The notes under the pieces are model-generated. The model did no database searches. It saw nothing but the letters and a program-made list of their open reading frames with translations, and had not been told where the DNA came from. Below, piece after piece: positions 1 to 64,000 of a stretch of 64,000 nt of DNA. Position numbers and translations under genes: made by a program. Source of the DNA: Croceicoccus sp. YJ47 (GTDB taxonomy: Bacteria; Pseudomonadota; Alphaproteobacteria; Sphingomonadales; Sphingomonadaceae); the NCBI RefSeq assembly GCF_016745095.1, contig NZ_CP067087.1, positions 1,538,501-1,602,500 of the forward strand, read 5' to 3'. How positions within the stretch are numbered: the first letter of the stretch is position 1; every line of letters begins with the position of its first letter.

Positions 1-419
1 GCCCATAACAGCCATCCGTTGCGCGCGCTGACCACGTCGCGGGCGACGGGTTCGATCACGTCGGCGACGACGGCGGGCACGGCGAGGAGAAATGCATTGA
101 TCGCCGCGGTCCGGTCGCTGGCATCCCCGAACAGCGAGAAGATCGCCGCGCCTGTTATGAAGAACGGAAACAGCGACAGGATGGCCATATAGGCGAGATT
201 GCCCGCGTGGATGAACCCGTCATTATAGGCGCCTGTCCACACGCGCTTCGCAATGGCGAAGAAGCGCGAGCCGGGTCCGACTTCCTGTTTTGCAACGCGG
301 ATGCCCTTGCGCAATTCGGCGCGCAGATGGGCGGCATGGCGGCGGCGCCCCTCGGGCGTGAATTCGGCCGGGTGGACGGAGGCGGAATCGCCCTCTTCGC
401 GGGGCGGGGGCGGCCTCAC
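1..419 (-). CDS. YihY/BrkB family inner-membrane protein, N-terminal part (runs off the window)
   Basis: This is the N-terminal 139 codons of a YihY/virulence factor BrkB-type integral membrane protein; the rest lies beyond position 1. The start is a GTG whose GTGA overlaps the stop of the upstream J-domain gene, so the two are probably co-translated. After a charged, proline-rich cytoplasmic stretch (about 60 residues, with RRRHAAHLRAELRKGI) comes the family hallmark ...AYNDGFIHAGNLAYMAILSLFPFF, here split over residues 67-90 as GFIHAGNLAYMAILSLFPFF, followed by an ITGAAIFSLFG membrane segment. The family is probably involved in transport or envelope function, but its exact role is unsettled. 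The identification is good; the function is not known. Confidence 0.85.
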   Translation of the reverse strand, partial: MRPPPPREEGDSASVHPAEFTPEGRRRHAAHLRAELRKGIRVAKQEVGPGSRFFAIAKRVWTGAYNDGFIHAGNLAYMAILSLFPFFITGAAIFSLFGDASDRTAAINAFLLAVPAVVADVIEPVARDVVSARNGWLLW

Positions 420-1393
420 ACGCCGAGCTTTGCCCTGACCGAACGGGAATCCTGCCACCCGTCGAGCCGGGCTTTCAGATCGGGATCGTTTTCGGGGAGA
501 TCGATGACGAGCGTCACCAGCTGATCGCCGCGCCCGCCGGCCTTGCGGGTAAAGCCGCGGCCCTTGAGGCGCAGCACCCGGCCCGACGAACTCCCCGGCG
601 CAATGGTCAGCATCACCGGTCCCTCGACCGTGGGCACCTTGACCTTGGCGCCGTTCACCGCCTCGTCCAGTGTGACGGGGAGGTCGATCCGCACCGCATC
701 GTCGTCGCGGCGAAAGATCGGGTGCGGCTTTTCCACGATGGTCACGATCGCATCGCCATGGCCGCCGGGGCCGGCCTCGCCCTTGCCAGAGAGGCGCATC
801 TGCGTGCCGTCCTCGGCGCCGGCGGGCAGTTTCAGGTCGATGGTCTTCCCATCGGCCAGCGTGATCCGCTGCGTTTCGAGATTGGCGAGATCGGGAAGCG
901 TCACGGCGAGGCGATATTGCACGTTCGCCCCCTTCGTCGCAGGGCCGCGCCGGCGTCCGCCGCCCATTCCGGCCCCGCCCATGCCGCCGCCCATGCCGGA
1001 CGAGCGACCGCCGCCGAAGATCCCCTCGAACAGGTCGGAGAGGTCGACATCTTCGGTGTGCATGCCGCCGCCGCCCATTCCGCCGCCCATGCCCCCCATG
1101 CCGCCGCGCGGATCGCCGCCGCGAAAGCCGCCGCCCGATCCGCCCCGGCCATAACCGAAGGGCGATGTCGGATCGCCGTTCATGTCGATCTCGCCACGGT
1201 CGAAACGGGCGCGCTTGTCCTTGTCGGACAGGAGGTCATACGCCTTCGTCACGTCCGAAAACCGTTCCGCCGCCTTCGGGTTGTCGGAGTTGCGATCGGG
1301 GTGCAATTCCTTCGCCAGCTTGCGATAGGCGGACTTGATATCTTTTTCGGTGGCGCCGCGCGCAACGCCGAGGGTGGAATAGGGATCAGCCAT
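416..1393 (-). CDS. DnaJ-type co-chaperone without zinc finger (CbpA-like, type II J-protein)
   Basis: The 325-residue protein has an N-terminal J-domain (residues 1-68) with the HPD motif at residues 31-33, which stimulates DnaK ATPase activity. A very glycine/methionine-rich linker follows (about 75-150, repeated GGMGG units), then two DnaJ C-terminal substrate-binding domains (about 155-315). The CxxCxGxG zinc-finger repeats of true DnaJ are absent, so this is a CbpA/type-II J-protein rather than the main DnaJ. The ATG is 172 bases from the divergently transcribed pdxH, so promoters for both should lie in that gap. The downstream YihY gene overlaps its stop codon. Confidence 0.92.
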   Translation of the reverse strand: MADPYSTLGVARGATEKDIKSAYRKLAKELHPDRNSDNPKAAERFSDVTKAYDLLSDKDKRARFDRGEIDMNGDPTSPFGYGRGGSGGGFRGGDPRGGMGGMGGGMGGGGMHTEDVDLSDLFEGIFGGGRSSGMGGGMGGAGMGGGRRRGPATKGANVQYRLAVTLPDLANLETQRITLADGKTIDLKLPAGAEDGTQMRLSGKGEAGPGGHGDAIVTIVEKPHPIFRRDDDAVRIDLPVTLDEAVNGAKVKVPTVEGPVMLTIAPGSSSGRVLRLKGRGFTRKAGGRGDQLVTLVIDLPENDPDLKARLDGWQDSRSVRAKLGV

Positions 1394-1565
1394 GCCCGAT
1401 AGCTAGGGTGCGGGAGGGCGATAGGCAATGTTTCAATGCGCGATACGCGGCAATACCCAGTGCCCCGTGCGCGTGTCGGGAAGGCGCATTCGGGCACGGG
1501 AACGCTTTGCGCATCGCGCGCGCTTGATTTACGAGGCGCCACGCATCGCGGCAAAGGACGTGCAG

Positions 1566-2195
1566 ATGACCGAGATTTCGAACGAGACCACCATCCCCGC
1601 GCATGACCCGCACGGATTGTTCACGCAATGGATGGCCGAGGCGCGCGCATCCGAACCCAATGACGGCAATGCGGTGGCGCTGGCCACGGCAACGCCCGAT
1701 GGCGCGCCATCCGTACGCATGGTCCTGCTCAAGGGGCACGAGGACGGCACGGCGGATCGCGGGCCGGGCGGTTTCGTCTTCTACACCAACCTGACCAGCC
1801 GCAAGGCGGGCGAACTGCTCGCAAATCCGCAGGCCGCGATGCTGTTCCACTGGAAAAGCCTGCGCCGGCAGATCCGCATTACCGGCCGCGTCGCGCAGGT
1901 ATCCGATGATGAGGCCGATGCCTATTTCGCGACCCGTTCGCGCGATTCGCAGCTCGGCGCGCATGCCTCGGACCAATCCTCACCGCTGCCCGACCGGCAG
2001 GATTTCGTTGACCGTTTCGAACAGGCGCGCGACCGCTACGAAGGGCAGGATGTGCCGCGTCCCGAATTCTGGTCCGGGTTCCGGCTCACCCCGGATGCCA
2101 TCGAATTCTGGAGCGACCGGCCCCATCGCCTGCACGAACGCCGCGTGTTTCGCGCCGCCGATGGCGGCTGGACGAGCGCGATGCTCTACCCCTAG
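1566..2195 (+). CDS. pdxH: Pyridoxamine 5'-phosphate oxidase
   Basis: FMN-dependent oxidase that converts pyridoxine or pyridoxamine 5'-phosphate to pyridoxal 5'-phosphate, the last step of vitamin B6 synthesis and salvage, in the cytosol. The 209-residue product shows the expected motifs in order: RMVLLKG, a FYTNLTSRKAGEL block that binds FMN, RQIRITG, SRDSQLGAHASDQSS, and WSGFRLTPDAIEFW followed by a C-terminal HERRVF strand. The frame is open further upstream, but the ATG at 1566 is preferred because AAGGAC lies 8 bases before it and because it matches the family length. The cation transporter gene starts 10 bases after its stop. Confidence 0.95.
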   Translation: MTEISNETTIPAHDPHGLFTQWMAEARASEPNDGNAVALATATPDGAPSVRMVLLKGHEDGTADRGPGGFVFYTNLTSRKAGELLANPQAAMLFHWKSLRRQIRITGRVAQVSDDEADAYFATRSRDSQLGAHASDQSSPLPDRQDFVDRFEQARDRYEGQDVPRPEFWSGFRLTPDAIEFWSDRPHRLHERRVFRAADGGWTSAMLYP

Positions 2196-2205
2196 ACGAG
2201 GTTTC

Positions 2206-3201
2206 ATGGACACCGCCCCCTCCGCCGCACCCGCCCGCGCCGCGCCCGACCCGGCGACGCGCGCCTCGCTCACCCGGAGCGCCGCCTTCGGCAGCATGGC
2301 GGTGGCCGGGCTGCTGCTCGTGCTCAAGCTATGGGCGGTGTGGCAGACTGGCTCGGCGGCAATGCTGGGCAGCGTTGCCGATACCGCGCTCGACCTCGTG
2401 GCCAGCCTTGCCACCCTCGTTGGCGTGTGGGTCGCGGCGCAGCCCGCCGACCACGACCACCGCTTCGGCCATGGCAAGGCGGAGGCGCTCGCCGCGCTGG
2501 TGCAGGTCGTGCTGATCTCCATTTCCGCGGTCGGTATCGCGGCCCGCGCGGTGGAACAATGGCTGGGCGGTGCACGGCCGGAGGCGGCGGAGAGCGGCAT
2601 TGCCGTGTCCGCCATTGCGATGGTCGCGACGCTGGGCCTGCTGTTGTGGCAACGCCATGTCATCCGCCGCACCGGCAGCCTCGCGATACAGACCGACCAT
2701 GTGCATTACCGCTCGGACCTGTTGCTCAACCTCGCGGTGATCGCGGCGCTGATGCTCGATCAGTATGCCGGCATTACCGGGGCCGATCCGGTCTTCGCGC
2801 TCGGCATCGCGGTCTGGCTGGCGTGGAATGCGTGGGGCGCGAGCCGGGACGCGGTCGATAACCTGATGGATCGGGAATGGCCGGTAGAACGGCGCGAAAG
2901 GCTGCTCGACCTGATGCGGGATCACCCGGCGCTGCGCGGTGTCCACGACCTGCGCACCCGGACGAGCGGCACGCATGATTTCGCGCAATTCCACATGAAC
3001 GTCGACGGGCAGATGACCGTCGCCGCCGCGCATCAGGTGATGGACGAGATCGAGGCCGCGCTGGCCCGCGAATTTCCGGGGACCGAATTCCTCATCCATC
3101 CCGACCCCGACGGCCATGCCGAACCCGGATCGCCGCGCCCGGTTGACCTCCTCACCGCCGGGGTCGACGCCGATTTCCCCGAAACCCAGACACAGGGATA
3201 A
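2206..3201 (+). CDS. Cation diffusion facilitator family metal efflux transporter (FieF-like)
   Basis: The 331-residue protein is a CDF proton/divalent-metal antiporter. Several hydrophobic helices span residues 25-205. The metal site residues are visible as SVADTALDL in helix 2 and DHDHRFGHGKAEALA just after it; a second TDHVHYRSDLLLNL block carries the HxxxD pair of helix 5. The C-terminal 90 residues form the cytosolic regulatory domain with a histidine-containing HDLRTRTSGTHDFAQFHMNVDG stretch (given here only as a position, about 255-277). The likely substrates are Zn2+, Fe2+ or Co2+, as in FieF. The start is the ATG 10 bases after pdxH; longer in-frame starts overlap pdxH and add no homologous sequence. 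Confidence 0.92.
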   Translation: MDTAPSAAPARAAPDPATRASLTRSAAFGSMAVAGLLLVLKLWAVWQTGSAAMLGSVADTALDLVASLATLVGVWVAAQPADHDHRFGHGKAEALAALVQVVLISISAVGIAARAVEQWLGGARPEAAESGIAVSAIAMVATLGLLLWQRHVIRRTGSLAIQTDHVHYRSDLLLNLAVIAALMLDQYAGITGADPVFALGIAVWLAWNAWGASRDAVDNLMDREWPVERRERLLDLMRDHPALRGVHDLRTRTSGTHDFAQFHMNVDGQMTVAAAHQVMDEIEAALAREFPGTEFLIHPDPDGHAEPGSPRPVDLLTAGVDADFPETQTQG

Positions 3202-3207
3202 GCCGCC

Positions 3208-4008
3208 ATGCCCCGCATAGCCTACTGGCACGTCGATGCCTTCGCCGCCCGCGCGTTCGAGGGGAACCAGGCTGCCGTCATGCTGTTCGACGCCTTTCCC
3301 GACGATGCCACGATGCAGCGCATCGGCGAGGAGAACAATTTCGCCGAGACCGCCTTCGTCGTGCCGTATGACGGGGAGGAGGCGGATTATCACCTGCGCT
3401 GGTTCACGCCGGAGACGGAAATCCGGCTGTGCGGCCATGCGACGCTGGCGGCGGGGCATGCGTTGCTGACCCGCGATGGCGGCGCGGAACTGCGCTTTGC
3501 CACGCGGCGGGCGGGCATACTCCGCGTGCGGCGGCAGGGTGAGGGAGGCGAGGGTTACGCGCTCGCGCTGCCCGCGATCCCGACGCAGCCGGGCGAATGG
3601 CCCGCCGCCGTTGCCGGGCTGGGCGCGATGCCGCAGGCGATCCACCGCCACCCCGATGGCTACGACATCTTTCTCTATGACAGCGAGGAGGCCGTGCGCG
3701 CCTTGCGTCCCGACATGGCCGCGCTCGCCGCGCTGGGCGATGCGCAGTTCATCTGCACCGCGCCCGGCGCCGCGACCGACGTGGTCAGCCGCGTTTTCGT
3801 GCCCGGCGCCGGCGTTGCGGAGGACAGCGTCACCGGAAGCGCGCATGCCGCGCTCACCCCGTTCTGGGCAAAACGGCTGGGGCAGGCGGAATTCACCGCG
3901 TTTCAGGCCTCGCGCAGGGGCGGGCGGCTGACCTGCCGGCTCGATGGCGACACGGCGTGGCTGGGCGGGCCGTGCGTGACGGTGGTGACGGGCGAATTTG
4001 CCTACTGA
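3208..4008 (+). CDS. PhzF family isomerase/epimerase-like protein
   Basis: The 266-residue protein has the PhzF/YddE two-lobed fold. It begins with the typical YWHVDAFAARAFEGNQAAV block. The EENNFAETAFV segment carries the catalytic-type glutamate, RWFTPETEIRLCGHATLAA is the most conserved family signature, and EDSVTGSAHAAL near residue 210 completes the active site. In PhzF the family isomerises a dihydro-anthranilate on the phenazine path, but this gene stands alone with no phz partners, so the substrate is unknown. It follows the CDF gene by 6 bases and probably shares its transcript. Its end overlaps the convergent hydrolase gene by 7 bases. Confidence 0.9.
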   Translation: MPRIAYWHVDAFAARAFEGNQAAVMLFDAFPDDATMQRIGEENNFAETAFVVPYDGEEADYHLRWFTPETEIRLCGHATLAAGHALLTRDGGAELRFATRRAGILRVRRQGEGGEGYALALPAIPTQPGEWPAAVAGLGAMPQAIHRHPDGYDIFLYDSEEAVRALRPDMAALAALGDAQFICTAPGAATDVVSRVFVPGAGVAEDSVTGSAHAALTPFWAKRLGQAEFTAFQASRRGGRLTCRLDGDTAWLGGPCVTVVTGEFAY

Positions 4009-5123
4009 ACCGGGAACAGCGTCACGATTTCGCGCAATGCGGCATTGAGCGCGTCCATCTGGACCCGGTCCGAATTGCCGAGCCGCACGATCGTCAGCCC
4101 CTGTTCCGGCGAAACGATCGTGAATTGCCCCCGATGGCCGAGCGCGGCGAACAGCGTGTCCGGCGCATCGGCGGGAAACAGCACCGCATTGCGCCCCTCC
4201 GGCCGGGAATGGTTGAGCCAGACATGCCCGCCATAGGCCGGATCGCCGGGCGATGACGTCGTCATGAAACGCACCCAGGCACGCGGCACGATCTGCGCCC
4301 CGTTCGCCATGCCGCCCTTGCGCAGCATCTCCCCGAATTTCGCCCAGTCGCGCGCCGGGGCGTGGACCATGCTGCCCCCGATCATCGTGCCGGCGCGGTC
4401 ATATTCCGCGATCGTCGCATCCATGCCGACGGGATCGAACAGCCGCATCTGAAGATAGCGGTGCATCGCATCGCGCCGCCGGTCGGGGTCGGTGGAGCGG
4501 GTGAGCGCCCGCGCCGCAATATCGGCAAGGATGACGCTCGTCGGCGTGGCATAGTTGAACTGCTCTCCCGGCGTCTGGTCGAGCAGCTGCGTCTCGGCAT
4601 AGGCGGCCATGTCGTCGCGCCCGTCCACGGCGAGCATGCGGACCGTGTCGGCATCCTGTGCCGGGTTCGCGCTTTCGGCATGGCGCAGGCCGGAGCGCAT
4701 CTGCAACAAATGGCGGATGGTGATGTCGCCGCGCGGATCGCCGGGCCGCTGCCACGCGGGGATCGGCGCCGGATGATCCAGCGAAAGCGCCCCGTCCGCG
4801 ATCAGCATGCCGATGAGAACGCCGGTCACGGTCTTGCTCATCGACCAGCCGATCATGGCGGTGTCCGCATCATATGTTTCGGCATAGCGTTCGGCGACGA
4901 CCTTGCCATCGTGCAGGATCAGCAGCGCGCGCGTTTCGCCCGCCGCCTCGGCAAACACATCGTCGATGGCATAGGCGAGCTTTTCGCGGGGAACATCGGC
5001 GCCGCGCGGAATCGCGGCGCGCGATTCGGCACTTGGCGGCTGCGGGCCGGTTTCCTGTGGCGAACAGGCGGCGAGCGCTGGCACGCAGAGCAGGGCGAGC
5101 ATAGAAGGGAGGCGGCGCATCAT
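4002..5123 (-). CDS. Serine hydrolase of the class C beta-lactamase/PBP family, lipoprotein
   Basis: The 373-residue product begins with a lipoprotein signal peptide (MMRRLPSMLALLCVPALAAC; lipobox ALAAC, lipidated Cys20), so it should sit on the periplasmic side. The catalytic SxxK is SMSK at residues 94-97. A FNYATPTSVILADIAARAL segment occupies the place of the YxN motif, and a GHRGQFTIVSPEQGL block stands near the usual KTG position. This resembles esterase/NylB-type members more than true beta-lactamases, so antibiotic hydrolysis should not be assumed. It is transcribed divergently, with only 38 bases of spacing, from a small conserved membrane-anchored protein. Confidence 0.85.
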   Translation of the reverse strand: MMRRLPSMLALLCVPALAACSPQETGPQPPSAESRAAIPRGADVPREKLAYAIDDVFAEAAGETRALLILHDGKVVAERYAETYDADTAMIGWSMSKTVTGVLIGMLIADGALSLDHPAPIPAWQRPGDPRGDITIRHLLQMRSGLRHAESANPAQDADTVRMLAVDGRDDMAAYAETQLLDQTPGEQFNYATPTSVILADIAARALTRSTDPDRRRDAMHRYLQMRLFDPVGMDATIAEYDRAGTMIGGSMVHAPARDWAKFGEMLRKGGMANGAQIVPRAWVRFMTTSSPGDPAYGGHVWLNHSRPEGRNAVLFPADAPDTLFAALGHRGQFTIVSPEQGLTIVRLGNSDRVQMDALNAALREIVTLFPVQ

Positions 5124-5161
5124 CGTGCCGCCCGTTCAACCGCGAAGCGCAGGCAAAGGCA

Positions 5162-5563
5162 ATGGCCGACACTGACATGCCCACCAGTAACACGCCGAAA
5201 CGCAAGGGCGCGCCGCATTCCCCGGCTCGCCACCCCATCCGGCAACCGCCGCGCACCGTCGCGATGATCGTGCTTGCCATCCTGATCGCCGCGGGGGTGG
5301 CGTGGTATCGCTATCAACCCGGCCTTGCGGCGCAGGCGGAGGCGGGGACGGCGTTCGGTGCGCGCACGGCCTGCTCCTGTCGCCAGATCGGCGGGCGTGA
5401 CCTGTCCGATTGCAGGAAGGATTTCGAACCGGGCATGGACCTCGTGATGTTGAGCGAGGACGCCGACGAACGCAGCGTGACCGCGCGCGTGCCCCTGCTC
5501 GCATCGAGTACGGCGACATGGCGCGAGGGATACGGTTGCGTGCTCGACCCTTACGAGGGATAG
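5162..5563 (+). CDS. Small membrane-anchored cysteine-containing protein, function unknown
   Basis: The 133-residue protein has a basic, proline-rich N-terminus (1-31), one transmembrane helix (about 32-50, VAMIVLAILIAAGVAWY) and a roughly 75-residue C-terminal domain that should face the periplasm. That domain has four cysteines (ACSCRQ, DLSDCRKD and GYGCVLD), enough for two disulphides. No function is recognised. The divergent serine hydrolase 38 bases away suggests a shared promoter region and perhaps a shared envelope role; this is inference from position. Its 3' end overlaps the convergent gene at 5551 by 13 bases. Confidence 0.7.
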   Translation: MADTDMPTSNTPKRKGAPHSPARHPIRQPPRTVAMIVLAILIAAGVAWYRYQPGLAAQAEAGTAFGARTACSCRQIGGRDLSDCRKDFEPGMDLVMLSEDADERSVTARVPLLASSTATWREGYGCVLDPYEG

Positions 5564-6453
5564 CGGCATTCTTCCTGCCGGTTCGACGGCAGTTCGGGCC
5601 ATCCCGTGTTTCCGGCAAGCGGCGGCGGCGGGGCCGATGGCATGGGCGGCGGCGGCGGAACCGTGGCCTGGCACCGGTTCAGCGTGCCACCCCGCGCCAT
5701 GCAGTGGTCGATGGCCTCGTCCCGCATGGTGCTGGCCCGCCGCTGCTCTGCGGTCAGCATGGCGTCATAGGCGGCTTGCAACCGGGCATCCTCTTCGCGC
5801 GAATTGCGGCAGATGGGAATGTTGCGAACCTCCGACACCGCCGCAATCGCTCCCGCGCCGCACACCGCATGCCAGCGCCGTTCGACCGCCGCATCGCGGA
5901 CGATGCTCTCAAAATAGACAAGCCCCTCCGCCCCGACGCGCAGGATATTCTGCGGCTCCGGCCCGGCGCCGATCGCGAGCCGGTTGGCATCGTCGCGCAA
6001 CAGGCCCGCCTGTCGCGAGAACGCGAGCAGCGGCCCCTCCGCGTCATCCAGACGGAAACACCCACGGGCGAGCACGATGCGGTGGCGGCCATAGAGGTCC
6101 ACGAAACTTTCATCGGTGTCCATGTCGACGGCGACCACATGACGCGGCGGCGTATTCACGATCCAGAGCTTGACGAGAGCGGACAGGTCGCCCGGCACCG
6201 GCGAAAAACGTATCGGCGCAAAGATCCGCACCCGGTCCGCCTGCGGCGCGGAGAGCAGGGTTCCGGCCCCGAACGGCGGATCTCCAATGGTAACGCCGAC
6301 AGGCGGTGGCGCGGCGACAGCAGGCGGCAATTCCGCCACGTGCAGCCCAAGGGGCGGGCCGACATATTCCGGCTCATCGCCAATCAACACATCGATGAGC
6401 GCCGCGAGCGCCAGCGCGGTCCATGCCGCGACCAGCACGCCCGCACGTGTCAT
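5551..6453 (-). CDS. Hypothetical exported or membrane-anchored protein
   Basis: The 300-residue protein has a single N-terminal hydrophobic segment (residues 3-24, signal peptide or anchor), a mid-region with predicted beta character (about 70-200) and a C-terminal part with a run of prolines ([13 protein letters not shown] at about 265-280). Four cysteines are spread through the second half. The start at 6453 is chosen because its ATGA overlaps the stop of mnmA by 4 bases and it gives a clean hydrophobic N-terminus; an upstream in-frame start would lie inside mnmA. No domain is recognised. Cotranscription with mnmA is likely. Confidence 0.6.
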
Positions 6454-7643
6454 CCGGGCAGGGCCTCGCTCGCCCCCGTCTCCTCGATCCAGCCGCCACC
6501 GATCACCCGGTCCCCGCAATAGAGCACCGCCGCCTGCCCCGGCGCGACGCCATATTCGGGCGTGTCAAACAGGATGCGCGTGCGCGCCCCGTCGCCCAGC
6601 GGCCCGTCGAGCGTGACCGGCACCGGCTTCGCCAAAGAACGAACCTTTGCGGTAATGGGAGCGTCGGGTATGGGGCCGATCCGGTTCGTTTCACCGATCA
6701 CCGCGCTGTCGACGGCGAGCAATCGCTTTGGCCCGACCAGCACGCGCCCCGCATCGGCGTCGATCCGCACGACATAGAGCGGCTCGTCCTGCCCCCCGAT
6801 TTCGAGGCCGCGCCGCTGCCCGACCGTATAGTGGATGATCCCCTTGTGCCGGCCCAGCACCGCGCCGCTCAGCGCATGGACGATGTCGCCCTTGTCCTCG
6901 GCCTCCGGGCGCAATTTGCGCACCAGCGCGGCATAATTGCCGTCGGGCACGAAGCAGATGTCCTGGCTGTCCGGCTTCCCCGCGACGCCAAGGCCGAGCG
7001 CGGTGGCGATTTCGCGCACCTGCGACTTGGGCAATCCGCCCAAGGGGAAGCGAATGAAATCGAGTTGCGCCTCGGTGGTGGCGTAGAGGAAATAGCTCTG
7101 GTCCCGGGCCGGGTCGGCGGCGCGGTGGAGTTCCGGGCCGTGCGCGCCCATCGCCCTCCGGACATAATGGCCCGTCGCCAGGCAATCGGCGCCCAGGTCG
7201 CGGGCCATCGCGAACAGATCGGTGAATTTCGGCCCGATATTGCAGCGGATGCAGGGCACGGGCGTGCGCCCGTCCAGATATTCGTCGGCGAACCGGTCGA
7301 CGACCTCTTCGCGAAAGGCGCTTTCATGATCGAACACGTAATGCGCGATGCCGAGCCGGTCGGCCACCGCGCGCGCGTCGCGTATGTCGTCCCCGGCACA
7401 GCACGCGCCCTTGCGCTTCACCGCCTCGCCATGATCGTAGAGTTGCAGCGTCACGCCGATGACCTCGGCCCCGCTCGCCGCGGCAAGGGCGGCCACGACG
7501 GAGCTGTCCACACCGCCCGACATCGCGACGACGATGCGTTTGTCGCCGGGCGCGCCGCCGAGTTGAAAGAGCGCGCCGGCATCGAGACCGGCGGGAAGCG
7601 CGGGAGCGGCATGCGTGGCGGGGGCGGAAGCGGGATGGGACAT
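6450..7643 (-). CDS. mnmA: tRNA-specific 2-thiouridylase MnmA
   Basis: MnmA adds sulfur to U34 of tRNA-Lys, -Glu and -Gln using ATP and a persulfide relay. The PP-loop [10 protein letters not shown] (SGGVDSS at residues 42-48) binds ATP. Two catalytic cysteines are plausible in ACCAGDD and in the later [14 protein letters not shown] block, and PCIRCN is the conserved tRNA-binding segment. The 397-residue form starting at the ATG at 7643 is preferred over an in-frame start 22 codons upstream, since the extra residues are not typical. The N-terminal extension of about 35 residues before the PP-loop strand is longer than in E. coli. Confidence 0.94.
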
Positions 7644-7850
7644 GGCGCCCGCGATACACGTTTCCCCGCCGCCGCGAAAGATGGGCGCAAAAGGGCCTGC
7701 TCCACGCACCGGGCGGCGCGTTTACCCGATGATAAGGCTTCTCACCATAAAGGGATAGCGGGGCCGGCCCGTCGTTCACGTGGCGGTGGCGGCGCGCCCC
7801 CAAGAGCTTCCGTGCGGGATGGCAGAACCCGCAGGCGTAACGAGGAACCG

Positions 7851-8150
7851 ATGATCGAGAATCAGAAAATCACCCCGGCCATGGTGATCGGGCCGCAAGG
7901 CGAACCGATGACGCTGGACGATCTGCCGCCGCCCACGACGCGCCGCTGGGTCATTCGCCGCAAGGCCGAGGTCGTCGCCGCGGTCAGCGGCGGCCTGCTC
8001 ACCATTGACGAGGCATGCGACCGTTACGCGCTCAGCCTCGAGGAGATCGCGTCGTGGCAACGCGCGGTCGAACGTTCCGGCATGAAAGGACTTCGCGTCA
8101 CGCGGATTCAGAAATATCGCGACAAGTACAAGCGGCAGATGAATTACTGA
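7851..8150 (+). CDS. sciP: DUF1153 protein, homologue of the CtrA inhibitor SciP
   Basis: The 99-residue protein matches the DUF1153 family, whose Caulobacter member SciP binds the master regulator CtrA and blocks its activation of target promoters, including flagellar ones. The recognisable core runs from RRWVIRRKAEVVAAV through DRYALSLEEIASWQRAVERSG, a helix-turn-helix-like region, to a basic C-terminus (QKYRDKYKRQMNY). The start ATG at 7851 follows GAGGAACC. A CtrA/SciP circuit fits an alphaproteobacterium with the flagellar cluster found later in the window, although no direct regulation can be shown here. The 207 bases between it and mnmA hold no other gene. Confidence 0.9.
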   Translation: MIENQKITPAMVIGPQGEPMTLDDLPPPTTRRWVIRRKAEVVAAVSGGLLTIDEACDRYALSLEEIASWQRAVERSGMKGLRVTRIQKYRDKYKRQMNY

Positions 8151-8159
8151 TCCCCCAAC

Positions 8160-8184
8160 GGAACATATTGCGCAGGCCCACGTT
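8160..8184 (+). promoter_or_regulatory. EcfG (sigma-EcfG) general stress response promoter
   Basis: GGAAC at 8160-8164, then exactly 16 bases, then CGTT at 8181-8184. This is the canonical alphaproteobacterial EcfG promoter (GGAAC-N16-CGTT). It lies 28 bases before the ATG of a GlsB/YeaQ-type stress membrane protein, a common member of EcfG regulons. The match is seen in the sequence; the sigma factor assignment rests on the known consensus. Confidence 0.85.
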
Positions 8185-8212
8185 TCCCTCCCAATATTGA
8201 AGGAGGCATGAC

Positions 8213-8476
8213 ATGGGTTTTATTATTGCACTGATCGTTGGCGGTATCATCGGTTGGCTCGCCAGCATCGTGATGCGCCGGGATGCCTCGATGGGCATTT
8301 TCTGGAATATCGTGGTGGGCATCGTCGGTTCGTTTCTCGGCCTACTCATCGGCGGGCTGTTCGGTGCCGGCTCGACGTTGACCAGCTTCGATCTCGTCGG
8401 GCTGCTGTTCTCGTTCATCGGTGCGGTTGTCCTGCTCGCCATCGTGAACATGGTGCAGCGCGGCCGCGTTCGCTAA
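8213..8476 (+). CDS. GlsB/YeaQ/YmgE family stress response membrane protein
   Basis: The 87-residue, almost wholly hydrophobic protein has three helices (about 2-20, 28-52 and 58-80) rich in glycine, with the family-typical start GFIIALIVGGIIGWLAS and the NIVVGIVGSFLGLLIGGLFG block. Members are transglycosylase-associated or stress-induced inner-membrane proteins of unclear mechanism. An AAGGAGG ribosome binding site (8200-8206) precedes the ATG, and an EcfG promoter sits just upstream. It therefore probably belongs to the general stress regulon and is highly translated when induced. Confidence 0.93.
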   Translation: MGFIIALIVGGIIGWLASIVMRRDASMGIFWNIVVGIVGSFLGLLIGGLFGAGSTLTSFDLVGLLFSFIGAVVLLAIVNMVQRGRVR

Positions 8477-8550
8477 GCCGATAACGAAAAGTCCGGTACC
8501 GGACCCGATAGAGCGCCCCCGCGGCGCGCCTGTCCCGGTCACGGTCTGCA

Positions 8551-8576
8551 ATGGGCTCGCCATACGGCGGGCCCAT
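8551..8576 (+). terminator. Hairpin terminator after the GlsB/YeaQ gene
   Basis: An 11-base stem (ATGGGCTCGCC pairing with GGCGGGCCCAT, one G-U wobble) closes on the loop ATAC. It lies 75 bases after the stop codon and is followed by a weak T-containing tail. The structure fits a terminator for the stress gene. Confidence 0.55.
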
Positions 8577-8670
8577 TTGCGTAGCGGCACCGTTGCCCCG
8601 CAGCGGTCCGCGGCACGGAATTCCGCGACACAGGCATTTCGCATGTGCGGCTTGTTTCGGGTGATATAGT

Positions 8671-8681
8671 TGTGTAACACA
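8671..8681. promoter_or_regulatory. Candidate operator: TGTGT-A-ACACA palindrome before the efflux operon
   Basis: A perfect inverted repeat, TGTGTAACACA, lies 45 bases upstream of the RND adaptor start, beside the AT-rich TGATATAGT that could serve as a -10 region. Efflux operons are often controlled by TetR- or MarR-type repressors at such sites, but no regulator gene is adjacent. The site may be chance. Confidence 0.3.
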
Positions 8682-8725
8682 GCTTATTCTTCAAATCCCG
8701 TCCGGGGCTGGGGCGGATTCGGGCA

Positions 8726-9982
8726 GTGAGCCATATGCAATACGAACATTCGATCGGTTCCGCGCCAGGGGGGGAACTCGCGCGCGAAACCGACACGCAA
8801 TCCGTCGATGCGGATCGCTCCGTCGTGACGGAGTACGAAGAAGACGAACGCCTCCATTCGGCCCGGCGGCGCCGGATCATCATCACCGCTGTGGTGGTGG
8901 TGGCGGTGCTGATCGCGCTGGCGTTTTTCCTGTCGCGGGACGACGCGCCGGCGGTCGGCGACGAAGAGATCGCCGCAGGGGCCGAGGTGCCCGCCGTGTC
9001 GGTGCTGGTGCCCGGACGCAGCAATGTCGCAGGCGAGATCACCACGAGCGGCACGCTATCCGCGCGCCGCCCGGTTCCCGTCGGCTCCGTCGGCGAGGGC
9101 GGCGAGGTGCGGAGCGTGCGCGTCGATCAGGGCGACTGGGTCCGGCAGGGGCAGATCCTCGCCGTGATCGACCGTTCGGTGCAAAGCCGCCAGGTCGAGG
9201 CGCAGCGCGCGCAGGTCGAGGTGGCGCGTTCCGACGCGCGCCTCGCGCAGGCGAATCTCGACCGTGCGTCGCAACTCGTCGAGCGCGGCTTCATCAGCAA
9301 GGCCGACATCGACCAGCTCACCGCGACGCGCGATGCCGCCGCCGCCCGTGTCCGCGTGGCGGAGGCGCAGCTCGGCGAGCTCAACGCCCGCAATGCGCGG
9401 CTCAATATCGTGGCGCCCGCGTCCGGGTTGATCCTTACGCGCAGTGTGGAGCCGGGGCAGGTCGTGGGCGGCGGGACGGAATTGTTCACCATCGCCAGCG
9501 GCGGCGAAATGGAAATGGCCGCACAGATCAGCGAAAGCGATCTGGCGCGGCTTTCCGTCGGCGTTCCGGCGCGGGTCACCCCCGTCGGCACCGAGCAGGC
9601 GTTTGCCGGTCAGGTCTGGCAGCTTGCCCCCACCATTGACGAGACCACGCGCCAGGGCACCGCCCGCATCGCGCTCCCCTACGACCGCGCCCTGCGGCCG
9701 GGCGGCTTTGCAAGCGCGGTCATCCAAGCCGGCACGTCGAGCGCGCCCGTACTTCCCGAATCGGCGCTTCTGTCGGATCAGGACGGCAGCTATGTCTTTG
9801 TTCTGGGCGACAACAACCGCGTCCGGCGCAAGGCCGTGCGGACCGGGATCGTCACCCCGCGCGGCATCGCGGTGATCGAGGGGCTCTCGGGCAACGAGCG
9901 CGTCGTCCTGCGCGCGGGCGGTTTCCTCAGCGACGGCGATGAAATCGAACCCCGCCTGGTCAAGCGTGAGGCCGCACGATGA
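8726..9982 (+). CDS. RND efflux periplasmic adaptor subunit (MFP/HlyD family)
   Basis: The 418-residue protein links an inner-membrane RND pump to an outer-membrane channel. It has an unusually long acidic N-terminus (about 50 residues), one membrane anchor (about 52-70) and a biotinyl-lipoyl-like half (VPVGSVGEGGEVRSVRVDQG). A coiled-coil hairpin rich in alanine and arginine (about 145-220) follows, then a second lipoyl half (IVAPASGLILTRSVEPGQVV), a beta-barrel domain and a membrane-proximal domain. The start is a GTG; an ATG three codons later (8735) is equally possible. The pump gene follows 13 bases after the stop. No TolC-type gene is adjacent, so the outer-membrane channel must be encoded elsewhere. 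Confidence 0.92.
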   Translation: MSHMQYEHSIGSAPGGELARETDTQSVDADRSVVTEYEEDERLHSARRRRIIITAVVVVAVLIALAFFLSRDDAPAVGDEEIAAGAEVPAVSVLVPGRSNVAGEITTSGTLSARRPVPVGSVGEGGEVRSVRVDQGDWVRQGQILAVIDRSVQSRQVEAQRAQVEVARSDARLAQANLDRASQLVERGFISKADIDQLTATRDAAAARVRVAEAQLGELNARNARLNIVAPASGLILTRSVEPGQVVGGGTELFTIASGGEMEMAAQISESDLARLSVGVPARVTPVGTEQAFAGQVWQLAPTIDETTRQGTARIALPYDRALRPGGFASAVIQAGTSSAPVLPESALLSDQDGSYVFVLGDNNRVRRKAVRTGIVTPRGIAVIEGLSGNERVVLRAGGFLSDGDEIEPRLVKREAAR

Positions 9983-9995
9983 CGGGATTCGCGGC

Positions 9996-12900
9996 ATGAA
10001 CGTCAATCGCATTTCCGAATGGTCGATCCGCAACCCGATCGTGCCGATCGTCATCTTTGCCGCATTGCTGTTCGCCGGCATCATCGCGTTCAACCGGATG
10101 GACGTGAACAACAATCCGGACATCGATTTTCCCGGCGTCACCGTGACCGTCGTGCAGCCCGGTGCGGCCCCGACGGAAATCACCACGCAGATCACGCAGA
10201 TCGTGGAGGCCGCCGTCCGTTCGATCAACGGCGTCGACCAGATTCAGTCGACGGCGAGCGAGGGCAGCAGCTCCACCTTCGTGCAGTTCGAGATCGGCGT
10301 CGATGCGAACGATGCCGTCAACGAGGTGTCGAACGCCATCGATCAGGTGCGCGGCGATTTGCCCGACGGCATCCTGGAACCGCGGGTGAGCAAGGTGAAC
10401 GCGGGCGGCAACGGGCCGATCGCCTATTACGCGGTGAGCGCCGACGACATGACGATGGAACAGCTCAGCTGGTTCATCGACGACACGATTTCGCGCCGCC
10501 TCCTGTCGATCGAGGGCATGGCCTCGGTCAGCCGCGCGGGCGGCGTCGACCGCGAGATTCGCGTGGTCGTGGATCCGTCGCGGATGCAGGCCTATGGCGT
10601 CACCGCGGCGCAGGTGAATGCGGCGCTGCGTCAGATCAACACCGACGCGGGCGGCGGCCAGACCGAGATCGCCGGATCGCGGCAATCGGTGCGCGTGCTC
10701 GGCAATGCGGAGAGCGCGTACAACCTGCGCGAAACGCGGATCAATCTCCCCGGCGGGCGGGCCATCCGCCTGCGCGACATCGCCGATGTCTACGACGGAT
10801 ATTCCGAACAATCCTCGATCGCCAAGATCAATGGTAAGCAGGTCGTGACCTTCGGGATGGAGCGGGCCAAGGGCGCCTCGGACGTGAGCGTCTACGACGC
10901 CGCGCTGGAGGAACTCGACGCGATCGAGCAGGAAAATCCCGGCATTCATTTCACGCAGCTGTTCACGAGCGTGGAATACACGAAATCGCAATATGACAGC
11001 TCGATGGAGGCGCTGGTCGAGGGGGCGATCCTCGCCGTTGTCGTCGTGTTCTTCTTCCTGCGCGACTGGCGCGCCACGCTGATCAGTGCGGTGGCCATTC
11101 CGCTGTCGGCGATCCCCACGTTCTGGTTCATGGACCTGATGGGCTTCACGCTCAACACGCTGTCCCTTCTAGCGCTGAGCCTGGTGGCCGGTGTGCTCGT
11201 CGATGACGCCATCGTCGAGATCGAGAATATCGTGCGCCACATGCGCATGGGCAAAACCGCGTTCCAGGCCTCCATCGACGCCGCCGACGAAATCGGGCTG
11301 GCCGTGGTGGCGACGACGATGTGTATCGTCGCGGTGTTCCTGCCCGTGGCGTTGATGCCGGGGCTTACGGGGCAGTTCTTCAAGAATTTCGGCGGGACGG
11401 TGGTGGCCGCCGTGCTGATGAGCCTTGCCGTCGCGCGTATGATCACGCCCATGGCGGCGGCCTATTTCCTGAAAGCGCACGGCCATGCCGAACATGGCGA
11501 GGGCCGCGGCATGGACATCTACATGCGCGTGCTGCGCTTCATGATGGATTCGGACAAGGCGGAGGCGTTCAAGCAGCGTCATCCCTCGCCGATCGCCTTT
11601 CTCGTGCCCGCCCTGATGTTCGGGCTCACGGTATTCGCGATCGCGCTTGTGCTGATGCTGGCATCGGGCGGGTTTGCCGAGCTTTTCGAATCGCTGCTCC
11701 AATCCGCGATCGCGGGCGGCATCGCGTTTGGCGCCATGCTGGCCATCGTGCTTCTCTTTTCGCTCATCGGGGCGTTCTTCGGGTCGGGCACGATGATGGG
11801 ACGCGCGCGCAGCTTCGGCCACCGGGCGCAGGCACGCGCGCGGGACCATCGGCTCTGGGCATTCTACATCGGCCTGTTCGCGCTCGTCGCGACGGTCGCA
11901 TTGTTCATGAACATGCCGCAGGAGTTCCAGCCGCAGACCGATGCGGACGACAGCCGTGTCGATATTTCCATGCCGCCGGGCACCACGATCGAGCAGACCG
12001 AGGTCGTCGCCGACCGCGTCACCGCCCTCCTGGAGGAGCAGCCCGAGGTTGCCAGCGTCATGGAGCGCGTGAACGAAGGCTCCGCGCGGCTGTTCATTAC
12101 GCTCGTCCCGGCCAGCGAACGCAACTCCAAAAGCTTCGAACTGGAGCGCGCGCTCACCCCCGCGCTTCAGGAAGTGGCCGATGCCCGCGTCAGCTTCGCC
12201 TCGCAGGGCGGCGGATTTTCGGGCCGCGCGCTGTCGATCATGCTCACCGGGTCCAACCCGGAAGAGCTCGATCAGGCGGCGCAGACGTTGATCGAGCAGA
12301 TGCGCACCATACCCGAGGTCGTCGCCCCGCGGATCGAGGCCGACCTCCAGCGTCCGGAACTCATCATCACGCCGCGTCTCGACCTTGCCGCGCAACTGGG
12401 CGTGACGACTGCCTCATTGAGCCAGGCGATCCGTATCGCCACACTGGGCGAGATCGACCAGAACGCGGCGAAATTCTCGCTGTCGGACAGGCAGGTGCCG
12501 ATTCGCGTGATCCTGGACCGTTCGGAACGGCGCGACATCGACACCATCGCCAATCTGCCGGTGCCCACCGCGACCGGCGGTTCCGTCCCGCTCAACCGCG
12601 TCGCCGAGATCAGCTTTGGCGCAGGCCCCACGCAGATTCAGCGGTTCAACCAGGCCCGCCGCGTGCTCATCGGTGCCGACCTTGCCGCCGGCGCGGTGTC
12701 CGGTCCCGTGCGCGAGAAGATCGACCAGCTGCCGATCATGCAGAACCTGCCCACCGGCATATCCAACCGCCCCGTCGGCGACGCCCAGTGGCAGGAGGAA
12801 TTGAACCAGAACATGATCACCGCCGTCATTACGGGGATCCTGCTGGTGTTCGCGGTGCTGGTCCTGCTTTACAAGCGCGTGGTGTCGCCTCTGGTGAACA

Positions 12901-13430
12901 TGACCTCGCTTCTGCTTGCGCCGCTGGGCGGGCTGCTGGCGTTGCTGCTGGTGGGGGCGATGACCGGCCTGCCGATGCCGATCTCGCTGCCGGTGTATAT
13001 CGGGCTGCTGATGCTGCTCGGCATCGTGGCGAAGAATTCCATCCTGCTGATCGATTTCGCGCTGGAGGAGATGGAAGCCGGTGTTCCCAAGCGCGAGGCC
13101 ATCATCGATGCGGGGCACAAGCGTGCGCAGCCGATCGTCATGACCACCGTGGCCATGGCGGCGGGCATGGTGCCGACGGCCATTTCCCTTTCGGGCGATG
13201 GCGCGTGGCGGCAGCCGATGGGGATCGTCGTGATCGGGGGGCTGATCATGTCGACGCTCCTGACGCTCGTCATCGTGCCGGCGGGTTTCAGCCTTGCCGA
13301 CGGGTTCGAAAAGCGTATCGGCCCGCGCCTGCGCCGCTGGCTGCTCACCTATCGTCCGGGGGAGGGGGAGCCCGAGCCCGCCGAAACCCCGCGTCCCGAT
13401 GGCGGGCCCGCCGTCCAGCCCGCACCATAA
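9996..13430 (+). CDS. RND (HAE1/AcrB-type) efflux permease
   Basis: The 1144-residue proton-driven pump has the AcrB plan: helix 1 at about 13-31, a periplasmic porter domain, helices 2-6, a second porter domain and helices 8-12. The proton-relay aspartates are present in GVLVDDAIVEIENI (helix 4) and the lysine in GIVAKNSILLIDF (helix 10). It is longer than AcrB (1049 residues) because the central region between helices 6 and 8 (about 528-637) contains three hydrophobic segments instead of one. The start ATG at 9996 gives the family N-terminus MNVNRISEWSIRNP; an earlier in-frame ATG overlaps the adaptor gene. The substrate is unknown. Confidence 0.94.
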   Translation: MNVNRISEWSIRNPIVPIVIFAALLFAGIIAFNRMDVNNNPDIDFPGVTVTVVQPGAAPTEITTQITQIVEAAVRSINGVDQIQSTASEGSSSTFVQFEIGVDANDAVNEVSNAIDQVRGDLPDGILEPRVSKVNAGGNGPIAYYAVSADDMTMEQLSWFIDDTISRRLLSIEGMASVSRAGGVDREIRVVVDPSRMQAYGVTAAQVNAALRQINTDAGGGQTEIAGSRQSVRVLGNAESAYNLRETRINLPGGRAIRLRDIADVYDGYSEQSSIAKINGKQVVTFGMERAKGASDVSVYDAALEELDAIEQENPGIHFTQLFTSVEYTKSQYDSSMEALVEGAILAVVVVFFFLRDWRATLISAVAIPLSAIPTFWFMDLMGFTLNTLSLLALSLVAGVLVDDAIVEIENIVRHMRMGKTAFQASIDAADEIGLAVVATTMCIVAVFLPVALMPGLTGQFFKNFGGTVVAAVLMSLAVARMITPMAAAYFLKAHGHAEHGEGRGMDIYMRVLRFMMDSDKAEAFKQRHPSPIAFLVPALMFGLTVFAIALVLMLASGGFAELFESLLQSAIAGGIAFGAMLAIVLLFSLIGAFFGSGTMMGRARSFGHRAQARARDHRLWAFYIGLFALVATVALFMNMPQEFQPQTDADDSRVDISMPPGTTIEQTEVVADRVTALLEEQPEVASVMERVNEGSARLFITLVPASERNSKSFELERALTPALQEVADARVSFASQGGGFSGRALSIMLTGSNPEELDQAAQTLIEQMRTIPEVVAPRIEADLQRPELIITPRLDLAAQLGVTTASLSQAIRIATLGEIDQNAAKFSLSDRQVPIRVILDRSERRDIDTIANLPVPTATGGSVPLNRVAEISFGAGPTQIQRFNQARRVLIGADLAAGAVSGPVREKIDQLPIMQNLPTGISNRPVGDAQWQEELNQNMITAVITGILLVFAVLVLLYKRVVSPLVNMTSLLLAPLGGLLALLLVGAMTGLPMPISLPVYIGLLMLLGIVAKNSILLIDFALEEMEAGVPKREAIIDAGHKRAQPIVMTTVAMAAGMVPTAISLSGDGAWRQPMGIVVIGGLIMSTLLTLVIVPAGFSLADGFEKRIGPRLRRWLLTYRPGEGEPEPAETPRPDGGPAVQPAP

Positions 13431-13439
13431 CGGCCCGTC

Positions 13440-14708
13440 TTGACCGCACCCCGGCTTAATCCGACCATGCCCGCGGACGATGTGCAGGACCGGGGACGGA
13501 CCATGCGCATGTTTGCGACCGGGCTGCTCGTGCTCATGGCGGTCGTGTTCTTCGTCTCGCGCCGGTACGACGACATTCCCGCGATCGGGTTCGTCACGGC
13601 ATTCAGCGAGGCGGCGATGGTCGGTGCGCTGGCCGACTGGTTCGCGGTGACCGCGCTGTTTCGCCATCCGCTGGGCCTGAAGATCCCGCATACGGCGATC
13701 ATCCCCACGAACAAGAACCGCATTGCCGACAATATGGCGAGCTTCCTGCGCCATAATTTCCTCATTCCGCAGGTCGTGGCGCGGCGCATGCGCCCGATGA
13801 ACCTCGCGCAGGCGGCGGGCGATTTCCTCGCGGATCCGGAACGGCTGGCCCAATCGAATGTCGGTGCGGGGGCGGCGGCGCTCTTTGCCGAGGTGCTGGA
13901 ATCGCTCGACCCGGATCGGCTCGGAGCGCAGGTGAAGGACGGGCTCAAACGCCAGCTCGAAGGAATCGAGATCGCGCCGGTGCTGGGCGAGATGCTGGCA
14001 GGCGCGATCGCGGACGGACGCCATCTTCCGTTGATGGACGGGGTGATCCGCTGGGCCGGGTTGACGCTGGAGGATAACGAGGCGCTCGTCCGGCAGATGA
14101 TCAGCGACCGGGCCAATTCGCTGCTGCGCTGGACCGGGCTCGATGCGAAACTCGCCAATTCGGTGCTCGACGGGCTTTACCGCATGCTGGCCGAGATGCT
14201 GGTCGATCCGGACCACCCGCTCCGCGCGAAGGCGCAGGAGGGGCTCGACAGCCTCGCCCACGACCTCGTCCACGACCCGGAGATGCGAGCCAGGGTCGAG
14301 GGGTTCAAGACCGAATTGCTGAACAACCCGGCCGTCGGCGCCTGGTGGCAGGGCGTCTGGGAACGGATGCGGCACAAGCTCATCGCGCTGGCCCGCGACC
14401 CGCAGGCGGTGTCGGGCTATCTGAGCGGGACGCTCACCGATCTGGGCCGGGCGTTGCAATCCGATCCGCGCCTGCAATTGCAGATCAACCGCTTTGCCCG
14501 GCGCAGCGCGGTCGGCGTGACGAGCCGCTATGGCGATCAGCTGGTCCGGCTCGTCTCCGAAACGGTCAAGGGGTGGGACGCGGCCACAATTACGGACCGC
14601 GTCGAACGGGCGGTCGGGCGCGACCTGCAGTTCATCCGCATCAATGGCACGCTGGTCGGCGGGCTTGTCGGGGTGGCGATCCATACGCTGGAAATCTGGC
14701 TCCCCTGA
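13440..14708 (+). CDS. DUF445 family membrane-associated protein
   Basis: The 422-residue protein matches DUF445 (YjiN-like) throughout. It has an N-terminal helix (about 24-41) and the family signature MVGALADWFAVTALFRHPLG followed by IPHTAIIPTNKNRIADNM. A long amphipathic, alpha-helical body follows, then a hydrophobic C-terminus (GTLVGGLVGVAIHTLEIWL). The function of the family is not established. The first candidate start is a TTG at 13440; an ATG at 13467 is just as acceptable, and neither has a strong ribosome binding site. The gene lies 9 bases after the efflux pump stop and is probably transcribed with it. Confidence 0.85.
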   Translation: MTAPRLNPTMPADDVQDRGRTMRMFATGLLVLMAVVFFVSRRYDDIPAIGFVTAFSEAAMVGALADWFAVTALFRHPLGLKIPHTAIIPTNKNRIADNMASFLRHNFLIPQVVARRMRPMNLAQAAGDFLADPERLAQSNVGAGAAALFAEVLESLDPDRLGAQVKDGLKRQLEGIEIAPVLGEMLAGAIADGRHLPLMDGVIRWAGLTLEDNEALVRQMISDRANSLLRWTGLDAKLANSVLDGLYRMLAEMLVDPDHPLRAKAQEGLDSLAHDLVHDPEMRARVEGFKTELLNNPAVGAWWQGVWERMRHKLIALARDPQAVSGYLSGTLTDLGRALQSDPRLQLQINRFARRSAVGVTSRYGDQLVRLVSETVKGWDAATITDRVERAVGRDLQFIRINGTLVGGLVGVAIHTLEIWLP

Positions 14709-14815
14709 GGGGTCTTAGGTAAAAACCGCTAGGTGCGCGTTTCTCGATATTAGCGCATGATCGATACTCTTTCCGTTGGGCGATGCGACCAACCCGCCCG
14801 CAGACGGAGAGTGTC

Positions 14816-15571
14816 ATGTCCGCCATCACCGATGCGCTCGAGCATGAGGTAGCCTGCGCACGCACCACTCGCGCCCAGTATCGCGCGACGCGTGACCGCC
14901 GCTGCAAATCGGAAGAAAACCGGCATTTCGACCGGATCATGGCGCTGCTCGGTCCGCGCATTCGCCATCTGACGCGCGCCTACGGGCTCAACGCATGGGC
15001 CGACGATGCGGAGCAGGCCTGCGCGATCGCGGTTCACCGGGCGATCGACGACTATGATCCAGCCATCGCGCGCTTCACGACCTTCGTGACATGGCCGCTG
15101 AGGGGCGAGTTGAAGGCATTGCGCAATCGCGTCCGCCCCGAGCTGCGCGAAACGAAGGCGCCGATACGATATAGCGTCGTCCCACTCGATCATGGCGAGG
15201 GGGACTATATCGAACTCGTCGACGTGTCCGCGATGACGCGCGTGGAGCAGGGGGCCGCCCGCCGCCTGGCCCAGGGGGCGCTCGACCGGCTTCTGTCGGA
15301 ATACGAACGCGGCATCATGGACCGCTTGTGCAGGGATCTTGCCGCGGCGGATGGCTCCCGCGGGGCTGGGCCGGGTCCGGTTCGTGCCGCTGCCATCGAC
15401 GATATGAAGGGCGTGCTGCGCAAGGAACGCGAGATCGTCGCGCGCTATGTCTTTGCCGATGGGAAGGACGACAAGTTCGCTGAGAACGATGACGAGTTTA
15501 CAGCGGAGCAGCAGCGCCAGATCAGCCGGCGGGTCCTCCGCCATCTGAGCGCGAAGGCGCCTGCTATCTGA
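14816..15571 (+). CDS. Divergent RNA polymerase sigma-70-family-like protein
   Basis: The 251-residue protein shows a region 2-like block (about 42-100: RIRHLTRAYGLNAWADDAEQ, then DYDPAIARFTTFVTW followed by PLRGELKALRNR), which resembles the core-binding and -10 recognition helices of RpoH-type sigma factors. The C-terminus (about 200-245) ends in FTAEQQRQISRRVLRHL, which resembles a region 4 helix-turn-helix. The middle is poorly conserved. The start at 14816 is set by CGGAGA five bases upstream; an in-frame ATG 11 codons earlier lacks such a site. It may be a specialised sigma factor or a degenerate paralogue. No anti-sigma gene is adjacent. Confidence 0.6.
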   Translation: MSAITDALEHEVACARTTRAQYRATRDRRCKSEENRHFDRIMALLGPRIRHLTRAYGLNAWADDAEQACAIAVHRAIDDYDPAIARFTTFVTWPLRGELKALRNRVRPELRETKAPIRYSVVPLDHGEGDYIELVDVSAMTRVEQGAARRLAQGALDRLLSEYERGIMDRLCRDLAAADGSRGAGPGPVRAAAIDDMKGVLRKEREIVARYVFADGKDDKFAENDDEFTAEQQRQISRRVLRHLSAKAPAI

Positions 15572-15593
15572 GCCTTGCGGCGACGCGTCCGCG

Positions 15594-15782
15594 TCACGGC
15601 CCCGGCCGTTCTCCCGACCCGCGATCGAGCCGTGCCGGCAATTGCGCCATGATCGCCTTTCGCTCCCCCGGTGGAAGCATCGCCCATCGCGCGATTTCGT
15701 CCAGTGTGCGTCCGCAAGCCGTGCACCATTCGCCCGCGTCGTCGAGCGTACAGACCTTCCGGCAGGGCGAGGGGATCGTCAT
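15594..15782 (-). CDS. DUF1289 small cysteine-rich protein
   Basis: The 62-residue protein has the DUF1289 pattern SPCRKVC...WCTACGRTLDEI..W with four cysteines that probably bind a metal or Fe-S centre, followed by the conserved MLPPGERKAIMAQLPARL helix. The function is unknown; the family is common in proteobacteria. It lies just downstream of etfBA on the same strand but is separated from it by a strong hairpin terminator. Confidence 0.88.
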   Translation of the reverse strand: MTIPSPCRKVCTLDDAGEWCTACGRTLDEIARWAMLPPGERKAIMAQLPARLDRGSGERPGP

Positions 15783-15799
15783 CGAGGGGCCTTCATGAA

Positions 15800-15833
15800 A
15801 AACCCCCGGCGCGCATGTCGCGGCCGGGGGTTT
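15800..15833 (-). terminator. Rho-independent terminator of the etfBA operon
   Basis: The 11-base perfect stem AAACCCCCGGC / GCCGGGGGTTT has a 12-base loop. Read on the minus strand it ends in five T residues. It is placed 22 bases after the etfA stop and should end etfBA transcription before the DUF1289 gene. Confidence 0.8.
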
Positions 15834-15854
15834 CCCGCTTATCCTGCAACAGGG

Positions 15855-16784
15855 TCAGAGCTTCCCGGTCAATTCCGGCACCGCTTCGAACAGATCGGCG
15901 ACGAGGCCGATGTCGGCGACCTGAAAGATCGGGGCATCCTCGTCCTTGTTGATGGCGACGATGACCTTGGAATCCTTCATGCCGGCGAGATGCTGAATCG
16001 CGCCGGAGATACCGATCGCGAAATAGACTTCGGGGGCGACGATCTTGCCCGTCTGGCCGACCTGGTAATCGTTGGGGACATAGCCCGCATCGACCGCCGC
16101 GCGGCTGGCGCCGACGCCGGCGCCCAGCTTGTCGGCGAGCGGCATGATGATCTTTTCGAAGGTTTCGCCGTCCTTCAACGCGCGTCCGCCCGACACGATG
16201 ATGTTCGCGCTGGTCAGCTCGGGCCGGTCGCTCTCGGCGAGCTGCTGCCCGACGAAGCTCGACAGACCGGATTCGCCCGGACCGCTCGCATCCTCGACGC
16301 TGGCGGATCCGCCGGTCGCTTCCGCCTTTTCAAAGGCGGTGCCGCGCACGGTGATGACCAGCTTCGGATCGCTCGATTCGACGGTGGCGATGGCATTGCC
16401 GGCATAGATCGGACGGGTGAAGCTCTTGTCCCCCTCGACCGAGAGAATGTCGGAAATCTGCATCACGTCGAGCATCGCGGCGACCCGCGGGGCGATGTTC
16501 TTGCCCGTGGTGGTGGCGGGGGCAAGAAACGCGTCGAACCCTTCCATCAAACCGGCGATCAGCGGCGCGACGTTTTCGGCCAGCTGATGCTCGTACGCCG
16601 CATCGTCGGCTTTGAGCACCTTCGACACGCCGGCGACCTGCGCGGCGGCATCGGCGACCGCGCCGCAACCGGCGCCCGCGACCAGCACGGTCACATCGCC
16701 CAGCTTCGCCGCGGCGGTGACGGTGGCGAGCGTCGCATCGCCCAGTTCGGAATTGTCATGATCGGCAAGGACGAGCGTGTTCAT
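15855..16784 (-). CDS. etfA: Electron transfer flavoprotein subunit alpha
   Basis: ETF-alpha binds FAD and passes electrons from acyl-CoA and related dehydrogenases to ETF:quinone oxidoreductase. The 309-residue product has the N-terminal alpha/beta domain ([18 protein letters not shown]) and the highly conserved C-terminal FAD domain: VVSGGRAL-type motif seen as [34 protein letters not shown], and [11 protein letters not shown] followed by [14 protein letters not shown]. The ATGA overlap with etfB shows translational coupling. Its partners in beta-oxidation (thiolase, short-chain dehydrogenase) are elsewhere in this window. Confidence 0.97.
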
Positions 16785-17530
16785 TTCGCAACTCCCATGG
16801 ACTTCAGCTTGGCAACCAGCGCATCGACGTCCGCGACCTTTTCACCGGCCTGGCGCACCGGCGGTTCGGACACGTTGGTCACGGCGAGGCGCGGCGCGGT
16901 ATCGACCCCGTAATCGCCGGGCGTCTTGGTATCGAGCGGCTTCTTCTTCGCCTTCATGATGTTCGGCAGCGAAGCATAGCGCGGCTCGTTCAGGCGCAGG
17001 TCGGTGGTGACGATGGCGGGAAGCGTGAGCTTCACCGTTTCGAGGCCTCCGTCCACCTCGCGCGTGACGGTCACGGCATCGCCGTCGATCTCGACCTTGC
17101 TGGCAAAGGTGCCCTGCGGCCGTTCCATCATCGCGGCGAGCATCTGCCCGGTCTGGTTGGAATCGTCGTCGATCGCCTGCTTGCCGAGCAGGATGAGGCC
17201 CGGCTCTTCCTCGGCGGCGATCGCCTTGAGGATCTTCGCCACGGCCAGCGGTTCGACATCGTCGTCGGTTTCGACCAGGATCGCGCGGTCGGCACCCATG
17301 GCGAGCGCGGTGCGCAGCGTTTCCTGCGCCTTTGCCGGGCCGATGGATACGGCGACGATCTCTTCGATCTTGCCGCCTTCCTTCAAACGGATCGCTTCTT
17401 CGACGGCGATTTCGTCGAAGGGGTTCATGCTCATCTTCACATTGGCGAGATCGACGCCGGAACCGTCGGATTTCACCCGCGGCTTCACGTTATAATCGAT
17501 CACCCGCTTTACGGGTACGAGAGCCTTCAT
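16781..17530 (-). CDS. etfB: Electron transfer flavoprotein subunit beta
   Basis: The 249-residue ETF-beta binds AMP and pairs with ETF-alpha. It shows the usual N-terminus [20 protein letters not shown], the [16 protein letters not shown] block, and the [17 protein letters not shown] signature. The recognition-loop region [20 protein letters not shown] near residue 190 docks the dehydrogenases. The start at 17530 is chosen because GGGAGAC lies a few bases upstream and the length equals that of the family; an in-frame start five codons earlier is less likely. Confidence 0.97.
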
Positions 17531-17563
17531 GCGCTTGTCTCCCAAGTTTCGTAGAAATTCAAA

Positions 17564-17592
17564 GGGGCGGTATGGTCATAACACACCGCCCC
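17564..17592 (-). terminator. Hairpin terminator after sucC
   Basis: An 8-base perfect stem (GGGGCGGT / ACCGCCCC) lies ten bases after the sucC stop on the minus strand and is followed there by CCTTTGAATTTC, a short T-rich tail. It separates sucC from etfBA. Confidence 0.6.
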
Positions 17593-17601
17593 GCAAATGG
17601 T

Positions 17602-18801
<1,200 letters not shown>

Positions 18802-18849
18802 GGACGGTCCCTATCGTCTAGAGTGAGTCTGGTTGCGCGGTTGCCCGCT

Positions 18850-18896
18850 TTTTGCATCCATGTCCCGCATTTTGCAGCCATGGCTCGCATTTTGCA
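18850..18896. repeat. Three phased TTTTGCA boxes upstream of sucC
   Basis: TTTTGCA occurs at 18850-18856, 18870-18876 and 18890-18896, exactly 20 bases apart, within a larger imperfect repeat whose unit includes CCATGNCNCGCA. The array is 49 to 95 bases upstream of the sucC start, on the promoter side. The two-turn phasing suggests cooperative binding of a regulator to one DNA face. Similar TTTGCA-type boxes are known for acyl-CoA/central-carbon regulators of alphaproteobacteria; the link is inference. Confidence 0.5.
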
Positions 18897-19060
18897 TTTG
18901 CGTAAAGCATAGCATTGCCTGCTTGAAAAGGGCTGCTGCCGCTTTGGTGAGGGGGCGATGCGCAAATGCGATGCGATTGCAAAGGCAGGACAGGCGGCGG
19001 CACCCATTCGGGGCCGGACGTTAAAGGGCGATTGATGACAAAAGCGAATGCAGAACCGCG

Positions 19061-19855
19061 ATGATCGACCAGGAGCGCCTGGACCGCATCATGCAGGAGG
19101 CAGGCGGCATCGCCATGGCCATGTGGCCGGGGGCGGGCCATGCGCCGGAACGCTGGGAAAAGGACGATAATACACCCGTTTGCGCGGCCGATATCGCCGT
19201 GAACGCCTTTTTGCGGGAGGAATTGTCGCGCCTGCTTCCCGCCGCCGGCTGGCTTTCGGAGGAGACGGCCGATGCGCCCGACCGCATCGCCGACGGGCTG
19301 ATCTGGCTCGTCGATCCGATCGACGGCACGCGCGATTTCCTGCGCGGGCGGACGGGCTGGGCCATTTCCGTCGCCTTGGTCAGCGCGGGCCGCTCGCTCC
19401 TCGCCCGGTTGCAGGCTCCGGCGCGCGGCGAATCATGGTCGGCAGAAGCGGGGCAGGGTGCAACGCGCAATGGCGCCGCCCTGCGCGCGCGGCGGCGCGA
19501 ATCGCTCGTCGGGGCGCGGGTTCCCGTCGATGCCCTGCCCAAGGTCGACCGGATCTTCACCATGGTCGACAAGCCCAACAGCATCGCGCTGCGCATCGCG
19601 ATGGTCGCGGCGGGGGAGGCGGATCTCGTTGCGACGCTGCGCTGGGGCTATGAATGGGACATCGGCGCCGCCGGCCTGATCGCGCGGGAGGCGGGCGCCA
19701 TCGTCACCGATGCTTTCGGTCAGCCCTTTGCCTATAACAAGCGTGACCCGCGGGCGTTCGGGACGCTGGTCACCGCGCCCGGCATCCATGCTCCCGCGCT
19801 CGCCCATATAAAGGAGCGGGCCGACCGGCTGTCCGCCGGGGCCCGCCCTTCATAA
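19061..19855 (+). CDS. Inositol monophosphatase-family phosphatase, CysQ-like (3'(2'),5'-bisphosphate nucleotidase)
   Basis: The 264-residue Mg2+-dependent phosphatase shows the family motifs: DNTPVCAADIAVNAFL, WLSEET (metal-binding Glu), WLVDPIDGTRDFL (the DPIDGT metal site), and the C-terminal WDIGAAGLIAREAGAIVTD. The arrangement fits CysQ, which hydrolyses PAP formed in sulfate assimilation, better than a true inositol phosphatase, but the substrate cannot be fixed from motifs. No cys genes are adjacent. The ATG at 19061 follows a 259-base non-coding stretch shared with sucC. Confidence 0.85.
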   Translation: MIDQERLDRIMQEAGGIAMAMWPGAGHAPERWEKDDNTPVCAADIAVNAFLREELSRLLPAAGWLSEETADAPDRIADGLIWLVDPIDGTRDFLRGRTGWAISVALVSAGRSLLARLQAPARGESWSAEAGQGATRNGAALRARRRESLVGARVPVDALPKVDRIFTMVDKPNSIALRIAMVAAGEADLVATLRWGYEWDIGAAGLIAREAGAIVTDAFGQPFAYNKRDPRAFGTLVTAPGIHAPALAHIKERADRLSAGARPS

Positions 19856-19872
19856 ACGCGATCCGCGCAAGA

Positions 19873-20550
19873 TCAGTTGCGCGCGGCGTCAACCTCTTCC
19901 TGGCTGATCGGAATGATCTTCAGCTCGACGCGGCGGTTCTGTGCGCGGTAAGCCTCGGTATCGTTCGATGCGACGAAATTCGTCTCGCCAAAGCCCTGCG
20001 ATGCGATGCGCGCGGCGGGGACGCCCTGCTGAATGAGGTAGTTGGCGACGGCCTCGGCGCGCTGCTTCGACAATTGCAGGTTATAGCTGTCGGAGCCGGT
20101 CGAATCGGTATAGCCGTACACGTCGATCAGGCTGTTGGGATAGGTGCGCAGCGATTGCGCGATCGAATCCAGCGTGCTGCGGAACTGCGGCTGAATGGTG
20201 TAGCTGTCGACGGGGAAGGTCACGCCATTCGGCAGGTTCACGAGGATCGAATCGCCGTCCTCGCGCACGTCGACACCGGTGCCGGCGGTCTGTTCGCGCA
20301 ATTCCTTGATCTGCTGATCCATGGTGTAGCCCACCGCGCCGCCGGCCACGCCGCCGACGCCCGCGCCGATGATGCGCGCCGTCTTCCCGCCGATGATCCC
20401 GCCGAGCAGATAGCCCGCCGCCGCGCCGCCCGCCGTGCCCAGAACGGTGCGCGAGACCTTCTGCTCCCCGGTGTTGGGGTCGGTGACGCAGCCTGCGAGA
20501 CCGATCAGCGACACAGCGGCAATGGCGGTGGTGAAATAGCGTTTGGCCAT
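19873..20550 (-). CDS. OmpA-family peptidoglycan-associated lipoprotein with glycine-zipper region
   Basis: The 225-residue protein has a lipoprotein signal (lipobox LAGC near residue 20) and a glycine-zipper membrane-like segment (about 40-85: GTAGGAAAGYLLGGIIGG and GAGVGGVAGGAVGYTMD). Its C-terminal OmpA domain binds peptidoglycan (DVYGYTDSTGSDSYNLQLS, with the conserved RAEAVANYL and NRRVELKI). It anchors the outer membrane to the wall. The start at 20550 has GAGGATATTTCC before it; the longer in-frame extension upstream lacks a signal sequence and is rejected. Confidence 0.93.
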   Translation of the reverse strand: MAKRYFTTAIAAVSLIGLAGCVTDPNTGEQKVSRTVLGTAGGAAAGYLLGGIIGGKTARIIGAGVGGVAGGAVGYTMDQQIKELREQTAGTGVDVREDGDSILVNLPNGVTFPVDSYTIQPQFRSTLDSIAQSLRTYPNSLIDVYGYTDSTGSDSYNLQLSKQRAEAVANYLIQQGVPAARIASQGFGETNFVASNDTEAYRAQNRRVELKIIPISQEEVDAARN

Positions 20551-20753
20551 GGAAATATCCTCTTTGACGCGCCCGGGCGGTTTACTGACAACATTCGAAA
20601 ATAGGTTTCGGGCGACTATTGGCCTGTATAACGCGCGGGACGGGGCGCCGGTTCCGCATCGCGCACGCCATCGCGGCGCTTGCCCGGCGGGGGAAAAGGG
20701 CGCTATCACCCGAATTCCGAATTCCACTCCCGTTCTGGCCAAAGGCGCCCGGC

Positions 20754-22094
20754 TTGTCCCCCTTCCCCTGGACTGATCTTTTCATCATCGTCGGGCTGAT
20801 CCTGCTCAACGGTGTGTTCTCCATGTCGGAACTCGCGATCGTGTCGGCGCGCCCGGCCCGGCTCGGCCGGATGGCGCAGGAGGGCAGCAAATCCGCGCGC
20901 ATCGCGCTTTCACTGGCCAGCGATTCGGGCAAGTTCCTCTCCACCGTGCAGATCGGCATCACGCTGATTGGTATCGTCGCGGGTGCCTATTCCGGCGCGA
21001 GTCTCGGCGATCCGGTGGGCGAGCGGCTGGCCCTGCTCGGCATTCCGGCGGATATTGCGGACGAGGCGGGCTTCATCCTCGTCATCGCGCTAACCACTTA
21101 CCTCAGCCTGATCGTGGGCGAGCTGGTGCCGAAGCAGATCGCGCTCCGCGGGCGGGAGCGGATCGCGATGCTGACCGCGCCGTTGATGGCGTTGCTGGCG
21201 CGGATCGCCTTGCCGCTGGTCTGGCTGCTCGACCGGTCGACGGATGTGCTGCTGCGCCTGCTCGGCCTGCGCGGGAGCGGCGAATCGGGTGTCACCGCGG
21301 ACGAGCTTCACCTCATCATATCGGAGGCGACGCGGTCCGGCGCGATCGAGGAGGCCGAGCGCACGATCATGTCGGAGGTGCTGCGCCTGTCGGACCGTCC
21401 GGTGCGCGAGCTGATGACGCCGCGGACCGAGATCGACTGGGTCGACCGGCGGGCGAGCATCGACGATCTGCACGCCGTCATCAACAGATCGCCGCATTCG
21501 CTGCTCCCGGTGGGGCAGGGGTCGGTCGAAAACATCATCGGCGTCATCAAGGTGCGCGAGGCGATGGCCGTGCTGATGAAAGGACGCCGTCCCAATATCT
21601 CCCGCATCATGCGCAAGGCGGAGGTGATCCCGGACCAGGTCGATGCGCTCGACGCGCTGCGCATCATGCAGCGCGGCGATGTCGCCATGGCGCTTGTGCA
21701 CGATGAATACGGGCAGTTCGAGGGGATCGTGACGCCGGCCGACCTGCTGTCCGCGCTGGTCGGGCATTTCGTGAGCCACGCGGACGAGGGCGACGATCCG
21801 ATGGTGGTGGAGCGCGAGGACGGATCGCTGTTGCTGTCCGGCGCATTGCCAGTGGACCGCCTGCCCGATTTTCTCGGCATCGAGGTGCCGGAGGATCGCG
21901 AATTCGCCACGCTGGCGGGATTCACGCTCTGGGTGATGAAGCGCCTGCCGACAGAGGGCGAGCATTTCACGGATCAGGGCTGGCGCTTCGAAATCGTCGA
22001 CATGGACGGGCGCCGGATCGACAAGCTGCTGGTCAGTCGTGAAGTGCCCGCGCCGCCCGACGCGATGACAGACGGCGATCCGGGCGAGGTTTGA
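20754..22094 (+). CDS. Hemolysin-family CNNM/CBS transporter-like membrane protein
   Basis: The protein carries a DUF21/CNNM membrane domain (about residues 1-180: LFIIVGLILLNGVFSMSELA, then a region ending LSLIVGELVPKQIALRG), two CBS domains (about 200-325, with LMTPRTEIDWVD) and a C-terminal CorC_HlyC domain (about 345-430, DGSLLLSGALPVDRLPDFL). Homologues are Mg2+/cation efflux or CorC-like proteins; haemolytic activity is a historical name. The start is uncertain. A TTG at 20754 preceded by AAAGG gives the expected 446-residue form; an in-frame start 45 codons upstream adds non-homologous sequence. Confidence 0.88.
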   Translation: MSPFPWTDLFIIVGLILLNGVFSMSELAIVSARPARLGRMAQEGSKSARIALSLASDSGKFLSTVQIGITLIGIVAGAYSGASLGDPVGERLALLGIPADIADEAGFILVIALTTYLSLIVGELVPKQIALRGRERIAMLTAPLMALLARIALPLVWLLDRSTDVLLRLLGLRGSGESGVTADELHLIISEATRSGAIEEAERTIMSEVLRLSDRPVRELMTPRTEIDWVDRRASIDDLHAVINRSPHSLLPVGQGSVENIIGVIKVREAMAVLMKGRRPNISRIMRKAEVIPDQVDALDALRIMQRGDVAMALVHDEYGQFEGIVTPADLLSALVGHFVSHADEGDDPMVVEREDGSLLLSGALPVDRLPDFLGIEVPEDREFATLAGFTLWVMKRLPTEGEHFTDQGWRFEIVDMDGRRIDKLLVSREVPAPPDAMTDGDPGEV

Positions 22095-22099
22095 ACAAG

Positions 22100-22123
22100 G
22101 TCCGGCGGAACCGTCCGCCGGAC
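22100..22123. terminator. Bidirectional hairpin between convergent genes
   Basis: A perfect 10-base stem GTCCGGCGGA / TCCGCCGGAC with an ACCG loop lies between the convergent ends of the CBS membrane protein gene and the DUF3035 gene. There is no long T-run on either side, so it may act with Rho or as a weak bidirectional terminator. Confidence 0.6.
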
Positions 22124-22136
22124 ATCATGCCATCGA

Positions 22137-22550
22137 TCAGCCTTCGGGAATGACCGCCTGCGCCTCGCCGCCGTCGCCCTGCGGCGCGGCGATGATGTCG
22201 CGGGTGACGACGCCCTTGTCGACCGTGTTCGTGGCCGTATCCCCGACGGAGGAGCGGATGCCCGCATCGGACGCGCCCGCGCGCGAGATCGCCGTGCTTT
22301 CCACGCCGCTCCGGCTCGCCGGGCCGCCGAACATCGCTTCCAATGCCTGCTGACTGCTCGACGGGTCCTGCGGGCGGGGGGCGCCGGGTTCGGGCGGGGT
22401 CAGCGTGAAATCTGGCGGAAGAGCCAGCGGCGCCTGTCGCGCGACGATCATCTCGTCCGGGGCATCGCGGTCGAACAGGTTCAGTCCGGCACCGCAACCG
22501 CCCAGCATGGGCAGCGCGGCCAGAACGGCGAGAGCGGAAAATTTGCGCAT
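22137..22550 (-). CDS. DUF3035 lipoprotein
   Basis: The 137-residue protein has a lipoprotein signal peptide with lipobox LGGC (Cys at about residue 19), followed by the DUF3035 core LFDRDAPDEMIVARQAPLALPPDFTL (positions about 25-50) and a low-complexity C-terminus. The function is unknown. In alphaproteobacteria the gene regularly follows lspA, as here, 56 bases downstream. The start is the ATG at 22550. Confidence 0.88.
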   Translation of the reverse strand: MRKFSALAVLAALPMLGGCGAGLNLFDRDAPDEMIVARQAPLALPPDFTLTPPEPGAPRPQDPSSSQQALEAMFGGPASRSGVESTAISRAGASDAGIRSSVGDTATNTVDKGVVTRDIIAAPQGDGGEAQAVIPEG

Positions 22551-22606
22551 TGGGTATCGTCTCCGGGCCGTGGCGGCCAGTTGTGAATAAGCGACGCGGC
22601 AGGCCA

Positions 22607-23131
22607 TCATGCGGCCGCCGCGCTGTCCTCCGGCTTGTCCCGTATTAGCAGCGAGCGGGCGAGCAGCAAAACCACGCCGCCTGTAATCGCCGCATCGGCA
22701 AGGTTGAAAATGGCAAAGGGGCGAAACGTGCCGAAGTGCAGATCGGCATAATCGACCACGAAGGTAAAGCGCAGCCGGTCGATAATATTGCCGACCGCCC
22801 CGCCGAGCACGAGCGCCAGCGCGACAATATCGCCGAACCGCTTTTCCCGCAGCATCCAGATCAGCACGCCCAGCGCAATCAACCCGGTCATCCCGAACAG
22901 CAGGATCCGGCTCTCCAGGCTGTCGGCGGTGAGAAAACCATAGGATATGCCGCGATTTTCGGCATAGCGCAGGTCGAAGAACGACACGATGTCGATCACC
23001 CCGCGTTCGCGCAGCCGCATCGGGCCGAGCAGCCAGAGCTTTACCAGCTGATCGACGAGCGCGATCCCGGCTGCGATGGCAAGGCCGGTGGTCCGGTGGC
23101 GCCAGACAGACTGCGTGCCGGCCTGCGTCAC
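22607..23131 (-). CDS. lspA: Lipoprotein signal peptidase (signal peptidase II)
   Basis: The inner-membrane aspartyl protease removes signal peptides from prolipoproteins. The 174-residue product has four hydrophobic helices and the two catalytic aspartates in GGAVGNIIDRLRFTFVVDYA (first Asp in NIIDR) and in FNLADAAIT. The start is a GTG that overlaps the ileS stop as GTGA. The ileS-lspA coupling and the lipoproteins on either side are typical. Two lipoprotein clients (DUF3035, OmpA-type) lie within 3 kb. Confidence 0.96.
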   Translation of the reverse strand: MTQAGTQSVWRHRTTGLAIAAGIALVDQLVKLWLLGPMRLRERGVIDIVSFFDLRYAENRGISYGFLTADSLESRILLFGMTGLIALGVLIWMLREKRFGDIVALALVLGGAVGNIIDRLRFTFVVDYADLHFGTFRPFAIFNLADAAITGGVVLLLARSLLIRDKPEDSAAAA

Positions 23132-26040
23132 GCGGCATCCTCCGTATCGCCGACCACGTCGTCACAGCGCGCGCAAAGGTCGCCGTCTTCCGCCACATCG
23201 GGAAGATGGCGCCAGCAACGGCCGCATTTGGCCATGTCGGTGGGCGTGATCTGCACCGCGTCGTCCTGCCCGCGTTCCACTGTCGCGGTGATGAACAATT
23301 CGGCAAGATCGCCATCGTCAAATCCGGCGGGCACCGCATCGGCGGGTACGCGGACCTCTGCGGCGAGGCTGGATCGGATGGTCTTTTCCCGGCGCAGCGG
23401 TTCGATCGCCTCGTTCACGTCCTCGCGCAATTCGCGCAACCCGGCCCAGCGTTCGCACAGCGCGGCATCGTCCCATGCCGGATCGATTCCGGGCCATTCG
23501 AGCAGGTGCACGCTGTCCTCGTCTGGGAAGCGGGTCTGCCACACCTCCTCCGCCGTGAAGACCAGCACCGGCGCGGCATAGCGCACCAGCGCGTGGAACA
23601 GCATGTCGAGCACGGTGCGATAGGCGCGGCGGCGCGTATCGGTCGGCGCATCGCAATACAGGCTGTCCTTGCGAATATCGAAGAAGAACGCGGACAGATC
23701 CTCGTTACAGAAATCGACGAGCGCCCGGTTGTAATCGTTGAACTCGAAATCATCGACGGCGCGGCGCATTTTCGCATCCAGCTTCGCCAGCAGCGCGAGC
23801 ACGTAGCGTTCCAGCTCCGGCAATTCGGACACCGGAAGCGCCTCTTCCTCCGCATAATCGGACAACGCGCCGAGCAGGTAGCGGAACGTGTTGCGCAGGC
23901 GGCGATACTGATCCCCGACACCCTTCAGGATTTCGGGACCGATGCGGTGATCCTCGGTATAATCGACCGAAAGCGCCCACAGGCGGATGATGTCGGCGCC
24001 GTAATCGCGCATCAGGTCGAGCGGGCTGATCGTGTTGCCCTTCGACTTGGACATCTTTTCGCCCTTGCCGTCCATGGTGAAGCCATGGGTCAGCACCGCG
24101 TCATAGGGCGCACGGCCCCGCGTGCCGCAGCTTTCGAGCAGGGACGACTGGAACCAGCCGCGATGCTGGTCGCTGCCCTCCAGATAAAGATCGGCGGGCC
24201 AGCTCAGGTCCGGCCATTTGCCCGATTCCAGGACGAAGGAATGGGTGCACCCGCTATCGAACCACACGTCGAGAATATCGGCGACCCGCTCGTAATCGTC
24301 GAGATCGTAATCGGGGCCGAGCAGGGCGGCGGCATTTTCCTCGTCCCAGCCATCGACGCCGTTTTCGCGAATGGCCGCAACGATGCGCGCGTTGACGGCA
24401 GGATCGACGAGATATTCGCCGGTTTCGCGATTGACGAACAGCGTGATCGGCACGCCCCATGCGCGTTGACGGGACAGCACCCAGTCGGGCCGGTTGGCCA
24501 CCATCGAACCGATGCGGTTACGCCCCTTGGCCGGAACGAACCGCGTATCGTCGAGTGCGGCGAGCGCGGTTTCCCGGAGCGTCATCGGCTGATTCTGGTG
24601 CTCATCCGCCGGATCGATCGCGCCGCCTTCGTTTTCCCAGCGTTTTTCCTTCACGGCCTTGGCCGGCGTATGGCTCAACGCGCGATCCATCGGCACGAAC
24701 CATTGCGGCGTGCAGCGATAGATGATCTTCGCCTTCGAGCGCCAGCTATGCGGGTAGGAATGCTCGTAACTGCCAACCGACAGCAACGCACCCGCATCGC
24801 GCAAATCCGAACAGATCGGGCCGTCGGGGGCGTTGAACTTCGGATTGATGACCGAGGCGCTGCGTTCGTCCGTGCGCGGCAGCCAGAGCCAGTCCTCGCG
24901 ATAGCGGCCATCGGCCTCCACCACGAATTTCGGGTTGATGCCATAGGCCTTGCACAGCTCGAAATCGTCCTCGCCATGGTCGGGTGACATATGGACGAGG
25001 CCGGTGCCGGAATCCATCGTGACGAAATCGCCGGGCAGCATCGGGCGCGGCTCGGCATAGAACCCGCCGAGATGATGCATGGGGTGGCGGACCTTGGTCT
25101 TGGCGAGGGTTTCCGATGTCAGCCATTCGTCCGGCTTGGCTTCACCGACCGTCTTATCGAGCCAATCGACAATAACGCTTTCTTCGATGCCAAGCGCCTT
25201 CGCCATGTGACTGTAGAGACGCCGACCGAAAACGTAGCGCTTACCCGCGTGAGGAAAGGCCACATATTCGCTGTCGGGATCGAACGCCAAAGCCTGGTTC
25301 ACCGGAATCGTCCACGGCGTCGTCGTCCAGATCACCGCATGCGCACCGACCAGTTCCGCAACCGGCGATTCCACGATTTCGAACGCGACGTCGATCTGCG
25401 TCGAGGTGATGTCCTCGTACTCCACCTCCGCCTCGGCGAGCGCGGTCTTTTCGACCGGCGACCACATCACCGGCTTCGCACCGCGATACAATTGCCCCGA
25501 TTCGGCGAATTTCAGCAGCTCGGTGACGATCGTCGCCTCGGCCTCGAAATCCATGGTGAGATAGGGCTTGTCCCAATCCGCCATCGTGCCCAGCCGTTTC
25601 AACTGATCGCGCTGCACATCGACCCAGTGCTGCGCATAGGCGCGGCATTCGGCGCGGAATTCCTTGCGCGGAACGTCGTCCTTGTTCTTCTTCTTCTTGC
25701 GATACTGCTCCTCGACCTTCCACTCGATCGGGAGCCCGTGACAGTCCCAGCCCGGCACGTAGGGCGCATCCTTGCCCAGCAGCGTCTGCGTGCGCACGAC
25801 CATGTCCTTCAACACATGGTTCAGCGCATGGCCGATATGCATGTCCCCGTTCGCGTAGGGCGGGCCGTCGTGCAGGATGAATTTTTCCCGCCCGCGCCGC
25901 GCATTGCGCAACGTGTCGTAGAGATTCGCATCCTGCCACCCGGCCAGAATGCCCGGCTCCTTTTGCGGAAGGCCGGCCTTCATGGGGAAATCGGTCTTCG
26001 GCAGGAACACCGTGTCTTTATAATCGCGCTTTTCGGTCAT
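23128..26040 (-). CDS. ileS: Isoleucyl-tRNA synthetase
   Basis: Class I aminoacyl-tRNA synthetase of 970 residues. The HIGH motif is seen in PYANGDMHIGHALNHVLKD and the KMSKS loop in GEKMSKSKGNTISP. The CP1 editing domain lies between (about residues 200-400, including WTTTPWTIPVNQALAF). The C-terminus carries a zinc site CGRCW...CARCDD. This is the ordinary mupirocin-sensitive bacterial type by domain plan. lspA follows with a start/stop overlap, and ribF precedes it by 61 bases, as in many proteobacteria. Confidence 0.98.
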   Translation of the reverse strand: MTEKRDYKDTVFLPKTDFPMKAGLPQKEPGILAGWQDANLYDTLRNARRGREKFILHDGPPYANGDMHIGHALNHVLKDMVVRTQTLLGKDAPYVPGWDCHGLPIEWKVEEQYRKKKKNKDDVPRKEFRAECRAYAQHWVDVQRDQLKRLGTMADWDKPYLTMDFEAEATIVTELLKFAESGQLYRGAKPVMWSPVEKTALAEAEVEYEDITSTQIDVAFEIVESPVAELVGAHAVIWTTTPWTIPVNQALAFDPDSEYVAFPHAGKRYVFGRRLYSHMAKALGIEESVIVDWLDKTVGEAKPDEWLTSETLAKTKVRHPMHHLGGFYAEPRPMLPGDFVTMDSGTGLVHMSPDHGEDDFELCKAYGINPKFVVEADGRYREDWLWLPRTDERSASVINPKFNAPDGPICSDLRDAGALLSVGSYEHSYPHSWRSKAKIIYRCTPQWFVPMDRALSHTPAKAVKEKRWENEGGAIDPADEHQNQPMTLRETALAALDDTRFVPAKGRNRIGSMVANRPDWVLSRQRAWGVPITLFVNRETGEYLVDPAVNARIVAAIRENGVDGWDEENAAALLGPDYDLDDYERVADILDVWFDSGCTHSFVLESGKWPDLSWPADLYLEGSDQHRGWFQSSLLESCGTRGRAPYDAVLTHGFTMDGKGEKMSKSKGNTISPLDLMRDYGADIIRLWALSVDYTEDHRIGPEILKGVGDQYRRLRNTFRYLLGALSDYAEEEALPVSELPELERYVLALLAKLDAKMRRAVDDFEFNDYNRALVDFCNEDLSAFFFDIRKDSLYCDAPTDTRRRAYRTVLDMLFHALVRYAAPVLVFTAEEVWQTRFPDEDSVHLLEWPGIDPAWDDAALCERWAGLRELREDVNEAIEPLRREKTIRSSLAAEVRVPADAVPAGFDDGDLAELFITATVERGQDDAVQITPTDMAKCGRCWRHLPDVAEDGDLCARCDDVVGDTEDAA

Positions 26041-26101
26041 CGTCCGGCGCGTTAAACCGAAATGGCGCGCGGATAAAGCCGGTTCGACGTCGCGCCCCGC
26101 T

Positions 26102-27028
26102 TCACCCGTTCAACAAGGCCCGCGCCCGGTCGCAATCCTTCGCCATTTGCGCGACCAATGCGTCGAGATCGTCGAACTTCGCCTCCGGCCGGAGGAAATG
26201 GTGAAAGGCGACCTCGATCTCCTGCCCATAAAGATCTTCGGCGAAATCGAAGAAATACGGCTCGAGCAATTCCTTCGGCGGGTCGAAGCTGGGGCGGATG
26301 CCGACATTGGCCGCGCCCTGCAAGACGCGCCCGTCGGGGAGCCGCCCGGTCACGGCGTAAATCCCGTATCGCGGACGCAGATATTGCCCGAGATCGAGAT
26401 TGGCGGTGGGATAGCCGATGGTGCGCCCAACCTTGTCCCCGTGCCGCACCGTGCCGCGCACGGCGAAGGGGCGGGTGAGCAGCCGGGCGGCGAGCCGGGG
26501 ATCGCCGGCACTCAAAGCCTCGCGGATACGGCTCGACGATACGATCTGTTCGCCATTGGTGACGGGTTCGACCGTGATCGCGTCCATGCCCACCTTCGCG
26601 CCCAGCGTGCGCAGCGCCGCGACATCGCCGCACCGCCCCCTGCCAAAGGTGAAATCGCTTCCCGTCACGACGCATCTGGCGGCGAGCCGGCTGGCGAGGA
26701 GGTCGGCCACGAAATCCTCCGCCGTGGTGGTCGCCAGCGTCCGGTCGAAGGCGAAGACCACCATCGCATCGGCACCGAGCGCGGCGAAAAGCTCCTCCCG
26801 CTGATCCAGAGTGGTCAGGCGGAAGGGCGGCGTGTCCGGCTTGAAATAGCGGACCGGATGCGGATCGAAGGTGGCGACGATGGCGGGGCGGCCATGGGCG
26901 CGCGCATCGGCGATGGCGGCGCCGATGACGGCCTGGTGCCCCGAATGCACCCCATCGAAATTGCCGAGCGCCATCGTCGCGCCGGCAAGCGCGTCGGGCA
27001 TGGGTTCACGGGCGTCGAGGCGGATCAT
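26102..27028 (-). CDS. ribF: Bifunctional riboflavin kinase/FAD synthetase
   Basis: The 308-residue enzyme makes FMN from riboflavin and then FAD. The N-terminal nucleotidyltransferase domain has ALGNFDGVHSGHQAVIG, with the HxGH-type site, and GSDFTFGRGRCGD. The C-terminal flavokinase domain (about 185-305) has VGRTIGYPTANLDLG, with the PTAN motif, and NVGIRPSFD followed by the EPYFFDFAEDLYGQEIEV strand. The order ribF-ileS-lspA on one strand is a common arrangement. The product supplies flavin to PdxH and ETF, encoded in the same window. Confidence 0.97.
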   Translation of the reverse strand: MIRLDAREPMPDALAGATMALGNFDGVHSGHQAVIGAAIADARAHGRPAIVATFDPHPVRYFKPDTPPFRLTTLDQREELFAALGADAMVVFAFDRTLATTTAEDFVADLLASRLAARCVVTGSDFTFGRGRCGDVAALRTLGAKVGMDAITVEPVTNGEQIVSSSRIREALSAGDPRLAARLLTRPFAVRGTVRHGDKVGRTIGYPTANLDLGQYLRPRYGIYAVTGRLPDGRVLQGAANVGIRPSFDPPKELLEPYFFDFAEDLYGQEIEVAFHHFLRPEAKFDDLDALVAQMAKDCDRARALLNG

Positions 27029-27059
27029 CGCGCGTCTGTGCAGGAACGGGGCGAGCCGC

Positions 27060-27557
27060 TCAACCCCGGCGTTTCAGGGTGACGAAGCTATAGGCCGGGC
27101 GTTTTCCCTCGGCGGGATGATCCTCGCGCGCGGTTTCCTCCCACACGGCGGGATCGGGCGCGGTCATGTGCGTGTCCCCGGCAAAATCGGCATGCACCTC
27201 GGTCAGCTCGATCCGGCGGGCGCGCGGCATGACCTGCGCGAACACCTCCGCCCCGCCGATGACCGCGATGCGCGCGGCATTGGCGCGGTGGATCGCGGCG
27301 TCGAGATCGTGGACCACCTCCACATCGTCGTCGTCCGCCTGCCAGCCATCCTGACGGGTGAGGACGATATGCCGCCGACCGGGCAATATGCCGGGCAGCG
27401 AATCGAAGGTCGCGCGCCCCATGATCATCGGCGATCCCATGGTCAGCCGCTTGAACCGGGCGAGATCCGCCGGGATATGCCACGGCAGGCGATTGTCGAT
27501 GCCGATCACCCCGTTGTCGGCCCGCGCGGCGACGAGGAAAAGCTCCGGCCCGGTCAC
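27060..27557 (-). CDS. folA: Dihydrofolate reductase
   Basis: NADPH-dependent reduction of dihydrofolate for thymidylate and purine synthesis. The 165-residue product shows AARADNGVIGIDNRLPWHIP, with the invariant W and catalytic D in LARFKRLT region, GRATFDSLPGILPGR for NADPH binding, and VIGGAEVFAQ near residue 100. The start is a GTG whose GTGA overlaps the purK stop, so it is coupled to purK/purE. Its place in a purine operon fits the shared need for folate. Confidence 0.93.
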   Translation of the reverse strand: MTGPELFLVAARADNGVIGIDNRLPWHIPADLARFKRLTMGSPMIMGRATFDSLPGILPGRRHIVLTRQDGWQADDDDVEVVHDLDAAIHRANAARIAVIGGAEVFAQVMPRARRIELTEVHADFAGDTHMTAPDPAVWEETAREDHPAEGKRPAYSFVTLKRRG

Positions 27558-28638
27558 GCCGCCACATCCAGGATAAGCCGGGTCACATGGCCCATCTTGC
27601 GCCCCTCGCGCACATCCTTGCCGTAAAGATGCAGGTGATTCGCAGGGTCGGCCAGCACCCCGGCCCAGCCATTGGCCTGCTCGCCGATGAGATTGTCCAT
27701 CACCACGCCCGGCACGATCGTCGCCGTATCGCCCAGCGGCAAGCCGCAGATCGCGCGGATATGATTCTCGAACTGGCTCGTGCGCGCGCCTTCGATCGTC
27801 CAGTGGCCGGAATTGTGCACGCGCGGCGCCATTTCGTTGAAAACCGGCCCCTGCGCCGTGGCGAAGAATTCGAGCGTGAGCACGCCGATATAGCCCAGGG
27901 CCTCCGCCACGCTGGCCGAGAGGTCGCGCGCCGCCGGTACCTGCGCGGCGATGTCCGGGCGGGCCGGAACGGTGGAGCGCGCGAGGACGCCGCTGCTGTG
28001 CTCGTTCTCCGCGCTGTCCCAGTACCGGATCTCTCCATCCATTCCGCGTACGAGAATGACGGAGAATTCGGCGAGGAAATCGACGAAACCTTCGTAGATC
28101 AGCGGCGTAGCGGCGGGCAGGTCCGCATCCTCCGCATCGCGGGGCGACATGATGCGCCACTGCCCCTTGCCGTCATAGCCGTCGCGGCGGGTCTTCACGA
28201 TGCCGGGCGTGCCGATCTGTTCGATCGCGCGGGTGAAATCCGCCTCGTCGTCCACGGCCATGAAGGGGGCGGGCGTCCCGCCCAGATCGGCCACGAAACG
28301 CTTCTCCGCCAATCGGTCCTGCGCGATTTCGAGCGCACGGATCGGCGCGCGCAAGGGGGCACCCCCACCGCGGCCAGCGGACCGACCGGCACGTTCTCGA
28401 ATTCATAGGTCACGACGTCGCACGCGTTCATGAAGCGACCAAGCGCGTCCTCGTCCTCGAACGGGGCAGGCGTGAACGCGGCGCAGGTTTCGGCCGCCAC
28501 GCACGGATCATCGGGCGCGAACACATGGCAGCGATAGCCGAGCTGCGCCGCTGCGACGCCCATCATCCGGCCAAGCTGCCCACCGCCCAAGATGCCGATC
28601 GTCGCGCCCGGTGCGATGGCCACGCGCTTATCCGGCAT
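27554..28638 (-). pseudogene. purK: N5-carboxyaminoimidazole ribonucleotide synthase, frameshifted
   Basis: Two overlapping frames together encode a complete ATP-grasp PurK. The N-terminal part starts at 28638 (GATIGILGGGQLGRMMG...VTYEFENVPVGPLAAVG). The rest continues in another frame from about 28354 (LRAPIRALEIAQDRLAEKRF...EMAPRVHNSGHWTIEGA...MGHVT). The switch occurs within the G-run 28355-28359 and C-run 28362-28366. The 1085-base span would be a clean 361-residue gene with one more base, so a single-base deletion or a homopolymer sequencing error is the simplest reading. If real, the CO2-capture step of purine synthesis would rely on spontaneous carboxylation. It overlaps purE by 11 bases. 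Confidence 0.85.
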
Positions 28639-29116
28639 CGGTCGGACGCTCCGCGACGGCATCGCTCTGCATCTGGCGCCAGGCTTTGAGCCGGTCGCCG
28701 AGATACGCATCGCCGAGCGACAGGATCGAGGCGGCGAGAAGCCCTGCGTTCTTCGCGCCCGCCTCGCCGATGGCGAGCGTGCCGACGGGGACGCCGCCGG
28801 GCATCTGCACGATGGAGAGGAGCGAATCCTGCCCCGAAAGCGCGCGCGACTGTACCGGTACGCCCAGCACGGGGAGATGCGTCATCGATGCGATCATGCC
28901 GGGCAGATGCGCCGCCCCGCCCGCGCCCGCGATGATGACCTTGATCCCTGCGTCGGCGGCGCCCTTCGCGAAATCGAACATGCGTTCGGGCGTGCGATGC
29001 GCCGACACGATGCGCACGTCGGTATCCACCGCGAGATCGTGCAGCACGTCGGCGGCATGCTTCATCGTCGGCCAGTCGGACTGGCTGCCCATCACGATTG
29101 CCACCGGTGCCGCCAT
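28628..29116 (-). CDS. purE: 5-(carboxyamino)imidazole ribonucleotide mutase
   Basis: The 162-residue class I PurE converts N5-CAIR to CAIR. It shows [16 protein letters not shown], the [14 protein letters not shown] block with the catalytic His, and [28 protein letters not shown] (positions about 70-97) followed by [14 protein letters not shown]. The start at 29116 is the ATG giving [15 protein letters not shown]; an earlier in-frame start overlaps gpmA and is rejected. The stop overlaps the start of purK, its metabolic partner. Confidence 0.96.
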
Positions 29117-29126
29117 TGTCCCTGCC

Positions 29127-29813
29127 TCAGCCGTCGGAGAGAAAGTAGCGTTCGCCCGACACCCGCCCGTTTTCCACCGGGTAGACGAGCGGCTTTCCGG
29201 TCGGGATTTCGAGGCCGGTGATCTCGTCATCGGGAATGCCCGACAATTCCTTCACCAGCGCGCGCAGGCTGTTGCCGTGGGCGGAAATGATGACGGTTTC
29301 GCCCGCCTCCATCACCGGCACGATCGCCTCGCGGTAGTAGGGGACGACGCGTTCGATCGTGTCCTTCAGGCTTTCGGCGTCGGGCACGGGGATGTTGGCA
29401 TAGCGGTCGTCGGCGGACAGGTCGAACAGCCCGCCGCGCGCCATGGGCGGGGGCGGGGTGTCGAAACTGCGCCGCCAGAGCTGCACCTGCTCCTCGCCGT
29501 GCTTGTCCGCCGTTTCCTTCTTATCCAGCCCGGTCAGCCCGCCATAATGGCGTTCGTTGAGGCGCCAGTCCTTCGTTTCCGGGATCCACAGCCGCCCCGC
29601 CGCCTGCAGCGCGATGTGAAGCGTGCGGATCGCGCGCGTCTGAAGCGAGGTGAAGGCGACGGTCGGACGCATGTCCTTCGCCATCATCAGCTCGCCCGCG
29701 GCCTTGGCCTCCGCCTCGCCCTTGTCGGTGAGGTCCACGTCCCACCATCCGGTGAAACGGTTCTCGAGGTTCCACTGCGACTGGCCGTGGCGGACGAGGA
29801 TCAGGCTGGACAA
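29127..29813 (-). CDS. gpmA: 2,3-bisphosphoglycerate-dependent phosphoglycerate mutase
   Basis: The 228-residue glycolytic enzyme interconverts 3- and 2-phosphoglycerate through a phosphohistidine. The signature [20 protein letters not shown] contains the catalytic [14 protein letters not shown] is conserved, and [15 protein letters not shown] carries the second histidine. The start is most likely the TTG at 29813 with GGAG about 10 bases upstream; an in-frame start 31 codons earlier gives a tail not found in the family. purE follows 10 bases after the stop. Confidence 0.95.
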
Positions 29814-29902
29814 GGCTACCGGTGCTCCTGAAAAAATTCGTTGCACCCGTGGCCCTAGCGAGCCGGGCGCGGTTTGAAAAGTGCGCCCGGCGCTTATCGC
29901 GT

Positions 29903-31261
29903 TCAATCCATGAAGATCAGCGCGGGATGTTCGAGCAGGCGCTTCATCTTCTGCACGAACAAGGCGGCCTCATATCCGTCGATGATGCGGTGGTCGAAGC
30001 CGCAGGACACGTTCATGATCTTGCGCACCGACATGAAGCTACCCTCGACCACGGGCCGGTCGACCAGCTTGTTCGGGCCGATGATCGCGACCTCGGGCCG
30101 GTTGATGATCGGCGTGGTGGTAATGCCGCCAAGCGGGCCGAGCGAGGTGATCGTGATGGTGGAGCCCGACAGCTCCTCCCGCCCGGCGGTGCCGTCGCGC
30201 GCGGCGGTGGACAGGCGCGCGATTTCGTCCGCGCTTTCCCACACGGTCAGCGTTTCGGCATTGCGCACGACCGGCACCATCAGCCCGTTGGGCGTCGCCG
30301 TCGCGATGCCGACATGCACCGCGCCGAATTGCTGCAACATGCCGTTGGCATCGTCGAAATGCGCGTTCACCTGCGGAAAATCGGGCAGCACGCGGACGAG
30401 CGCGCGGACAAAGAACGGCAGGATGGTCAGCTTGGGCTGCCCCTCGGCGCGGTCCTCGTTCATCGCGGCGCGCAGCTTTTCCAGCTCGGTAAGATCGAAC
30501 TCCTCGACATAGGTGATGTGCGGGATGTTGCGCTTCGCCTCGGCCATGCGGTCGGCGATCTTGCGGCGCAGGCCGATGATCTTCTTTTCCTCGACCGCGT
30601 CGCGCACGGTATAACGGCTGTCGCCCCCGCTGCCGAGATAGGCCTCGATATCGTCGGGGGTGACGCGCCCGTTGCGGCCCGTGCCCGGCACCTTGGCCAG
30701 GTCGAGCCCGAGCTTTGCCGCGCGGCGGCGCGTGGCCGGGGCGGCAAGGGCGAAGTACGGCTTTCCGCTGGAACTCGTCGGGGCGGGCGTTACCTTGGCA
30801 CGGGGCGCGGGCGTTGGTGCCGGGGCGGGGGCCGGGTTGGGCCTGGGCGTGTCGGCCGGGGCTTTCGGCGAAGGTTCGGGGGCCGGGTCGCCCGCCTGCG
30901 GCACGTGGTCGCCGTCCTGCCCGCCGCTGTTCTGGCCATCGCTGTCCTTGCGATCGCTGGCACCGTCCGACGGTTGCGATGCGGTCTCGGCGGGGGCGTC
31001 GTTGTCGGCATTGCCGGCGCCCTCGACCTCCATCTCGACCAGCACGCTGCCGACCGCCTTCATCTCGCCGACCTCGCCATTGATGGCGATGATCCTGCCG
31101 CCGACCGGCGTGGTCATGTCGACCGTCGCCTTGTCGGTCATCACGTCGCACAGCGGATCGTCCTCGGCGATTTCGTCACCGGGCTTCACGTGCCATTCGA
31201 CGATCTCGGCCTCGGCCACGCCTTCGCCAATGTCGGGCAGGCGGAACTTGTAACGACCCAT
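29903..31261 (-). CDS. bkdB: Branched-chain 2-oxoacid dehydrogenase E2 (dihydrolipoyl acyltransferase)
   Basis: The E2 core of the complex that oxidises 2-oxoacids from Val, Leu and Ile to acyl-CoA. The 452-residue product has one lipoyl domain (1-80) with the lipoylated lysine in DVMTDKATVDM, and a long Pro/Ala/Asp-rich linker (about 85-165). A peripheral subunit-binding domain (about 172-210, YFALAAPATRRRAAKLGLDL) and the catalytic acyltransferase domain follow, ending with SCGFDHRIIDGYEAA (HxxxD/G site). Its ATG shares one base with the stop of the E1-beta gene (TGATG). The E3 gene is not in this cluster. Confidence 0.93.
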   Translation of the reverse strand: MGRYKFRLPDIGEGVAEAEIVEWHVKPGDEIAEDDPLCDVMTDKATVDMTTPVGGRIIAINGEVGEMKAVGSVLVEMEVEGAGNADNDAPAETASQPSDGASDRKDSDGQNSGGQDGDHVPQAGDPAPEPSPKAPADTPRPNPAPAPAPTPAPRAKVTPAPTSSSGKPYFALAAPATRRRAAKLGLDLAKVPGTGRNGRVTPDDIEAYLGSGGDSRYTVRDAVEEKKIIGLRRKIADRMAEAKRNIPHITYVEEFDLTELEKLRAAMNEDRAEGQPKLTILPFFVRALVRVLPDFPQVNAHFDDANGMLQQFGAVHVGIATATPNGLMVPVVRNAETLTVWESADEIARLSTAARDGTAGREELSGSTITITSLGPLGGITTTPIINRPEVAIIGPNKLVDRPVVEGSFMSVRKIMNVSCGFDHRIIDGYEAALFVQKMKRLLEHPALIFMD

Positions 31262-32289
31262 CAGCGATACTCCACGGCGGATTTCAAGGCTTCGGACAGG
31301 CGCACCGGTCCGGGGAAATAATCCCATTCGAAGGCATGGGGATAGGGCATGTCGTATCCGCACACCCGCGCGATCGGCGCGCGCAGATAGTCAAAGCAGC
31401 GTTCCTGCACCAGCGCGGACAATTCGCCCCCGAACCCGGCATAGCGCGACGCTTCGTGCAGGATGATGCAGCGGCCGGTTTTCCGCACCGATGCCGTGAT
31501 CGCATCGATGTCGAGCGGGACGATGGAGCGCAGGTCGATCAGCTCCGCATCCACGCCCGAATCGGCGATGCCCGCCTCCGCCACATGGACCATGGTGCCA
31601 TAGGCCAGCACGGTCGCCTCGGTCCCTTCGCGCACGATCGACGCCCGTCCCAATGGCACGTCGTAATGCCCCTCCGGCACGTCGGCGCCGACATGGTCGG
31701 AATTGGCCCAGGTCTTCAATTCCTCGTCTGGGCGGCCGTAGAACGGGCCGTTATACAGGCGCTTCGGCTCCAGGAACACGACCGGATCGTCGCATTCGAT
31801 GGAGGAGATGAGCAGCCCCTTCGCATCATAGGGGTTCGACGGGATCACGACTTTCAGGCCCGTCACATGGGCAAAGATCGCCTCGGGCGACTGGCTGTGC
31901 GTCTGCCCGCCGAAAATGCCGCCGCCATAGGGGGTGCGCACGGTGATCGGCGCCCAGAATTCGCCGTTGGAGCGGTAGCGCAGCCGTGCCGCCTCGCTCA
32001 CCAGCTGGTCATAGGCGGGCAGGATGTAGTCGGCGAACTGGATTTCCGGTACCGGGCGCAGGCCATAGGCGCCCATGCCGATCGCCGCACCGATGATGCC
32101 GCCCTCGGTCAATGGCGCGTCGAAGCAGCGTTGCAGCCCGTGCTTTTCCTGCAATTTCTCGGTGACGCGGAAAACGCCGCCAAAATAGCCGACATCCTCG
32201 CCAAAGACGAGGACGTTCTCGTCGCGGCTCATCGTGACATCCAGCGCGGAATTGAGCGCCTGGATCATGTTCATGCGTTTGCTGGCCAT
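31261..32289 (-). CDS. bkdA2: Branched-chain 2-oxoacid dehydrogenase E1 subunit beta
   Basis: The 342-residue transketolase-like beta subunit of E1. Conserved blocks are FGEDVGYFGGVFRVT, CFDAPLTEGGIIGAAIGMG (thiamine-binding glutamate region), EIQFADYILPAYDQLVSEAA and GGQTHSQSPEAIFAHV. The last two distinguish the branched-chain enzyme from the pyruvate enzyme. It starts at the ATG at 32289, two bases after the E1-alpha stop, and is translationally linked to the E2 gene that follows. Confidence 0.95.
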   Translation of the reverse strand: MASKRMNMIQALNSALDVTMSRDENVLVFGEDVGYFGGVFRVTEKLQEKHGLQRCFDAPLTEGGIIGAAIGMGAYGLRPVPEIQFADYILPAYDQLVSEAARLRYRSNGEFWAPITVRTPYGGGIFGGQTHSQSPEAIFAHVTGLKVVIPSNPYDAKGLLISSIECDDPVVFLEPKRLYNGPFYGRPDEELKTWANSDHVGADVPEGHYDVPLGRASIVREGTEATVLAYGTMVHVAEAGIADSGVDAELIDLRSIVPLDIDAITASVRKTGRCIILHEASRYAGFGGELSALVQERCFDYLRAPIARVCGYDMPYPHAFEWDYFPGPVRLSEALKSAVEYR

Positions 32290-32291
32290 GG

Positions 32292-33578
32292 TCAGCCTTT
32301 CTTTCCATCGAGGCCGCGCCGGTGCAGCAATTCGCGCTTCTGTTCCTTCAGCCGCCAGTCCATTTCCTCGAACACATCCTCGAACATTTCGTCGATGGGC
32401 GGCTTCGACTGGCCCAGAGTGCCGATCTTTTCGGCTTCCTTCACCGCGACGCGGACCTTTTCCTTCAATTCCTCGACGAGGGCGGCGTGGCGGTCCTCGT
32501 CCCATTCGCCAAGACCGATGAGGTGGTCCTTCAACCGTTCGACCGGATCGCCCAGCGGCCATTTCGATGCCTCGTCCTTGGGGCGATACTTGGTCGGATC
32601 GTCGGAGGTGGAATGCCCCTCCGCCCGGTAGGTGTAGAATTCGATCAGCGTCGGGCCATTGTTGGTCCGCGCGCGTTCGGCGGCCCATTGCGTCGCGCCC
32701 CACACCGCGAGGAAATCATTGCCGTCCACCTTCAGCCCCGGCATGCCATAGGCCAGCGCCTTGGCCGCAAACGGCGTCTGTTCCGCCTGCGCAAACCCGG
32801 CGAAGCTGGAAATCGCCCATTGGTTGTTGGTGATGCACAGGATCGTCGGCGCCTTGAACACGCCGGCAAAGGTCATTGCCTCGTGGAAATCGCCCTCCGC
32901 CGTGGTGCCGTCGCCGACATAGCCCAATGAGATATTGCGCCCGCCCTTGTACGCCGACGCCATGCCCCAACCGACCGCATGGGCGAAACGCACGCCAAGA
33001 TTGCCCGAAATCGAATAGAAATCGTAATCGCGCGCCGACATCAAAATCGGCAATTGCTTCCCCGCGAGCGGATCCTCCGCATTGGAGAAGATCTGGTTGC
33101 ACAGCGTGGTCAGCGGATAGTTGCGCGCATGCAGCCACGCCAATGCGCGATAGGTGGGGAAAAACATGTCCCCCTTGTCCAGCGCGAGCGATTGGGCGGC
33201 GGAAATCGCCTCCTCGCCCGTGCTCTTCATGTAGAAGCTGGTCTTGCCCTGCCGATGCGCGCGGAACAGCCGGTCGTCGAACACGCGGGCCAGCATCATC
33301 GCGCGCAGCCCCTTGATGAGCGTGTCGGCGCCCAGCATCGGGTTCCACGGCCCCACCGCATTGCCATCGTCATCGAGCACGCGGATCAGCTTGTAGGGAA
33401 GATCGCGCATCTCCTTTTCCGTCTCGGCGCTGTCGGGACGGCGCACCGCGCCCGGTTCGCCCCTGTCGACATGCGCGAAACTGACCTCCTCGCCGGGGCG
33501 CGCGGGCGGTTCCGGGATATAGAGGCTGAGCGGGGGAAGGTTGGATTTGGACAGGTTCGAATCGGGCAAAATCGGCAT
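32292..33578 (-). CDS. bkdA1: Branched-chain 2-oxoacid dehydrogenase E1 subunit alpha
   Basis: The 428-residue thiamine-diphosphate-binding E1-alpha. The TPP motif GYVGDGTTAEGDFHEAMTFA is followed by the closing ITNNQWAISS. Other family features are MLARVFDDRLFRAHRQGKTS and GHSTSDDPTKYRP, which contains the phosphorylation-loop region in eukaryotic relatives. The N-terminal 60 residues are a family-typical extension (LPPLSLYIPEPPARPGEEVSF). This is the first gene of the bkd operon; the Lrp-type regulator is transcribed away from it across 199 bases. Confidence 0.95.
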   Translation of the reverse strand: MPILPDSNLSKSNLPPLSLYIPEPPARPGEEVSFAHVDRGEPGAVRRPDSAETEKEMRDLPYKLIRVLDDDGNAVGPWNPMLGADTLIKGLRAMMLARVFDDRLFRAHRQGKTSFYMKSTGEEAISAAQSLALDKGDMFFPTYRALAWLHARNYPLTTLCNQIFSNAEDPLAGKQLPILMSARDYDFYSISGNLGVRFAHAVGWGMASAYKGGRNISLGYVGDGTTAEGDFHEAMTFAGVFKAPTILCITNNQWAISSFAGFAQAEQTPFAAKALAYGMPGLKVDGNDFLAVWGATQWAAERARTNNGPTLIEFYTYRAEGHSTSDDPTKYRPKDEASKWPLGDPVERLKDHLIGLGEWDEDRHAALVEELKEKVRVAVKEAEKIGTLGQSKPPIDEMFEDVFEEMDWRLKEQKRELLHRRGLDGKKG

Positions 33579-33738
33579 CCTTGCGGCTATGTGCGCGCGC
33601 CGGCCCGGTGCGGGCTGCGGGGCGCGTGCTTTGCGAAAAAATTACACGGCAATCTGCGGTATATCTTTCCTTTCTTTGCCCCATAATCCCATCGCGGAGG
33701 AATTCTATCCCAATAAGGGACGCCAAACATCAATCGCA

Positions 33739-33754
33739 TTGCGCTGCAACGCAA
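33739..33754. promoter_or_regulatory. Candidate Lrp/AsnC-type operator in the bkd-lrp intergenic region
   Basis: TTGCG-N6-CGCAA forms a perfect inverted repeat 24 bases before the regulator ATG and between the divergent promoters. AT-rich stretches (ATTACAC, GGTATATCTTTCC) lie further towards the bkd side. A regulator of this class usually binds its own promoter and the adjacent bkd promoter; binding here is inferred from position only. Confidence 0.4.
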
Positions 33755-33777
33755 CATGATGCAAGGCGCGCGCCATT

Positions 33778-34230
33778 ATGGATGAGACTGACTGGAAGAT
33801 ATTGCGAACGCTGCAGGCCGACCCCGACCTGTCGATCAATGCCCTGTCCGAACGCGTCGGGCTGTCGCACACGCCATGCTGGCGGCGGTTGAAGCGGATG
33901 GAAGAAGACGGCGTCATTCGCGGACGCAGCCTCCTCCTCAACGAGCGCAAGCTCGGGCTGGGCGTCGATGTGTTTGCCAATATACGGTTGTCGCGGCATG
34001 ACGCAGAAACGCTCGACGCGTTCGAAAGTGCCGTGCAGAGCCTGCCCAATATCGTCGAATGCTTTTTGGTGGGCGGGGAAAGCGATTACGTCCTGCGCGT
34101 GATTACCGGCTCGATCGAGGAATATGAACGATATCTCAAGAAGACGCTGGTCCATCTGCCGGGGGTCTCCTCGGTAAATTCCAGCTTTGCGATGCGGCGG
34201 GTTAAACTGACCAGCCGGCTTCCTATCTGA
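33778..34230 (+). CDS. Lrp/AsnC family transcriptional regulator (BkdR-like)
   Basis: The 150-residue protein has the N-terminal winged helix (MDETDWKILRTLQADPDLSI, then NALSERVGLSHTPCWRRLKR, the recognition helix) and a C-terminal RAM ligand-binding domain (about 70-145, ending YLKKTLVHLPGVSSVNSSFA). Lrp-type regulators next to bkd genes usually activate them in response to branched-chain amino acids, and the divergent layout strongly suggests the same here. The start ATG at 33778 gives the normal family N-terminus. Confidence 0.92.
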   Translation: MDETDWKILRTLQADPDLSINALSERVGLSHTPCWRRLKRMEEDGVIRGRSLLLNERKLGLGVDVFANIRLSRHDAETLDAFESAVQSLPNIVECFLVGGESDYVLRVITGSIEEYERYLKKTLVHLPGVSSVNSSFAMRRVKLTSRLPI

Positions 34231-34244
34231 GGCGCCAACCCCAT

Positions 34245-34299
34245 CGTCTCGCACCCTCGCGAGCGGACCCCAAAACGTCTCGCACCCGTGCGAGCGGAC
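34245..34299. repeat. Two tandem 24-base repeats, each a palindrome, before the thiolase gene
   Basis: Copy 1 is 34245-34268 and copy 2 is 34276-34299, 31 bases apart (three helical turns). They share CGTCTCGCACCC at the start and GCGAGCGGAC at the end and differ at two positions. Each holds an inverted repeat; in copy 2 it is CTCGCAC-CC-GTGCGAG with 7-base arms, in copy 1 CTCGC/GCGAG. They lie 23 to 77 bases before the thiolase ATG. They could be operators or RNA hairpins. Confidence 0.65.
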
Positions 34300-34321
34300 A
34301 CCAGACACAAGGTTTGACACC

Positions 34322-35518
34322 ATGACCGACCAAGACCGGAACGACCCCGTCGTCATCGCCAGCTATGCCCGCACGCCGATGGGCGGATTGCAGGGCAGCC
34401 TCGGCGGGATGAAGGCGACCGACCTCGGCGCCGCGGCGGTGCGTGCCGCCGTCGAACGCGCCGGGATCGCGGGCGAAAACGTCGACCAGGTCATCATGGG
34501 CTGCGTCCTGCCGGCCGGGCTGGGGCAGGCGCCCGCGCGGCAGGCGGCGATCCATGCGGGTCTCGGCACCCATGTCCCGGCGAGCACGGTGAACAAGATG
34601 TGCGGTTCGGGCATGCAGACCGCGATCATGGCGCATGATGCGCTGTTGGCCGGGACCGGGCAGGTCATCGTCGCCGGCGGGATGGAGAGCATGACCGGTG
34701 CCCCCTATATCCTGCCCAAGCATCGCGGGGGCGCGCGCGTCGGCCATGACGTGGTGAAGGATTCCATGTTCCTCGACGGGCTGGAGGATGCGTATGACAC
34801 GGGCCGGCTGATGGGCACCTTTGCCGAAGATGCCGCCGAAAAATACCAGTTCACGCGCGAGGCGCAGGACGAATATGCGATTTCCTCGCTCACCCGCGCG
34901 AAAAAGGCGTGCGAGGATGGTTCGTTCGACCGGGAAATCACCCCCGTCACGGTGAAGACGCGCAAGGGCGAAACCGTCGTCGAAACCGACGAGCAACCGT
35001 TCAAGGCGGACATCGCGCGCATTTCCAAGCTCAAGGCCGCGTTCCGCGACGGCGGCACCGTGACGGCGGCCAATGCCTCCTCCATTTCCGACGGCGCGGC
35101 GGCGCTCGTGATGACGCGGGCCAGCACGGCCGCGGCGATGGGCATGACGCAGGTCGCGCGCGTCGTGGGCCATGCCAGCCATGCGCACGAACCGGAATGG
35201 TTCACCACGGCGCCTGTTCACGCCACGCGCACGCTGCTGGAGACGATCGGCTGGAGCGTGGACGATGTCGATCTGTTCGAGGTGAACGAGGCCTTTGCCG
35301 TGGTCGCGCTGATCGCGGAGAAGGAGCTGGGCATTGCGCGGGATAAGCTCAACGTGAACGGCGGCGCCTGCGCGCTGGGCCATCCGATCGGCGCATCGGG
35401 CACGCGCATCATCGCGACCCTGCTCGGCGCGTTGCAGAACCGCGGGCTGAAGCGCGGCGTCGCCAGCATCTGCATCGGCGGCGGCGAGGCAACCGCCATG
35501 GCGTTCGAGATGTTGTGA
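34322..35518 (+). CDS. Thiolase (acetyl-CoA C-acyltransferase)
   Basis: The 398-residue thiolase either cleaves 3-oxoacyl-CoA or condenses acetyl-CoA. The nucleophile is Cys94 in NKMCGSGMQ, His354 lies in GACALGHPIGASG, and the second acid/base Cys384 lies in SICIGGGEA. A degradative role in branched-chain or fatty acid catabolism is suggested by the neighbouring bkd operon and regulator, while the biosynthetic acetoacetyl-CoA thiolase (PhaA type) is the main alternative. The stop overlaps the start of the next gene as GTGA. Confidence 0.93.
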   Translation: MTDQDRNDPVVIASYARTPMGGLQGSLGGMKATDLGAAAVRAAVERAGIAGENVDQVIMGCVLPAGLGQAPARQAAIHAGLGTHVPASTVNKMCGSGMQTAIMAHDALLAGTGQVIVAGGMESMTGAPYILPKHRGGARVGHDVVKDSMFLDGLEDAYDTGRLMGTFAEDAAEKYQFTREAQDEYAISSLTRAKKACEDGSFDREITPVTVKTRKGETVVETDEQPFKADIARISKLKAAFRDGGTVTAANASSISDGAAALVMTRASTAAAMGMTQVARVVGHASHAHEPEWFTTAPVHATRTLLETIGWSVDDVDLFEVNEAFAVVALIAEKELGIARDKLNVNGGACALGHPIGASGTRIIATLLGALQNRGLKRGVASICIGGGEATAMAFEML

Positions 35519-36717
35519 ACGGAATCGAGCCGCAGGATTACGATGCGATCGTGCTGGGCGGCGGGGCGGCGGGGCTGATGTGCGCCGCCTTCGCCGGGCA
35601 GCGCGGCCGGCGCGTCGCCGTGGTCGAGCATGGCGACCGGGTGGGGAAGAAAATCCTCATATCCGGCGGTGGACGGTGTAATTTCACCAACATCCATACC
35701 GCGCCCGACCGTTATATTTCGTCGAACCGCCATTTCGCGAAAAGCGCGCTGTCACGCTATACCGCCGCCGATTTCCTCGCGCTGGTCGAAAGCCACGGGA
35801 TCGCCTGGCATGAAAAGACGCTGGGCCAGCTGTTCTGCGATGGTTCGGCACAGCAGATCGTGGATCTCCTCCTCGCCGAATGTGCGAAGGCGGGCGCGGC
35901 CGGCGGCGTGGTCGACGTGCATTGCGGCGCGCCGGTATCGGGCGTGTCGCATGCCGATCCGCGCTTCACGGTGGCGACCGGGGGCGGCGCATTCCGCGCG
36001 CCGTCGCTGGTGATCGCGACCGGCGGCCCGTCGATTCCAAAGCTCGGCGCGAGCGGTTTCGCCTATGACCTTGCGCGGCAATTCGGGATGAAGATCGTGG
36101 AACCGCGCCCCGCGCTGGTGCCGCTCACGCTCGGCGGGGAACAGGTGCTGTTCCGCGAATTGTCGGGCGTTTCGACCGAGATTTCGGCGACGGCGGGCAA
36201 GGCGCGCTTTCGCGAGGCGGCGCTGTTTACCCATCGCGGCCTGTCCGGCCCGGCGATCCTGCAGGTGTCGTCGTACTGGCGGCACGGCGATACGGTCGGC
36301 GTCGATTTCCTGCCCGATGCAGGCCCGGAGTGGCTCCTTGCGGCCAAGCGGGAGCATCCGCGCGCGACGCTGCGCACGATGCTGCGCGAACATCTGCCGG
36401 CGCGGCTGGCCGACACGCTGGCCGACCGGATCGATGCGCCGCGCGAGCTGGGCAACATGCCGGACAAGGCGCTTGCCGGTGCGGAGGCGCGGCTGCGCGA
36501 CTGGCGCTTTGCCCCCAACGGGACCGAGGGTTTTGCCAAGGCGGAGGTGACCGTGGGCGGCATCGCGTGCGGCGAGTTGTCGTCAAAAACCATGGAATCG
36601 CGCCGCGTCCCGGGCCTTTTTGCCATTGGCGAGGCGGTGGACGTCACAGGCTGGCTCGGCGGGTATAATTTCCAATGGGCCTGGGCCAGCGGCATGGCCG
36701 CGGCGCAGGCGGTGTAG
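35515..36717 (+). CDS. BaiN/HI0933 family FAD-dependent oxidoreductase
   Basis: The 400-residue flavoprotein has an N-terminal dinucleotide fold (DAIVLGGGAAGLMCAAFAGQ), the family marker GDRVGKKILISGGGRCNFTN, LVIATGGPSIPKLGASGFAY, and a C-terminal second FAD block ending GEAVDVTGWLGGYNFQWAWA. Physiological substrates of the family are mostly unknown; BaiN acts on bile acids in clostridia, which is not implied here. The start is the GTG at 35515, overlapping the thiolase stop, so the two genes form one transcript. Confidence 0.9.
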   Translation: MNGIEPQDYDAIVLGGGAAGLMCAAFAGQRGRRVAVVEHGDRVGKKILISGGGRCNFTNIHTAPDRYISSNRHFAKSALSRYTAADFLALVESHGIAWHEKTLGQLFCDGSAQQIVDLLLAECAKAGAAGGVVDVHCGAPVSGVSHADPRFTVATGGGAFRAPSLVIATGGPSIPKLGASGFAYDLARQFGMKIVEPRPALVPLTLGGEQVLFRELSGVSTEISATAGKARFREAALFTHRGLSGPAILQVSSYWRHGDTVGVDFLPDAGPEWLLAAKREHPRATLRTMLREHLPARLADTLADRIDAPRELGNMPDKALAGAEARLRDWRFAPNGTEGFAKAEVTVGGIACGELSSKTMESRRVPGLFAIGEAVDVTGWLGGYNFQWAWASGMAAAQAV

Positions 36718-36791
36718 AACGAATTTCGATCCTCGCGGCAGCGCCTTTTGCAGTAACGGGTTGTTAGCTTTTGCCCTGCCAATGTTTTGCC

Positions 36792-37253
36792 ATGGTAAAC
36801 ACGATCCTTTACCCCGGCGACCTGGCCTCCGTTCACGAAATTCAGGCTCTTGCCGACGAATATCGCAAAGCGGCATCCATACTGCGGCCTAGTGGAACGC
36901 GGGGGAAACCGATTTCGCATGCGCCCATGCGGCTGCTCGCGATTCAGGCGATCGAGCTTTACCTGAATGCGCTCCTGCTGAGTGGCGGGCACAGCCCGGC
37001 GGATGTACGAGGCACGCAACATGACCTCGCCAGAAAAAAGGAACTCGCAACACAATGCGGGCTGGTGTTGCGAGCCAAGACGGCCGCGCATTTGTGCGAC
37101 CTTATGACGAGGCGGGAATATCTGGTTTCGCGGTACGGTCCGGAACTGGCGTCGTCCGTTTCGCAGATCAACCGGCTTCACGCGACACTGGATGAAGTCG
37201 GAGACAAGATTTCGAAGATCATCCGCCTGAAAAATTGCGCCGCTGTGCCATGA
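36792..37253 (+). CDS. Small HEPN-like helical protein, function unknown
   Basis: The 153-residue alpha-helical protein contains a stretch that resembles HEPN domains: helix LLAIQAIELYLNALLLSGGH, then GTQHDLARKKELATQCGL, where the invariant-looking E, K/N-L pattern and the HDL match the common HEPN layout. HEPN proteins are often RNases or partners of nucleotidyltransferase toxins, but the typical RxxxxH catalytic motif is not clearly present and no MNT-type partner is adjacent. The start at 36792 is preferred over one 7 codons upstream. Domain assignment is tentative. Confidence 0.5.
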   Translation: MVNTILYPGDLASVHEIQALADEYRKAASILRPSGTRGKPISHAPMRLLAIQAIELYLNALLLSGGHSPADVRGTQHDLARKKELATQCGLVLRAKTAAHLCDLMTRREYLVSRYGPELASSVSQINRLHATLDEVGDKISKIIRLKNCAAVP

Positions 37254-37262
37254 TGCGGGTGC

Positions 37263-37299
37263 TCTTGCGGCCGGGCCATCCGCCCGACCCCTTTCGCAA
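37263..37299 (+). terminator. Two-tier hairpin after the HEPN-like gene
   Basis: The outer stem is CTTGCG / CGCAAG and the inner stem CGGGC / GCCCG with a CATCC loop, starting nine bases after the stop codon at 37253. The structure has no T-run after it. It may be a Rho-aided terminator or 3' stabiliser. Confidence 0.35.
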
Positions 37300-37370
37300 G
37301 GCCGTGCCGGCGATCATCGATCCCCGGCGTGCCTTTGCAATGCGTATTGGCGTCCGGTAGGATGCGGGCC

Positions 37371-37571
37371 ATGACTGATGAAAGATGCACAAACGAGCCC
37401 GAAGGCAGGCGCAAGACATCGTCACCGGCCTCTTCGGAACGCGATCCGGTCGAGATGTTCCTGAAAGCGCGCACCAACGGCGAACGTGTTCTCATCGCCT
37501 TCGCCGTGGGTGTCATGCTTTTCGCCGCCGGCGTCATGATCGGTGGCGCGGTGGGCAAGCTGGGCTTCTGA
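37371..37571 (+). CDS. Small single-helix membrane protein, hypothetical
   Basis: The 66-residue protein has a polar N-terminal half (about 1-38, including SERDPVEMFLKARTNGERV) and one C-terminal transmembrane helix with repeated glycine and alanine (VLIAFAVGVMLFAAGVMIGG). It starts at the ATG at 37371, nine bases after AGGATG. It ends eight bases before the convergent mfd stop. No homologue is recognised; coding status rests on the start context and the clean membrane segment. Confidence 0.5.
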   Translation: MTDERCTNEPEGRRKTSSPASSERDPVEMFLKARTNGERVLIAFAVGVMLFAAGVMIGGAVGKLGF

Positions 37572-37578
37572 CCTCCGG

Positions 37579-40500
37579 CTAGGTCAACTCCCCCACCAGC
37601 GCGGCGATGCGGTCGAGCCGTTCCATCTCGTCCTCGATCCGCTCGGCAAGGATGAGGCGGTCGTCCTTTTGCTTCAGCCCCGCCGCCTTTGCATCGCCCT
37701 CGAATCCCTCCCGCGGGGTGAGTGCGATGGCAGCAGGACCGGCATCGATGCGCGCGATGGCGGCGGCGCGGGCCTCCACCCGGATGCGCGCCACCGCGAT
37801 CAGCGTCGCCGCCGCGTCGGGCAGCGCGCCGAATCGGTCCTCCAGCTCCGCGACGAACGCATCCAGCGCGATCGTGTCGGCGATCCGCGCCAGCCGGGCA
37901 TAGAGCGTCACGCGGATCTCCTCGTCCGGGATCCATTCGGCGGGCAGGCGCCCCTCCACGCCGAGATTGAGTTCCGGCGCCCAGCGTTCGACGACCTCGC
38001 CGCGCGCGGTGCGCAGGGCCGATTCGAGCAGGAATTGATAGAGGTCGATCCCGATCAGCTTCATGTGCCCGGCCTGCGCCTCGCCCAGGAGATCGCCCGC
38101 GCCGCGCATGTCGAGATCGCGCGCCGAAATGGCGAACCCGGCGCCCAGCCTGTCGAACGCCTCCAGCGTGCGGAGCCGTTTCAATGTCGCGGGCGCGATC
38201 TCCGCATCGGGATCGGTCAATAGCATGACATTGCCGCGCCGGCTGGCCCGCCCGACCCGGCCGCGAAGCTGGTGCAATTGCGACAGGCCGAAACGATCGG
38301 CGCGCCAGATGATCATCGTGTTGGCGCGCGGCACGTCCAGCCCGGCCTCGATGATATTGGTGGCGAGCAGCACGTCGCCCTCGCCTCGGGCAAAGCCGAC
38401 CATGGCCTCGTCGATGGCGCCGGCCTTCATCTTGCCATGCGCGGTGACGACGGACAATTCGGGGACCAGCCGTTCCAGCTTTGCCGAGAGCGGTTCCATG
38501 TCCTCGATCCGGGGCACCACGACGAAGCTTTGCCCGCCGCGCGCCTTTTCGCGGAGCAATGCGCTGCGCACCCGTTCGCCGTCGAAGGCGCCGACCGCGG
38601 TGCGGATCGGCTGCCGCCGGGCGGGCGGCGTCGCGATGACCGACAATTGCTGTAACCCGACGAGCGCGGTTTGCAGCGTGCGGGGAATGGGCGTGGCGGA
38701 CAGCGCAAGCGCGTGGCCCGCGCTCAATGCGCGCAGGGCGTTTTTATCCTTCGTGCCGAAACGCTGCTCCTCGTCGATGATGACAAGCGCGAGATCGGCA
38801 TATTCGACCCCCTTGCCGGCGACCGCGCCGGTGCCGACGACGATGGAAATGCGGCCGTCCTGCAACCCTTGCCGGACCGCCTTTTTCTCCGCGGCGGTGG
38901 ACAGGCGGGACAATCCGGCGACTTCGATCCCGGTGCTGGCGAAACGGGCGCGAAACTCCTCCAGATGCTGCCGCGCGAGCACGGTCGTCGGTGCGGCGAT
39001 GGCGACCTGCTTGCCCGACAGGGCGGCGATGGCCGCGGCGCGCAGGGCAACCTCGGTCTTGCCATATCCCACATCGCCGACGACGAGCCGGTCCATCGGC
39101 TTCCCGCTGGCGAGATCGTCGCGCACGGCTTCGATCGCGCGGGCCTGATCCGGCGTTTCGGTAAAGGGGAAACCGGCGGAAAAGCGTTCGTATGCGTCGG
39201 GATCGGGGTCGAGCACCGGGGCATTCGCATTTTCACGCGCCTTGGCCATGTCGATGAGCGTGCGGGCGCTGTCGGCGATGGCGCGGTCGATTTCGGCGCG
39301 ACGTTTCTGCCAGCTCGACCCGTCGAGCCGGTCCAGCGTGACGGCATCCGCCTCCGCCCCGTAACGCCAGACGAGATCGGCCTCATCCACCGGGACGAGC
39401 CGCGTATTGTCATCGGCATAGGTCAGCGCAATGGCATCGCCAGACGCACCCTCGATCCCCTCCATGGCGCGCAATCCGGCGACCTGCGCGAGGCCATGGT
39501 CCTCGTGCACCACGACATCGCCGACGCGAATCTCCCCGAAATCGAAAATCTCGCGATGGGACGGGGTGGCGGCATCCTGCCCCCGGTCGGCCCGGCTGCC
39601 GAGGAGGTCGGCGGCGGCAACCGCGGCGATGCCGTCGCGCATGAAGCCGCGGTCGGCGGCGGCGGGGAGCGCGAGAACCGCGCCCGGCTCCGCATCGAGC
39701 ACGGCGGTCCAGCCCTGCGCCTCGCCAATCTTGCCGAGCGCCCTGGCCGCGCGCCGGCGGAGGAAGCGCAGGTCGCGCGCGCTGCCCAGAAGGACGATAC
39801 GGTCGCCCGCCTTGCGCCGTTCCCTTACGAACTTGTCAAAGGCGGCCTGCGTGCGCTTCGCCTCGACGAAACGCGGCGGCGGTTCGCCGTGGCGGGCGAT
39901 CTCCTGCGTCGCGCGCCGGTCGCGCGCGGCGGCCCACTCCTCCTCCCCCGTCACGATCCGCAGCGCGCGGGCCGAACGCCGGCTCGCCGCATCCTCGGCC
40001 AGCGCGAGGAAACGCCGCCGCCTTTCGTCCGCCCCCTCGGCCAAGATCACGGGCGCATCGGGCAGATGGGCAAGCAGCGGCACCAGATCGCCATCGCCCT
40101 CCGGTTCGGCGGCGCGGCCGATTTCGCATGTGTCGCAATCCTCGATCGTGCGCTGGTCGCCGGCGTCATAGACATGGATCGCCGCAACCGTGCCGTCCTT
40201 CGCCTCGATCCGCAGGGGATGCGCGGCGTCGGCGGGAAACACGTCGAGCACCTGCCCGCGCAGCGCGACCTCGCCAGGCTCGTCGACGCGTTCGTCGTGG
40301 AAATAGCCGATCGCCTGCAATCGCTGCGCCAGCGCGTCGAGATCGAGCGTTTCGCCCACCTGCACCGCAGGCGGCATCGCGCCATAGGCACCGGGCGCGG
40401 GATAGGCACGGGCGAGCGCCTCGCCCGTGGTCACGAGCGCGATGGCCGGGCGGTCCTTGCGGCCAAGCGCGGCATGCACCGCGCGCAGGGCGGACACCCG

Positions 40501-40785
40501 CTGTCCCACATTGGCGGGGGATGCGGGGGCATCGTCGCCGGGCAGTGCATCGCTGGGCGGGACGAAGGCGACCAGCGCATCAGGCATCAGCGCGTTGAGG
40601 CACGCGGCAATGGCGCGGGCACGCGGTTCGTCGCGCGCGGCCATGAAGACATCGCCCTCCACCAGGCGTTCGGCGAGCATGGCGGCGGTTTCGCAAAGGC
40701 CGAAATCGCGGGCGGGGTCGGGGGCGGGCACGTCGGCGGTCAGGCGCGCGGCGGCGGTTTTCGTGTCGGGCCCAGCATCGGGCAT
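37579..40785 (-). CDS. mfd: Transcription-repair coupling factor
   Basis: The 1068-residue ATP-dependent translocase removes stalled RNA polymerase and recruits UvrA. It has the degenerate UvrB-homology module at the N-terminus (about 20-330), an RNA polymerase-interaction domain (about 400-470, GDVVVHEDHGLAQVAGL) and a RecG-like helicase core with Walker A VVGDVGYGKTEVA, Walker B IIDEEQRFG and the TRG motif region ALSATPIPRTLQTALVGL. The C-terminal D7 autoregulatory domain follows (about 930-1060). The ATG at 40785 is chosen; an upstream frame extends further but has no homologous residues. It is slightly shorter than E. coli Mfd (1148). Confidence 0.94.
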   Translation of the reverse strand: MPDAGPDTKTAAARLTADVPAPDPARDFGLCETAAMLAERLVEGDVFMAARDEPRARAIAACLNALMPDALVAFVPPSDALPGDDAPASPANVGQRVSALRAVHAALGRKDRPAIALVTTGEALARAYPAPGAYGAMPPAVQVGETLDLDALAQRLQAIGYFHDERVDEPGEVALRGQVLDVFPADAAHPLRIEAKDGTVAAIHVYDAGDQRTIEDCDTCEIGRAAEPEGDGDLVPLLAHLPDAPVILAEGADERRRRFLALAEDAASRRSARALRIVTGEEEWAAARDRRATQEIARHGEPPPRFVEAKRTQAAFDKFVRERRKAGDRIVLLGSARDLRFLRRRAARALGKIGEAQGWTAVLDAEPGAVLALPAAADRGFMRDGIAAVAAADLLGSRADRGQDAATPSHREIFDFGEIRVGDVVVHEDHGLAQVAGLRAMEGIEGASGDAIALTYADDNTRLVPVDEADLVWRYGAEADAVTLDRLDGSSWQKRRAEIDRAIADSARTLIDMAKARENANAPVLDPDPDAYERFSAGFPFTETPDQARAIEAVRDDLASGKPMDRLVVGDVGYGKTEVALRAAAIAALSGKQVAIAAPTTVLARQHLEEFRARFASTGIEVAGLSRLSTAAEKKAVRQGLQDGRISIVVGTGAVAGKGVEYADLALVIIDEEQRFGTKDKNALRALSAGHALALSATPIPRTLQTALVGLQQLSVIATPPARRQPIRTAVGAFDGERVRSALLREKARGGQSFVVVPRIEDMEPLSAKLERLVPELSVVTAHGKMKAGAIDEAMVGFARGEGDVLLATNIIEAGLDVPRANTMIIWRADRFGLSQLHQLRGRVGRASRRGNVMLLTDPDAEIAPATLKRLRTLEAFDRLGAGFAISARDLDMRGAGDLLGEAQAGHMKLIGIDLYQFLLESALRTARGEVVERWAPELNLGVEGRLPAEWIPDEEIRVTLYARLARIADTIALDAFVAELEDRFGALPDAAATLIAVARIRVEARAAAIARIDAGPAAIALTPREGFEGDAKAAGLKQKDDRLILAERIEDEMERLDRIAALVGELT

Positions 40786-40958
40786 GAAGGCAATTCTTTC
40801 ACCATGGCAATGCCGCCAAGAACGGGTGCATGGGGCGTGCGTTCCCGTCCGGCCCCCCATGCTTCGCGATTGGCGCGGGCCGGGTTTGCTGGCATGGCGG
40901 CGGGAATGGACGAATTTGCGACAGCAGCACGGCGGGACGATACAGGGGGACCGTTGCG

Positions 40959-42659
40959 GTGAGGCCGCTGCTCGGCTGGATCGGGCGGCGGGCGCTGCTT
41001 TACCTGGGGTTGGTGATCGCCATCGGGTTTGCAAGCTTCGTGCTCCCCACGCTGATCCGCGAATGGAACGGCGGGGGCGAGGCGGAGGCGAATGCCACCG
41101 CGCTCGAACGCAGCATCGCGCAGGTGGATGCGATGCGGGCCGAGGCGCAGGCACGGCTGAACCGAGACGCTGCCCGGTTCGGCGATTACGGGACGCAAAG
41201 GCTGGCGCAAGAGATTGCCACGCGCCGCGCCGCGCTTGCCGAGGCGGAGGCCGCGCTGGGCGAGCCGGCGCTGCTCGACCGGGTGAACCCGTCCGCGATC
41301 CTGGCCCGCAAGCGCGCGGAATTGCGCATCGCCGTGCTCCGGCAGGAAATCGCCGCGCTGCAATCGGCGCAGGACGCGGCGCGCGCCGGCGATCTGCGCG
41401 CCGCCGCCGCCGCGCGGGTGCGGGCCGCAGGGCCCATCCCGACCCCCGCCGCCGCCGCCGCGGCGCAGCGCCGGTGCGAGGAGGCCCGCCGCGAACTGGC
41501 CGCGTTCGAAAGCGGGCCGTGGATCGAAGGGGCGGTGCGCGAACTGCTCCGGTCGGAACGCAGCACGCTCATCGCGCGGCGTGATGCACGGTGCGAAACC
41601 GCCCGCACGGCGCAGCGCAAGCGTGCCCTTTACGATGCGTGGCGCGCGGCGGATGCGCGCTATGACGCGGCGCGCCAATGGTCCGCCGGGACGCTGGACG
41701 ATGTAACCGCCGATCTCGACGCGGCGCTCGCCGCCGAACGCAGCGCGGCGGAAAACTCCCTGCGCGCGCGGACCATGCGACAGGCGGAGCGCTGGCACCT
41801 GTTCGACATCCTGCGCGCGGCGGGCTGGGCGTTTCTGGCCGTGGTGCTGATGCCCTATGCGATCCGGCTATTGTTCTGGTTCGTGCTTGCCCCGCTGGCG
41901 CAGCGGCGGGCCGCGATCCGGCTCCGCGTGCCGGGCGGGGCGGGGGCGACGATCCCGCCCGCGCCGGAAAGCCGCGCGTCGGTCGCGGTTCGCCTGCGCG
42001 ACGGGGAGCAATTGCTGGTGCGACAGGATTACTTGCAGACAAGCTCCGGCATCGGGGCAAAGCGCACGCAATGGCTGCTCGATTCGCGCCATCCCTTGTC
42101 CAGTATCGCGGCGGGGATGACGTTCCTGACGCGGATCACCGGCGACGGCGAGGTGACGACCATTTCCGCCACGCGCGATCCCTTTGCCGAGATTGCCGTG
42201 CTGGACCTGCCCGAAGGCGGCTCTTGCGTGCTGCAACCGCGCGCGCTGGCCGCGGTGGCGCATCCGGGGGACCGGCCGATGCGGGTGACGAGCCACTGGC
42301 GCTTGTTCTCGCTCAATGCGTGGCTGACGCTGCAATTGCGCTATCTGGTGTTTCACGGGCCGGCCCGGCTGGCGATCAAGGGCGGGCGCGGGGTCCGCAT
42401 CGAACGGGCCGAACACGGGCGCATCTTCGGACAGGACCAGCTTGTCGGGTTCAGCGCCGATCTCGCCTATTCCGTGACCCGGACGGAGACGTTCTGGCCC
42501 TATTTCCTCGACCGCGAACAATTGTTGAAGGACAGGGTGGAGCGCGGGACAGGCATCCTCATCGTGGAAGAGGCACCCATGGCCGGACGGCGCGGAACCG
42601 GCGCGCGCGGCGGCCTCGAAGGGGCGTTCGACACCGCGTTGAAGGCGTTCGGCCTGTAG
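40959..42659 (+). CDS. Coiled-coil membrane protein with beta-rich C-terminal domain, function unknown
   Basis: The 566-residue protein starts at a GTG preceded by AGGGGGA. It has a first membrane helix (about 10-30) and a long Ala/Arg/Glu-rich coiled-coil stretch (about 40-270) with cysteines in QRRCEEARRELAAF and RRDARCETAR. A second membrane helix follows (about 278-303, FLAVVLMPYAIRLLFWFVLA). The hairpin-like topology would place the coiled coil in the periplasm and the C-terminal domain (about 315-550) in the cytoplasm. That domain looks beta-rich and faintly resembles AIM24-type barrels (WLTLQLRYLVFHGPARLAIK, GFSADLAYSVTRTETFWPYF). No function is claimed. Divergent from mfd. Confidence 0.7.
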   Translation: MRPLLGWIGRRALLYLGLVIAIGFASFVLPTLIREWNGGGEAEANATALERSIAQVDAMRAEAQARLNRDAARFGDYGTQRLAQEIATRRAALAEAEAALGEPALLDRVNPSAILARKRAELRIAVLRQEIAALQSAQDAARAGDLRAAAAARVRAAGPIPTPAAAAAAQRRCEEARRELAAFESGPWIEGAVRELLRSERSTLIARRDARCETARTAQRKRALYDAWRAADARYDAARQWSAGTLDDVTADLDAALAAERSAAENSLRARTMRQAERWHLFDILRAAGWAFLAVVLMPYAIRLLFWFVLAPLAQRRAAIRLRVPGGAGATIPPAPESRASVAVRLRDGEQLLVRQDYLQTSSGIGAKRTQWLLDSRHPLSSIAAGMTFLTRITGDGEVTTISATRDPFAEIAVLDLPEGGSCVLQPRALAAVAHPGDRPMRVTSHWRLFSLNAWLTLQLRYLVFHGPARLAIKGGRGVRIERAEHGRIFGQDQLVGFSADLAYSVTRTETFWPYFLDREQLLKDRVERGTGILIVEEAPMAGRRGTGARGGLEGAFDTALKAFGL

Positions 42660-42709
42660 CGCGCCGGCGCATGCGCAATTAACGCAAGCCAAAGCGGGGG
42701 GAATCGTGT

Positions 42710-42737
42710 ATGGCCCGCCCATCGGCAGACGGGCCAT
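42710..42737 (+). other. Leader hairpin upstream of the DEAD-box helicase gene
   Basis: ATGGCCCG and CGGGCCAT form an 8-base perfect stem with a 12-base loop, 50 bases after the preceding stop codon and 100 bases before the helicase ATG. It could be a terminator of the upstream gene or part of a structured helicase leader, as cold-induced helicase genes often have. Nothing else is visible in the 178-base gap. Confidence 0.35.
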
Positions 42738-42837
42738 CGCGCCCGGACGGTCCGCGCCACAGGCGCCGAACCGCTTTCAGGCCGACGATCATCCCCGGCC
42801 GAACCCGCATTGCGGCCCGGCCCGAATTGCGAGACTC

Positions 42838-44679
42838 ATGATTTTTTCCCAACTCCCGCCGGTTCTCGGCGAAGCCCTTGCCGAACGCGGCTATGAACAA
42901 CCCACCGCCGTGCAGGCCGCCGTGCTGGAACCCGAAGCGAAAGGCCGCGACCTCATCGTGTCGGCGCAGACCGGTTCGGGCAAGACCGTCGCCTTTGGCA
43001 TGGCCATGGCCGACCTGCTGATCGCGGACGACATGACCGTGTTCGGCACCGCGCCCGCCGCGCTCGTCATCGCGCCGACGCGCGAACTCGCCCTGCAGGT
43101 CAGCCGCGAGCTCATGTGGCTCTATGGCAAGGCAGGTTCGCGCATTGCCACCTGCGTCGGCGGCATGGACGCATCGAAGGAACGCCGCAACCTCAGCCGC
43201 GGGGCGCAGATCGTGGTCGGCACGCCGGGCCGGCTGCGCGACCATCTCGAACGCGGCGCGCTCGACCTGTCGGAACTGAAGGCGGTCGTCCTCGACGAGG
43301 CGGACGAGATGCTCGACATGGGATTCCGGGAGGATCTGGAAGAAATCCTCGACGCGACGCCCGAAGGTCGCCGCACGCTGCTGTTCTCCGCGACCATGCC
43401 GAAACCGATCGTGGCGCTCGCCCGCCGGTATCAGGACGATGCCCTGCGCATTTCCACCGTCGGCGACGATCGCGGCCATGGCGATATCGCGTATCAGGCG
43501 ATGACCGTGTCGCCCGCCGACGTCGATGCCGCCGTGGTCAACCTGCTGCGCTTTCACGAGGCGGAGACGGCGATCCTGTTCTGTGCGACGCGCGACAATG
43601 TGCGCCGCCTGCATGCCACGCTTCAGGAGCGCGGATTTACCGCCGTCGCCCTGTCGGGCGAGCATTCGCAGAACGAACGCAACCATGCGTTGCAGGCGCT
43701 GCGCGATCGCCGTGCGCGCGTGTGCGTCGCCACCGATGTCGCCGCGCGCGGGATCGACCTGCCGACCCTCACGCTCGTCGTGCATGTCGAGATTCCGCGC
43801 GATGCCGAAACGCTTCAGCACCGCTCGGGCCGGACCGGCCGCGCGGGCAAGAAGGGCACCGCGGTCATCGTCGTGCCCTATCCCCGCCGCCGCCGCGTCG
43901 AATCCATGTTGCGCGGCGCCCGGATCGAGGCGGAGTGGATCGACGCCCCGACCCCCGACGACATTCGCAAGCAGGACCGCGAACGCCTGCTTTCCGCATT
44001 GATGGAGCCGGTGGAATTCGACGACGAGGATCGCGCATTGGCGCAGCGCCTCATCGCCGAAAAATCGCCCGAGGATATCGCGGCCGCGCTGGTCCGCGCC
44101 CATCGCGCCGCCATGCCGCAGCCCGAGGAGCTGATCCCCAACACGCCCGAGGCACGCCAGGCCGCGCAGAAGGAACGCCACCGCCCCGGTTTCGAGGATG
44201 TCGTGTGGTTCCGTCTCGACATCGGGCGGCGTCAGAACGCGGACGCGCGCTGGATCCTGCCGCTTTTGTGCCGGCGCGGGCATATCACCAAGAACGAGGT
44301 TGGCGCGATTCGCATCGCCGGCAACGAAACCTTCGTGCAGGTGCCGACCGCGATCGCCGGCAAGTTCGAGGCATCGGTCGCGCGCACCGCGGGCACCGAC
44401 GATGGCGGCGACGTGACCATCACCCGGTCGGACGAAGCCCCGCGCGAACAGGCGCGCGAGAACCGTCGCGGCGGTTTCGACCCGCGCGGCGGCGGCGATG
44501 ACGGCGAACGCCGGGGCAAGCCGCGCCCGCCCTATGGCGGGAATGGCGGCAAGGGCCGGTTCGCGAAGGGTGGCCGCAAGCCGTTCGGCGACCGTGACGG
44601 CGGTCCCGGCAAGCCTGGCGGCTTCAAGGGCAAGCCGAAGGGCAAACCCCACCGCAAGGGCGCACCCAAGGAGCCGTAA
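42838..44679 (+). CDS. DEAD-box ATP-dependent RNA helicase (DeaD/CsdA-like)
   Basis: The 613-residue RNA helicase has all core motifs: Q motif (GYEQPTAVQAAVL), I AQTGSGKT, Ia APTRELALQ, II DEAD in VLDEADEMLDMGF, III SAT, V VATDVAARGIDLP and VI HRSGRTGRAGKKG. After the two RecA domains comes a DbpA/CsdA-type RNA-binding domain (about 450-525, WFRLDIGRRQNADARWILPL) and an RGG/Gly-Lys-rich tail (about 535-613). It probably acts in ribosome assembly or mRNA decay at low temperature. The stop overlaps the next ATG (TAATG). Confidence 0.95.
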   Translation: MIFSQLPPVLGEALAERGYEQPTAVQAAVLEPEAKGRDLIVSAQTGSGKTVAFGMAMADLLIADDMTVFGTAPAALVIAPTRELALQVSRELMWLYGKAGSRIATCVGGMDASKERRNLSRGAQIVVGTPGRLRDHLERGALDLSELKAVVLDEADEMLDMGFREDLEEILDATPEGRRTLLFSATMPKPIVALARRYQDDALRISTVGDDRGHGDIAYQAMTVSPADVDAAVVNLLRFHEAETAILFCATRDNVRRLHATLQERGFTAVALSGEHSQNERNHALQALRDRRARVCVATDVAARGIDLPTLTLVVHVEIPRDAETLQHRSGRTGRAGKKGTAVIVVPYPRRRRVESMLRGARIEAEWIDAPTPDDIRKQDRERLLSALMEPVEFDDEDRALAQRLIAEKSPEDIAAALVRAHRAAMPQPEELIPNTPEARQAAQKERHRPGFEDVVWFRLDIGRRQNADARWILPLLCRRGHITKNEVGAIRIAGNETFVQVPTAIAGKFEASVARTAGTDDGGDVTITRSDEAPREQARENRRGGFDPRGGGDDGERRGKPRPPYGGNGGKGRFAKGGRKPFGDRDGGPGKPGGFKGKPKGKPHRKGAPKEP

Positions 44680-45194
44680 TGCCCCCCATGGCGACCATCG
44701 GCGACATCGGCACCGGCCTCAGGATACTGGTCGATGCCGATGCCTGCCCGGTGAAGGAGGAGATCTACAAGGTTGCCTTTCGCCACGCGGTCCCCGTCGC
44801 CATCGTCAGCAACAGCCATTTCCGGGTGCCCGCGCATCCGCTCGTGCGGCAGATCGTGGTGGACGATGGCTTCGACGCGGCGGACGACTGGATCGCGGCG
44901 CGGGTCGATGGCGATGCATTGATCGTGACGACCGACATCCTGCTGGCCGACCGCGGCTTGAAGGCGGGCGGCACCGTCATCGCGCCCAATGGCAAGCCGT
45001 TCACCACCGCCTCGATCGGAAGCGCCATCGCCACGCGCGCGATCATGGCGGACCTGCGCGCCGGTATCGGGCAGGGCGGCGAACAGATCGGCGGACCGCC
45101 ACCGTTTCGCAAATCCGACCGCTCGCAATTCCTTCAGGTGCTGGACCGCGAAATCGTGCGGCTGGGGCGGCAGGCGCGATCGACGCCGTCCTGA
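44679..45194 (+). CDS. YaiI/YqxD family protein (DUF188)
   Basis: The 171-residue protein matches the UPF0178/DUF188 family with ILVDADACPVKEEIYKVAFRH at its N-terminus (conserved DADACPVK), VDDGFDAADDWIAARV, ALIVTTDILLADRGLKAG and APNGKPFT. The fold is PIN-like with acidic residues and a nuclease role is suspected, but no activity is proven. It is coupled by a TAATG overlap to the RNA helicase, which favours an RNA-related job. Confidence 0.92.
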   Translation: MPPMATIGDIGTGLRILVDADACPVKEEIYKVAFRHAVPVAIVSNSHFRVPAHPLVRQIVVDDGFDAADDWIAARVDGDALIVTTDILLADRGLKAGGTVIAPNGKPFTTASIGSAIATRAIMADLRAGIGQGGEQIGGPPPFRKSDRSQFLQVLDREIVRLGRQARSTPS

Positions 45195-45279
45195 CGGATG
45201 GGACAGCTTGTCACCTCGGCGCCCTTTCGGCATGGCCAGCCGCAAGATCGTTATACGCACGAATGACAGGAGATGCCCG

Positions 45280-46062
45280 ATGAAGATTACCAAGGACACC
45301 GTTGCCGTCGTCACCGGCGGGGCTTCCGGCCTTGGCGCCGCGACGGCCCGCGCCCTTGCCGCGAAGGGCGCAAAGGTCGCGCTTTTCGACCGGGATGCCG
45401 AACGCGGCGCGCAGATGGCGGACGAGATCGGCGGGCTGTTCTGCGAAACCGACGTCACGGACAAGGCCAGCATCGAGGCGGCCTTTGCCAAATCGCGTGA
45501 AAAGCTGGGGCAGGAAACGATCCTCGTATGCTGTGCCGGGATCGTCGTCGCGCAGAAAACCGCATCGCGCAGCCGCGAGGACGACAGCATCAAGACCTTC
45601 GATTTCGGCGCCTTCGAAAAGGTGATCGACATCAATCTGGTCGGCACGTTCCGGTGCATCGCCCTCGCCGCGCAGGGGATGATGAGCCTGCCCGCGGGCG
45701 AGGATGGCGAGCGCGGCGCGATCGTCACCACCGCATCGGTCGCGGCGGAGGACGGGCAGATCGGCCAGGCCGCCTATACCGCTTCGAAGGCCGGCGTGCT
45801 GGGCATGACGCTGCCGGTCGCGCGCGATCTCATGGGGGAGGGGATTCGCATCAACACGATCCTGCCCGGCATTTTCCAGACACCGATGATGGAAGGCATG
45901 CCCGAAAAGGTGCAGGATGCGCTCGCCGCGTCGGTGCCGTTCCCCAAACGCCTGGGCAAGCCGTCGGAATATGCCGACATCGCGTTGACCCTGATCGAGA
46001 ATGCCTATGTCAACGGGACCAGCATCCGGCTCGACGGCGGGATCCGCATGGCGCCGCGCTGA
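45280..46062 (+). CDS. Short-chain dehydrogenase, HSD10/3-hydroxyacyl-CoA dehydrogenase type-like
   Basis: The 260-residue NAD-dependent SDR has the Rossmann TGGASGLG motif (residues 12-19), CCAGIV in the place of NNAG, the catalytic Ser in TTASVAAEDGQ, and Tyr/Lys in QAAYTASKAGV. The C-terminus NGTSIRLDGGIRM is family typical. Overall it resembles HSD17B10-like enzymes of fatty acid and isoleucine breakdown, so it may work with the bkd products and ETF. AGGAG is seven bases before the ATG at 45280, which fixes the start. Confidence 0.9.
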   Translation: MKITKDTVAVVTGGASGLGAATARALAAKGAKVALFDRDAERGAQMADEIGGLFCETDVTDKASIEAAFAKSREKLGQETILVCCAGIVVAQKTASRSREDDSIKTFDFGAFEKVIDINLVGTFRCIALAAQGMMSLPAGEDGERGAIVTTASVAAEDGQIGQAAYTASKAGVLGMTLPVARDLMGEGIRINTILPGIFQTPMMEGMPEKVQDALAASVPFPKRLGKPSEYADIALTLIENAYVNGTSIRLDGGIRMAPR

Positions 46063-46090
46063 TCCTCCGGCAGGGGGGCTGGCAGGTATA

Positions 46091-46125
46091 GGGCGGGGGG
46101 TCTGTCGCATCGCGACGGGCCGCCC
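46091..46125. terminator. Bidirectional hairpin between the SDR and DksA-like genes
   Basis: The outer stem is GGGCGG / CCGCCC and the inner stem GTCGC / GCGAC around ATC, located in the 98 bases between convergent stops. It is GC-rich and lacks a T-run. It fits a shared terminator for the SDR gene and the tail of the flagellar transcript. Confidence 0.45.
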
Positions 46126-46160
46126 CGCATCCGCGGCATGGTCACCGCGCCCAACCGGGT

Positions 46161-46424
46161 TCAGCGCAACTGGCTGTCCTTCGAGCCGCGCCGATTGATG
46201 CCGGCATGGGCGGTGCGCTTGTCCGCTGTGGACTGACACGCGATGCAATTGCGCACGCCGGGGAGCGCCTGCCGCCGTTTTTCGGGAATATCCTCCCCGC
46301 ACACCGCGCAATATTCGAGGCTCTCGCCGCGCGGCATGCGTGAACGGGCGGCCGAAACCGCGTCGGCCACCGTGTCGTCGATCTGATCCTGCACCGCTCC
46401 GTCGCGGGTCCATCCTCCGGCCAT
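46161..46424 (-). CDS. DksA/TraR family C4 zinc-finger protein
   Basis: The 87-residue protein ends with the TraR/DksA C4 zinc finger: YCAVCGEDIPEKRRQALPG and then NCIACQ (CxxC-N17-CxxC). The N-terminal coiled coil of full DksA is much shortened (about 1-35), like TraR or YbiI, which bind RNA polymerase in the secondary channel. The gene is the last on the strand of the flagellar cluster, 71 bases after fliS, and may belong to that transcript. Whether it regulates it is unknown. Confidence 0.9.
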   Translation of the reverse strand: MAGGWTRDGAVQDQIDDTVADAVSAARSRMPRGESLEYCAVCGEDIPEKRRQALPGVRNCIACQSTADKRTAHAGINRRGSKDSQLR

Positions 46425-46495
46425 GGCGGGCCTCCATCATTGCTGGGTGATGGTTTCGATATGGGGGCGGGCTGCGATTTTTCCAGTGCGCGGGA

Positions 46496-46882
46496 TCACG
46501 CCATGTTGCGCGCGGCCTGCGCCAGCGCGCCGGCGATTTCCTGAAGATCGTCGGACACGCGGATCATCGCGTCGCGGTCGAAATGCGACATCGAATGGAC
46601 GATCGCCGCATCGGCGGCGTCATAAATGGTGAGCAGCGGTTCCCCCATGGGATGGGTGATGTCGACGCCCGCCTTCAACGCGGTGAGGGCCGATCGCGCC
46701 CGCGCCATCGCGCGCCCGCGCAGCAACGTATGCCCGTGCAGATGTGCGTAGCAGGCCCGGTTGACCGCCGCGATGGCCTCCTCGAAACACAGCGCCGTCA
46801 GCGCGTGGACGTCCGAGCCCGAAACGCGAAGGTCGAATGCCGCCCGGCGATAAGCTTCAGCAGGGTCGCGGCAGACCAGCAC
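46496..46882 (-). CDS. fliS: Flagellar export chaperone FliS (divergent)
   Basis: The 128-residue helical protein follows fliD, the usual place of fliS, whose product binds flagellin in the cytosol and prevents early polymerisation. Family-like features are an N-terminal DPAEAYRRAA that resembles the Y-rich start of FliS, and a four-helix pattern with LTALKAGVDITHPMGEPLLTIYDAAD (positions about 67-92) near the family LNxEKGGEIAxNLxxLYxY region. The start is a GTG five bases after the fliD stop. The identification rests on both position and pattern. Confidence 0.75.
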   Translation of the reverse strand: MLVCRDPAEAYRRAAFDLRVSGSDVHALTALCFEEAIAAVNRACYAHLHGHTLLRGRAMARARSALTALKAGVDITHPMGEPLLTIYDAADAAIVHSMSHFDRDAMIRVSDDLQEIAGALAQAARNMA

Positions 46883-46886
46883 CGCA

Positions 46887-48317
46887 TCAATCCCGCGCCG
46901 CGTTCCACACGGCGATCTGGCTCTTCAGGAAGGACAGCGTCGATTGCGATTGCGCCACGCGCGAATCGGATGCGGCGAACGTCTTCGTCATCTGCTCGCG
47001 CAGGCGGTCCTGCTGTTCGCCGATCTTGGTCAGGCTCTCGGTAATGGCCTCGCGCTGCCGCGTATACCGCTTGATCGAACCGCCGATGCGGCCCGGATCG
47101 GTCGCAGAACTGGTGCGGCGGGCCAGATTGTCGAGCGTGGAAAAAACGCCATAAAGCCCGGTGGTGAACATGGCGGCCGCGGCCTCCGGCGCGTCGGCCA
47201 GCGTGGTTTTCAACCGGGCCACATCGAGGCGGAACGTGCCGTCTCTGTCCCGCGTCAGCCCGAGATCGGCGAGGCGGGATGGTTCGCCGGGCGCCGCATT
47301 GGGCATCACCACGAGACCGGCAAAGGCGGAAAGATCGCGTTTGAGCGCGCGCGCACCGGGATCATTGCCCAGCTCGCCACCCAGCGGCGCGGCGGTCTGC
47401 GCAAGCTGCCCGGAAATATCGTTCAGCGCGGCGGTGAAATCCGCCATCATGCTCTCGATCTGCGTGGCTCTGTCGGCAAAGGTGATCGTCGCCGGATTGC
47501 CCGTGTTCACGCCGGTCAGCGTGAGCGACAGCCCGCCGGGCAGGTTGGTCGCCGTATTGGTGGGCGAACGCATCTGAATGCCGTCAAAGCTGTAAAGTGC
47601 GTCGGCGGAGGCTTGTTTGAGCTGTCCGCTATCGGTGGCGGGCGACCAGTTGAGATAGTCGATGGATCCGGGCGCACCGCCGCCCGCACTCGCCCCGGTG
47701 CCCTCGACCACGAAACCGTTGTTCTGCCCCTCGGCGCCCTTCATCACGAGCTGCGCGCCGGCCTCGCCCTGGATGACATAGGCGGTGACCTTGCCGCCCG
47801 CCAGGTTGATGGCATTGGCGACATCGTTGAGGGTATCGCCCGCCGCGACATTGATGGAGAGCGCCGTCTGCGCCGTATCCTCGGCAAAGGTGCCGCCCGC
47901 GGTGCTGCCGAAACGGATGGTGAGCGTGCCCTCTCCGACCGGATCGGTCGCGGCGCCATAGGGCGCGAGCGCGAGCGTCTGCGCCTTGGCGAGCTGCGTG
48001 ACCTCGAGCGCATAGCTGCCGCTCGCGGTGCTGCCGGAGGTGACCTTGGCGGTGGCGACGGCGGGATCGCTGCTCGTCGGCTTGGGCGCGAGATCGCCGG
48101 TGCGTATGCGATCGCCCAGCGCCGAGGCCAGTTCGTTGAGCGAGGATTTGAGCGTCGCGGCCTAGGAAATCCGCAGGTCCAGCGTCTCGGCCCGGTTTTC
48201 GAGCTGCGCGATTTTCGACGCGAAGCGCGCGGCGGCGAGGTCGCTCGCCAGCTTGGCCATGTCGACGCCGCTGCCTGCGCCCAGCGCGCTTACGATTGAG
48301 GTGGTTGAGCTATCCAT
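46887..48317 (-). pseudogene. fliD: Flagellar cap protein FliD interrupted by an amber codon
   Basis: FliD caps the filament and folds flagellin onto it. The frame from ATG 48317 to 46887 encodes 476 residues with the FliD N-terminus (STTSIVSALGAGSGVDMAKL), the D2/D3 middle and the C-terminal coiled coil (REAITESLTKIGEQQDRLRE). A TAG occupies codon 52 (48162-48164) in LDLRIS-stop-AATLKSSL. Reading through gives continuous FliD sequence on both sides, so one substitution, for example from CAG, explains it. No good downstream start would keep the N-terminal helix needed for cap assembly. Confidence 0.85.
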
Positions 48318-48362
48318 GGTGCCAAGAACGTCCCGGTCGCGTGGTGTTTAAGGGGGGCGGGA

Positions 48363-49529
48363 TCACGGCGCGCCATCGGCGTTGCGGACGGGCTTCGCGG
48401 GTTTGGCCGCGGCGCGTCCGTTGGCGTCGAACTGCACCTCGACCGGGACGGTGACATCGGGGCGCGCCGGCCGTTCCCCGCGTTTCAGGGCAAAGACGAA
48501 GGCCAGTACGCTGGCGACGGCGGCATAGAGTTCCTCGCGGATGACCTGATTCTCGCGCGTGGTGAAATAGACCGAACGCGCAAGGGCCGGATATTCGAGC
48601 ACCGGGACGCGGTTCTCCGCCGCCAGTTCGCGCATGGCGGCCGCCTTTTCCGCCCGCCCGCGCGCCAGCACGATGGGCGCGCTTACCAGCGCCGGATCGT
48701 ATTTCAGGGCGACGGCGAACTGCACCGGGTTGGTGAGCACGAAATCGGCCTCCGCCATCGCGGATGCCACCCCGCCGCGCGACAATTGCCGCTGCTTGTT
48801 GCGGATGGCGGCCTTTTTCTCCGGGCTGCCCTCGCTTTCCTTATATTCGTCGCGCACCTGCTGCATCGTCATTTTCAGCCGGCCCATGCGGCGGACCCAC
48901 TGAATCGGAAAGTCGATCATCGCGATCATCGCCAGCCCCACGGCAAGCAGCATCAGCAACGAGGTAATCGCCTCCCACGCGGCGGTCAGTTGCCCGGTGA
49001 GGTCGCCCCGGCCCAATGCCAGCACGTCGGGCAGGGCATCACGCGCCCACCACGCCGCCATCCCGCCGAGCAGGATGAGCTTCAGCACGCTCTTGCCCAG
49101 CTCGATCAGCCCGTTGGGGCCGAACATGCGCTTGAACCCGGAGGCGGGATTGAGCCGCGACGGCTTGGGTTGGAGATTGGCCGCCATGAAGCGCCCGTCG
49201 CCAATGGTCAGCTGGCTGATCACGGTGACGATCATCACCGCCATGCCGAGCAGCAGCACCGGCGGCAACATCGCGACGAGCAGGTCGAGCATGAGCCGGC
49301 CGGAATCAAAATCGTCGATATCGGCCCGCTCGAACGAAAGGCTCGCCCGGGCCGAATCCTCCAGCCGCCCCATCATCCAGCCACCCCCGAACCGCAGCCA
49401 CAATGCGCCCGCCATCACCGCCGCCGCCGTCGCCAGCTCCTTGCTGCGCAGCACGTCGCCTTTTTTCGTGGCGTCCTTGCGGCGCTTTTCAGTCGGTTGT
49501 TGCGACTTTTCGCCGCTGTCGTCGCTCAT
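48363..49529 (-). CDS. flhB: Flagellar export switch protein FlhB with altered cleavage motif
   Basis: The 388-residue FlhB has the N-terminal EKSQQPTEKRRKDATKKGDV signature, four membrane helices (about 35-50, 85-108, 148-165 and 187-208) and a cytosolic domain that switches export from hook to filament subunits. The self-cleaving NPTH motif reads NPVQ at residues 267-270 (48720-48731) within FVLTNPVQFAVALKYD. The Asn and Pro needed for cleavage remain, but Thr and His are replaced. The C-terminus is extended (about 355-388). ATGA overlap with fliR. Confidence 0.94.
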   Translation of the reverse strand: MSDDSGEKSQQPTEKRRKDATKKGDVLRSKELATAAAVMAGALWLRFGGGWMMGRLEDSARASLSFERADIDDFDSGRLMLDLLVAMLPPVLLLGMAVMIVTVISQLTIGDGRFMAANLQPKPSRLNPASGFKRMFGPNGLIELGKSVLKLILLGGMAAWWARDALPDVLALGRGDLTGQLTAAWEAITSLLMLLAVGLAMIAMIDFPIQWVRRMGRLKMTMQQVRDEYKESEGSPEKKAAIRNKQRQLSRGGVASAMAEADFVLTNPVQFAVALKYDPALVSAPIVLARGRAEKAAAMRELAAENRVPVLEYPALARSVYFTTRENQVIREELYAAVASVLAFVFALKRGERPARPDVTVPVEVQFDANGRAAAKPAKPVRNADGAP

Positions 49530-50311
49530 CCGAAAATCTCCGCGACATGGGTGACCGAATCGAGCGCCAGCGCGACGAACAGATCGGTCAACATCGGCAT
49601 CGCCGCGATCAGCGCCGCAATCCCCGCCAGCACCCCTGCAGGCAGGCCGAGCGAAAAGAGATTGAGCGAGGGCGCCGACCGCGACAGCACGCCGGTCGCC
49701 ATCTGTACCAGCAGGAGCACGAGCGTCACCGGAAGCGCGATGGCGACCGCGGTGGCGAACATCTGCGCTGCGAAACCCACGATCATCATCGCGCGATCGG
49801 CCCCGAACCATTCCGCACCGGGGGGAAAGGTCTGATAGCTTTCGATCAACAGCCGCAGCCACAACAGGTGCCCGCCCACCGACAGGAAAATGAGCGTCAG
49901 CACCACGGTGAAATATTGCCCCAGCGCGCCCGACTGGCCGCCGGTGTTCGGATCGACGGCGGTCGCGATCGCCATGCCCATGCCGCCCGCAATCTGCTCA
50001 GCCGCGAGCACCGGTGCTGCAAAGGACAGGTGCAGCACGAAGCCGAACGCAAAACCGACGACCGCCTCTGTCAACAGCGCGATCATCGTTTCGATGGCGA
50101 GGAGGTCCGACGGCATGACCGCGCCCGCCGGCGTCCAGTTCAGCACGAAGACCGCGATCGCGCCCGCGAAAACGATGCGCACCTGCACCGGCACGGTCGC
50201 CGCGCCGAAAATGGGCGCCGCGATAAGCGCCGCCCCGATCCGCACCATCGTGAAGATCAGGCGCCACAGCTCCTGCTCGATATTGCCGAAGCCGAAATCG
50301 GGGAGGCTCAT
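49526..50311 (-). CDS. fliR: Flagellar export gate protein FliR
   Basis: The 261-residue membrane protein forms the export gate with FliP and FliQ. It has about six hydrophobic segments and the conserved region AEQIAGGMGMAIATAVDPNTGGQSGALGQ (positions about 90-118) with the family GxxxxxxxDPxxG pattern. The start at 50311 (MSLPDFGFGNIEQELW) is preferred to an in-frame start 13 codons upstream that overlaps fliQ. It lies seven bases after fliQ and overlaps flhB by four. Confidence 0.95.
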   Translation of the reverse strand: MSLPDFGFGNIEQELWRLIFTMVRIGAALIAAPIFGAATVPVQVRIVFAGAIAVFVLNWTPAGAVMPSDLLAIETMIALLTEAVVGFAFGFVLHLSFAAPVLAAEQIAGGMGMAIATAVDPNTGGQSGALGQYFTVVLTLIFLSVGGHLLWLRLLIESYQTFPPGAEWFGADRAMMIVGFAAQMFATAVAIALPVTLVLLLVQMATGVLSRSAPSLNLFSLGLPAGVLAGIAALIAAMPMLTDLFVALALDSVTHVAEIFG

Positions 50312-50318
50312 CGCACCG

Positions 50319-50594
50319 TCACAGCAGCGAGATATTGGCGATCTGCGCAAAGATATCCTTCGCGAAATCGCCGATCAGCCCCATCATGCCCGCCCCCATG
50401 AGCACGAGCACGAGCGCGATCATTGCCAGTTTCGGCACGAAGGTGAGCGTCTGTTCGTTGACCGATGTGGCGGCCTGGATCACCCCGACGATGAGCCCGA
50501 CGGCCAGCGCCGCGAGCAGGATCGGCGCGGCCACCAGCGCGGTCGTCCACAGCATCCTGTCCGTAAGGGCGAGAAGGGCGGAGGATTCGTCCAT
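50319..50594 (-). CDS. fliQ: Flagellar export gate protein FliQ
   Basis: The 91-residue protein has two membrane helices (about 16-38 and 55-77) with the family core LVAAPILLAALAVGLIVGVI, QAATSVNEQTLTFVPKL, then an amphipathic C-terminus. It packs around the FliP-FliR gate. The lengths of FliP, FliQ and FliR here are normal. It begins 11 bases after the fliP stop. Confidence 0.97.
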   Translation of the reverse strand: MDESSALLALTDRMLWTTALVAAPILLAALAVGLIVGVIQAATSVNEQTLTFVPKLAMIALVLVLMGAGMMGLIGDFAKDIFAQIANISLL

Positions 50595-50605
50595 CGCGGC
50601 CTCCC

Positions 50606-51379
50606 TCAGCTAAAGCTCATCGCCAGCGACCCCATCAGCAAGGCCCACCCGTCGATCAGCACGAACAGCAAAAGCTTGAACGGAAGCGACACGATCGTGG
50701 GCGACAGCATCATCATGCCAAGGCTCATCAGCACGCTAGCCACGACGAGGTCGATGACGAGAAACGGCAGGAACAGCATGAAGCCGATCTGAAACGCGGT
50801 TTTCAACTCGCTCGTGACGAAGGCGGGGAGCAGAATCGAGAAGGGTACGTCCTGCGGGCTGGCAAATTGTCCGGCCTCCGCGATATTGGCGAACATGGTG
50901 AGGTCGGTGGTCCGCGTCTGACGGATCATGAAGGCGTGGAATTCGTCGCCTGCCTCGGCAATGGCGACCTCCGCGTCGATGCGCCCCGCGGCATAGGGTT
51001 CGACCGCGCTGGCGTTCACCGCCGACAAGGTGGGCGCCATCACGAAGAGCGAGAGGAACAGCGACAGTCCGATCAGCACCTGATTGGGCGGCGATTGCTG
51101 CAAGCCCATCGCCTGCCGCAGAATCGAAAGCACGATGATGATCCGGGTAAAGCTCGTCATCATCAGCACCAGCGCGGGCAGGATGGTGAGCAGCCCCATG
51201 ATGAGCAGCAATTGCAGCGAAAGGCTGAGCGGGGCGTCCTCTCCCGCCGCGCTGCCGGCGCCCAGTGCCCGGTCGATCGCGCCGCCGATACCCGTCCCAT
51301 CCTGCGCGAGCGCAAGGTCGGGCCACGCGATCAGCAGGCCTGCACAAAAAATCGCAAGCCAGGGCTTAAACGCGGTCAC
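50606..51379 (-). CDS. fliP: Flagellar export gate protein FliP
   Basis: The 257-residue protein has a cleavable signal peptide (about 1-25) and four membrane helices. The well-conserved blocks MMTSFTRIIIVLSILRQAMG, LQQSPPNQVLIGLSLFLSLF and PFSILLPAFVTSELKTAFQI are all present, as is PFLVIDLVVASVLMSLGMMM. It forms the pentameric gate in the MS ring. The start is a GTG overlapping the fliO stop as GTGA. Confidence 0.97.
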   Translation of the reverse strand: MTAFKPWLAIFCAGLLIAWPDLALAQDGTGIGGAIDRALGAGSAAGEDAPLSLSLQLLLIMGLLTILPALVLMMTSFTRIIIVLSILRQAMGLQQSPPNQVLIGLSLFLSLFVMAPTLSAVNASAVEPYAAGRIDAEVAIAEAGDEFHAFMIRQTRTTDLTMFANIAEAGQFASPQDVPFSILLPAFVTSELKTAFQIGFMLFLPFLVIDLVVASVLMSLGMMMLSPTIVSLPFKLLLFVLIDGWALLMGSLAMSFS

Positions 51380-51747
51380 CGGCGGTCGTCCTTGGTGGCA
51401 TGACCGTCTGTGCGTTCATCTTCGGCTTCGGCGTCCACGACGCGTGCTTCCTCGACCGCGCGGGCGAAATCGGCACGCGGGGCGGCGTCCACCTCGGCCA
51501 GCCGGGTGAGCCCGTGGCGCGTGCTGCCGATGAGGATTTCCCGGCCGCGAAATTCCACCACCGCCAGCCGTATGCCGGGCGAAACCATCGTGGTTTCCAC
51601 GAGCCGCGCGGCGCGTTCGGGGCGCCCCGCCGCGGCGTTCTGCGCGTTGAGCCGCTGCTGCATCCGCTTCGTCAGCCAGAGACTGCCCCAGATCAACCCG
51701 CCCAGAAGGGGAAGGAGAATCAATAGCTTGAGGAGGTAAAGCCCCAT
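51376..51747 (-). CDS. fliO: Flagellar biosynthesis protein FliO
   Basis: The 123-residue protein has one N-terminal membrane helix (about 4-26) and a cytosolic domain with the FliO pattern ETTMVSPGIRLAVVEFRGRE, ILIGSTRHGLTRLAEV. FliO helps FliP assemble. The sequence is variable in the family, but position between fliN and fliP and the helix-plus-small-barrel plan make the call secure. TGATG overlap with fliN. Confidence 0.9.
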   Translation of the reverse strand: MGLYLLKLLILLPLLGGLIWGSLWLTKRMQQRLNAQNAAAGRPERAARLVETTMVSPGIRLAVVEFRGREILIGSTRHGLTRLAEVDAAPRADFARAVEEARVVDAEAEDERTDGHATKDDRR

Positions 51748-52091
51748 CAGCCGAAATCCGTCTCACCCGCCGGAGTGCCGGCCCGGCGATCGGTCTTTCC
51801 GGCATTGAGCATGTCGGCCATCGCATCGTGAGCATCGTCCTCGCCCTCGGCCAGTTCGACGATGCGGACGGCAAAGCGATTGCCTTCGGTCACGACTTCG
51901 CCCCGCGCGATACAACGCCCGTTGACATGGATTTCGAGCAGTTCATCCGTCAGCCGGTCGAGCGGGACGATGCTGTCCTCACCCAGTTCGAGCACATCCT
52001 TCAGCCGCATGTCGGTGCGGCCAAGCTCCACCGACAGGCACACGCCGACATTGCGCAGCAAATCCATCCCGCGCCTGGAATTGTTGATCAT
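51747..52091 (-). CDS. fliN: Flagellar motor switch protein FliN
   Basis: The 114-residue C-ring protein has the SpoA domain: NVGVCLSVELGRTDMRLKDV, LELGEDSIVPLDRLTDELLE, and IHVNGRCIARGEVVTEGNRF, ending with AVRIVEL, followed by a polar tail. It controls rotor switching and docks the FliH-FliI export complex. It follows fliM by 15 bases and is coupled to fliO. Confidence 0.95.
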   Translation of the reverse strand: MINNSRRGMDLLRNVGVCLSVELGRTDMRLKDVLELGEDSIVPLDRLTDELLEIHVNGRCIARGEVVTEGNRFAVRIVELAEGEDDAHDAMADMLNAGKTDRRAGTPAGETDFG

Positions 52092-52106
52092 GGGTTTCGT
52101 CCTTTA

Positions 52107-53006
52107 TCAAAGTTTGCGGGTGATACGGATGGCGACGCGACCATCCTGTGATCCCACCGCGCCGAGGGCGATGGTCACGCCCCGGATGGAAATCGGTACT
52201 TCGCGTCTCGCGCTCAGCGGGAGAACGTCTCCGGGTTTCAGCGCGGAGAGACGCGCGAGCGGCACGGTCAGCTCGGCAAGATGCGCCGCGATCGGGAGGG
52301 GAAGATCGGCAAACGGCGCGTCGGTCGCACTGCGCGCCCGGCGGCGCGGCGCGGGCAGCCGCGGATGCCCGGCGAACAGCGTGCTCAGATCCTCCTCCAT
52401 GATGGCCAGCAGGATCGACCAGCTGTCGCGGCCCTGCTCCTCCACCCGGAGCGTGATGACCCCGCAGCTCATCTGCGACGGGTCGCCTTCGGCAAATGGC
52501 GACATCGCGGCGAGATCCTCGGCGCGGTGACAGATCGCGTCTGGCCCGTCCGCCATCGGCAGAATGCCGCGCATGGCCGCGCCGATCGCCTTTTCGAGCC
52601 GTTTCAGCGTGAGTTCGGAGGACATCGGAAACTGGTCCGGCAATTCGTCGTCCACATCGCCATTGCCGCCAAACGTCCGGTCGGTCAGCGACAGCGCCGC
52701 CCGCGCCCCCACGCTGGTCATGATGCGCGGTCCGCCTTCGGCCTGTTGGAACAGACAATTGGCGGCGAGCGGGCCGACGCGCTCGATCAGCTCGCGGCCC
52801 GTGAGATATTCGACATAGCCGCATTCGACGCGCGGGATCTCATCACCCAGCAGACCGGCGAGCGGGCCGCGCAGGCCGCGTGCAATATCGCGCGCCGCGC
52901 GGGTCAGATGCGTTGAAAATTCGTCGCGGCCCGGACCTTTGGCAATGAGCCTGGGACAATGGTTCGCCACCGCACGCTCGGCGACGAAGGTGAAATTGCC
53001 CTTCAT
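52107..53006 (-). CDS. fliM: Flagellar motor switch protein FliM lacking the usual N-terminal CheY-binding motif
   Basis: The 299-residue protein has the FliM middle domain (about 35-215, including the loop FGGNGD near residue 120, the GGxG position) and the C-terminal SpoA-like domain (about 225-299, LSALKPGDVLPLSARREVPI). The ATG at 53006 (MKGNFTFVAERAVANHCPRL) is set by the ATGA overlap with fliL. The LSQxEIDALL segment that binds CheY-P in most FliM proteins is not found at this N-terminus nor in the upstream in-frame extension. The assignment is secure from position and domain order; the divergence is notable. Confidence 0.88.
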   Translation of the reverse strand: MKGNFTFVAERAVANHCPRLIAKGPGRDEFSTHLTRAARDIARGLRGPLAGLLGDEIPRVECGYVEYLTGRELIERVGPLAANCLFQQAEGGPRIMTSVGARAALSLTDRTFGGNGDVDDELPDQFPMSSELTLKRLEKAIGAAMRGILPMADGPDAICHRAEDLAAMSPFAEGDPSQMSCGVITLRVEEQGRDSWSILLAIMEEDLSTLFAGHPRLPAPRRRARSATDAPFADLPLPIAAHLAELTVPLARLSALKPGDVLPLSARREVPISIRGVTIALGAVGSQDGRVAIRITRKL

Positions 53007-53566
53007 TGGACGATATATTCGCGGAAATAGACGGCATCGACGCCGCCGAATCCCTCGGTGCGGACCAGAACCTCGTTGATCGCATCGGTCATCCGCTTCT
53101 GCAGACGCGCCTTGCCTTCCTGCGAATAGGCGTCGTCTTCGGGCGTATCGGCGAGTTCGGCCAGCAGCGCGGACCGCACCGCCAGCTCGTGCTTGGCCAG
53201 CCATAGCAGCACGCGCCCGTCGCGCCGCGTGCTGGCCGCAAGGCTTACCTGCACCAGCGCGGGCGATTGGCGCAGATTGGTGGTGAAGGGCTGTTCGAAG
53301 CTGTAGTAATTGGTACGGAACTCGCTCCCGCCTTCGCCCTCGACCGCGTCTCCTTCGCTTTCGCCTTCGGGCATGTAGGGATCGGCCTCGCCCTTGCGGA
53401 CGAGTTGCGGCCCCTGCGGCGCGGCATGGCCCGCCGGAGCGAGATAGCCCATCTGTGCCGCGGCAAAGGCACCACCCGCGCCCGCACCGATCAGCACGAC
53501 GGCGGCGAGGATCAGTTTCAGCTTGCCGCCGCCCTTCTTCGTCTTGGTGTCCTTGTCCTCGGCCAT
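53003..53566 (-). CDS. fliL: Flagellar basal body-associated protein FliL
   Basis: The 187-residue protein has a short lysine-rich cytosolic N-terminus, one membrane helix (about 17-38) and a periplasmic domain with YYSFEQPFTTNLRQSPALVQ and the conserved C-terminal RTEGFGGVDAVYFREYIVQ. FliL helps stators engage and supports swarming. It is the first gene after an 89-base gap from fliK, so an internal promoter is possible there; TTAACCAAATTTATAG at 53622-53637 is AT-rich. Confidence 0.93.
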   Translation of the reverse strand: MAEDKDTKTKKGGGKLKLILAAVVLIGAGAGGAFAAAQMGYLAPAGHAAPQGPQLVRKGEADPYMPEGESEGDAVEGEGGSEFRTNYYSFEQPFTTNLRQSPALVQVSLAASTRRDGRVLLWLAKHELAVRSALLAELADTPEDDAYSQEGKARLQKRMTDAINEVLVRTEGFGGVDAVYFREYIVQ

Positions 53567-53655
53567 GTCGTGTCGATTCCCCTGTGCGACTGTGAACGTC
53601 CGCGATTATGCGGCGCGGCGACTATAAATTTGGTTAACGCCAGTTGGGGGTTCGC

Positions 53656-55263
53656 TCAGATATAGAGCCCGCGCGAACGCACCGATCGCGGGGTCGGGAC
53701 GGGGCTTCGGCTCCGTTCGCCGCTGCCCGCAAGGTTTGCAAATTCGCGGTCGAACACGCTGTCCCGGTCGGTCCGGTCGCCCGGCCGGCCTTGCCCCCGA
53801 TCAAGGTTGCGCGCGTCGCCGTGGCGGGCCGGCTGATCGTGCGGCGATCCGTCGTGGCGCGTGCCCGACTGCCCCTGCTCGGCGAATCGTTCGGTGCCCC
53901 GGTCCGCGACACGCTCGCCCATGCGTTCCCCCGCGCGTTCGGACAATGCGGCCATGACCGCCGGCGCAAAATCCGGGTCCGCGTTGGTCAGCGTCACGTT
54001 CAGCATCGCCGCCGTCGTCGCATTGCCGGCAGAGCCCGCATGCGCGCCGTCGAAACGCACACCGACCTGGCCGAATTCGGCGTGGGTGACCGCGATGCGC
54101 GCCGCGGCCGGCTGTGCCGTTTCGCGCGCGGTGGCGAGCCTGTCGACGACTGCGCCGAAGTCATGTGCGGCGATTCGTGCGGGGTCGCCACTTGCCGCGA
54201 GCATCGGCGCGGGCGAATGCGACGCGCCGGATGGCGGCATAGTCGCAGGCAGCGTCGCTGTGCCCGACGGGGCGCCGGTCGGGACGAACGGAATTTCGCT
54301 GCGTCCCTTCCCCTCGACCCCGGGCGCCGCCGGGTCCGGTCGGGCAACCGCTTTCATATCCGCTTCCGGGGTCTGCGGAGCGAGAAGATCCGGTGCCTGC
54401 GACGGCGACCGGGTCAGCGTTTGCGCTTGCAGCTCCGTCGACGGGGGCGGCGCGATGGTCGCAAGGGCGGTCGGGATGGGCACGACCGGTGCGGGCTGCG
54501 TTTCGCCCACCCGGCCGATCTGCGCCCCGCTCAGAAGGACGGAAACGGCGGGCGGAAGCGCGGGCGTAATCGCCGTCGCGCCGGTGCCAATGGTCTTGTC
54601 CGCACCCTTGCCCGATACGTTGAAGACCGGGGGCGCGATGGTCGGGCTCGCGGCGGTGTTGGTCGGCAAGGTGGCGAACATTTCTGCTTTGGTTGTGCCC
54701 GGGTTTCCGCGCATGAGCGATGGGGGCAGGGGGGTGGGCTGCACCGATGCGCCGGAGTTCTCCACGGCCTTAGGTCCCGTCTTCGGGTTCGCGATGACCG
54801 CGCGGCGCGTGCCCTCCTCCATGACGTCGGTCAGGCCGATGAGGTCCGCTGCGGCCGTGTCCGGCAAGCCGGGTTTGCCGGGCGGCAGGATCTTGCCGGT
54901 TTGCGGGTGCGCGACCGGGCTCATGCGGTCCGTTGCCGCCGCGTCCAGCGCGGCCATGCGCGGCTCCTCACCCGGAATGAGCGGCGCGACAAATGCGACA
55001 TTGCCCGGCGGCGAATGGGCGATCGGCGCGTCGAGAATTGCAGCACCCGCACCATCGGGCATCGCGCCATCGCCGGGCATGGTCGGCATATCGCCGGTCG
55101 CGATTGCGGGATCGGCGGCCGCCGTGCGCATCATGGCGGCGAAATCGGCACCGATTCCATCCGCAACCGGCGCATTCTCACCCGGAAGGGGCGGCGCGAT
55201 CGCCCCGGACCGTGCCGTGCCTGCATTCAAAGCCAGGGCACTCGCTATCGTGTTCATCATCAT
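53656..55263 (-). CDS. fliK: Flagellar hook-length control protein FliK
   Basis: The 535-residue protein has a long Pro/Ala/Thr-rich central part (about 1-360), as usual for the FliK ruler. A C-terminal FliK_C-type domain (about 365-450: ARIAVTHAEFGQVGVRFDG and LNVTLTNADPDFAPAVMAAL) touches FlhB to stop hook growth. It ends with an Arg/Asp/Gly-rich tail. The start is one of three ATGs in a row (55257-55263), four bases after fliJ. Sequence conservation is low outside the C-domain, as is normal. Confidence 0.87.
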   Translation of the reverse strand: MMMNTIASALALNAGTARSGAIAPPLPGENAPVADGIGADFAAMMRTAAADPAIATGDMPTMPGDGAMPDGAGAAILDAPIAHSPPGNVAFVAPLIPGEEPRMAALDAAATDRMSPVAHPQTGKILPPGKPGLPDTAAADLIGLTDVMEEGTRRAVIANPKTGPKAVENSGASVQPTPLPPSLMRGNPGTTKAEMFATLPTNTAASPTIAPPVFNVSGKGADKTIGTGATAITPALPPAVSVLLSGAQIGRVGETQPAPVVPIPTALATIAPPPSTELQAQTLTRSPSQAPDLLAPQTPEADMKAVARPDPAAPGVEGKGRSEIPFVPTGAPSGTATLPATMPPSGASHSPAPMLAASGDPARIAAHDFGAVVDRLATARETAQPAAARIAVTHAEFGQVGVRFDGAHAGSAGNATTAAMLNVTLTNADPDFAPAVMAALSERAGERMGERVADRGTERFAEQGQSGTRHDGSPHDQPARHGDARNLDRGQGRPGDRTDRDSVFDREFANLAGSGERSRSPVPTPRSVRSRGLYI

Positions 55264-55267
55264 GCGT

Positions 55268-55714
55268 TCAACCATCCCGCTTGCGGCGCTTCTTCTCCGC
55301 ACCTTTCAAGGATCGTGCCAGATCGGTCCCGTTTTCCTGCCGCTGTCGAAGCACGTCGCGCATGGCGGCTTTTGCGCTGTCGTCGGCCATGTCGCGGCGG
55401 CGGGTCGCCTGGGCGAGGGCGGCGCCTTTCTGCTCCGCCTGCGCGGCGGCGCGTTGCGCATCGGTGGCGGCGCGGACGGAAAGCGCGGCAATCTCGCTCG
55501 CGAAGCCGCGCATCCGTCGCAATTCGTCGCCGTCGCTGCAATCGCGGCGCGCCGAATATTCCGCGCACAGCGATTCGGTGCGCCGGGACAGGCCGTGATG
55601 ACGGGCAAAGCCGGCCTCCGCCTCCGCCGCGTCGCGCAGCGCGGTGAGCCGCTGCGCCCCGCGCAACCGGGCCAGCAGGCGCAGCCGTCCTGCCCGCGCC
55701 TCAGCCTGCTTCAT
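55268..55714 (-). CDS. fliJ: Flagellar export chaperone/stalk protein FliJ
   Basis: The 148-residue, highly charged, alanine-rich protein is predicted to be a long antiparallel coiled coil, like FliJ, which fits in the FliI hexamer and links it to FlhA. Position directly after fliI (14-base overlap) and before fliK is the standard order. There is little sequence conservation, so the call depends on position, length and coiled coil. Confidence 0.82.
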   Translation of the reverse strand: MKQAEARAGRLRLLARLRGAQRLTALRDAAEAEAGFARHHGLSRRTESLCAEYSARRDCSDGDELRRMRGFASEIAALSVRAATDAQRAAAQAEQKGAALAQATRRRDMADDSAKAAMRDVLRQRQENGTDLARSLKGAEKKRRKRDG

Positions 55715-57050
55715 CGACCAGCGCGAGCATGGCCGAAAGGCTGTCGCCCATCGTGCAGTGTTCTTCGGCGGCCTGCGAAACGAAGGCGCGGATCGCCGGG
55801 TTCATCGCCATGGCGCGATCGACCGCCACATCGGCCCCTTCGCGATAGGCGCCCATGAGAACGAGTTCGCGGTTCGCCTCGTAATCCGCGATCCAGGAGC
55901 GGACCTGCCGCGCGGCGACGACCTGTTCATGGGGGACGATGTCGTGCATCACCCGGCTGAGCGAGGCGGGCACGTCGATGGCGGGATATTGCCCCCGCTG
56001 CGCCAGATCGCGCGAAAGTACGATATGCCCGTCGAGGATCGCGCGGGCGGTATCGACCACGGGGTCGTCGTGATTGTCGCCATCGGCCAGCACGGTGAAC
56101 AGCCCGGTGATCGCCCCGCCCGACATGCGCGAATTGCCTGCGCGTTCCACGATACGCGTGATGCGCGACAAGGCGGACGGCGGATAGCCCCGCGCCGCGC
56201 CCGGTTCGCCGAGCAGCAGGCCGATTTCCCGGCCCGCATGGGCGACGCGGGTCAGGCTGTCCATGATGAGCGTGACGCGCCGCCCCGTTTCGCGAAAATA
56301 TTCGGCGATGGACATGGCCATTTCCGCACCGCGCAGTCGCAGGTTCGCGGCATGGTCGGCGGGCACGGCGACGACGACGGTGCGCGCGGCGGCGGCGCCC
56401 GTCATGTGCCGGCTGACGAAATCGGACACTTCGCGCGCGCGCTCGCCAATCAAGGCGACGACCGCGATGTCGGTGTCCGCATGGCGCGCGATCATGTCGA
56501 TGAGCACGGATTTGCCGACGCCGGACCCGGCGACGATGCCCATGCGCTGTCCAATGCCCAGCGTGGTCAGCGCATTGATCGCGCGAACCCCGCAATCGAA
56601 GGTTTCGGCGACGCTGCTCCGCGCGAGCGCGCTTTCCCGCCGTCCCGCCAGCGGCCAGCTTTCGAGCGATCGCACCGGCGGTCCGCCGTCGATCGGCGCG
56701 CCGGTCCCGTCGACCGCACGGCCAAGAAACGCCTCGCCCACAGGGACCGAGCCCGGCTGTCCCTCCGCCCGGACGAGCGCGCCCGGTTCCAGGCACAGCG
56801 AATCGCCGAGCAGCATCAGCAGGCCGCGGCCGTCGCGAAATCCGACCGTTTCGGCAAAGGTTTCGCCGCCGCCCGGCGTCGCGATCCGGCACATCGTCCC
56901 GACCGGCACCGGCAATCCGGCCATTTCGACCAGCGGCCCGTCGCACGATACGACCGTACCGAATCGCTTGGGCGGCACGGGGCGCGGCGCGATGTCGCCC
57001 AGCACCTCATCCCAGCACAGCACATCGCCATCGAGCGTCGCCGCGCGCAT
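55701..57050 (-). CDS. fliI: Flagellum-specific ATPase FliI
   Basis: The 449-residue F1-ATPase-beta-like protein powers early steps of flagellar export. The Walker A GSGVGKS is at residues 175-181, Walker B is LIMDSLTRVAHAGREIGLL, and the Glu switch lies in that block. The PGAARGYPPS-type segment and the LSRDLAQRGQYPAIDV motif are typical of FliI. The ATG at 57050 follows GGAAC about eight bases upstream; a GTG at 57077 would overlap fliH by 23 bases. Confidence 0.96.
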   Translation of the reverse strand: MRAATLDGDVLCWDEVLGDIAPRPVPPKRFGTVVSCDGPLVEMAGLPVPVGTMCRIATPGGGETFAETVGFRDGRGLLMLLGDSLCLEPGALVRAEGQPGSVPVGEAFLGRAVDGTGAPIDGGPPVRSLESWPLAGRRESALARSSVAETFDCGVRAINALTTLGIGQRMGIVAGSGVGKSVLIDMIARHADTDIAVVALIGERAREVSDFVSRHMTGAAAARTVVVAVPADHAANLRLRGAEMAMSIAEYFRETGRRVTLIMDSLTRVAHAGREIGLLLGEPGAARGYPPSALSRITRIVERAGNSRMSGGAITGLFTVLADGDNHDDPVVDTARAILDGHIVLSRDLAQRGQYPAIDVPASLSRVMHDIVPHEQVVAARQVRSWIADYEANRELVLMGAYREGADVAVDRAMAMNPAIRAFVSQAAEEHCTMGDSLSAMLALVDEAG

Positions 57051-57054
57051 CGGA

Positions 57055-57660
57055 TCAGGTTCCGTAGACGGCGGCACGGACCGCCACCATCCAGTCGGAC
57101 GGCCCGCATACCACGCCGCCGCCGCCCTGTTCCGCGCGCAGGTCGCCGCGCTTCATCGCCGGGTCCACGATAATGCTGCGGCTGAGGCGATATTCCTCGT
57201 CCAGCATCTCGATATCGGCGGGATGCATGCGCAGCACGGGCGGTTCACCGTCCGCGAGCGCGGCAATCGCGCGGTCGCATCGTGTCTTCAGCAAGCCGGG
57301 ATCGCCCGCCGCCTCGCCCAGCACGGCCTCGCACAGCAGGGTCACCGTTTCACGCAGCCGTTCGGCAAAGCGGCCACGCTCGTCGGCGTCGAGCCGAGTG
57401 AGCGCGCCGGCAAGGCGCGTGCGGATGGCCTCACGCTCGGCGAATTCGGCCTCGGCCTCGTCCCGGCCTTTCTGCAGCCCGTCGCCATAGGCGCGTTCGA
57501 TCGGATCGGGGCCGGCGTGTTCCTGCTCCGTATCGTCGTTTTCGTTCTGCGGTTCGGGAGGCGTGTCGGTAAAACGGCTGTCGGGCGCGAACATGCCGGT
57601 GGCCCGCGTATGATCGATCCAGGCGGCGTCGGAAACGTTGAGGGCGTTTTCCTTAAACAT
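57055..57660 (-). CDS. fliH: Flagellar assembly protein FliH
   Basis: The 201-residue protein has an acidic N-terminal part (about 15-55) and a GDGLQKGRDEAEAEFAEREA coiled coil with the family glycine-spaced pattern. A C-terminal domain follows, with DPAMKRGDLRAEQGGGGVVC and the conserved ending. FliH binds and holds FliI at the export gate. The ATG at 57660 overlaps fliG by eight bases; an upstream extension lies in fliG and is rejected. Confidence 0.88.
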   Translation of the reverse strand: MFKENALNVSDAAWIDHTRATGMFAPDSRFTDTPPEPQNENDDTEQEHAGPDPIERAYGDGLQKGRDEAEAEFAEREAIRTRLAGALTRLDADERGRFAERLRETVTLLCEAVLGEAAGDPGLLKTRCDRAIAALADGEPPVLRMHPADIEMLDEEYRLSRSIIVDPAMKRGDLRAEQGGGGVVCGPSDWMVAVRAAVYGT

Positions 57661-58660
57661 AATCGCCACCATCCGCGCCGAACATGATCTCGCCGCTCTC
57701 CGACAGGCGTCGGGCGATCTCGACAATGGATTCCTGCGCCTTCTCGACATCGGCGCGGCGCAGGCGGCCGCGGGTCTTGATCTCGTCCTTCACGCCGTCG
57801 GCGGCGCGCGCCGACATCGCGGCATAGAACGGTTCGCGCGCGTCTTCGTCCAGCCCCTTGAGCGCGTCGATGAGCACTTCGTTCTCGATCTCGCGCAGCA
57901 GGCGACCCATCGCCATCGGCTCGAGCGCGGTGAGCTGGTCGAAGCGGAACATTTCCGCCTCGATCTCGGAGGCGAGCTTGCGGTCGCGCTCCGCAATCGC
58001 GGGCATCACGTGTTTCTCCACCCCGGCGGCCCGGTTCATCAATTCGGCCGCCTCGCGCACGCCGCCAATCGCGAGCGTGCGATTGCCGAACCGTTCGGCA
58101 AGCCGCCGGTTCAGCAATTCATCGAGCATGGCGACGGCGTGCGAGGATACAGGGCCGATGCGGGCGACGCGTTCGACCACGCCGGACTGATGCCGTTTGG
58201 GCAGGGCGGCGAGCAGATGCGCCGCCGGTTCGGGATCGAGCATGAGCAGCAGCACGGCAATCGCCTGCGGATGTTCGTCTTCGAGCAGGGGCACGAGCAC
58301 CTCCGGCGTGAGCCAGCGGGCGATCTCGATCGTGCGGCTCGGCGCTGTGGGGACGATGCGGCTCATCATGCCGTGCGCCTTCACCTCGCCGACGGCGCGG
58401 GTCATGACGCGCGACAGATGGCTTTGCCGGTCGCCGACGCTGAACCCTTGCGCATCGGCGTGGGTGACGAAGGATTCGATGGCGCTTTCCAGGCCATCGC
58501 TCTCGATCTCGCCGAGCTTCACCATGTGGCTGCCCAGCCGTTCCAGCTCTTCGGGTTCGAGCTGTGCCAGGAGGTTCGCGGCGCTGTCGTCGTCGAGCAG
58601 CATCACGATCATTGCCGCCCGGTCGGCCTCGCTCAGGGATGCGGGTTGCACGGCGGTCAT
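57653..58660 (-). CDS. fliG: Flagellar motor switch protein FliG
   Basis: The 335-residue C-ring protein connects the MS ring to FliM and carries the torque helix. The N-domain (LSEADRAAMIVMLLDDDSAA) binds FliF. The EHPQAIAVLLLMLDPEPAAH motif marks the middle domain (EHPQ). The C-domain includes FRFDQL-type residues in EMFRFDQLTALEPMAMG and the charged helix LLREIENEVLIDALKGLDED. ATGA overlap with fliF shows their coupled synthesis. Confidence 0.96.
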   Translation of the reverse strand: MTAVQPASLSEADRAAMIVMLLDDDSAANLLAQLEPEELERLGSHMVKLGEIESDGLESAIESFVTHADAQGFSVGDRQSHLSRVMTRAVGEVKAHGMMSRIVPTAPSRTIEIARWLTPEVLVPLLEDEHPQAIAVLLLMLDPEPAAHLLAALPKRHQSGVVERVARIGPVSSHAVAMLDELLNRRLAERFGNRTLAIGGVREAAELMNRAAGVEKHVMPAIAERDRKLASEIEAEMFRFDQLTALEPMAMGRLLREIENEVLIDALKGLDEDAREPFYAAMSARAADGVKDEIKTRGRLRRADVEKAQESIVEIARRLSESGEIMFGADGGDYV

Positions 58661-59386
58661 GCGGCTTCCTTTTCGGGCTCGGCCTTGCCGCGCGCGGATG
58701 TATCGTCGTCGTCATCGGCAATGGTTTCGGACGGCACCGCCAACATGCGGCGCAGCGCGGTGACGGCGCGGTCGGGCTGTTCGGTGGCAAGCTGACGGGC
58801 GAGCGCGACATGCTCGCGCAGCCTTTCGCCCTGCTTGCCCTTCAACCCTGCGGGCATTTCGCTTTCGATGTCGATGATGGCGTCGGGGTCGCGTTCCTCG
58901 GCCGTGTCGCCGTTCGGTTGCGGATCGGCGACCGGGTTCCGCTCCTTCAACGCCTTCACGATGGGCCGCACGCCGAACACCAGCGCCAAGATCACCGCGA
59001 TCAGCGCGACGACATTGCGCAGCACGGTGGCAAACCACGCGGTCTCCCAGAACGGCGCCTCCTCCATCGCGGCGGCTTCGAACCCGCCGGTGACGACGGT
59101 GACCTCGTCGCCGCGATCCGTCTGCGCACCGACGGCGGAGGCGACCAGCCGTTCGATATTCGCGCCGGTGGCGGGCGCAATGGCGGCGAGCGCCTCCTGG
59201 CTGATGGCGACGGCGACGGACAGGCGCTTCACCCCGCCCGGGCCATTGCTCGAGACGGCGACCTCACGGCCCAGCTCATAGGTGCGGCGGGCGCTGCTTT
59301 CGCCGGTGGTCTGGGTGGGCGCGCCGGGGGCGGTGCCTTCGGGGGCGCCATCCTCGATCCCCGTGGGCGGGGGCGGTGTGTTGGAG
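58657..59386 (-). pseudogene. fliF: Flagellar MS-ring protein FliF, C-terminal part only (cut by IS6100)
   Basis: Only the C-terminal 243 codons remain. They begin in the conserved SNTPPPP segment, continue through TYELGREVAVSSNGPGGVKR and KRLSVAVAIS, the second membrane helix (VVALIAVILALVFGV) and the FliG-binding C-terminus. The first half, including the first membrane helix and most of the periplasmic ring-building motifs, is missing and is replaced by IS6100. A promoter from the IS could still express the downstream genes, but a functional MS ring is not possible from this copy. Confidence 0.93.
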
Positions 59387-60266
59387 GGCTCTGTTGCAAA
59401 AATCGTGAAGCTTGAGCATGCTTGGCGGAGATTGGACGGACGGAACGATGACGGATTTCAAGTGGCGCCATTTCCAGGGTGATGTGATCCTGTGGGCGGT
59501 GCGCTGGTATTGTCGCTATCCGATCAGCTATCGCGACCTTGAGGAAATGCTGGCGGAACGCGGCATTTCGGTCGACCATACGACGATCTATCGCTGGGTC
59601 CAGTGCTACGCCCCGGAGATGGAGAAGCGGCTGCGCTGGTTCTGGCGGCGTGGCTTTGATCCGAGCTGGCGCCTGGATGAAACCTACGTCAAGGTGCGGG
59701 GCAAGTGGACCTACCTGTACCGGGCAGTCGACAAGCGGGGCGACACGATCGATTTCTACCTGTCGCCGACCCGCAGCGCCAAGGCAGCGAAGCGGTTCCT
59801 GGGCAAGGCCCTGCGAGGCCTGAAGCACTGGGAAAAGCCTGCCACGCTCAATACCGACAAAGCGCCGAGCTATGGTGCAGCGATCACCGAATTGAAGCGC
59901 GAAGGAAAGCTGGACCGGGAGACGGCCCACCGGCAGGTGAAGTATCTCAATAACGTGATCGAGGCCGATCACGGAAAGCTCAAGATACTGATCAAGCCGG
60001 TGCGCGGTTTCAAATCGATCCCCACGGCCTATGCCACGATCAAGGGATTCGAAGTCATGCGAGCCCTGCGCAAAGGACAGGCTCGCCCCTGGTGCCTGCA
60101 GCCCGGCATCAGGGGCGAGGTGCGCCTTGTGGAGAGAGCTTTTGGCATTGGGCCCTCGGCGCTGACGGAGGCCATGGGCATGCTCAACCACCATTTCGCA
60201 GCAGCCGCCTGATCGGCGCAGAGCGACAGCCTACCTCTGACTGCCGCCAATCTTTGCAACAGAGCC
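59387..60266 (+). mobile_element. IS6100 (IS6 family), complete, 880 bp
   Basis: The element is exactly 880 bases between perfect 14-base terminal inverted repeats GGCTCTGTTGCAAA (59387-59400) and its complement ending at 60266. It contains one intact transposase gene. The eight bases on the two sides (TGTTGGAG left, GTGACGAG right) differ, so there is no target duplication. That is expected when an IS6 element has caused an adjacent deletion or has recombined with another copy. Length, ends and protein all match IS6100. Confidence 0.97.
59418..60212 (+). CDS. tnpA: IS6100 transposase (DDE, IS6 family)
   Basis: The 264-residue transposase has the zinc-finger/HTH start (FKWRHFQGDVILWAVRWYCR and ISYRDLEEMLAERGISVDHT) and the DDE catalytic core: D in WRLDETYVKVRGKWTYLY, D in LNTDKAPSY, E in NNVIEADHGKLK. 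It moves the IS by replicative transposition, making cointegrates or deletions. The ATG at 59418 gives the standard 264-residue form. A downstream ATG (59448) gives 254 residues. The protein appears complete and active. Confidence 0.96.
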   Translation: MLGGDWTDGTMTDFKWRHFQGDVILWAVRWYCRYPISYRDLEEMLAERGISVDHTTIYRWVQCYAPEMEKRLRWFWRRGFDPSWRLDETYVKVRGKWTYLYRAVDKRGDTIDFYLSPTRSAKAAKRFLGKALRGLKHWEKPATLNTDKAPSYGAAITELKREGKLDRETAHRQVKYLNNVIEADHGKLKILIKPVRGFKSIPTAYATIKGFEVMRALRKGQARPWCLQPGIRGEVRLVERAFGIGPSALTEAMGMLNHHFAAAA

Positions 60267-60446
60267 GTGACGAGCGTTCCCGGCCATGCGGCTTTCGTGG
60301 ACCGCGTTTGCGAGGTGCGCTTTGCCCGCGACGGCAAGGTGCATGTTGATCTCAACCACTGGACCGCAACAACGATCTACCCCGAGGCCGAACAGGTGCG
60401 GGTGATCGCGCGGCGTAGCCAACTTATGGAGGCAACACCAAAATGA
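60267..60446 (+). pseudogene. 3' remnant of an unidentified gene, cut by IS6100
   Basis: An open frame of 59 codons runs from the IS edge (first codon GTG by chance) and ends in a TGA at 60444-60446. Its product VTSVPGHAAFVDRVCEVRFA continues to RRSQLMEATPK. The 5' end was probably removed by the IS, as the frame enters from the IS border. It is not recognised. The stop overlaps a small downstream frame as ATGA, which suggests these were once real, coupled genes in the donor. Confidence 0.4.
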
Positions 60447-60529
60447 CTCAGCCCAAGGTTTGCCGGGTGATGGACGAGGAAATGACCAAGCAGGGTTTCC
60501 CGGCCTCGCAACGCGGCCCGGCCAAGTAG
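60443..60529 (+). CDS. Very small open frame (28 residues), hypothetical
   Basis: The frame MTQPKVCRVMDEEMTKQGFP and eight further residues is coupled to the preceding remnant by ATGA and preceded by GGAGGC about ten bases upstream of its ATG, a good ribosome binding site. Too short to assign. It may be a real small peptide or the start of a gene broken before 60529. Confidence 0.3.
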   Translation: MTQPKVCRVMDEEMTKQGFPASQRGPAK

Positions 60530-60575
60530 GAGGTGCGCTTTGCGTGATCCAGCGGACGAAGGCCGCACCCATGAA

Positions 60576-60770
60576 ATGACCTTGCCCGGCGGATCGGGCG
60601 CGCGGATCGGCTACGCCCGCGTGTCCACGCCGGAGCAGGACATGAGCTTGCAGATCGACGCGCTAGAGCGCGCCGGTTGCTCCCGCATCTTTCAGGCCCA
60701 GTCGGCCCGAAGCTGCGATTTTGGCCAACTCAAGGAACGGATAGCGAACGTGCAGTCACGTAGAAGCTGA
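60576..60770 (+). pseudogene. Truncated serine recombinase/resolvase (N-terminal fragment)
   Basis: About 40 residues (60576-60695) match the N-terminus of Tn3-type resolvases, including RIGYARVSTPEQDMSLQIDA with the catalytic serine and LERAGCSRIFQ. Beyond this, in AQSARSCDFG, the sequence diverges and stops at 60770. The breakpoint near 60696 therefore marks a recombination junction. The fragment differs from the intact recombinase on the other strand next to it, so two resolvases from different elements once met here. Confidence 0.8.
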
Positions 60771-61322
60771 CTCCGAACCTTGACCTTTCAAGGCGCGGTA
60801 GACAGTCATCCTGGAAATGTTCAGCTCACGCGCAACGGCGGCTTTCGTTGCGCCAGCCGCGATTTGCCTGCGGATTTCCGCGTCATCGACATTCTTTTTC
60901 CTACCCGTATAGATGCCGTCAGCTTTTGCCGCGTCGATGCCGGCTCGTTGCCTGTCTTTGATGAACTTGAGTTCCATGTCCGCGACCATGCCGAGGATGG
61001 TGATGACCATTCGGCCCATACTTCCGGTCGTCGTAACTTCGGGCTCAAGAATGCGAAGTGACGCGCCCTTTTCGTCAAGCTCATGAACGAGATTGAGAAC
61101 GTCGCGTGTGGAACGGCCGAGCCGATCAAGTCGCAGAACCACCAGCTCGTCGCCCGCATGCAGAAACTGCATGATGGTCTCCAGCTCGGAGCGCCCCTTT
61201 CGGGACGCCCCTGATCCGGTTTCCGAGCGGATGATTTCGCAACCTGCGGCCTTCAGACGCTCGTTCTGAATATCGAGGTCCTGATCTGTGGTGCTGACGC
61301 GAGCGTATCCGATGCGGGCCAT
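60756..61322 (-). CDS. Serine recombinase (resolvase/invertase family)
   Basis: The 188-residue protein is complete: catalytic Ser10 in GYARVSTTDQD, the LVVLRLDRLGRSTRDVLNLV block with conserved Arg residues, the dimer/E helix (GRMVITILGMVADMELKFIK) and a C-terminal DNA-binding helix-turn-helix (IAAGATKAAVARELNISRMT). It would resolve cointegrates or invert DNA at a res site. Its stop overlaps the opposite resolvase fragment by 15 bases. A candidate res region lies directly upstream. Confidence 0.93.
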   Translation of the reverse strand: MARIGYARVSTTDQDLDIQNERLKAAGCEIIRSETGSGASRKGRSELETIMQFLHAGDELVVLRLDRLGRSTRDVLNLVHELDEKGASLRILEPEVTTTGSMGRMVITILGMVADMELKFIKDRQRAGIDAAKADGIYTGRKKNVDDAEIRRQIAAGATKAAVARELNISRMTVYRALKGQGSESAST

Positions 61323-61329
61323 ATCGATT

Positions 61330-61513
61330 CTGTAACATTAGGGTGGTTCCTATAGTGTAACGTCACTTTTATCGAAAATGCACCCTTTTGTTACACTCCA
61401 TGCGCGTCACATTTGAATATCACTTTAGGGCGCACCCAAAAGTGACGCTAGGCAAAACGCTGTCGCAAAAGTCATCCGCTTCAGGCGGACCTTCACGACC
61501 GAAATTTGCGACA
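61330..61513. other. Candidate res region of the adjacent serine recombinase
   Basis: This AT-richer stretch directly upstream of the recombinase has nested inverted repeats: GTGTAAC/GTTACAC at 61355-61361 and 61390-61396 (with another TGTAAC at 61331), CGTCACTTTT/AAAAGTGACG at 61361-61370 and 61438-61447, and TGTCGCAAA/TTTGCGACA at 61461-61469 and 61505-61513. Several dyads before a resolvase gene fit res subsites and its promoter. The exact crossover site cannot be given by eye. Confidence 0.45.
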
Positions 61514-61588
61514 CGAATTTGAGTGCGATTTCAGCTCGCAATATTTCCAATGAAAAGTCAGGATTTCCGCGACACGCGACCGAACTGC

Positions 61589-62044
61589 CTATTCGTCTAC
61601 GCCCTGCGTCAACTCGGAAGGCACGCTGTGGATTTCTACATCATGTCCTGCTGCAACCTTCTTGAGACGGGAGAGGTAATGTTTCCAGCCCAAGGCATGG
61701 CGCACCTGTTCCTCAACAGGTAAGCTGTGATGAACAATGGTTACGCGCGTGCCGGTATCTTCTGTTGCGAGAATGACTTCCAGCCTGCTTGCATGCGGAG
61801 GAAAGCATGCCGATCCTTGCCGGCCCCATCCGATGACGAGCCGGCTGGGAGGAGTGACTTCAACATATCGGCCTTCGACAATCTTGTCGTCAAACCTTAG
61901 CAGGAAAATGCCGCCTGGCTGCGGATCGACCGATGCCTCATCTCCCATCCACGCGACGATCGCTTCGGGTTCGATGAAGTATCGGAAAACCTCGTCCTGC
62001 CTTGCATGGACAAGAATAGAGTGGCGAAAGGGTTCAACTGTCAC
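61589..62044 (-). CDS. SRPBCC (AHSA1-type) domain protein
   Basis: The 151-residue protein has the START-like AHSA1 fold: ILVHARQDEVFRYFIEPEAI, VAWMGDEASVDPQPGGIFLL, and a C-terminal helix VEEQVRHALGWKHYLSRLKK. These proteins bind hydrophobic ligands; many sit beside an ArsR-type regulator, exactly as here. The start is a GTG at 62044 overlapping the ArsR frame by 11 bases, so it was translated with the regulator. The binding partner is not known. Confidence 0.88.
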   Translation of the reverse strand: MTVEPFRHSILVHARQDEVFRYFIEPEAIVAWMGDEASVDPQPGGIFLLRFDDKIVEGRYVEVTPPSRLVIGWGRQGSACFPPHASRLEVILATEDTGTRVTIVHHSLPVEEQVRHALGWKHYLSRLKKVAAGHDVEIHSVPSELTQGVDE

Positions 62045-62325
62045 GCTTGGCCTCCAAGACGGATTTCAGCCTTTGCAACCCGTCTGGCCAAAGCTCGCTC
62101 AGGAACCTGTCGAGAGCATCGATACCATCAGCCGCCAGCGTATATCGTACCACGGCCGGGACGATCCGCCCTGACCAGGCCAGCCGATTCAAGAATGTGA
62201 AGATGTTGAGACACGGCCTGTTGCGTAATGTCGAGGGCATCCCGAAGCTCGTTTGCGGAGCAAGCGGCATTGCGCACCATGCGCAAGATTTCGCGACGGC
62301 GCGGCTCAGCAAGAGCGTTTATGCC
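62034..62325 (-). pseudogene. ArsR-type HTH regulator, truncated and frameshifted
   Basis: The winged-helix core is clear (INALAEPRRREILRMVRNAA, ELRDALDITQQAVSQHLHIL, ESAGLVRADRPGR). Near 62146-62154 the frame shifts by one base; removing one G from CGTGGTACG would restore the junction to RYTLAADGIDALDRFLSELW and the normal end. At the 5' side, no start codon is found in frame, and the homology stops at about 62322, where a different gene fragment begins. The regulator is thus broken at both ends. Confidence 0.8.
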
Positions 62326-62331
62326 ATATCC

Positions 62332-63648
62332 GCCACCTCCAGCTTCGATGAGTTCCTCGAACCCGCCGCCAATGCGGCGCTGCCGCTCTATGCCAGCCCG
62401 GCGATCCTCGTCGAGCATGAGGGCCTGCGCCTCGACACCGGCACGCCGGGGCCGATGCGCGCGCCCGGCGAAGCCAGCGGCTCGGCGGCGCTCGAAGTCG
62501 CCATGGACGAAGCGTACGAAGCCTGCGGCATGGATCCGCTCGCCTTCCGGATGGCGAACTACGCCGAGACGGAGCCCGGCAGCGGCCGACCCTTCTCCTC
62601 GAAGGCGCTGCGGGATTGCTATGCCGAGGGCGCGAAACGCTTCGGCTGGTCGAAGCGCCCGCTGCAGCCGCGCCAGATGCGCGACAAGAACGGGTTCCTC
62701 GTCGGCTGGGGCATGGGCACGGCGGTGTTTCCCTGCCCGCATTTCCCGGCCTCGGCACGAGCGACTTTGCGCGCCGACGGCAGCGCCCTGATCGAGACCG
62801 CCGGCGCCGATATGGGCCAGGGTGCCTGGACGGCGCTGGCCCAGATCGGGGCGGAAGCGCTCGGCCTCGATCCGGCCCAGGTCGAATTCCGGTCCGGCAT
62901 TTCCACCCTGCCGGATGGCGGCATTGCCGGCGGCTCCGGCCATACCGCCAGCGCCGGCCAGGCGCTGCACGAGGCGGGGCATGACGCCATCGCCACGCTG
63001 ACGGCATTGGCGGTCAACGATCCGGAATCGCCGCTTTACGGCGCCGGCAATATCGGCATCGCCGCCCGAAACGGCCGCCTGCATCGTCGCGACGACGAAG
63101 GGCGCAGCGAAACCTATGCCGCAATCCTCGCCCGCGCCGGAATGCGCGAGGTGGTCGGCACGGCGAAGACGGCGCGCGATCCGGCCGCCGCCGCCGCATA
63201 TGCCATGTATTCGCATGGTGCGGTGTTTGCCGAGGTGACCATCGATCCCGATCTCGGGCAGATACGCGCGACGCGCCTCGTCGGCGCCTTCGCCGCCGGG
63301 CGGATCATCAATCCGCTGACGGTGCGCAGCCAGTATTACGGCGGCATGATCTGGGGTGCCTCCTTCGCGCTGCATGAGGAGGCGGTGACCGACCGTCGCA
63401 CCGGTCGGATCATGAATGCGGATCTCGCCGAATACCATGTGCCCGTCAATGCCGACGTCCCGTCGCTGGAGGCGATCCTGGTGCCGGAAGAGGATGCCTT
63501 CGTCAATCCGATCGGCGTCAAGGGCGTCGGCGAAATCGGCATCACCGGCACCGTTGGCGCCATCGCCAATGCCATCTGGCATGCGACCGGCGTGCGGGTG
63601 CGGCGTTTCCCCGTTCGTATCGAGGAACTCCTGCCGGCGCTGGGATAA
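62332..63648 (+). pseudogene. Xanthine dehydrogenase/aldehyde oxidase-type molybdenum-binding subunit, 5' truncated
   Basis: About 438 codons of the C-terminal part of a large Mo-cofactor-binding subunit (PaoC/YagR-like, normally about 730 or more residues). Recognised parts include TSSFDEFLEPAANAALPLYA, DTGTPGPMRAPGEASGSAAL (substrate and Mo-site region), and IETAGADMGQGAWTALAQIG. The final GVKGVGEIGITGTVGAIANA contains the catalytic Glu of this family. The 5' half and any start codon are missing at the junction at about 62330. Partner Fe-S and FAD subunits are absent. The protein is unlikely to be functional. Confidence 0.9.
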
Positions 63649-63664
63649 CGCGATGTCCGCAAAA

Positions 63665-63690
63665 CCCTTCTCCCCGTGTGGGGAGAAGGG
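63665..63690. repeat. Perfect 11-base palindrome of the Rhizobiales intergenic type, possibly also a terminator
   Basis: CCCTTCTCCCC-GTGT-GGGGAGAAGGG lies in the gap between the molybdenum subunit fragment and the amidase. On the minus strand it is followed by TTTT, so it may end amidase transcription. Palindromes with CTTCTCCCC...GGGGAGAAG are spread in great numbers between genes in Rhizobium and Agrobacterium, so it is also a clue to the origin of this DNA. Confidence 0.7.
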
Positions 63691-63718
63691 GTCAAAGACA
63701 ATGCCCTCCCCGATATCT

Positions 63719-64000
63719 TCACCGGCTGGCGTGGATCGGCGGCAGGCGGTCGAACCAGGGGCGGGCTTCCTCGAGGTCGCGGGCGAGGCGCACCAAAGTC
63801 GCCTCGTCGGCGAAGCGGCCGACGACCTGGATGCCGACCGGCATGCCCTCCGCGCTCATGCCGAGCGGCAGGCTGACGGAGGGCTGGCCGGTAGCGTTGA
63901 AGGTGCCGAGGAAGGTGAACAGCGTTGTATCGCTTTCGGAAAAATCGGCGGCCGTCAGGTCTTCGCGCGTCGTCGAGAAGAGGCCGTGCGGCGGCGCCGT
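63719..64000 (-). CDS. Amidase (amidase-signature family), C-terminal part (runs off the window)
   Basis: The last 93 codons of an amidase of the GatA-like signature family. The end region is typical: LFTFLGTFNATGQPSVSLPL, GMSAEGMPVGIQVVGRFADE, then LARDLEEARPWFDRLPPI. The catalytic Ser-Ser-Lys part is outside the window, so activity cannot be judged. It points towards the molybdenum-subunit fragment and is separated from it by the palindrome. Substrate unknown. Confidence 0.88.
   Translation of the reverse strand, partial: TAPPHGLFSTTREDLTAADFSESDTTLFTFLGTFNATGQPSVSLPLGMSAEGMPVGIQVVGRFADEATLVRLARDLEEARPWFDRLPPIHASR

Follow-up and report, generated by a model that had tools for sequence, protein, structure and literature searches.

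What event left fliF of Croceicoccus sp. YJ47 truncated by a copy of IS6100 devoid of target duplication, and what has taken the place of the missing flagellar DNA? The window, i.e., the whole stretch of 64,000 bp that was analyzed, corresponds to bases 1538501 to 1602500 of a single-contig genome of 3,353,209 bases. Features of the junction are given below in window coordinates; coordinates on the contig (C1) are used elsewhere.

57656..58660, minus strand: ORF in the fliG position, downstream of fliF, intact, 99% to relative G009
58660..59386, minus strand: 3′ remnant of fliF, residues 336 to 578 of a relative, 98%
59379..59386, no strand: left flank TGTTGGAG, inside fliF, without partner among 17 distinct IS6100 flank 8-mers
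59387..60266, plus strand: IS6100, intact 880-bp element at the left edge of the block
59387..59400, plus strand: left 14-bp terminal inverted repeat, exact
60253..60266, minus strand: right 14-bp terminal inverted repeat, exact
60267..60274, no strand: right flank GTGACGAG, where the block begins, without partner
60267..64000, no strand: start of the block, which runs on to C1:1661461, beyond the window
60756..61322, minus strand: serine resolvase/recombinase of Tn3-type plasmid DNA
61589..62044, minus strand: SRPBCC/AHSA1-type protein, within DNA that a Rhizobium plasmid shares at 99.7%
62170..62313, minus strand: ArsR-type helix-turn-helix stretch
63719..64000, minus strand: amidase C-terminal piece, 35% to NylA, running past the window end

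The ORF downstream of fliF is presumably fliG, a name that we assign from its position. As stated in the original prediction, IS6100 is an intact 880-bp element bounded by exact 14-bp terminal inverted repeats (GGCTCTGTTGCAAA), such ends occurring twice in the window versus 0.02 times by chance with one mismatch allowed. The IS6100 array, used as the query, matched at least 5,000 plasmid records, in which the best places are named IS6100 transposase. The absence of a target duplication was borne out, since the 8-mers abutting the element differ (TGTTGGAG on the left and GTGACGAG on the right). The fliF gene, which is read on the minus strand, is indeed cut on the left, retaining only residues 336 to 578 of the 578 residues found in a relative. 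The DNA on the right was said to be other than the rest of fliF, and the GTGACGAG side did not align to the flagellar region of the relatives. Loss of the N-terminal half of FliF was likewise confirmed, as the search for the FliF family (PF01514) gave no match in the one genome searched, the positive control matching in 4 of 14 known genomes. A second IS6100 copy flanked by TGTTGGAG or GTGACGAG, which the original prediction had proposed to look for, was not detected in either orientation among the 17 distinct flank 8-mers.

Comparison with close relatives located the other chromosomal end of the junction. We rejected GTGACGAG for this role because the other end is in flgJ, 63.6 kb away, where a second IS6100 copy cuts the gene next to the chromosomal flank GTCCCGGT. 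The notion of an IS-driven deletion junction therefore holds for a deletion bounded by IS6100, but not for the DNA that directly adjoins the copy in fliF. In the alignment, homology to G009 stops at C1:1597885/6 and restarts at 1661462/4, matching positions 109649 and 100576 of G009, so that ~9.07 kb is missing from this genome and the place of this flagellar segment is taken by a different stretch of 63,575 bp. Alignment with G002 revealed the same deletion. G009 and G002 are drafts of about 60 and 90 contigs, respectively, and are the closest genomes at the flagellar region (97% identity to G009 for the flg region). An IS6100-bounded deletion is supported, since the segment was not found here, these two relatives keep it between the cut points, and IS6100 abuts both chromosomal break points. 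A search for IS6100 in G009 and G002 gave no match.

In G009, the lost segment comprises the 3′ part of flgJ, flgK, flgL, motA, motB, an unnamed stretch (two overlapping, mechanically picked ORFs without a family), a gene for an FlbD-like regulator, fliE, and the 5′ part of fliF. For flgJ the family match was weak and the name rests on position as well, and motB and the FlbD-like sigma-54 regulator scored below their family cutoffs. The ~9.07 kb was not found elsewhere in the genome by DNA comparison, which returned six short hits (the best by E value being 68% over 274 bp) that are probably paralogues of the regulator. Consistently, the Flg_bbr_C family numbers four members here but five in every one of four relatives, FlgK being the member that is lacking, and about 32 codons remain of flgJ. 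The claim that everything upstream of fliF had been deleted or moved was thus correct for the 5′ part of fliF and the ~9.07 kb, but flgI to flgA and flhA survive past the right edge of the block. Mechanically picked ORFs of G009 lying outside the deletion, some of them on the wrong strand, matched at 84 to 100% in the compared stretch; three short ORFs matched over 89 to 94% of their length, one ran off the stretch, and the rest matched end to end or nearly so. This conservation points to a recent loss. The cell is predicted to be nonmotile. Five of the remaining 13 genomes in the genus (G001, G003, G004, G008, and G010) likewise gave no FliF, indicating that flagellar loss is common in Croceicoccus; its cost in this strain may have been small, since such loss is common in genomes devoid of the block. 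Flagella were thus lost, or never held, in several lines of the genus that do not have this block.

The 63,575-bp block, whose genes look foreign, carries identical IS6100 copies in the same orientation at its two edges, and its G+C content is 0.603 versus 0.67 in the surrounding DNA. Such a pair of edge copies in direct repeat is expected of a pseudo-compound transposon of the IS6 type, but the outer 8-mers do not match (TGTTGGAG versus GTCCCGGT). Because of these unmatched flanks and of the 9.07 kb missing between them, we did not classify the block as an intact transposon. No replication or partition gene was found among the 30 ORFs scanned in the block. Among the matches listed for the larger block pieces in the plasmid collection (at least 5,000 records), the best places were mostly IS6100. 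The amidase of the block that lies nearest to the fliF junction (C1:1602219-1603646) contains one in-frame TAG.

Sixteen IS6100 matches were retrieved from the genome, among 40 scored of 66 first-look candidates, and all are located within 83 kb (C1:1597870-1680841), from the fliF copy on. They represent 15 elements, i.e., 14 full elements and one split into two halves. Eleven full elements are 880 bp long and three are 879 bp long; the latter are all inside an array described below and are each short of one base in a run of three or four. Across 14 genomes of the genus, any match to IS6100 was obtained in five, with a full-length identical copy only in the genome under study (G000) and in G008, which has one; G013 contains pieces at 98 to 100%, and G007 and G011 contain diverged relatives of IS6100.

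The 17 distinct flank 8-mers include four matched pairs, namely GAATTTTG, CGGTGGTG, GAAATTGG with its reverse complement, and CGATCAGC with its reverse complement. Drawing 18 random sites from a 140-kb region gave 0.016 pairs on average and four pairs in none of 20,000 draws; a fifth coincidence, GGCAAGAG, was left uncounted, as it belongs to duplicated sequence beside nylA. Three of these events display an 8-bp duplication. The composite at 1674823-1680840 has directly repeated IS copies, a CGGTGGTG duplication, and an empty site in G009, as expected for a pseudo-compound transposon. The composite at 1606327-1619964 is flanked by a GAATTTTG duplication and has an empty site in the Tn3 transposons of two plasmids: once the composite is removed, the run aligns to the Tn3 transposon ends of Agrobacterium and Rhizobium plasmids without a gap at the join (2 plasmid records compared of 182 matched). 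The CGATCAGC event is an insertion of IS6100 into another IS6100, one copy involved being that which cuts flgJ. With an overlap of exactly 8 bp, the halves of the split element (1641417-1642162 and 1660440-1660581) together make one exact 880-bp element. One half is found today at either end of the array, and the two point in opposite directions; an inversion of the intervening stretch is therefore likely.

The matched 8-mers GAAATTGG and CCAATTTC, which lie beside two IS6100 elements at C1:1613369 and 1641417, suggest one more rearrangement, the order of which conflicts with the Tn3 empty-site evidence. When this rearrangement was undone as an inversion, the joined 600-base query matched two plasmid records, on the IclR side only. 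The Tn3 ends support the present orientation of the stretches that flank the 13.6-kb composite, and this is hard to fit with a later inversion.

The array (C1:1643043-1660439) consists of a unit, CACACGGT...GACTGAAG, followed by IS6100 and repeated in tandem with steps of 2,747 to 2,750 bp, except for one step of 4,441 bp that holds a truncated unit. The last unit extends to GGCAAGAG, and every full unit contains one nylA gene. The block as a whole has seven full-length nylA copies and a fragment, six copies and the fragment being in the array and the seventh copy (1617244-1618719) adjoining another amidase gene. It is predicted that nylA was amplified as an IS6100-nylA tandem unit. In unit 5, the first 1,060 bp is gone directly beside IS6100 without a duplication, which is the same signature as that of the fliF junction.

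The open frame of unit 4 (334 residues) is almost identical to NylA, the 6-aminohexanoate-cyclic-dimer hydrolase whose structure has been solved (706 bits to 3a2p over residues 1 to 331), and is 98% identical to protein P0001. Lys72, Ser150, and Ser174, the NylA triad, are in place in unit 4, the one unit compared. As assembled, none of the seven full-length copies has an intact frame of 493 codons. Each displays two to four small length changes relative to an intact relative, at least one of them frame breaking, at the same sites (about codons 233, 332, and 434) and with lengths that vary by copy; the seventh copy is free of the indel at codon 233. The nylA genes of two further relatives have no such length changes; the frames of L072 and L073 are intact, and L074 is likewise without an indel. 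Together with the three IS6100 copies that are one base short, these changes are read as unpolished long-read errors, i.e., likely consensus errors in repeats beyond the reach of polishing. Inherited decay is possible because every copy, including the distant one, breaks near codon 332. Since the indels affect every assembled copy, NylA function stays predicted.

Intact nylA genes that are nearly identical (98%) were found in Sulfitobacter delicatus DSM 16477 and in an alphaproteobacterial metagenome-assembled genome (MAG). Novosphingobium cyanobacteriorum HBC54 has a full-length match at 97%, and Sphingobium cyanobacteriorum HBC34 has a match at 98% over 158 residues. All four contigs have IS6100 at an end, and three of them have it at both ends. 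The nylA unit gave no match in the plasmid collection. An amidase matching NylA is present in all 14 genomes of the genus, and among the matches listed only that of the strain's own genome exceeds 45%.

Which mechanism joined the block to the flagellar genes? We hold with good confidence that IS6100 was the agent of the flagellar loss, with adjacent deletion favored over recombination. IS6100 is implicated because both break points (fliF at TGTTGGAG and flgJ at GTCCCGGT) abut copies of this element in the same orientation with unmatched flanks and because the nearby events, i.e., two composites with empty sites and a nested insertion with an inversion, support it. Given this agent, the likely route is adjacent deletion, whereas recombination of one copy with another has a minor chance. 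In the former, the first step would have been the entry of a circular or composite unit of IS6100 at one of the two sites, generating an 8-bp duplication. An edge copy of IS6100 would then have attacked a second target ~9 kb off and deleted outward. Both the flagellar DNA and one of the two duplicated 8-mers would have gone in this step, which would leave outer flanks that do not match. We infer the duplication of the first step because one of its copies must be lost in the second. The nylA unit would have been amplified in tandem, in the way that IS26 amplifies resistance genes (PMC7986276). No intermediate of the adjacent-deletion route was found.

Alternatively, IS6100 copies residing in fliF and flgJ may have recombined, thereby deleting the 9 kb, and a circular IS6100 plasmid or unit may then have integrated at the remaining copy. 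We consider this unlikely. Both mechanisms leave the same junctions, the edge copies are directly repeated and identical as recombination requires, and deletions near the lin genes are ascribed to recombination in the section of PMC4478539 on these genes. However, the chromosome would have had to undergo two insertions, one recombination, and one integration, and of the 14 genomes of the genus, the closest two showed no IS6100 and only a single full-length identical copy is present in G008. In addition, unit 5 of the array exemplifies loss beside IS6100 within the block, although recombination could do that too.

An assembly artefact, in which a single IS6100 copy would mark the fliF-flgJ deletion and the block would be a separate plasmid misjoined at this repeat, is improbable. 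The joins do fall in an identical 880-bp repeat, and the indels in nylA and in 3 of the 14 full IS6100 copies suggest an imperfect consensus in the array. However, the block ORFs scanned provided none of the replication or partition genes of a plasmid, and the second composite, which lies 13 kb beyond the block, is embedded in chromosomal DNA with a proper duplication and an empty site in G009. The 9-kb IS6100-bounded loss would stand regardless. Finally, a simple IS6100 insertion in fliF with its duplication hidden by a sequencing error accounts for the intact IS6100 ends and nothing more, and it is refuted by the missing FliF family, by the resumption of the chromosome in flgJ, and by the failure to find the 5′ half of fliF next to GTGACGAG in the relatives compared or the lost segment anywhere in the genome.

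Beyond nylA, the block encodes an omega-aminotransferase that matches 6g4b, the Pseudomonas jessenii enzyme, from end to end with 835 bits. A semialdehyde dehydrogenase scored above the curated cutoff for succinate-semialdehyde dehydrogenase, and a 3-oxoadipyl-CoA thiolase scored 721 bits for a cutoff of 622 bits; a FadB-type protein was below its cutoffs. Parts of an electron transfer flavoprotein, an acyl-CoA dehydrogenase, a CoA-transferase, an IclR regulator, and a piece of a 3-hydroxyacyl-CoA dehydrogenase are also encoded. A plasmid of Pseudomonas kurunegalensis brings together genes that bear the names thiolase, CoA-transferase, and flavoproteins. The dehydrogenase-aminotransferase-FadB stretch matched in 247 of 298 genomes of the family at an E value of 0.001 or better; among the matches listed, it was full length only in the strain's own genome, the others being 64 to 72% over parts and therefore taken as ordinary homologues.

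From these sequence similarities, the block is predicted to specify the breakdown of nylon-6 oligomers by NylA, the omega-aminotransferase, the semialdehyde dehydrogenase, and an adipate-type beta-oxidation. By analogy, the gene set fits the conversion of 6-aminohexanoate to adipate and onward described for the caprolactam pathway in the relevant part of PMC6061476. For the linear-oligomer step, the search for NylC by family PF03576 gave no match, and three proteins matched PF00144; comparison with solved structures, made for the single one encoded in the window, showed a weak likeness to NylB. This beta-lactamase-fold hydrolase (window 4002-5123, minus strand), located 54 kb from the block, was not accepted as NylB, its E value to NylB being only about 1e−11. 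With no NylC family match and no convincing NylB among the proteins checked, the linear-oligomer step is a gap in the route. Candidates for it are two further block amidases at 35% to NylA, one of which contains a TAG codon in frame.

IS6100 and IS26 belong to the IS6 family, for which pseudo-compound transposons, translocatable units, and tandem arrays are described in the overview of PMC7986276. The locus resembles this family in its 880-bp element with 14-bp ends, 8-bp duplications, directly repeated edges, IS-gene-IS-gene arrays, and inversions; it differs in the unmatched outer flanks of the whole block and in that the amplified gene is catabolic instead of a resistance gene. According to the portion of PMC4478539 that deals with the lin regions of hexachlorocyclohexane-degrading sphingomonads, these also feature clustered IS6100 around catabolic genes in Sphingomonadales and IS6100-linked deletions, whereas the pathway, the tandem nylA array, and the flagellar cluster as the site are specific to the locus studied here. 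The same portion mentions only 2 to 5 IS6100 copies as known in nylon and similar cases, versus 15 elements here. The association of nyl genes with IS6100 on plasmid pOAD2 is credited to Kato et al. (1994) in passages of PMC7986276, PMC2848856, PMC4478539, and PMC7494797. As in pOAD2, IS6100 occurs together with a NylA nearly identical to the solved hydrolase. In contrast to pOAD2, compared here by citation and not by sequence, the locus is chromosomal, has seven full-length nylA copies and a fragment, lacks a NylC family match, and has other downstream genes. The caprolactam cluster of P. jessenii, as presented in part in PMC6061476, likewise combines an omega-aminotransferase, an adjoining succinate-semialdehyde-type dehydrogenase, and a CoA-transferase, but here NylA is present and the genes are scattered between IS6100 copies. 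The car and fdr regions of Sphingomonas sp. XLDN2-5, in the account of PMC2848856 covering them, similarly consist of several IS6100-bounded catabolic pieces without an outer duplication; unlike that case, which comes without an empty-site comparison, the chromosomal loss was measured here.

IS6100, its composites, arrays, and deletions, and the association of IS6100 with nylon genes (pOAD2, as cited in a passage of PMC7986276) are thus already known, as is IS6100-driven pathway building in sphingomonad degraders of hexachlorocyclohexane and carbazole. To this pathway building, the locus adds an instructive chromosomal cost. None of the matches listed, considered by title and opening of the abstract, was a published report of this Croceicoccus locus. 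The literature searches returned nothing pairing nylA with IS6100 or IS6100 tandem amplification with Sphingobium, and for Croceicoccus and nylon they returned a match on diatoms only.

Tentatively, the locus can be read as the catabolism of a nylon by-product in the course of evolving: IS6100 would have imported the route in several moves and amplified nylA at the cost of the flagellum, gene dosage being selected over motility. The predicted route in this scheme leads from the cyclic dimer to 6-aminohexanoate, adipate, and acetyl-CoA, nylA having reached seven copies or more, of which six are arranged in tandem. Nonmotility, growth on the nylon-6 cyclic dimer, and an array copy number that varies with selection are the predicted traits. 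A chromosomal case of nylon-oligomer catabolism would suit the question of how gene amplification and genome damage are paired under a man-made substrate.

The 6-kb composite at C1:1674823-1680840 (L020/L021), beyond the window, carries genes for a TonB-dependent receptor and a TetR-type regulator. Because a receptor with 53% protein identity is encoded beside nylA in the alphaproteobacterial MAG (L073), the TonB-dependent receptor may function in oligomer uptake. Next to this composite, ~5.4 kb (C1:1681158-1686610) is present in this genome and in G002 and is missing in G009.
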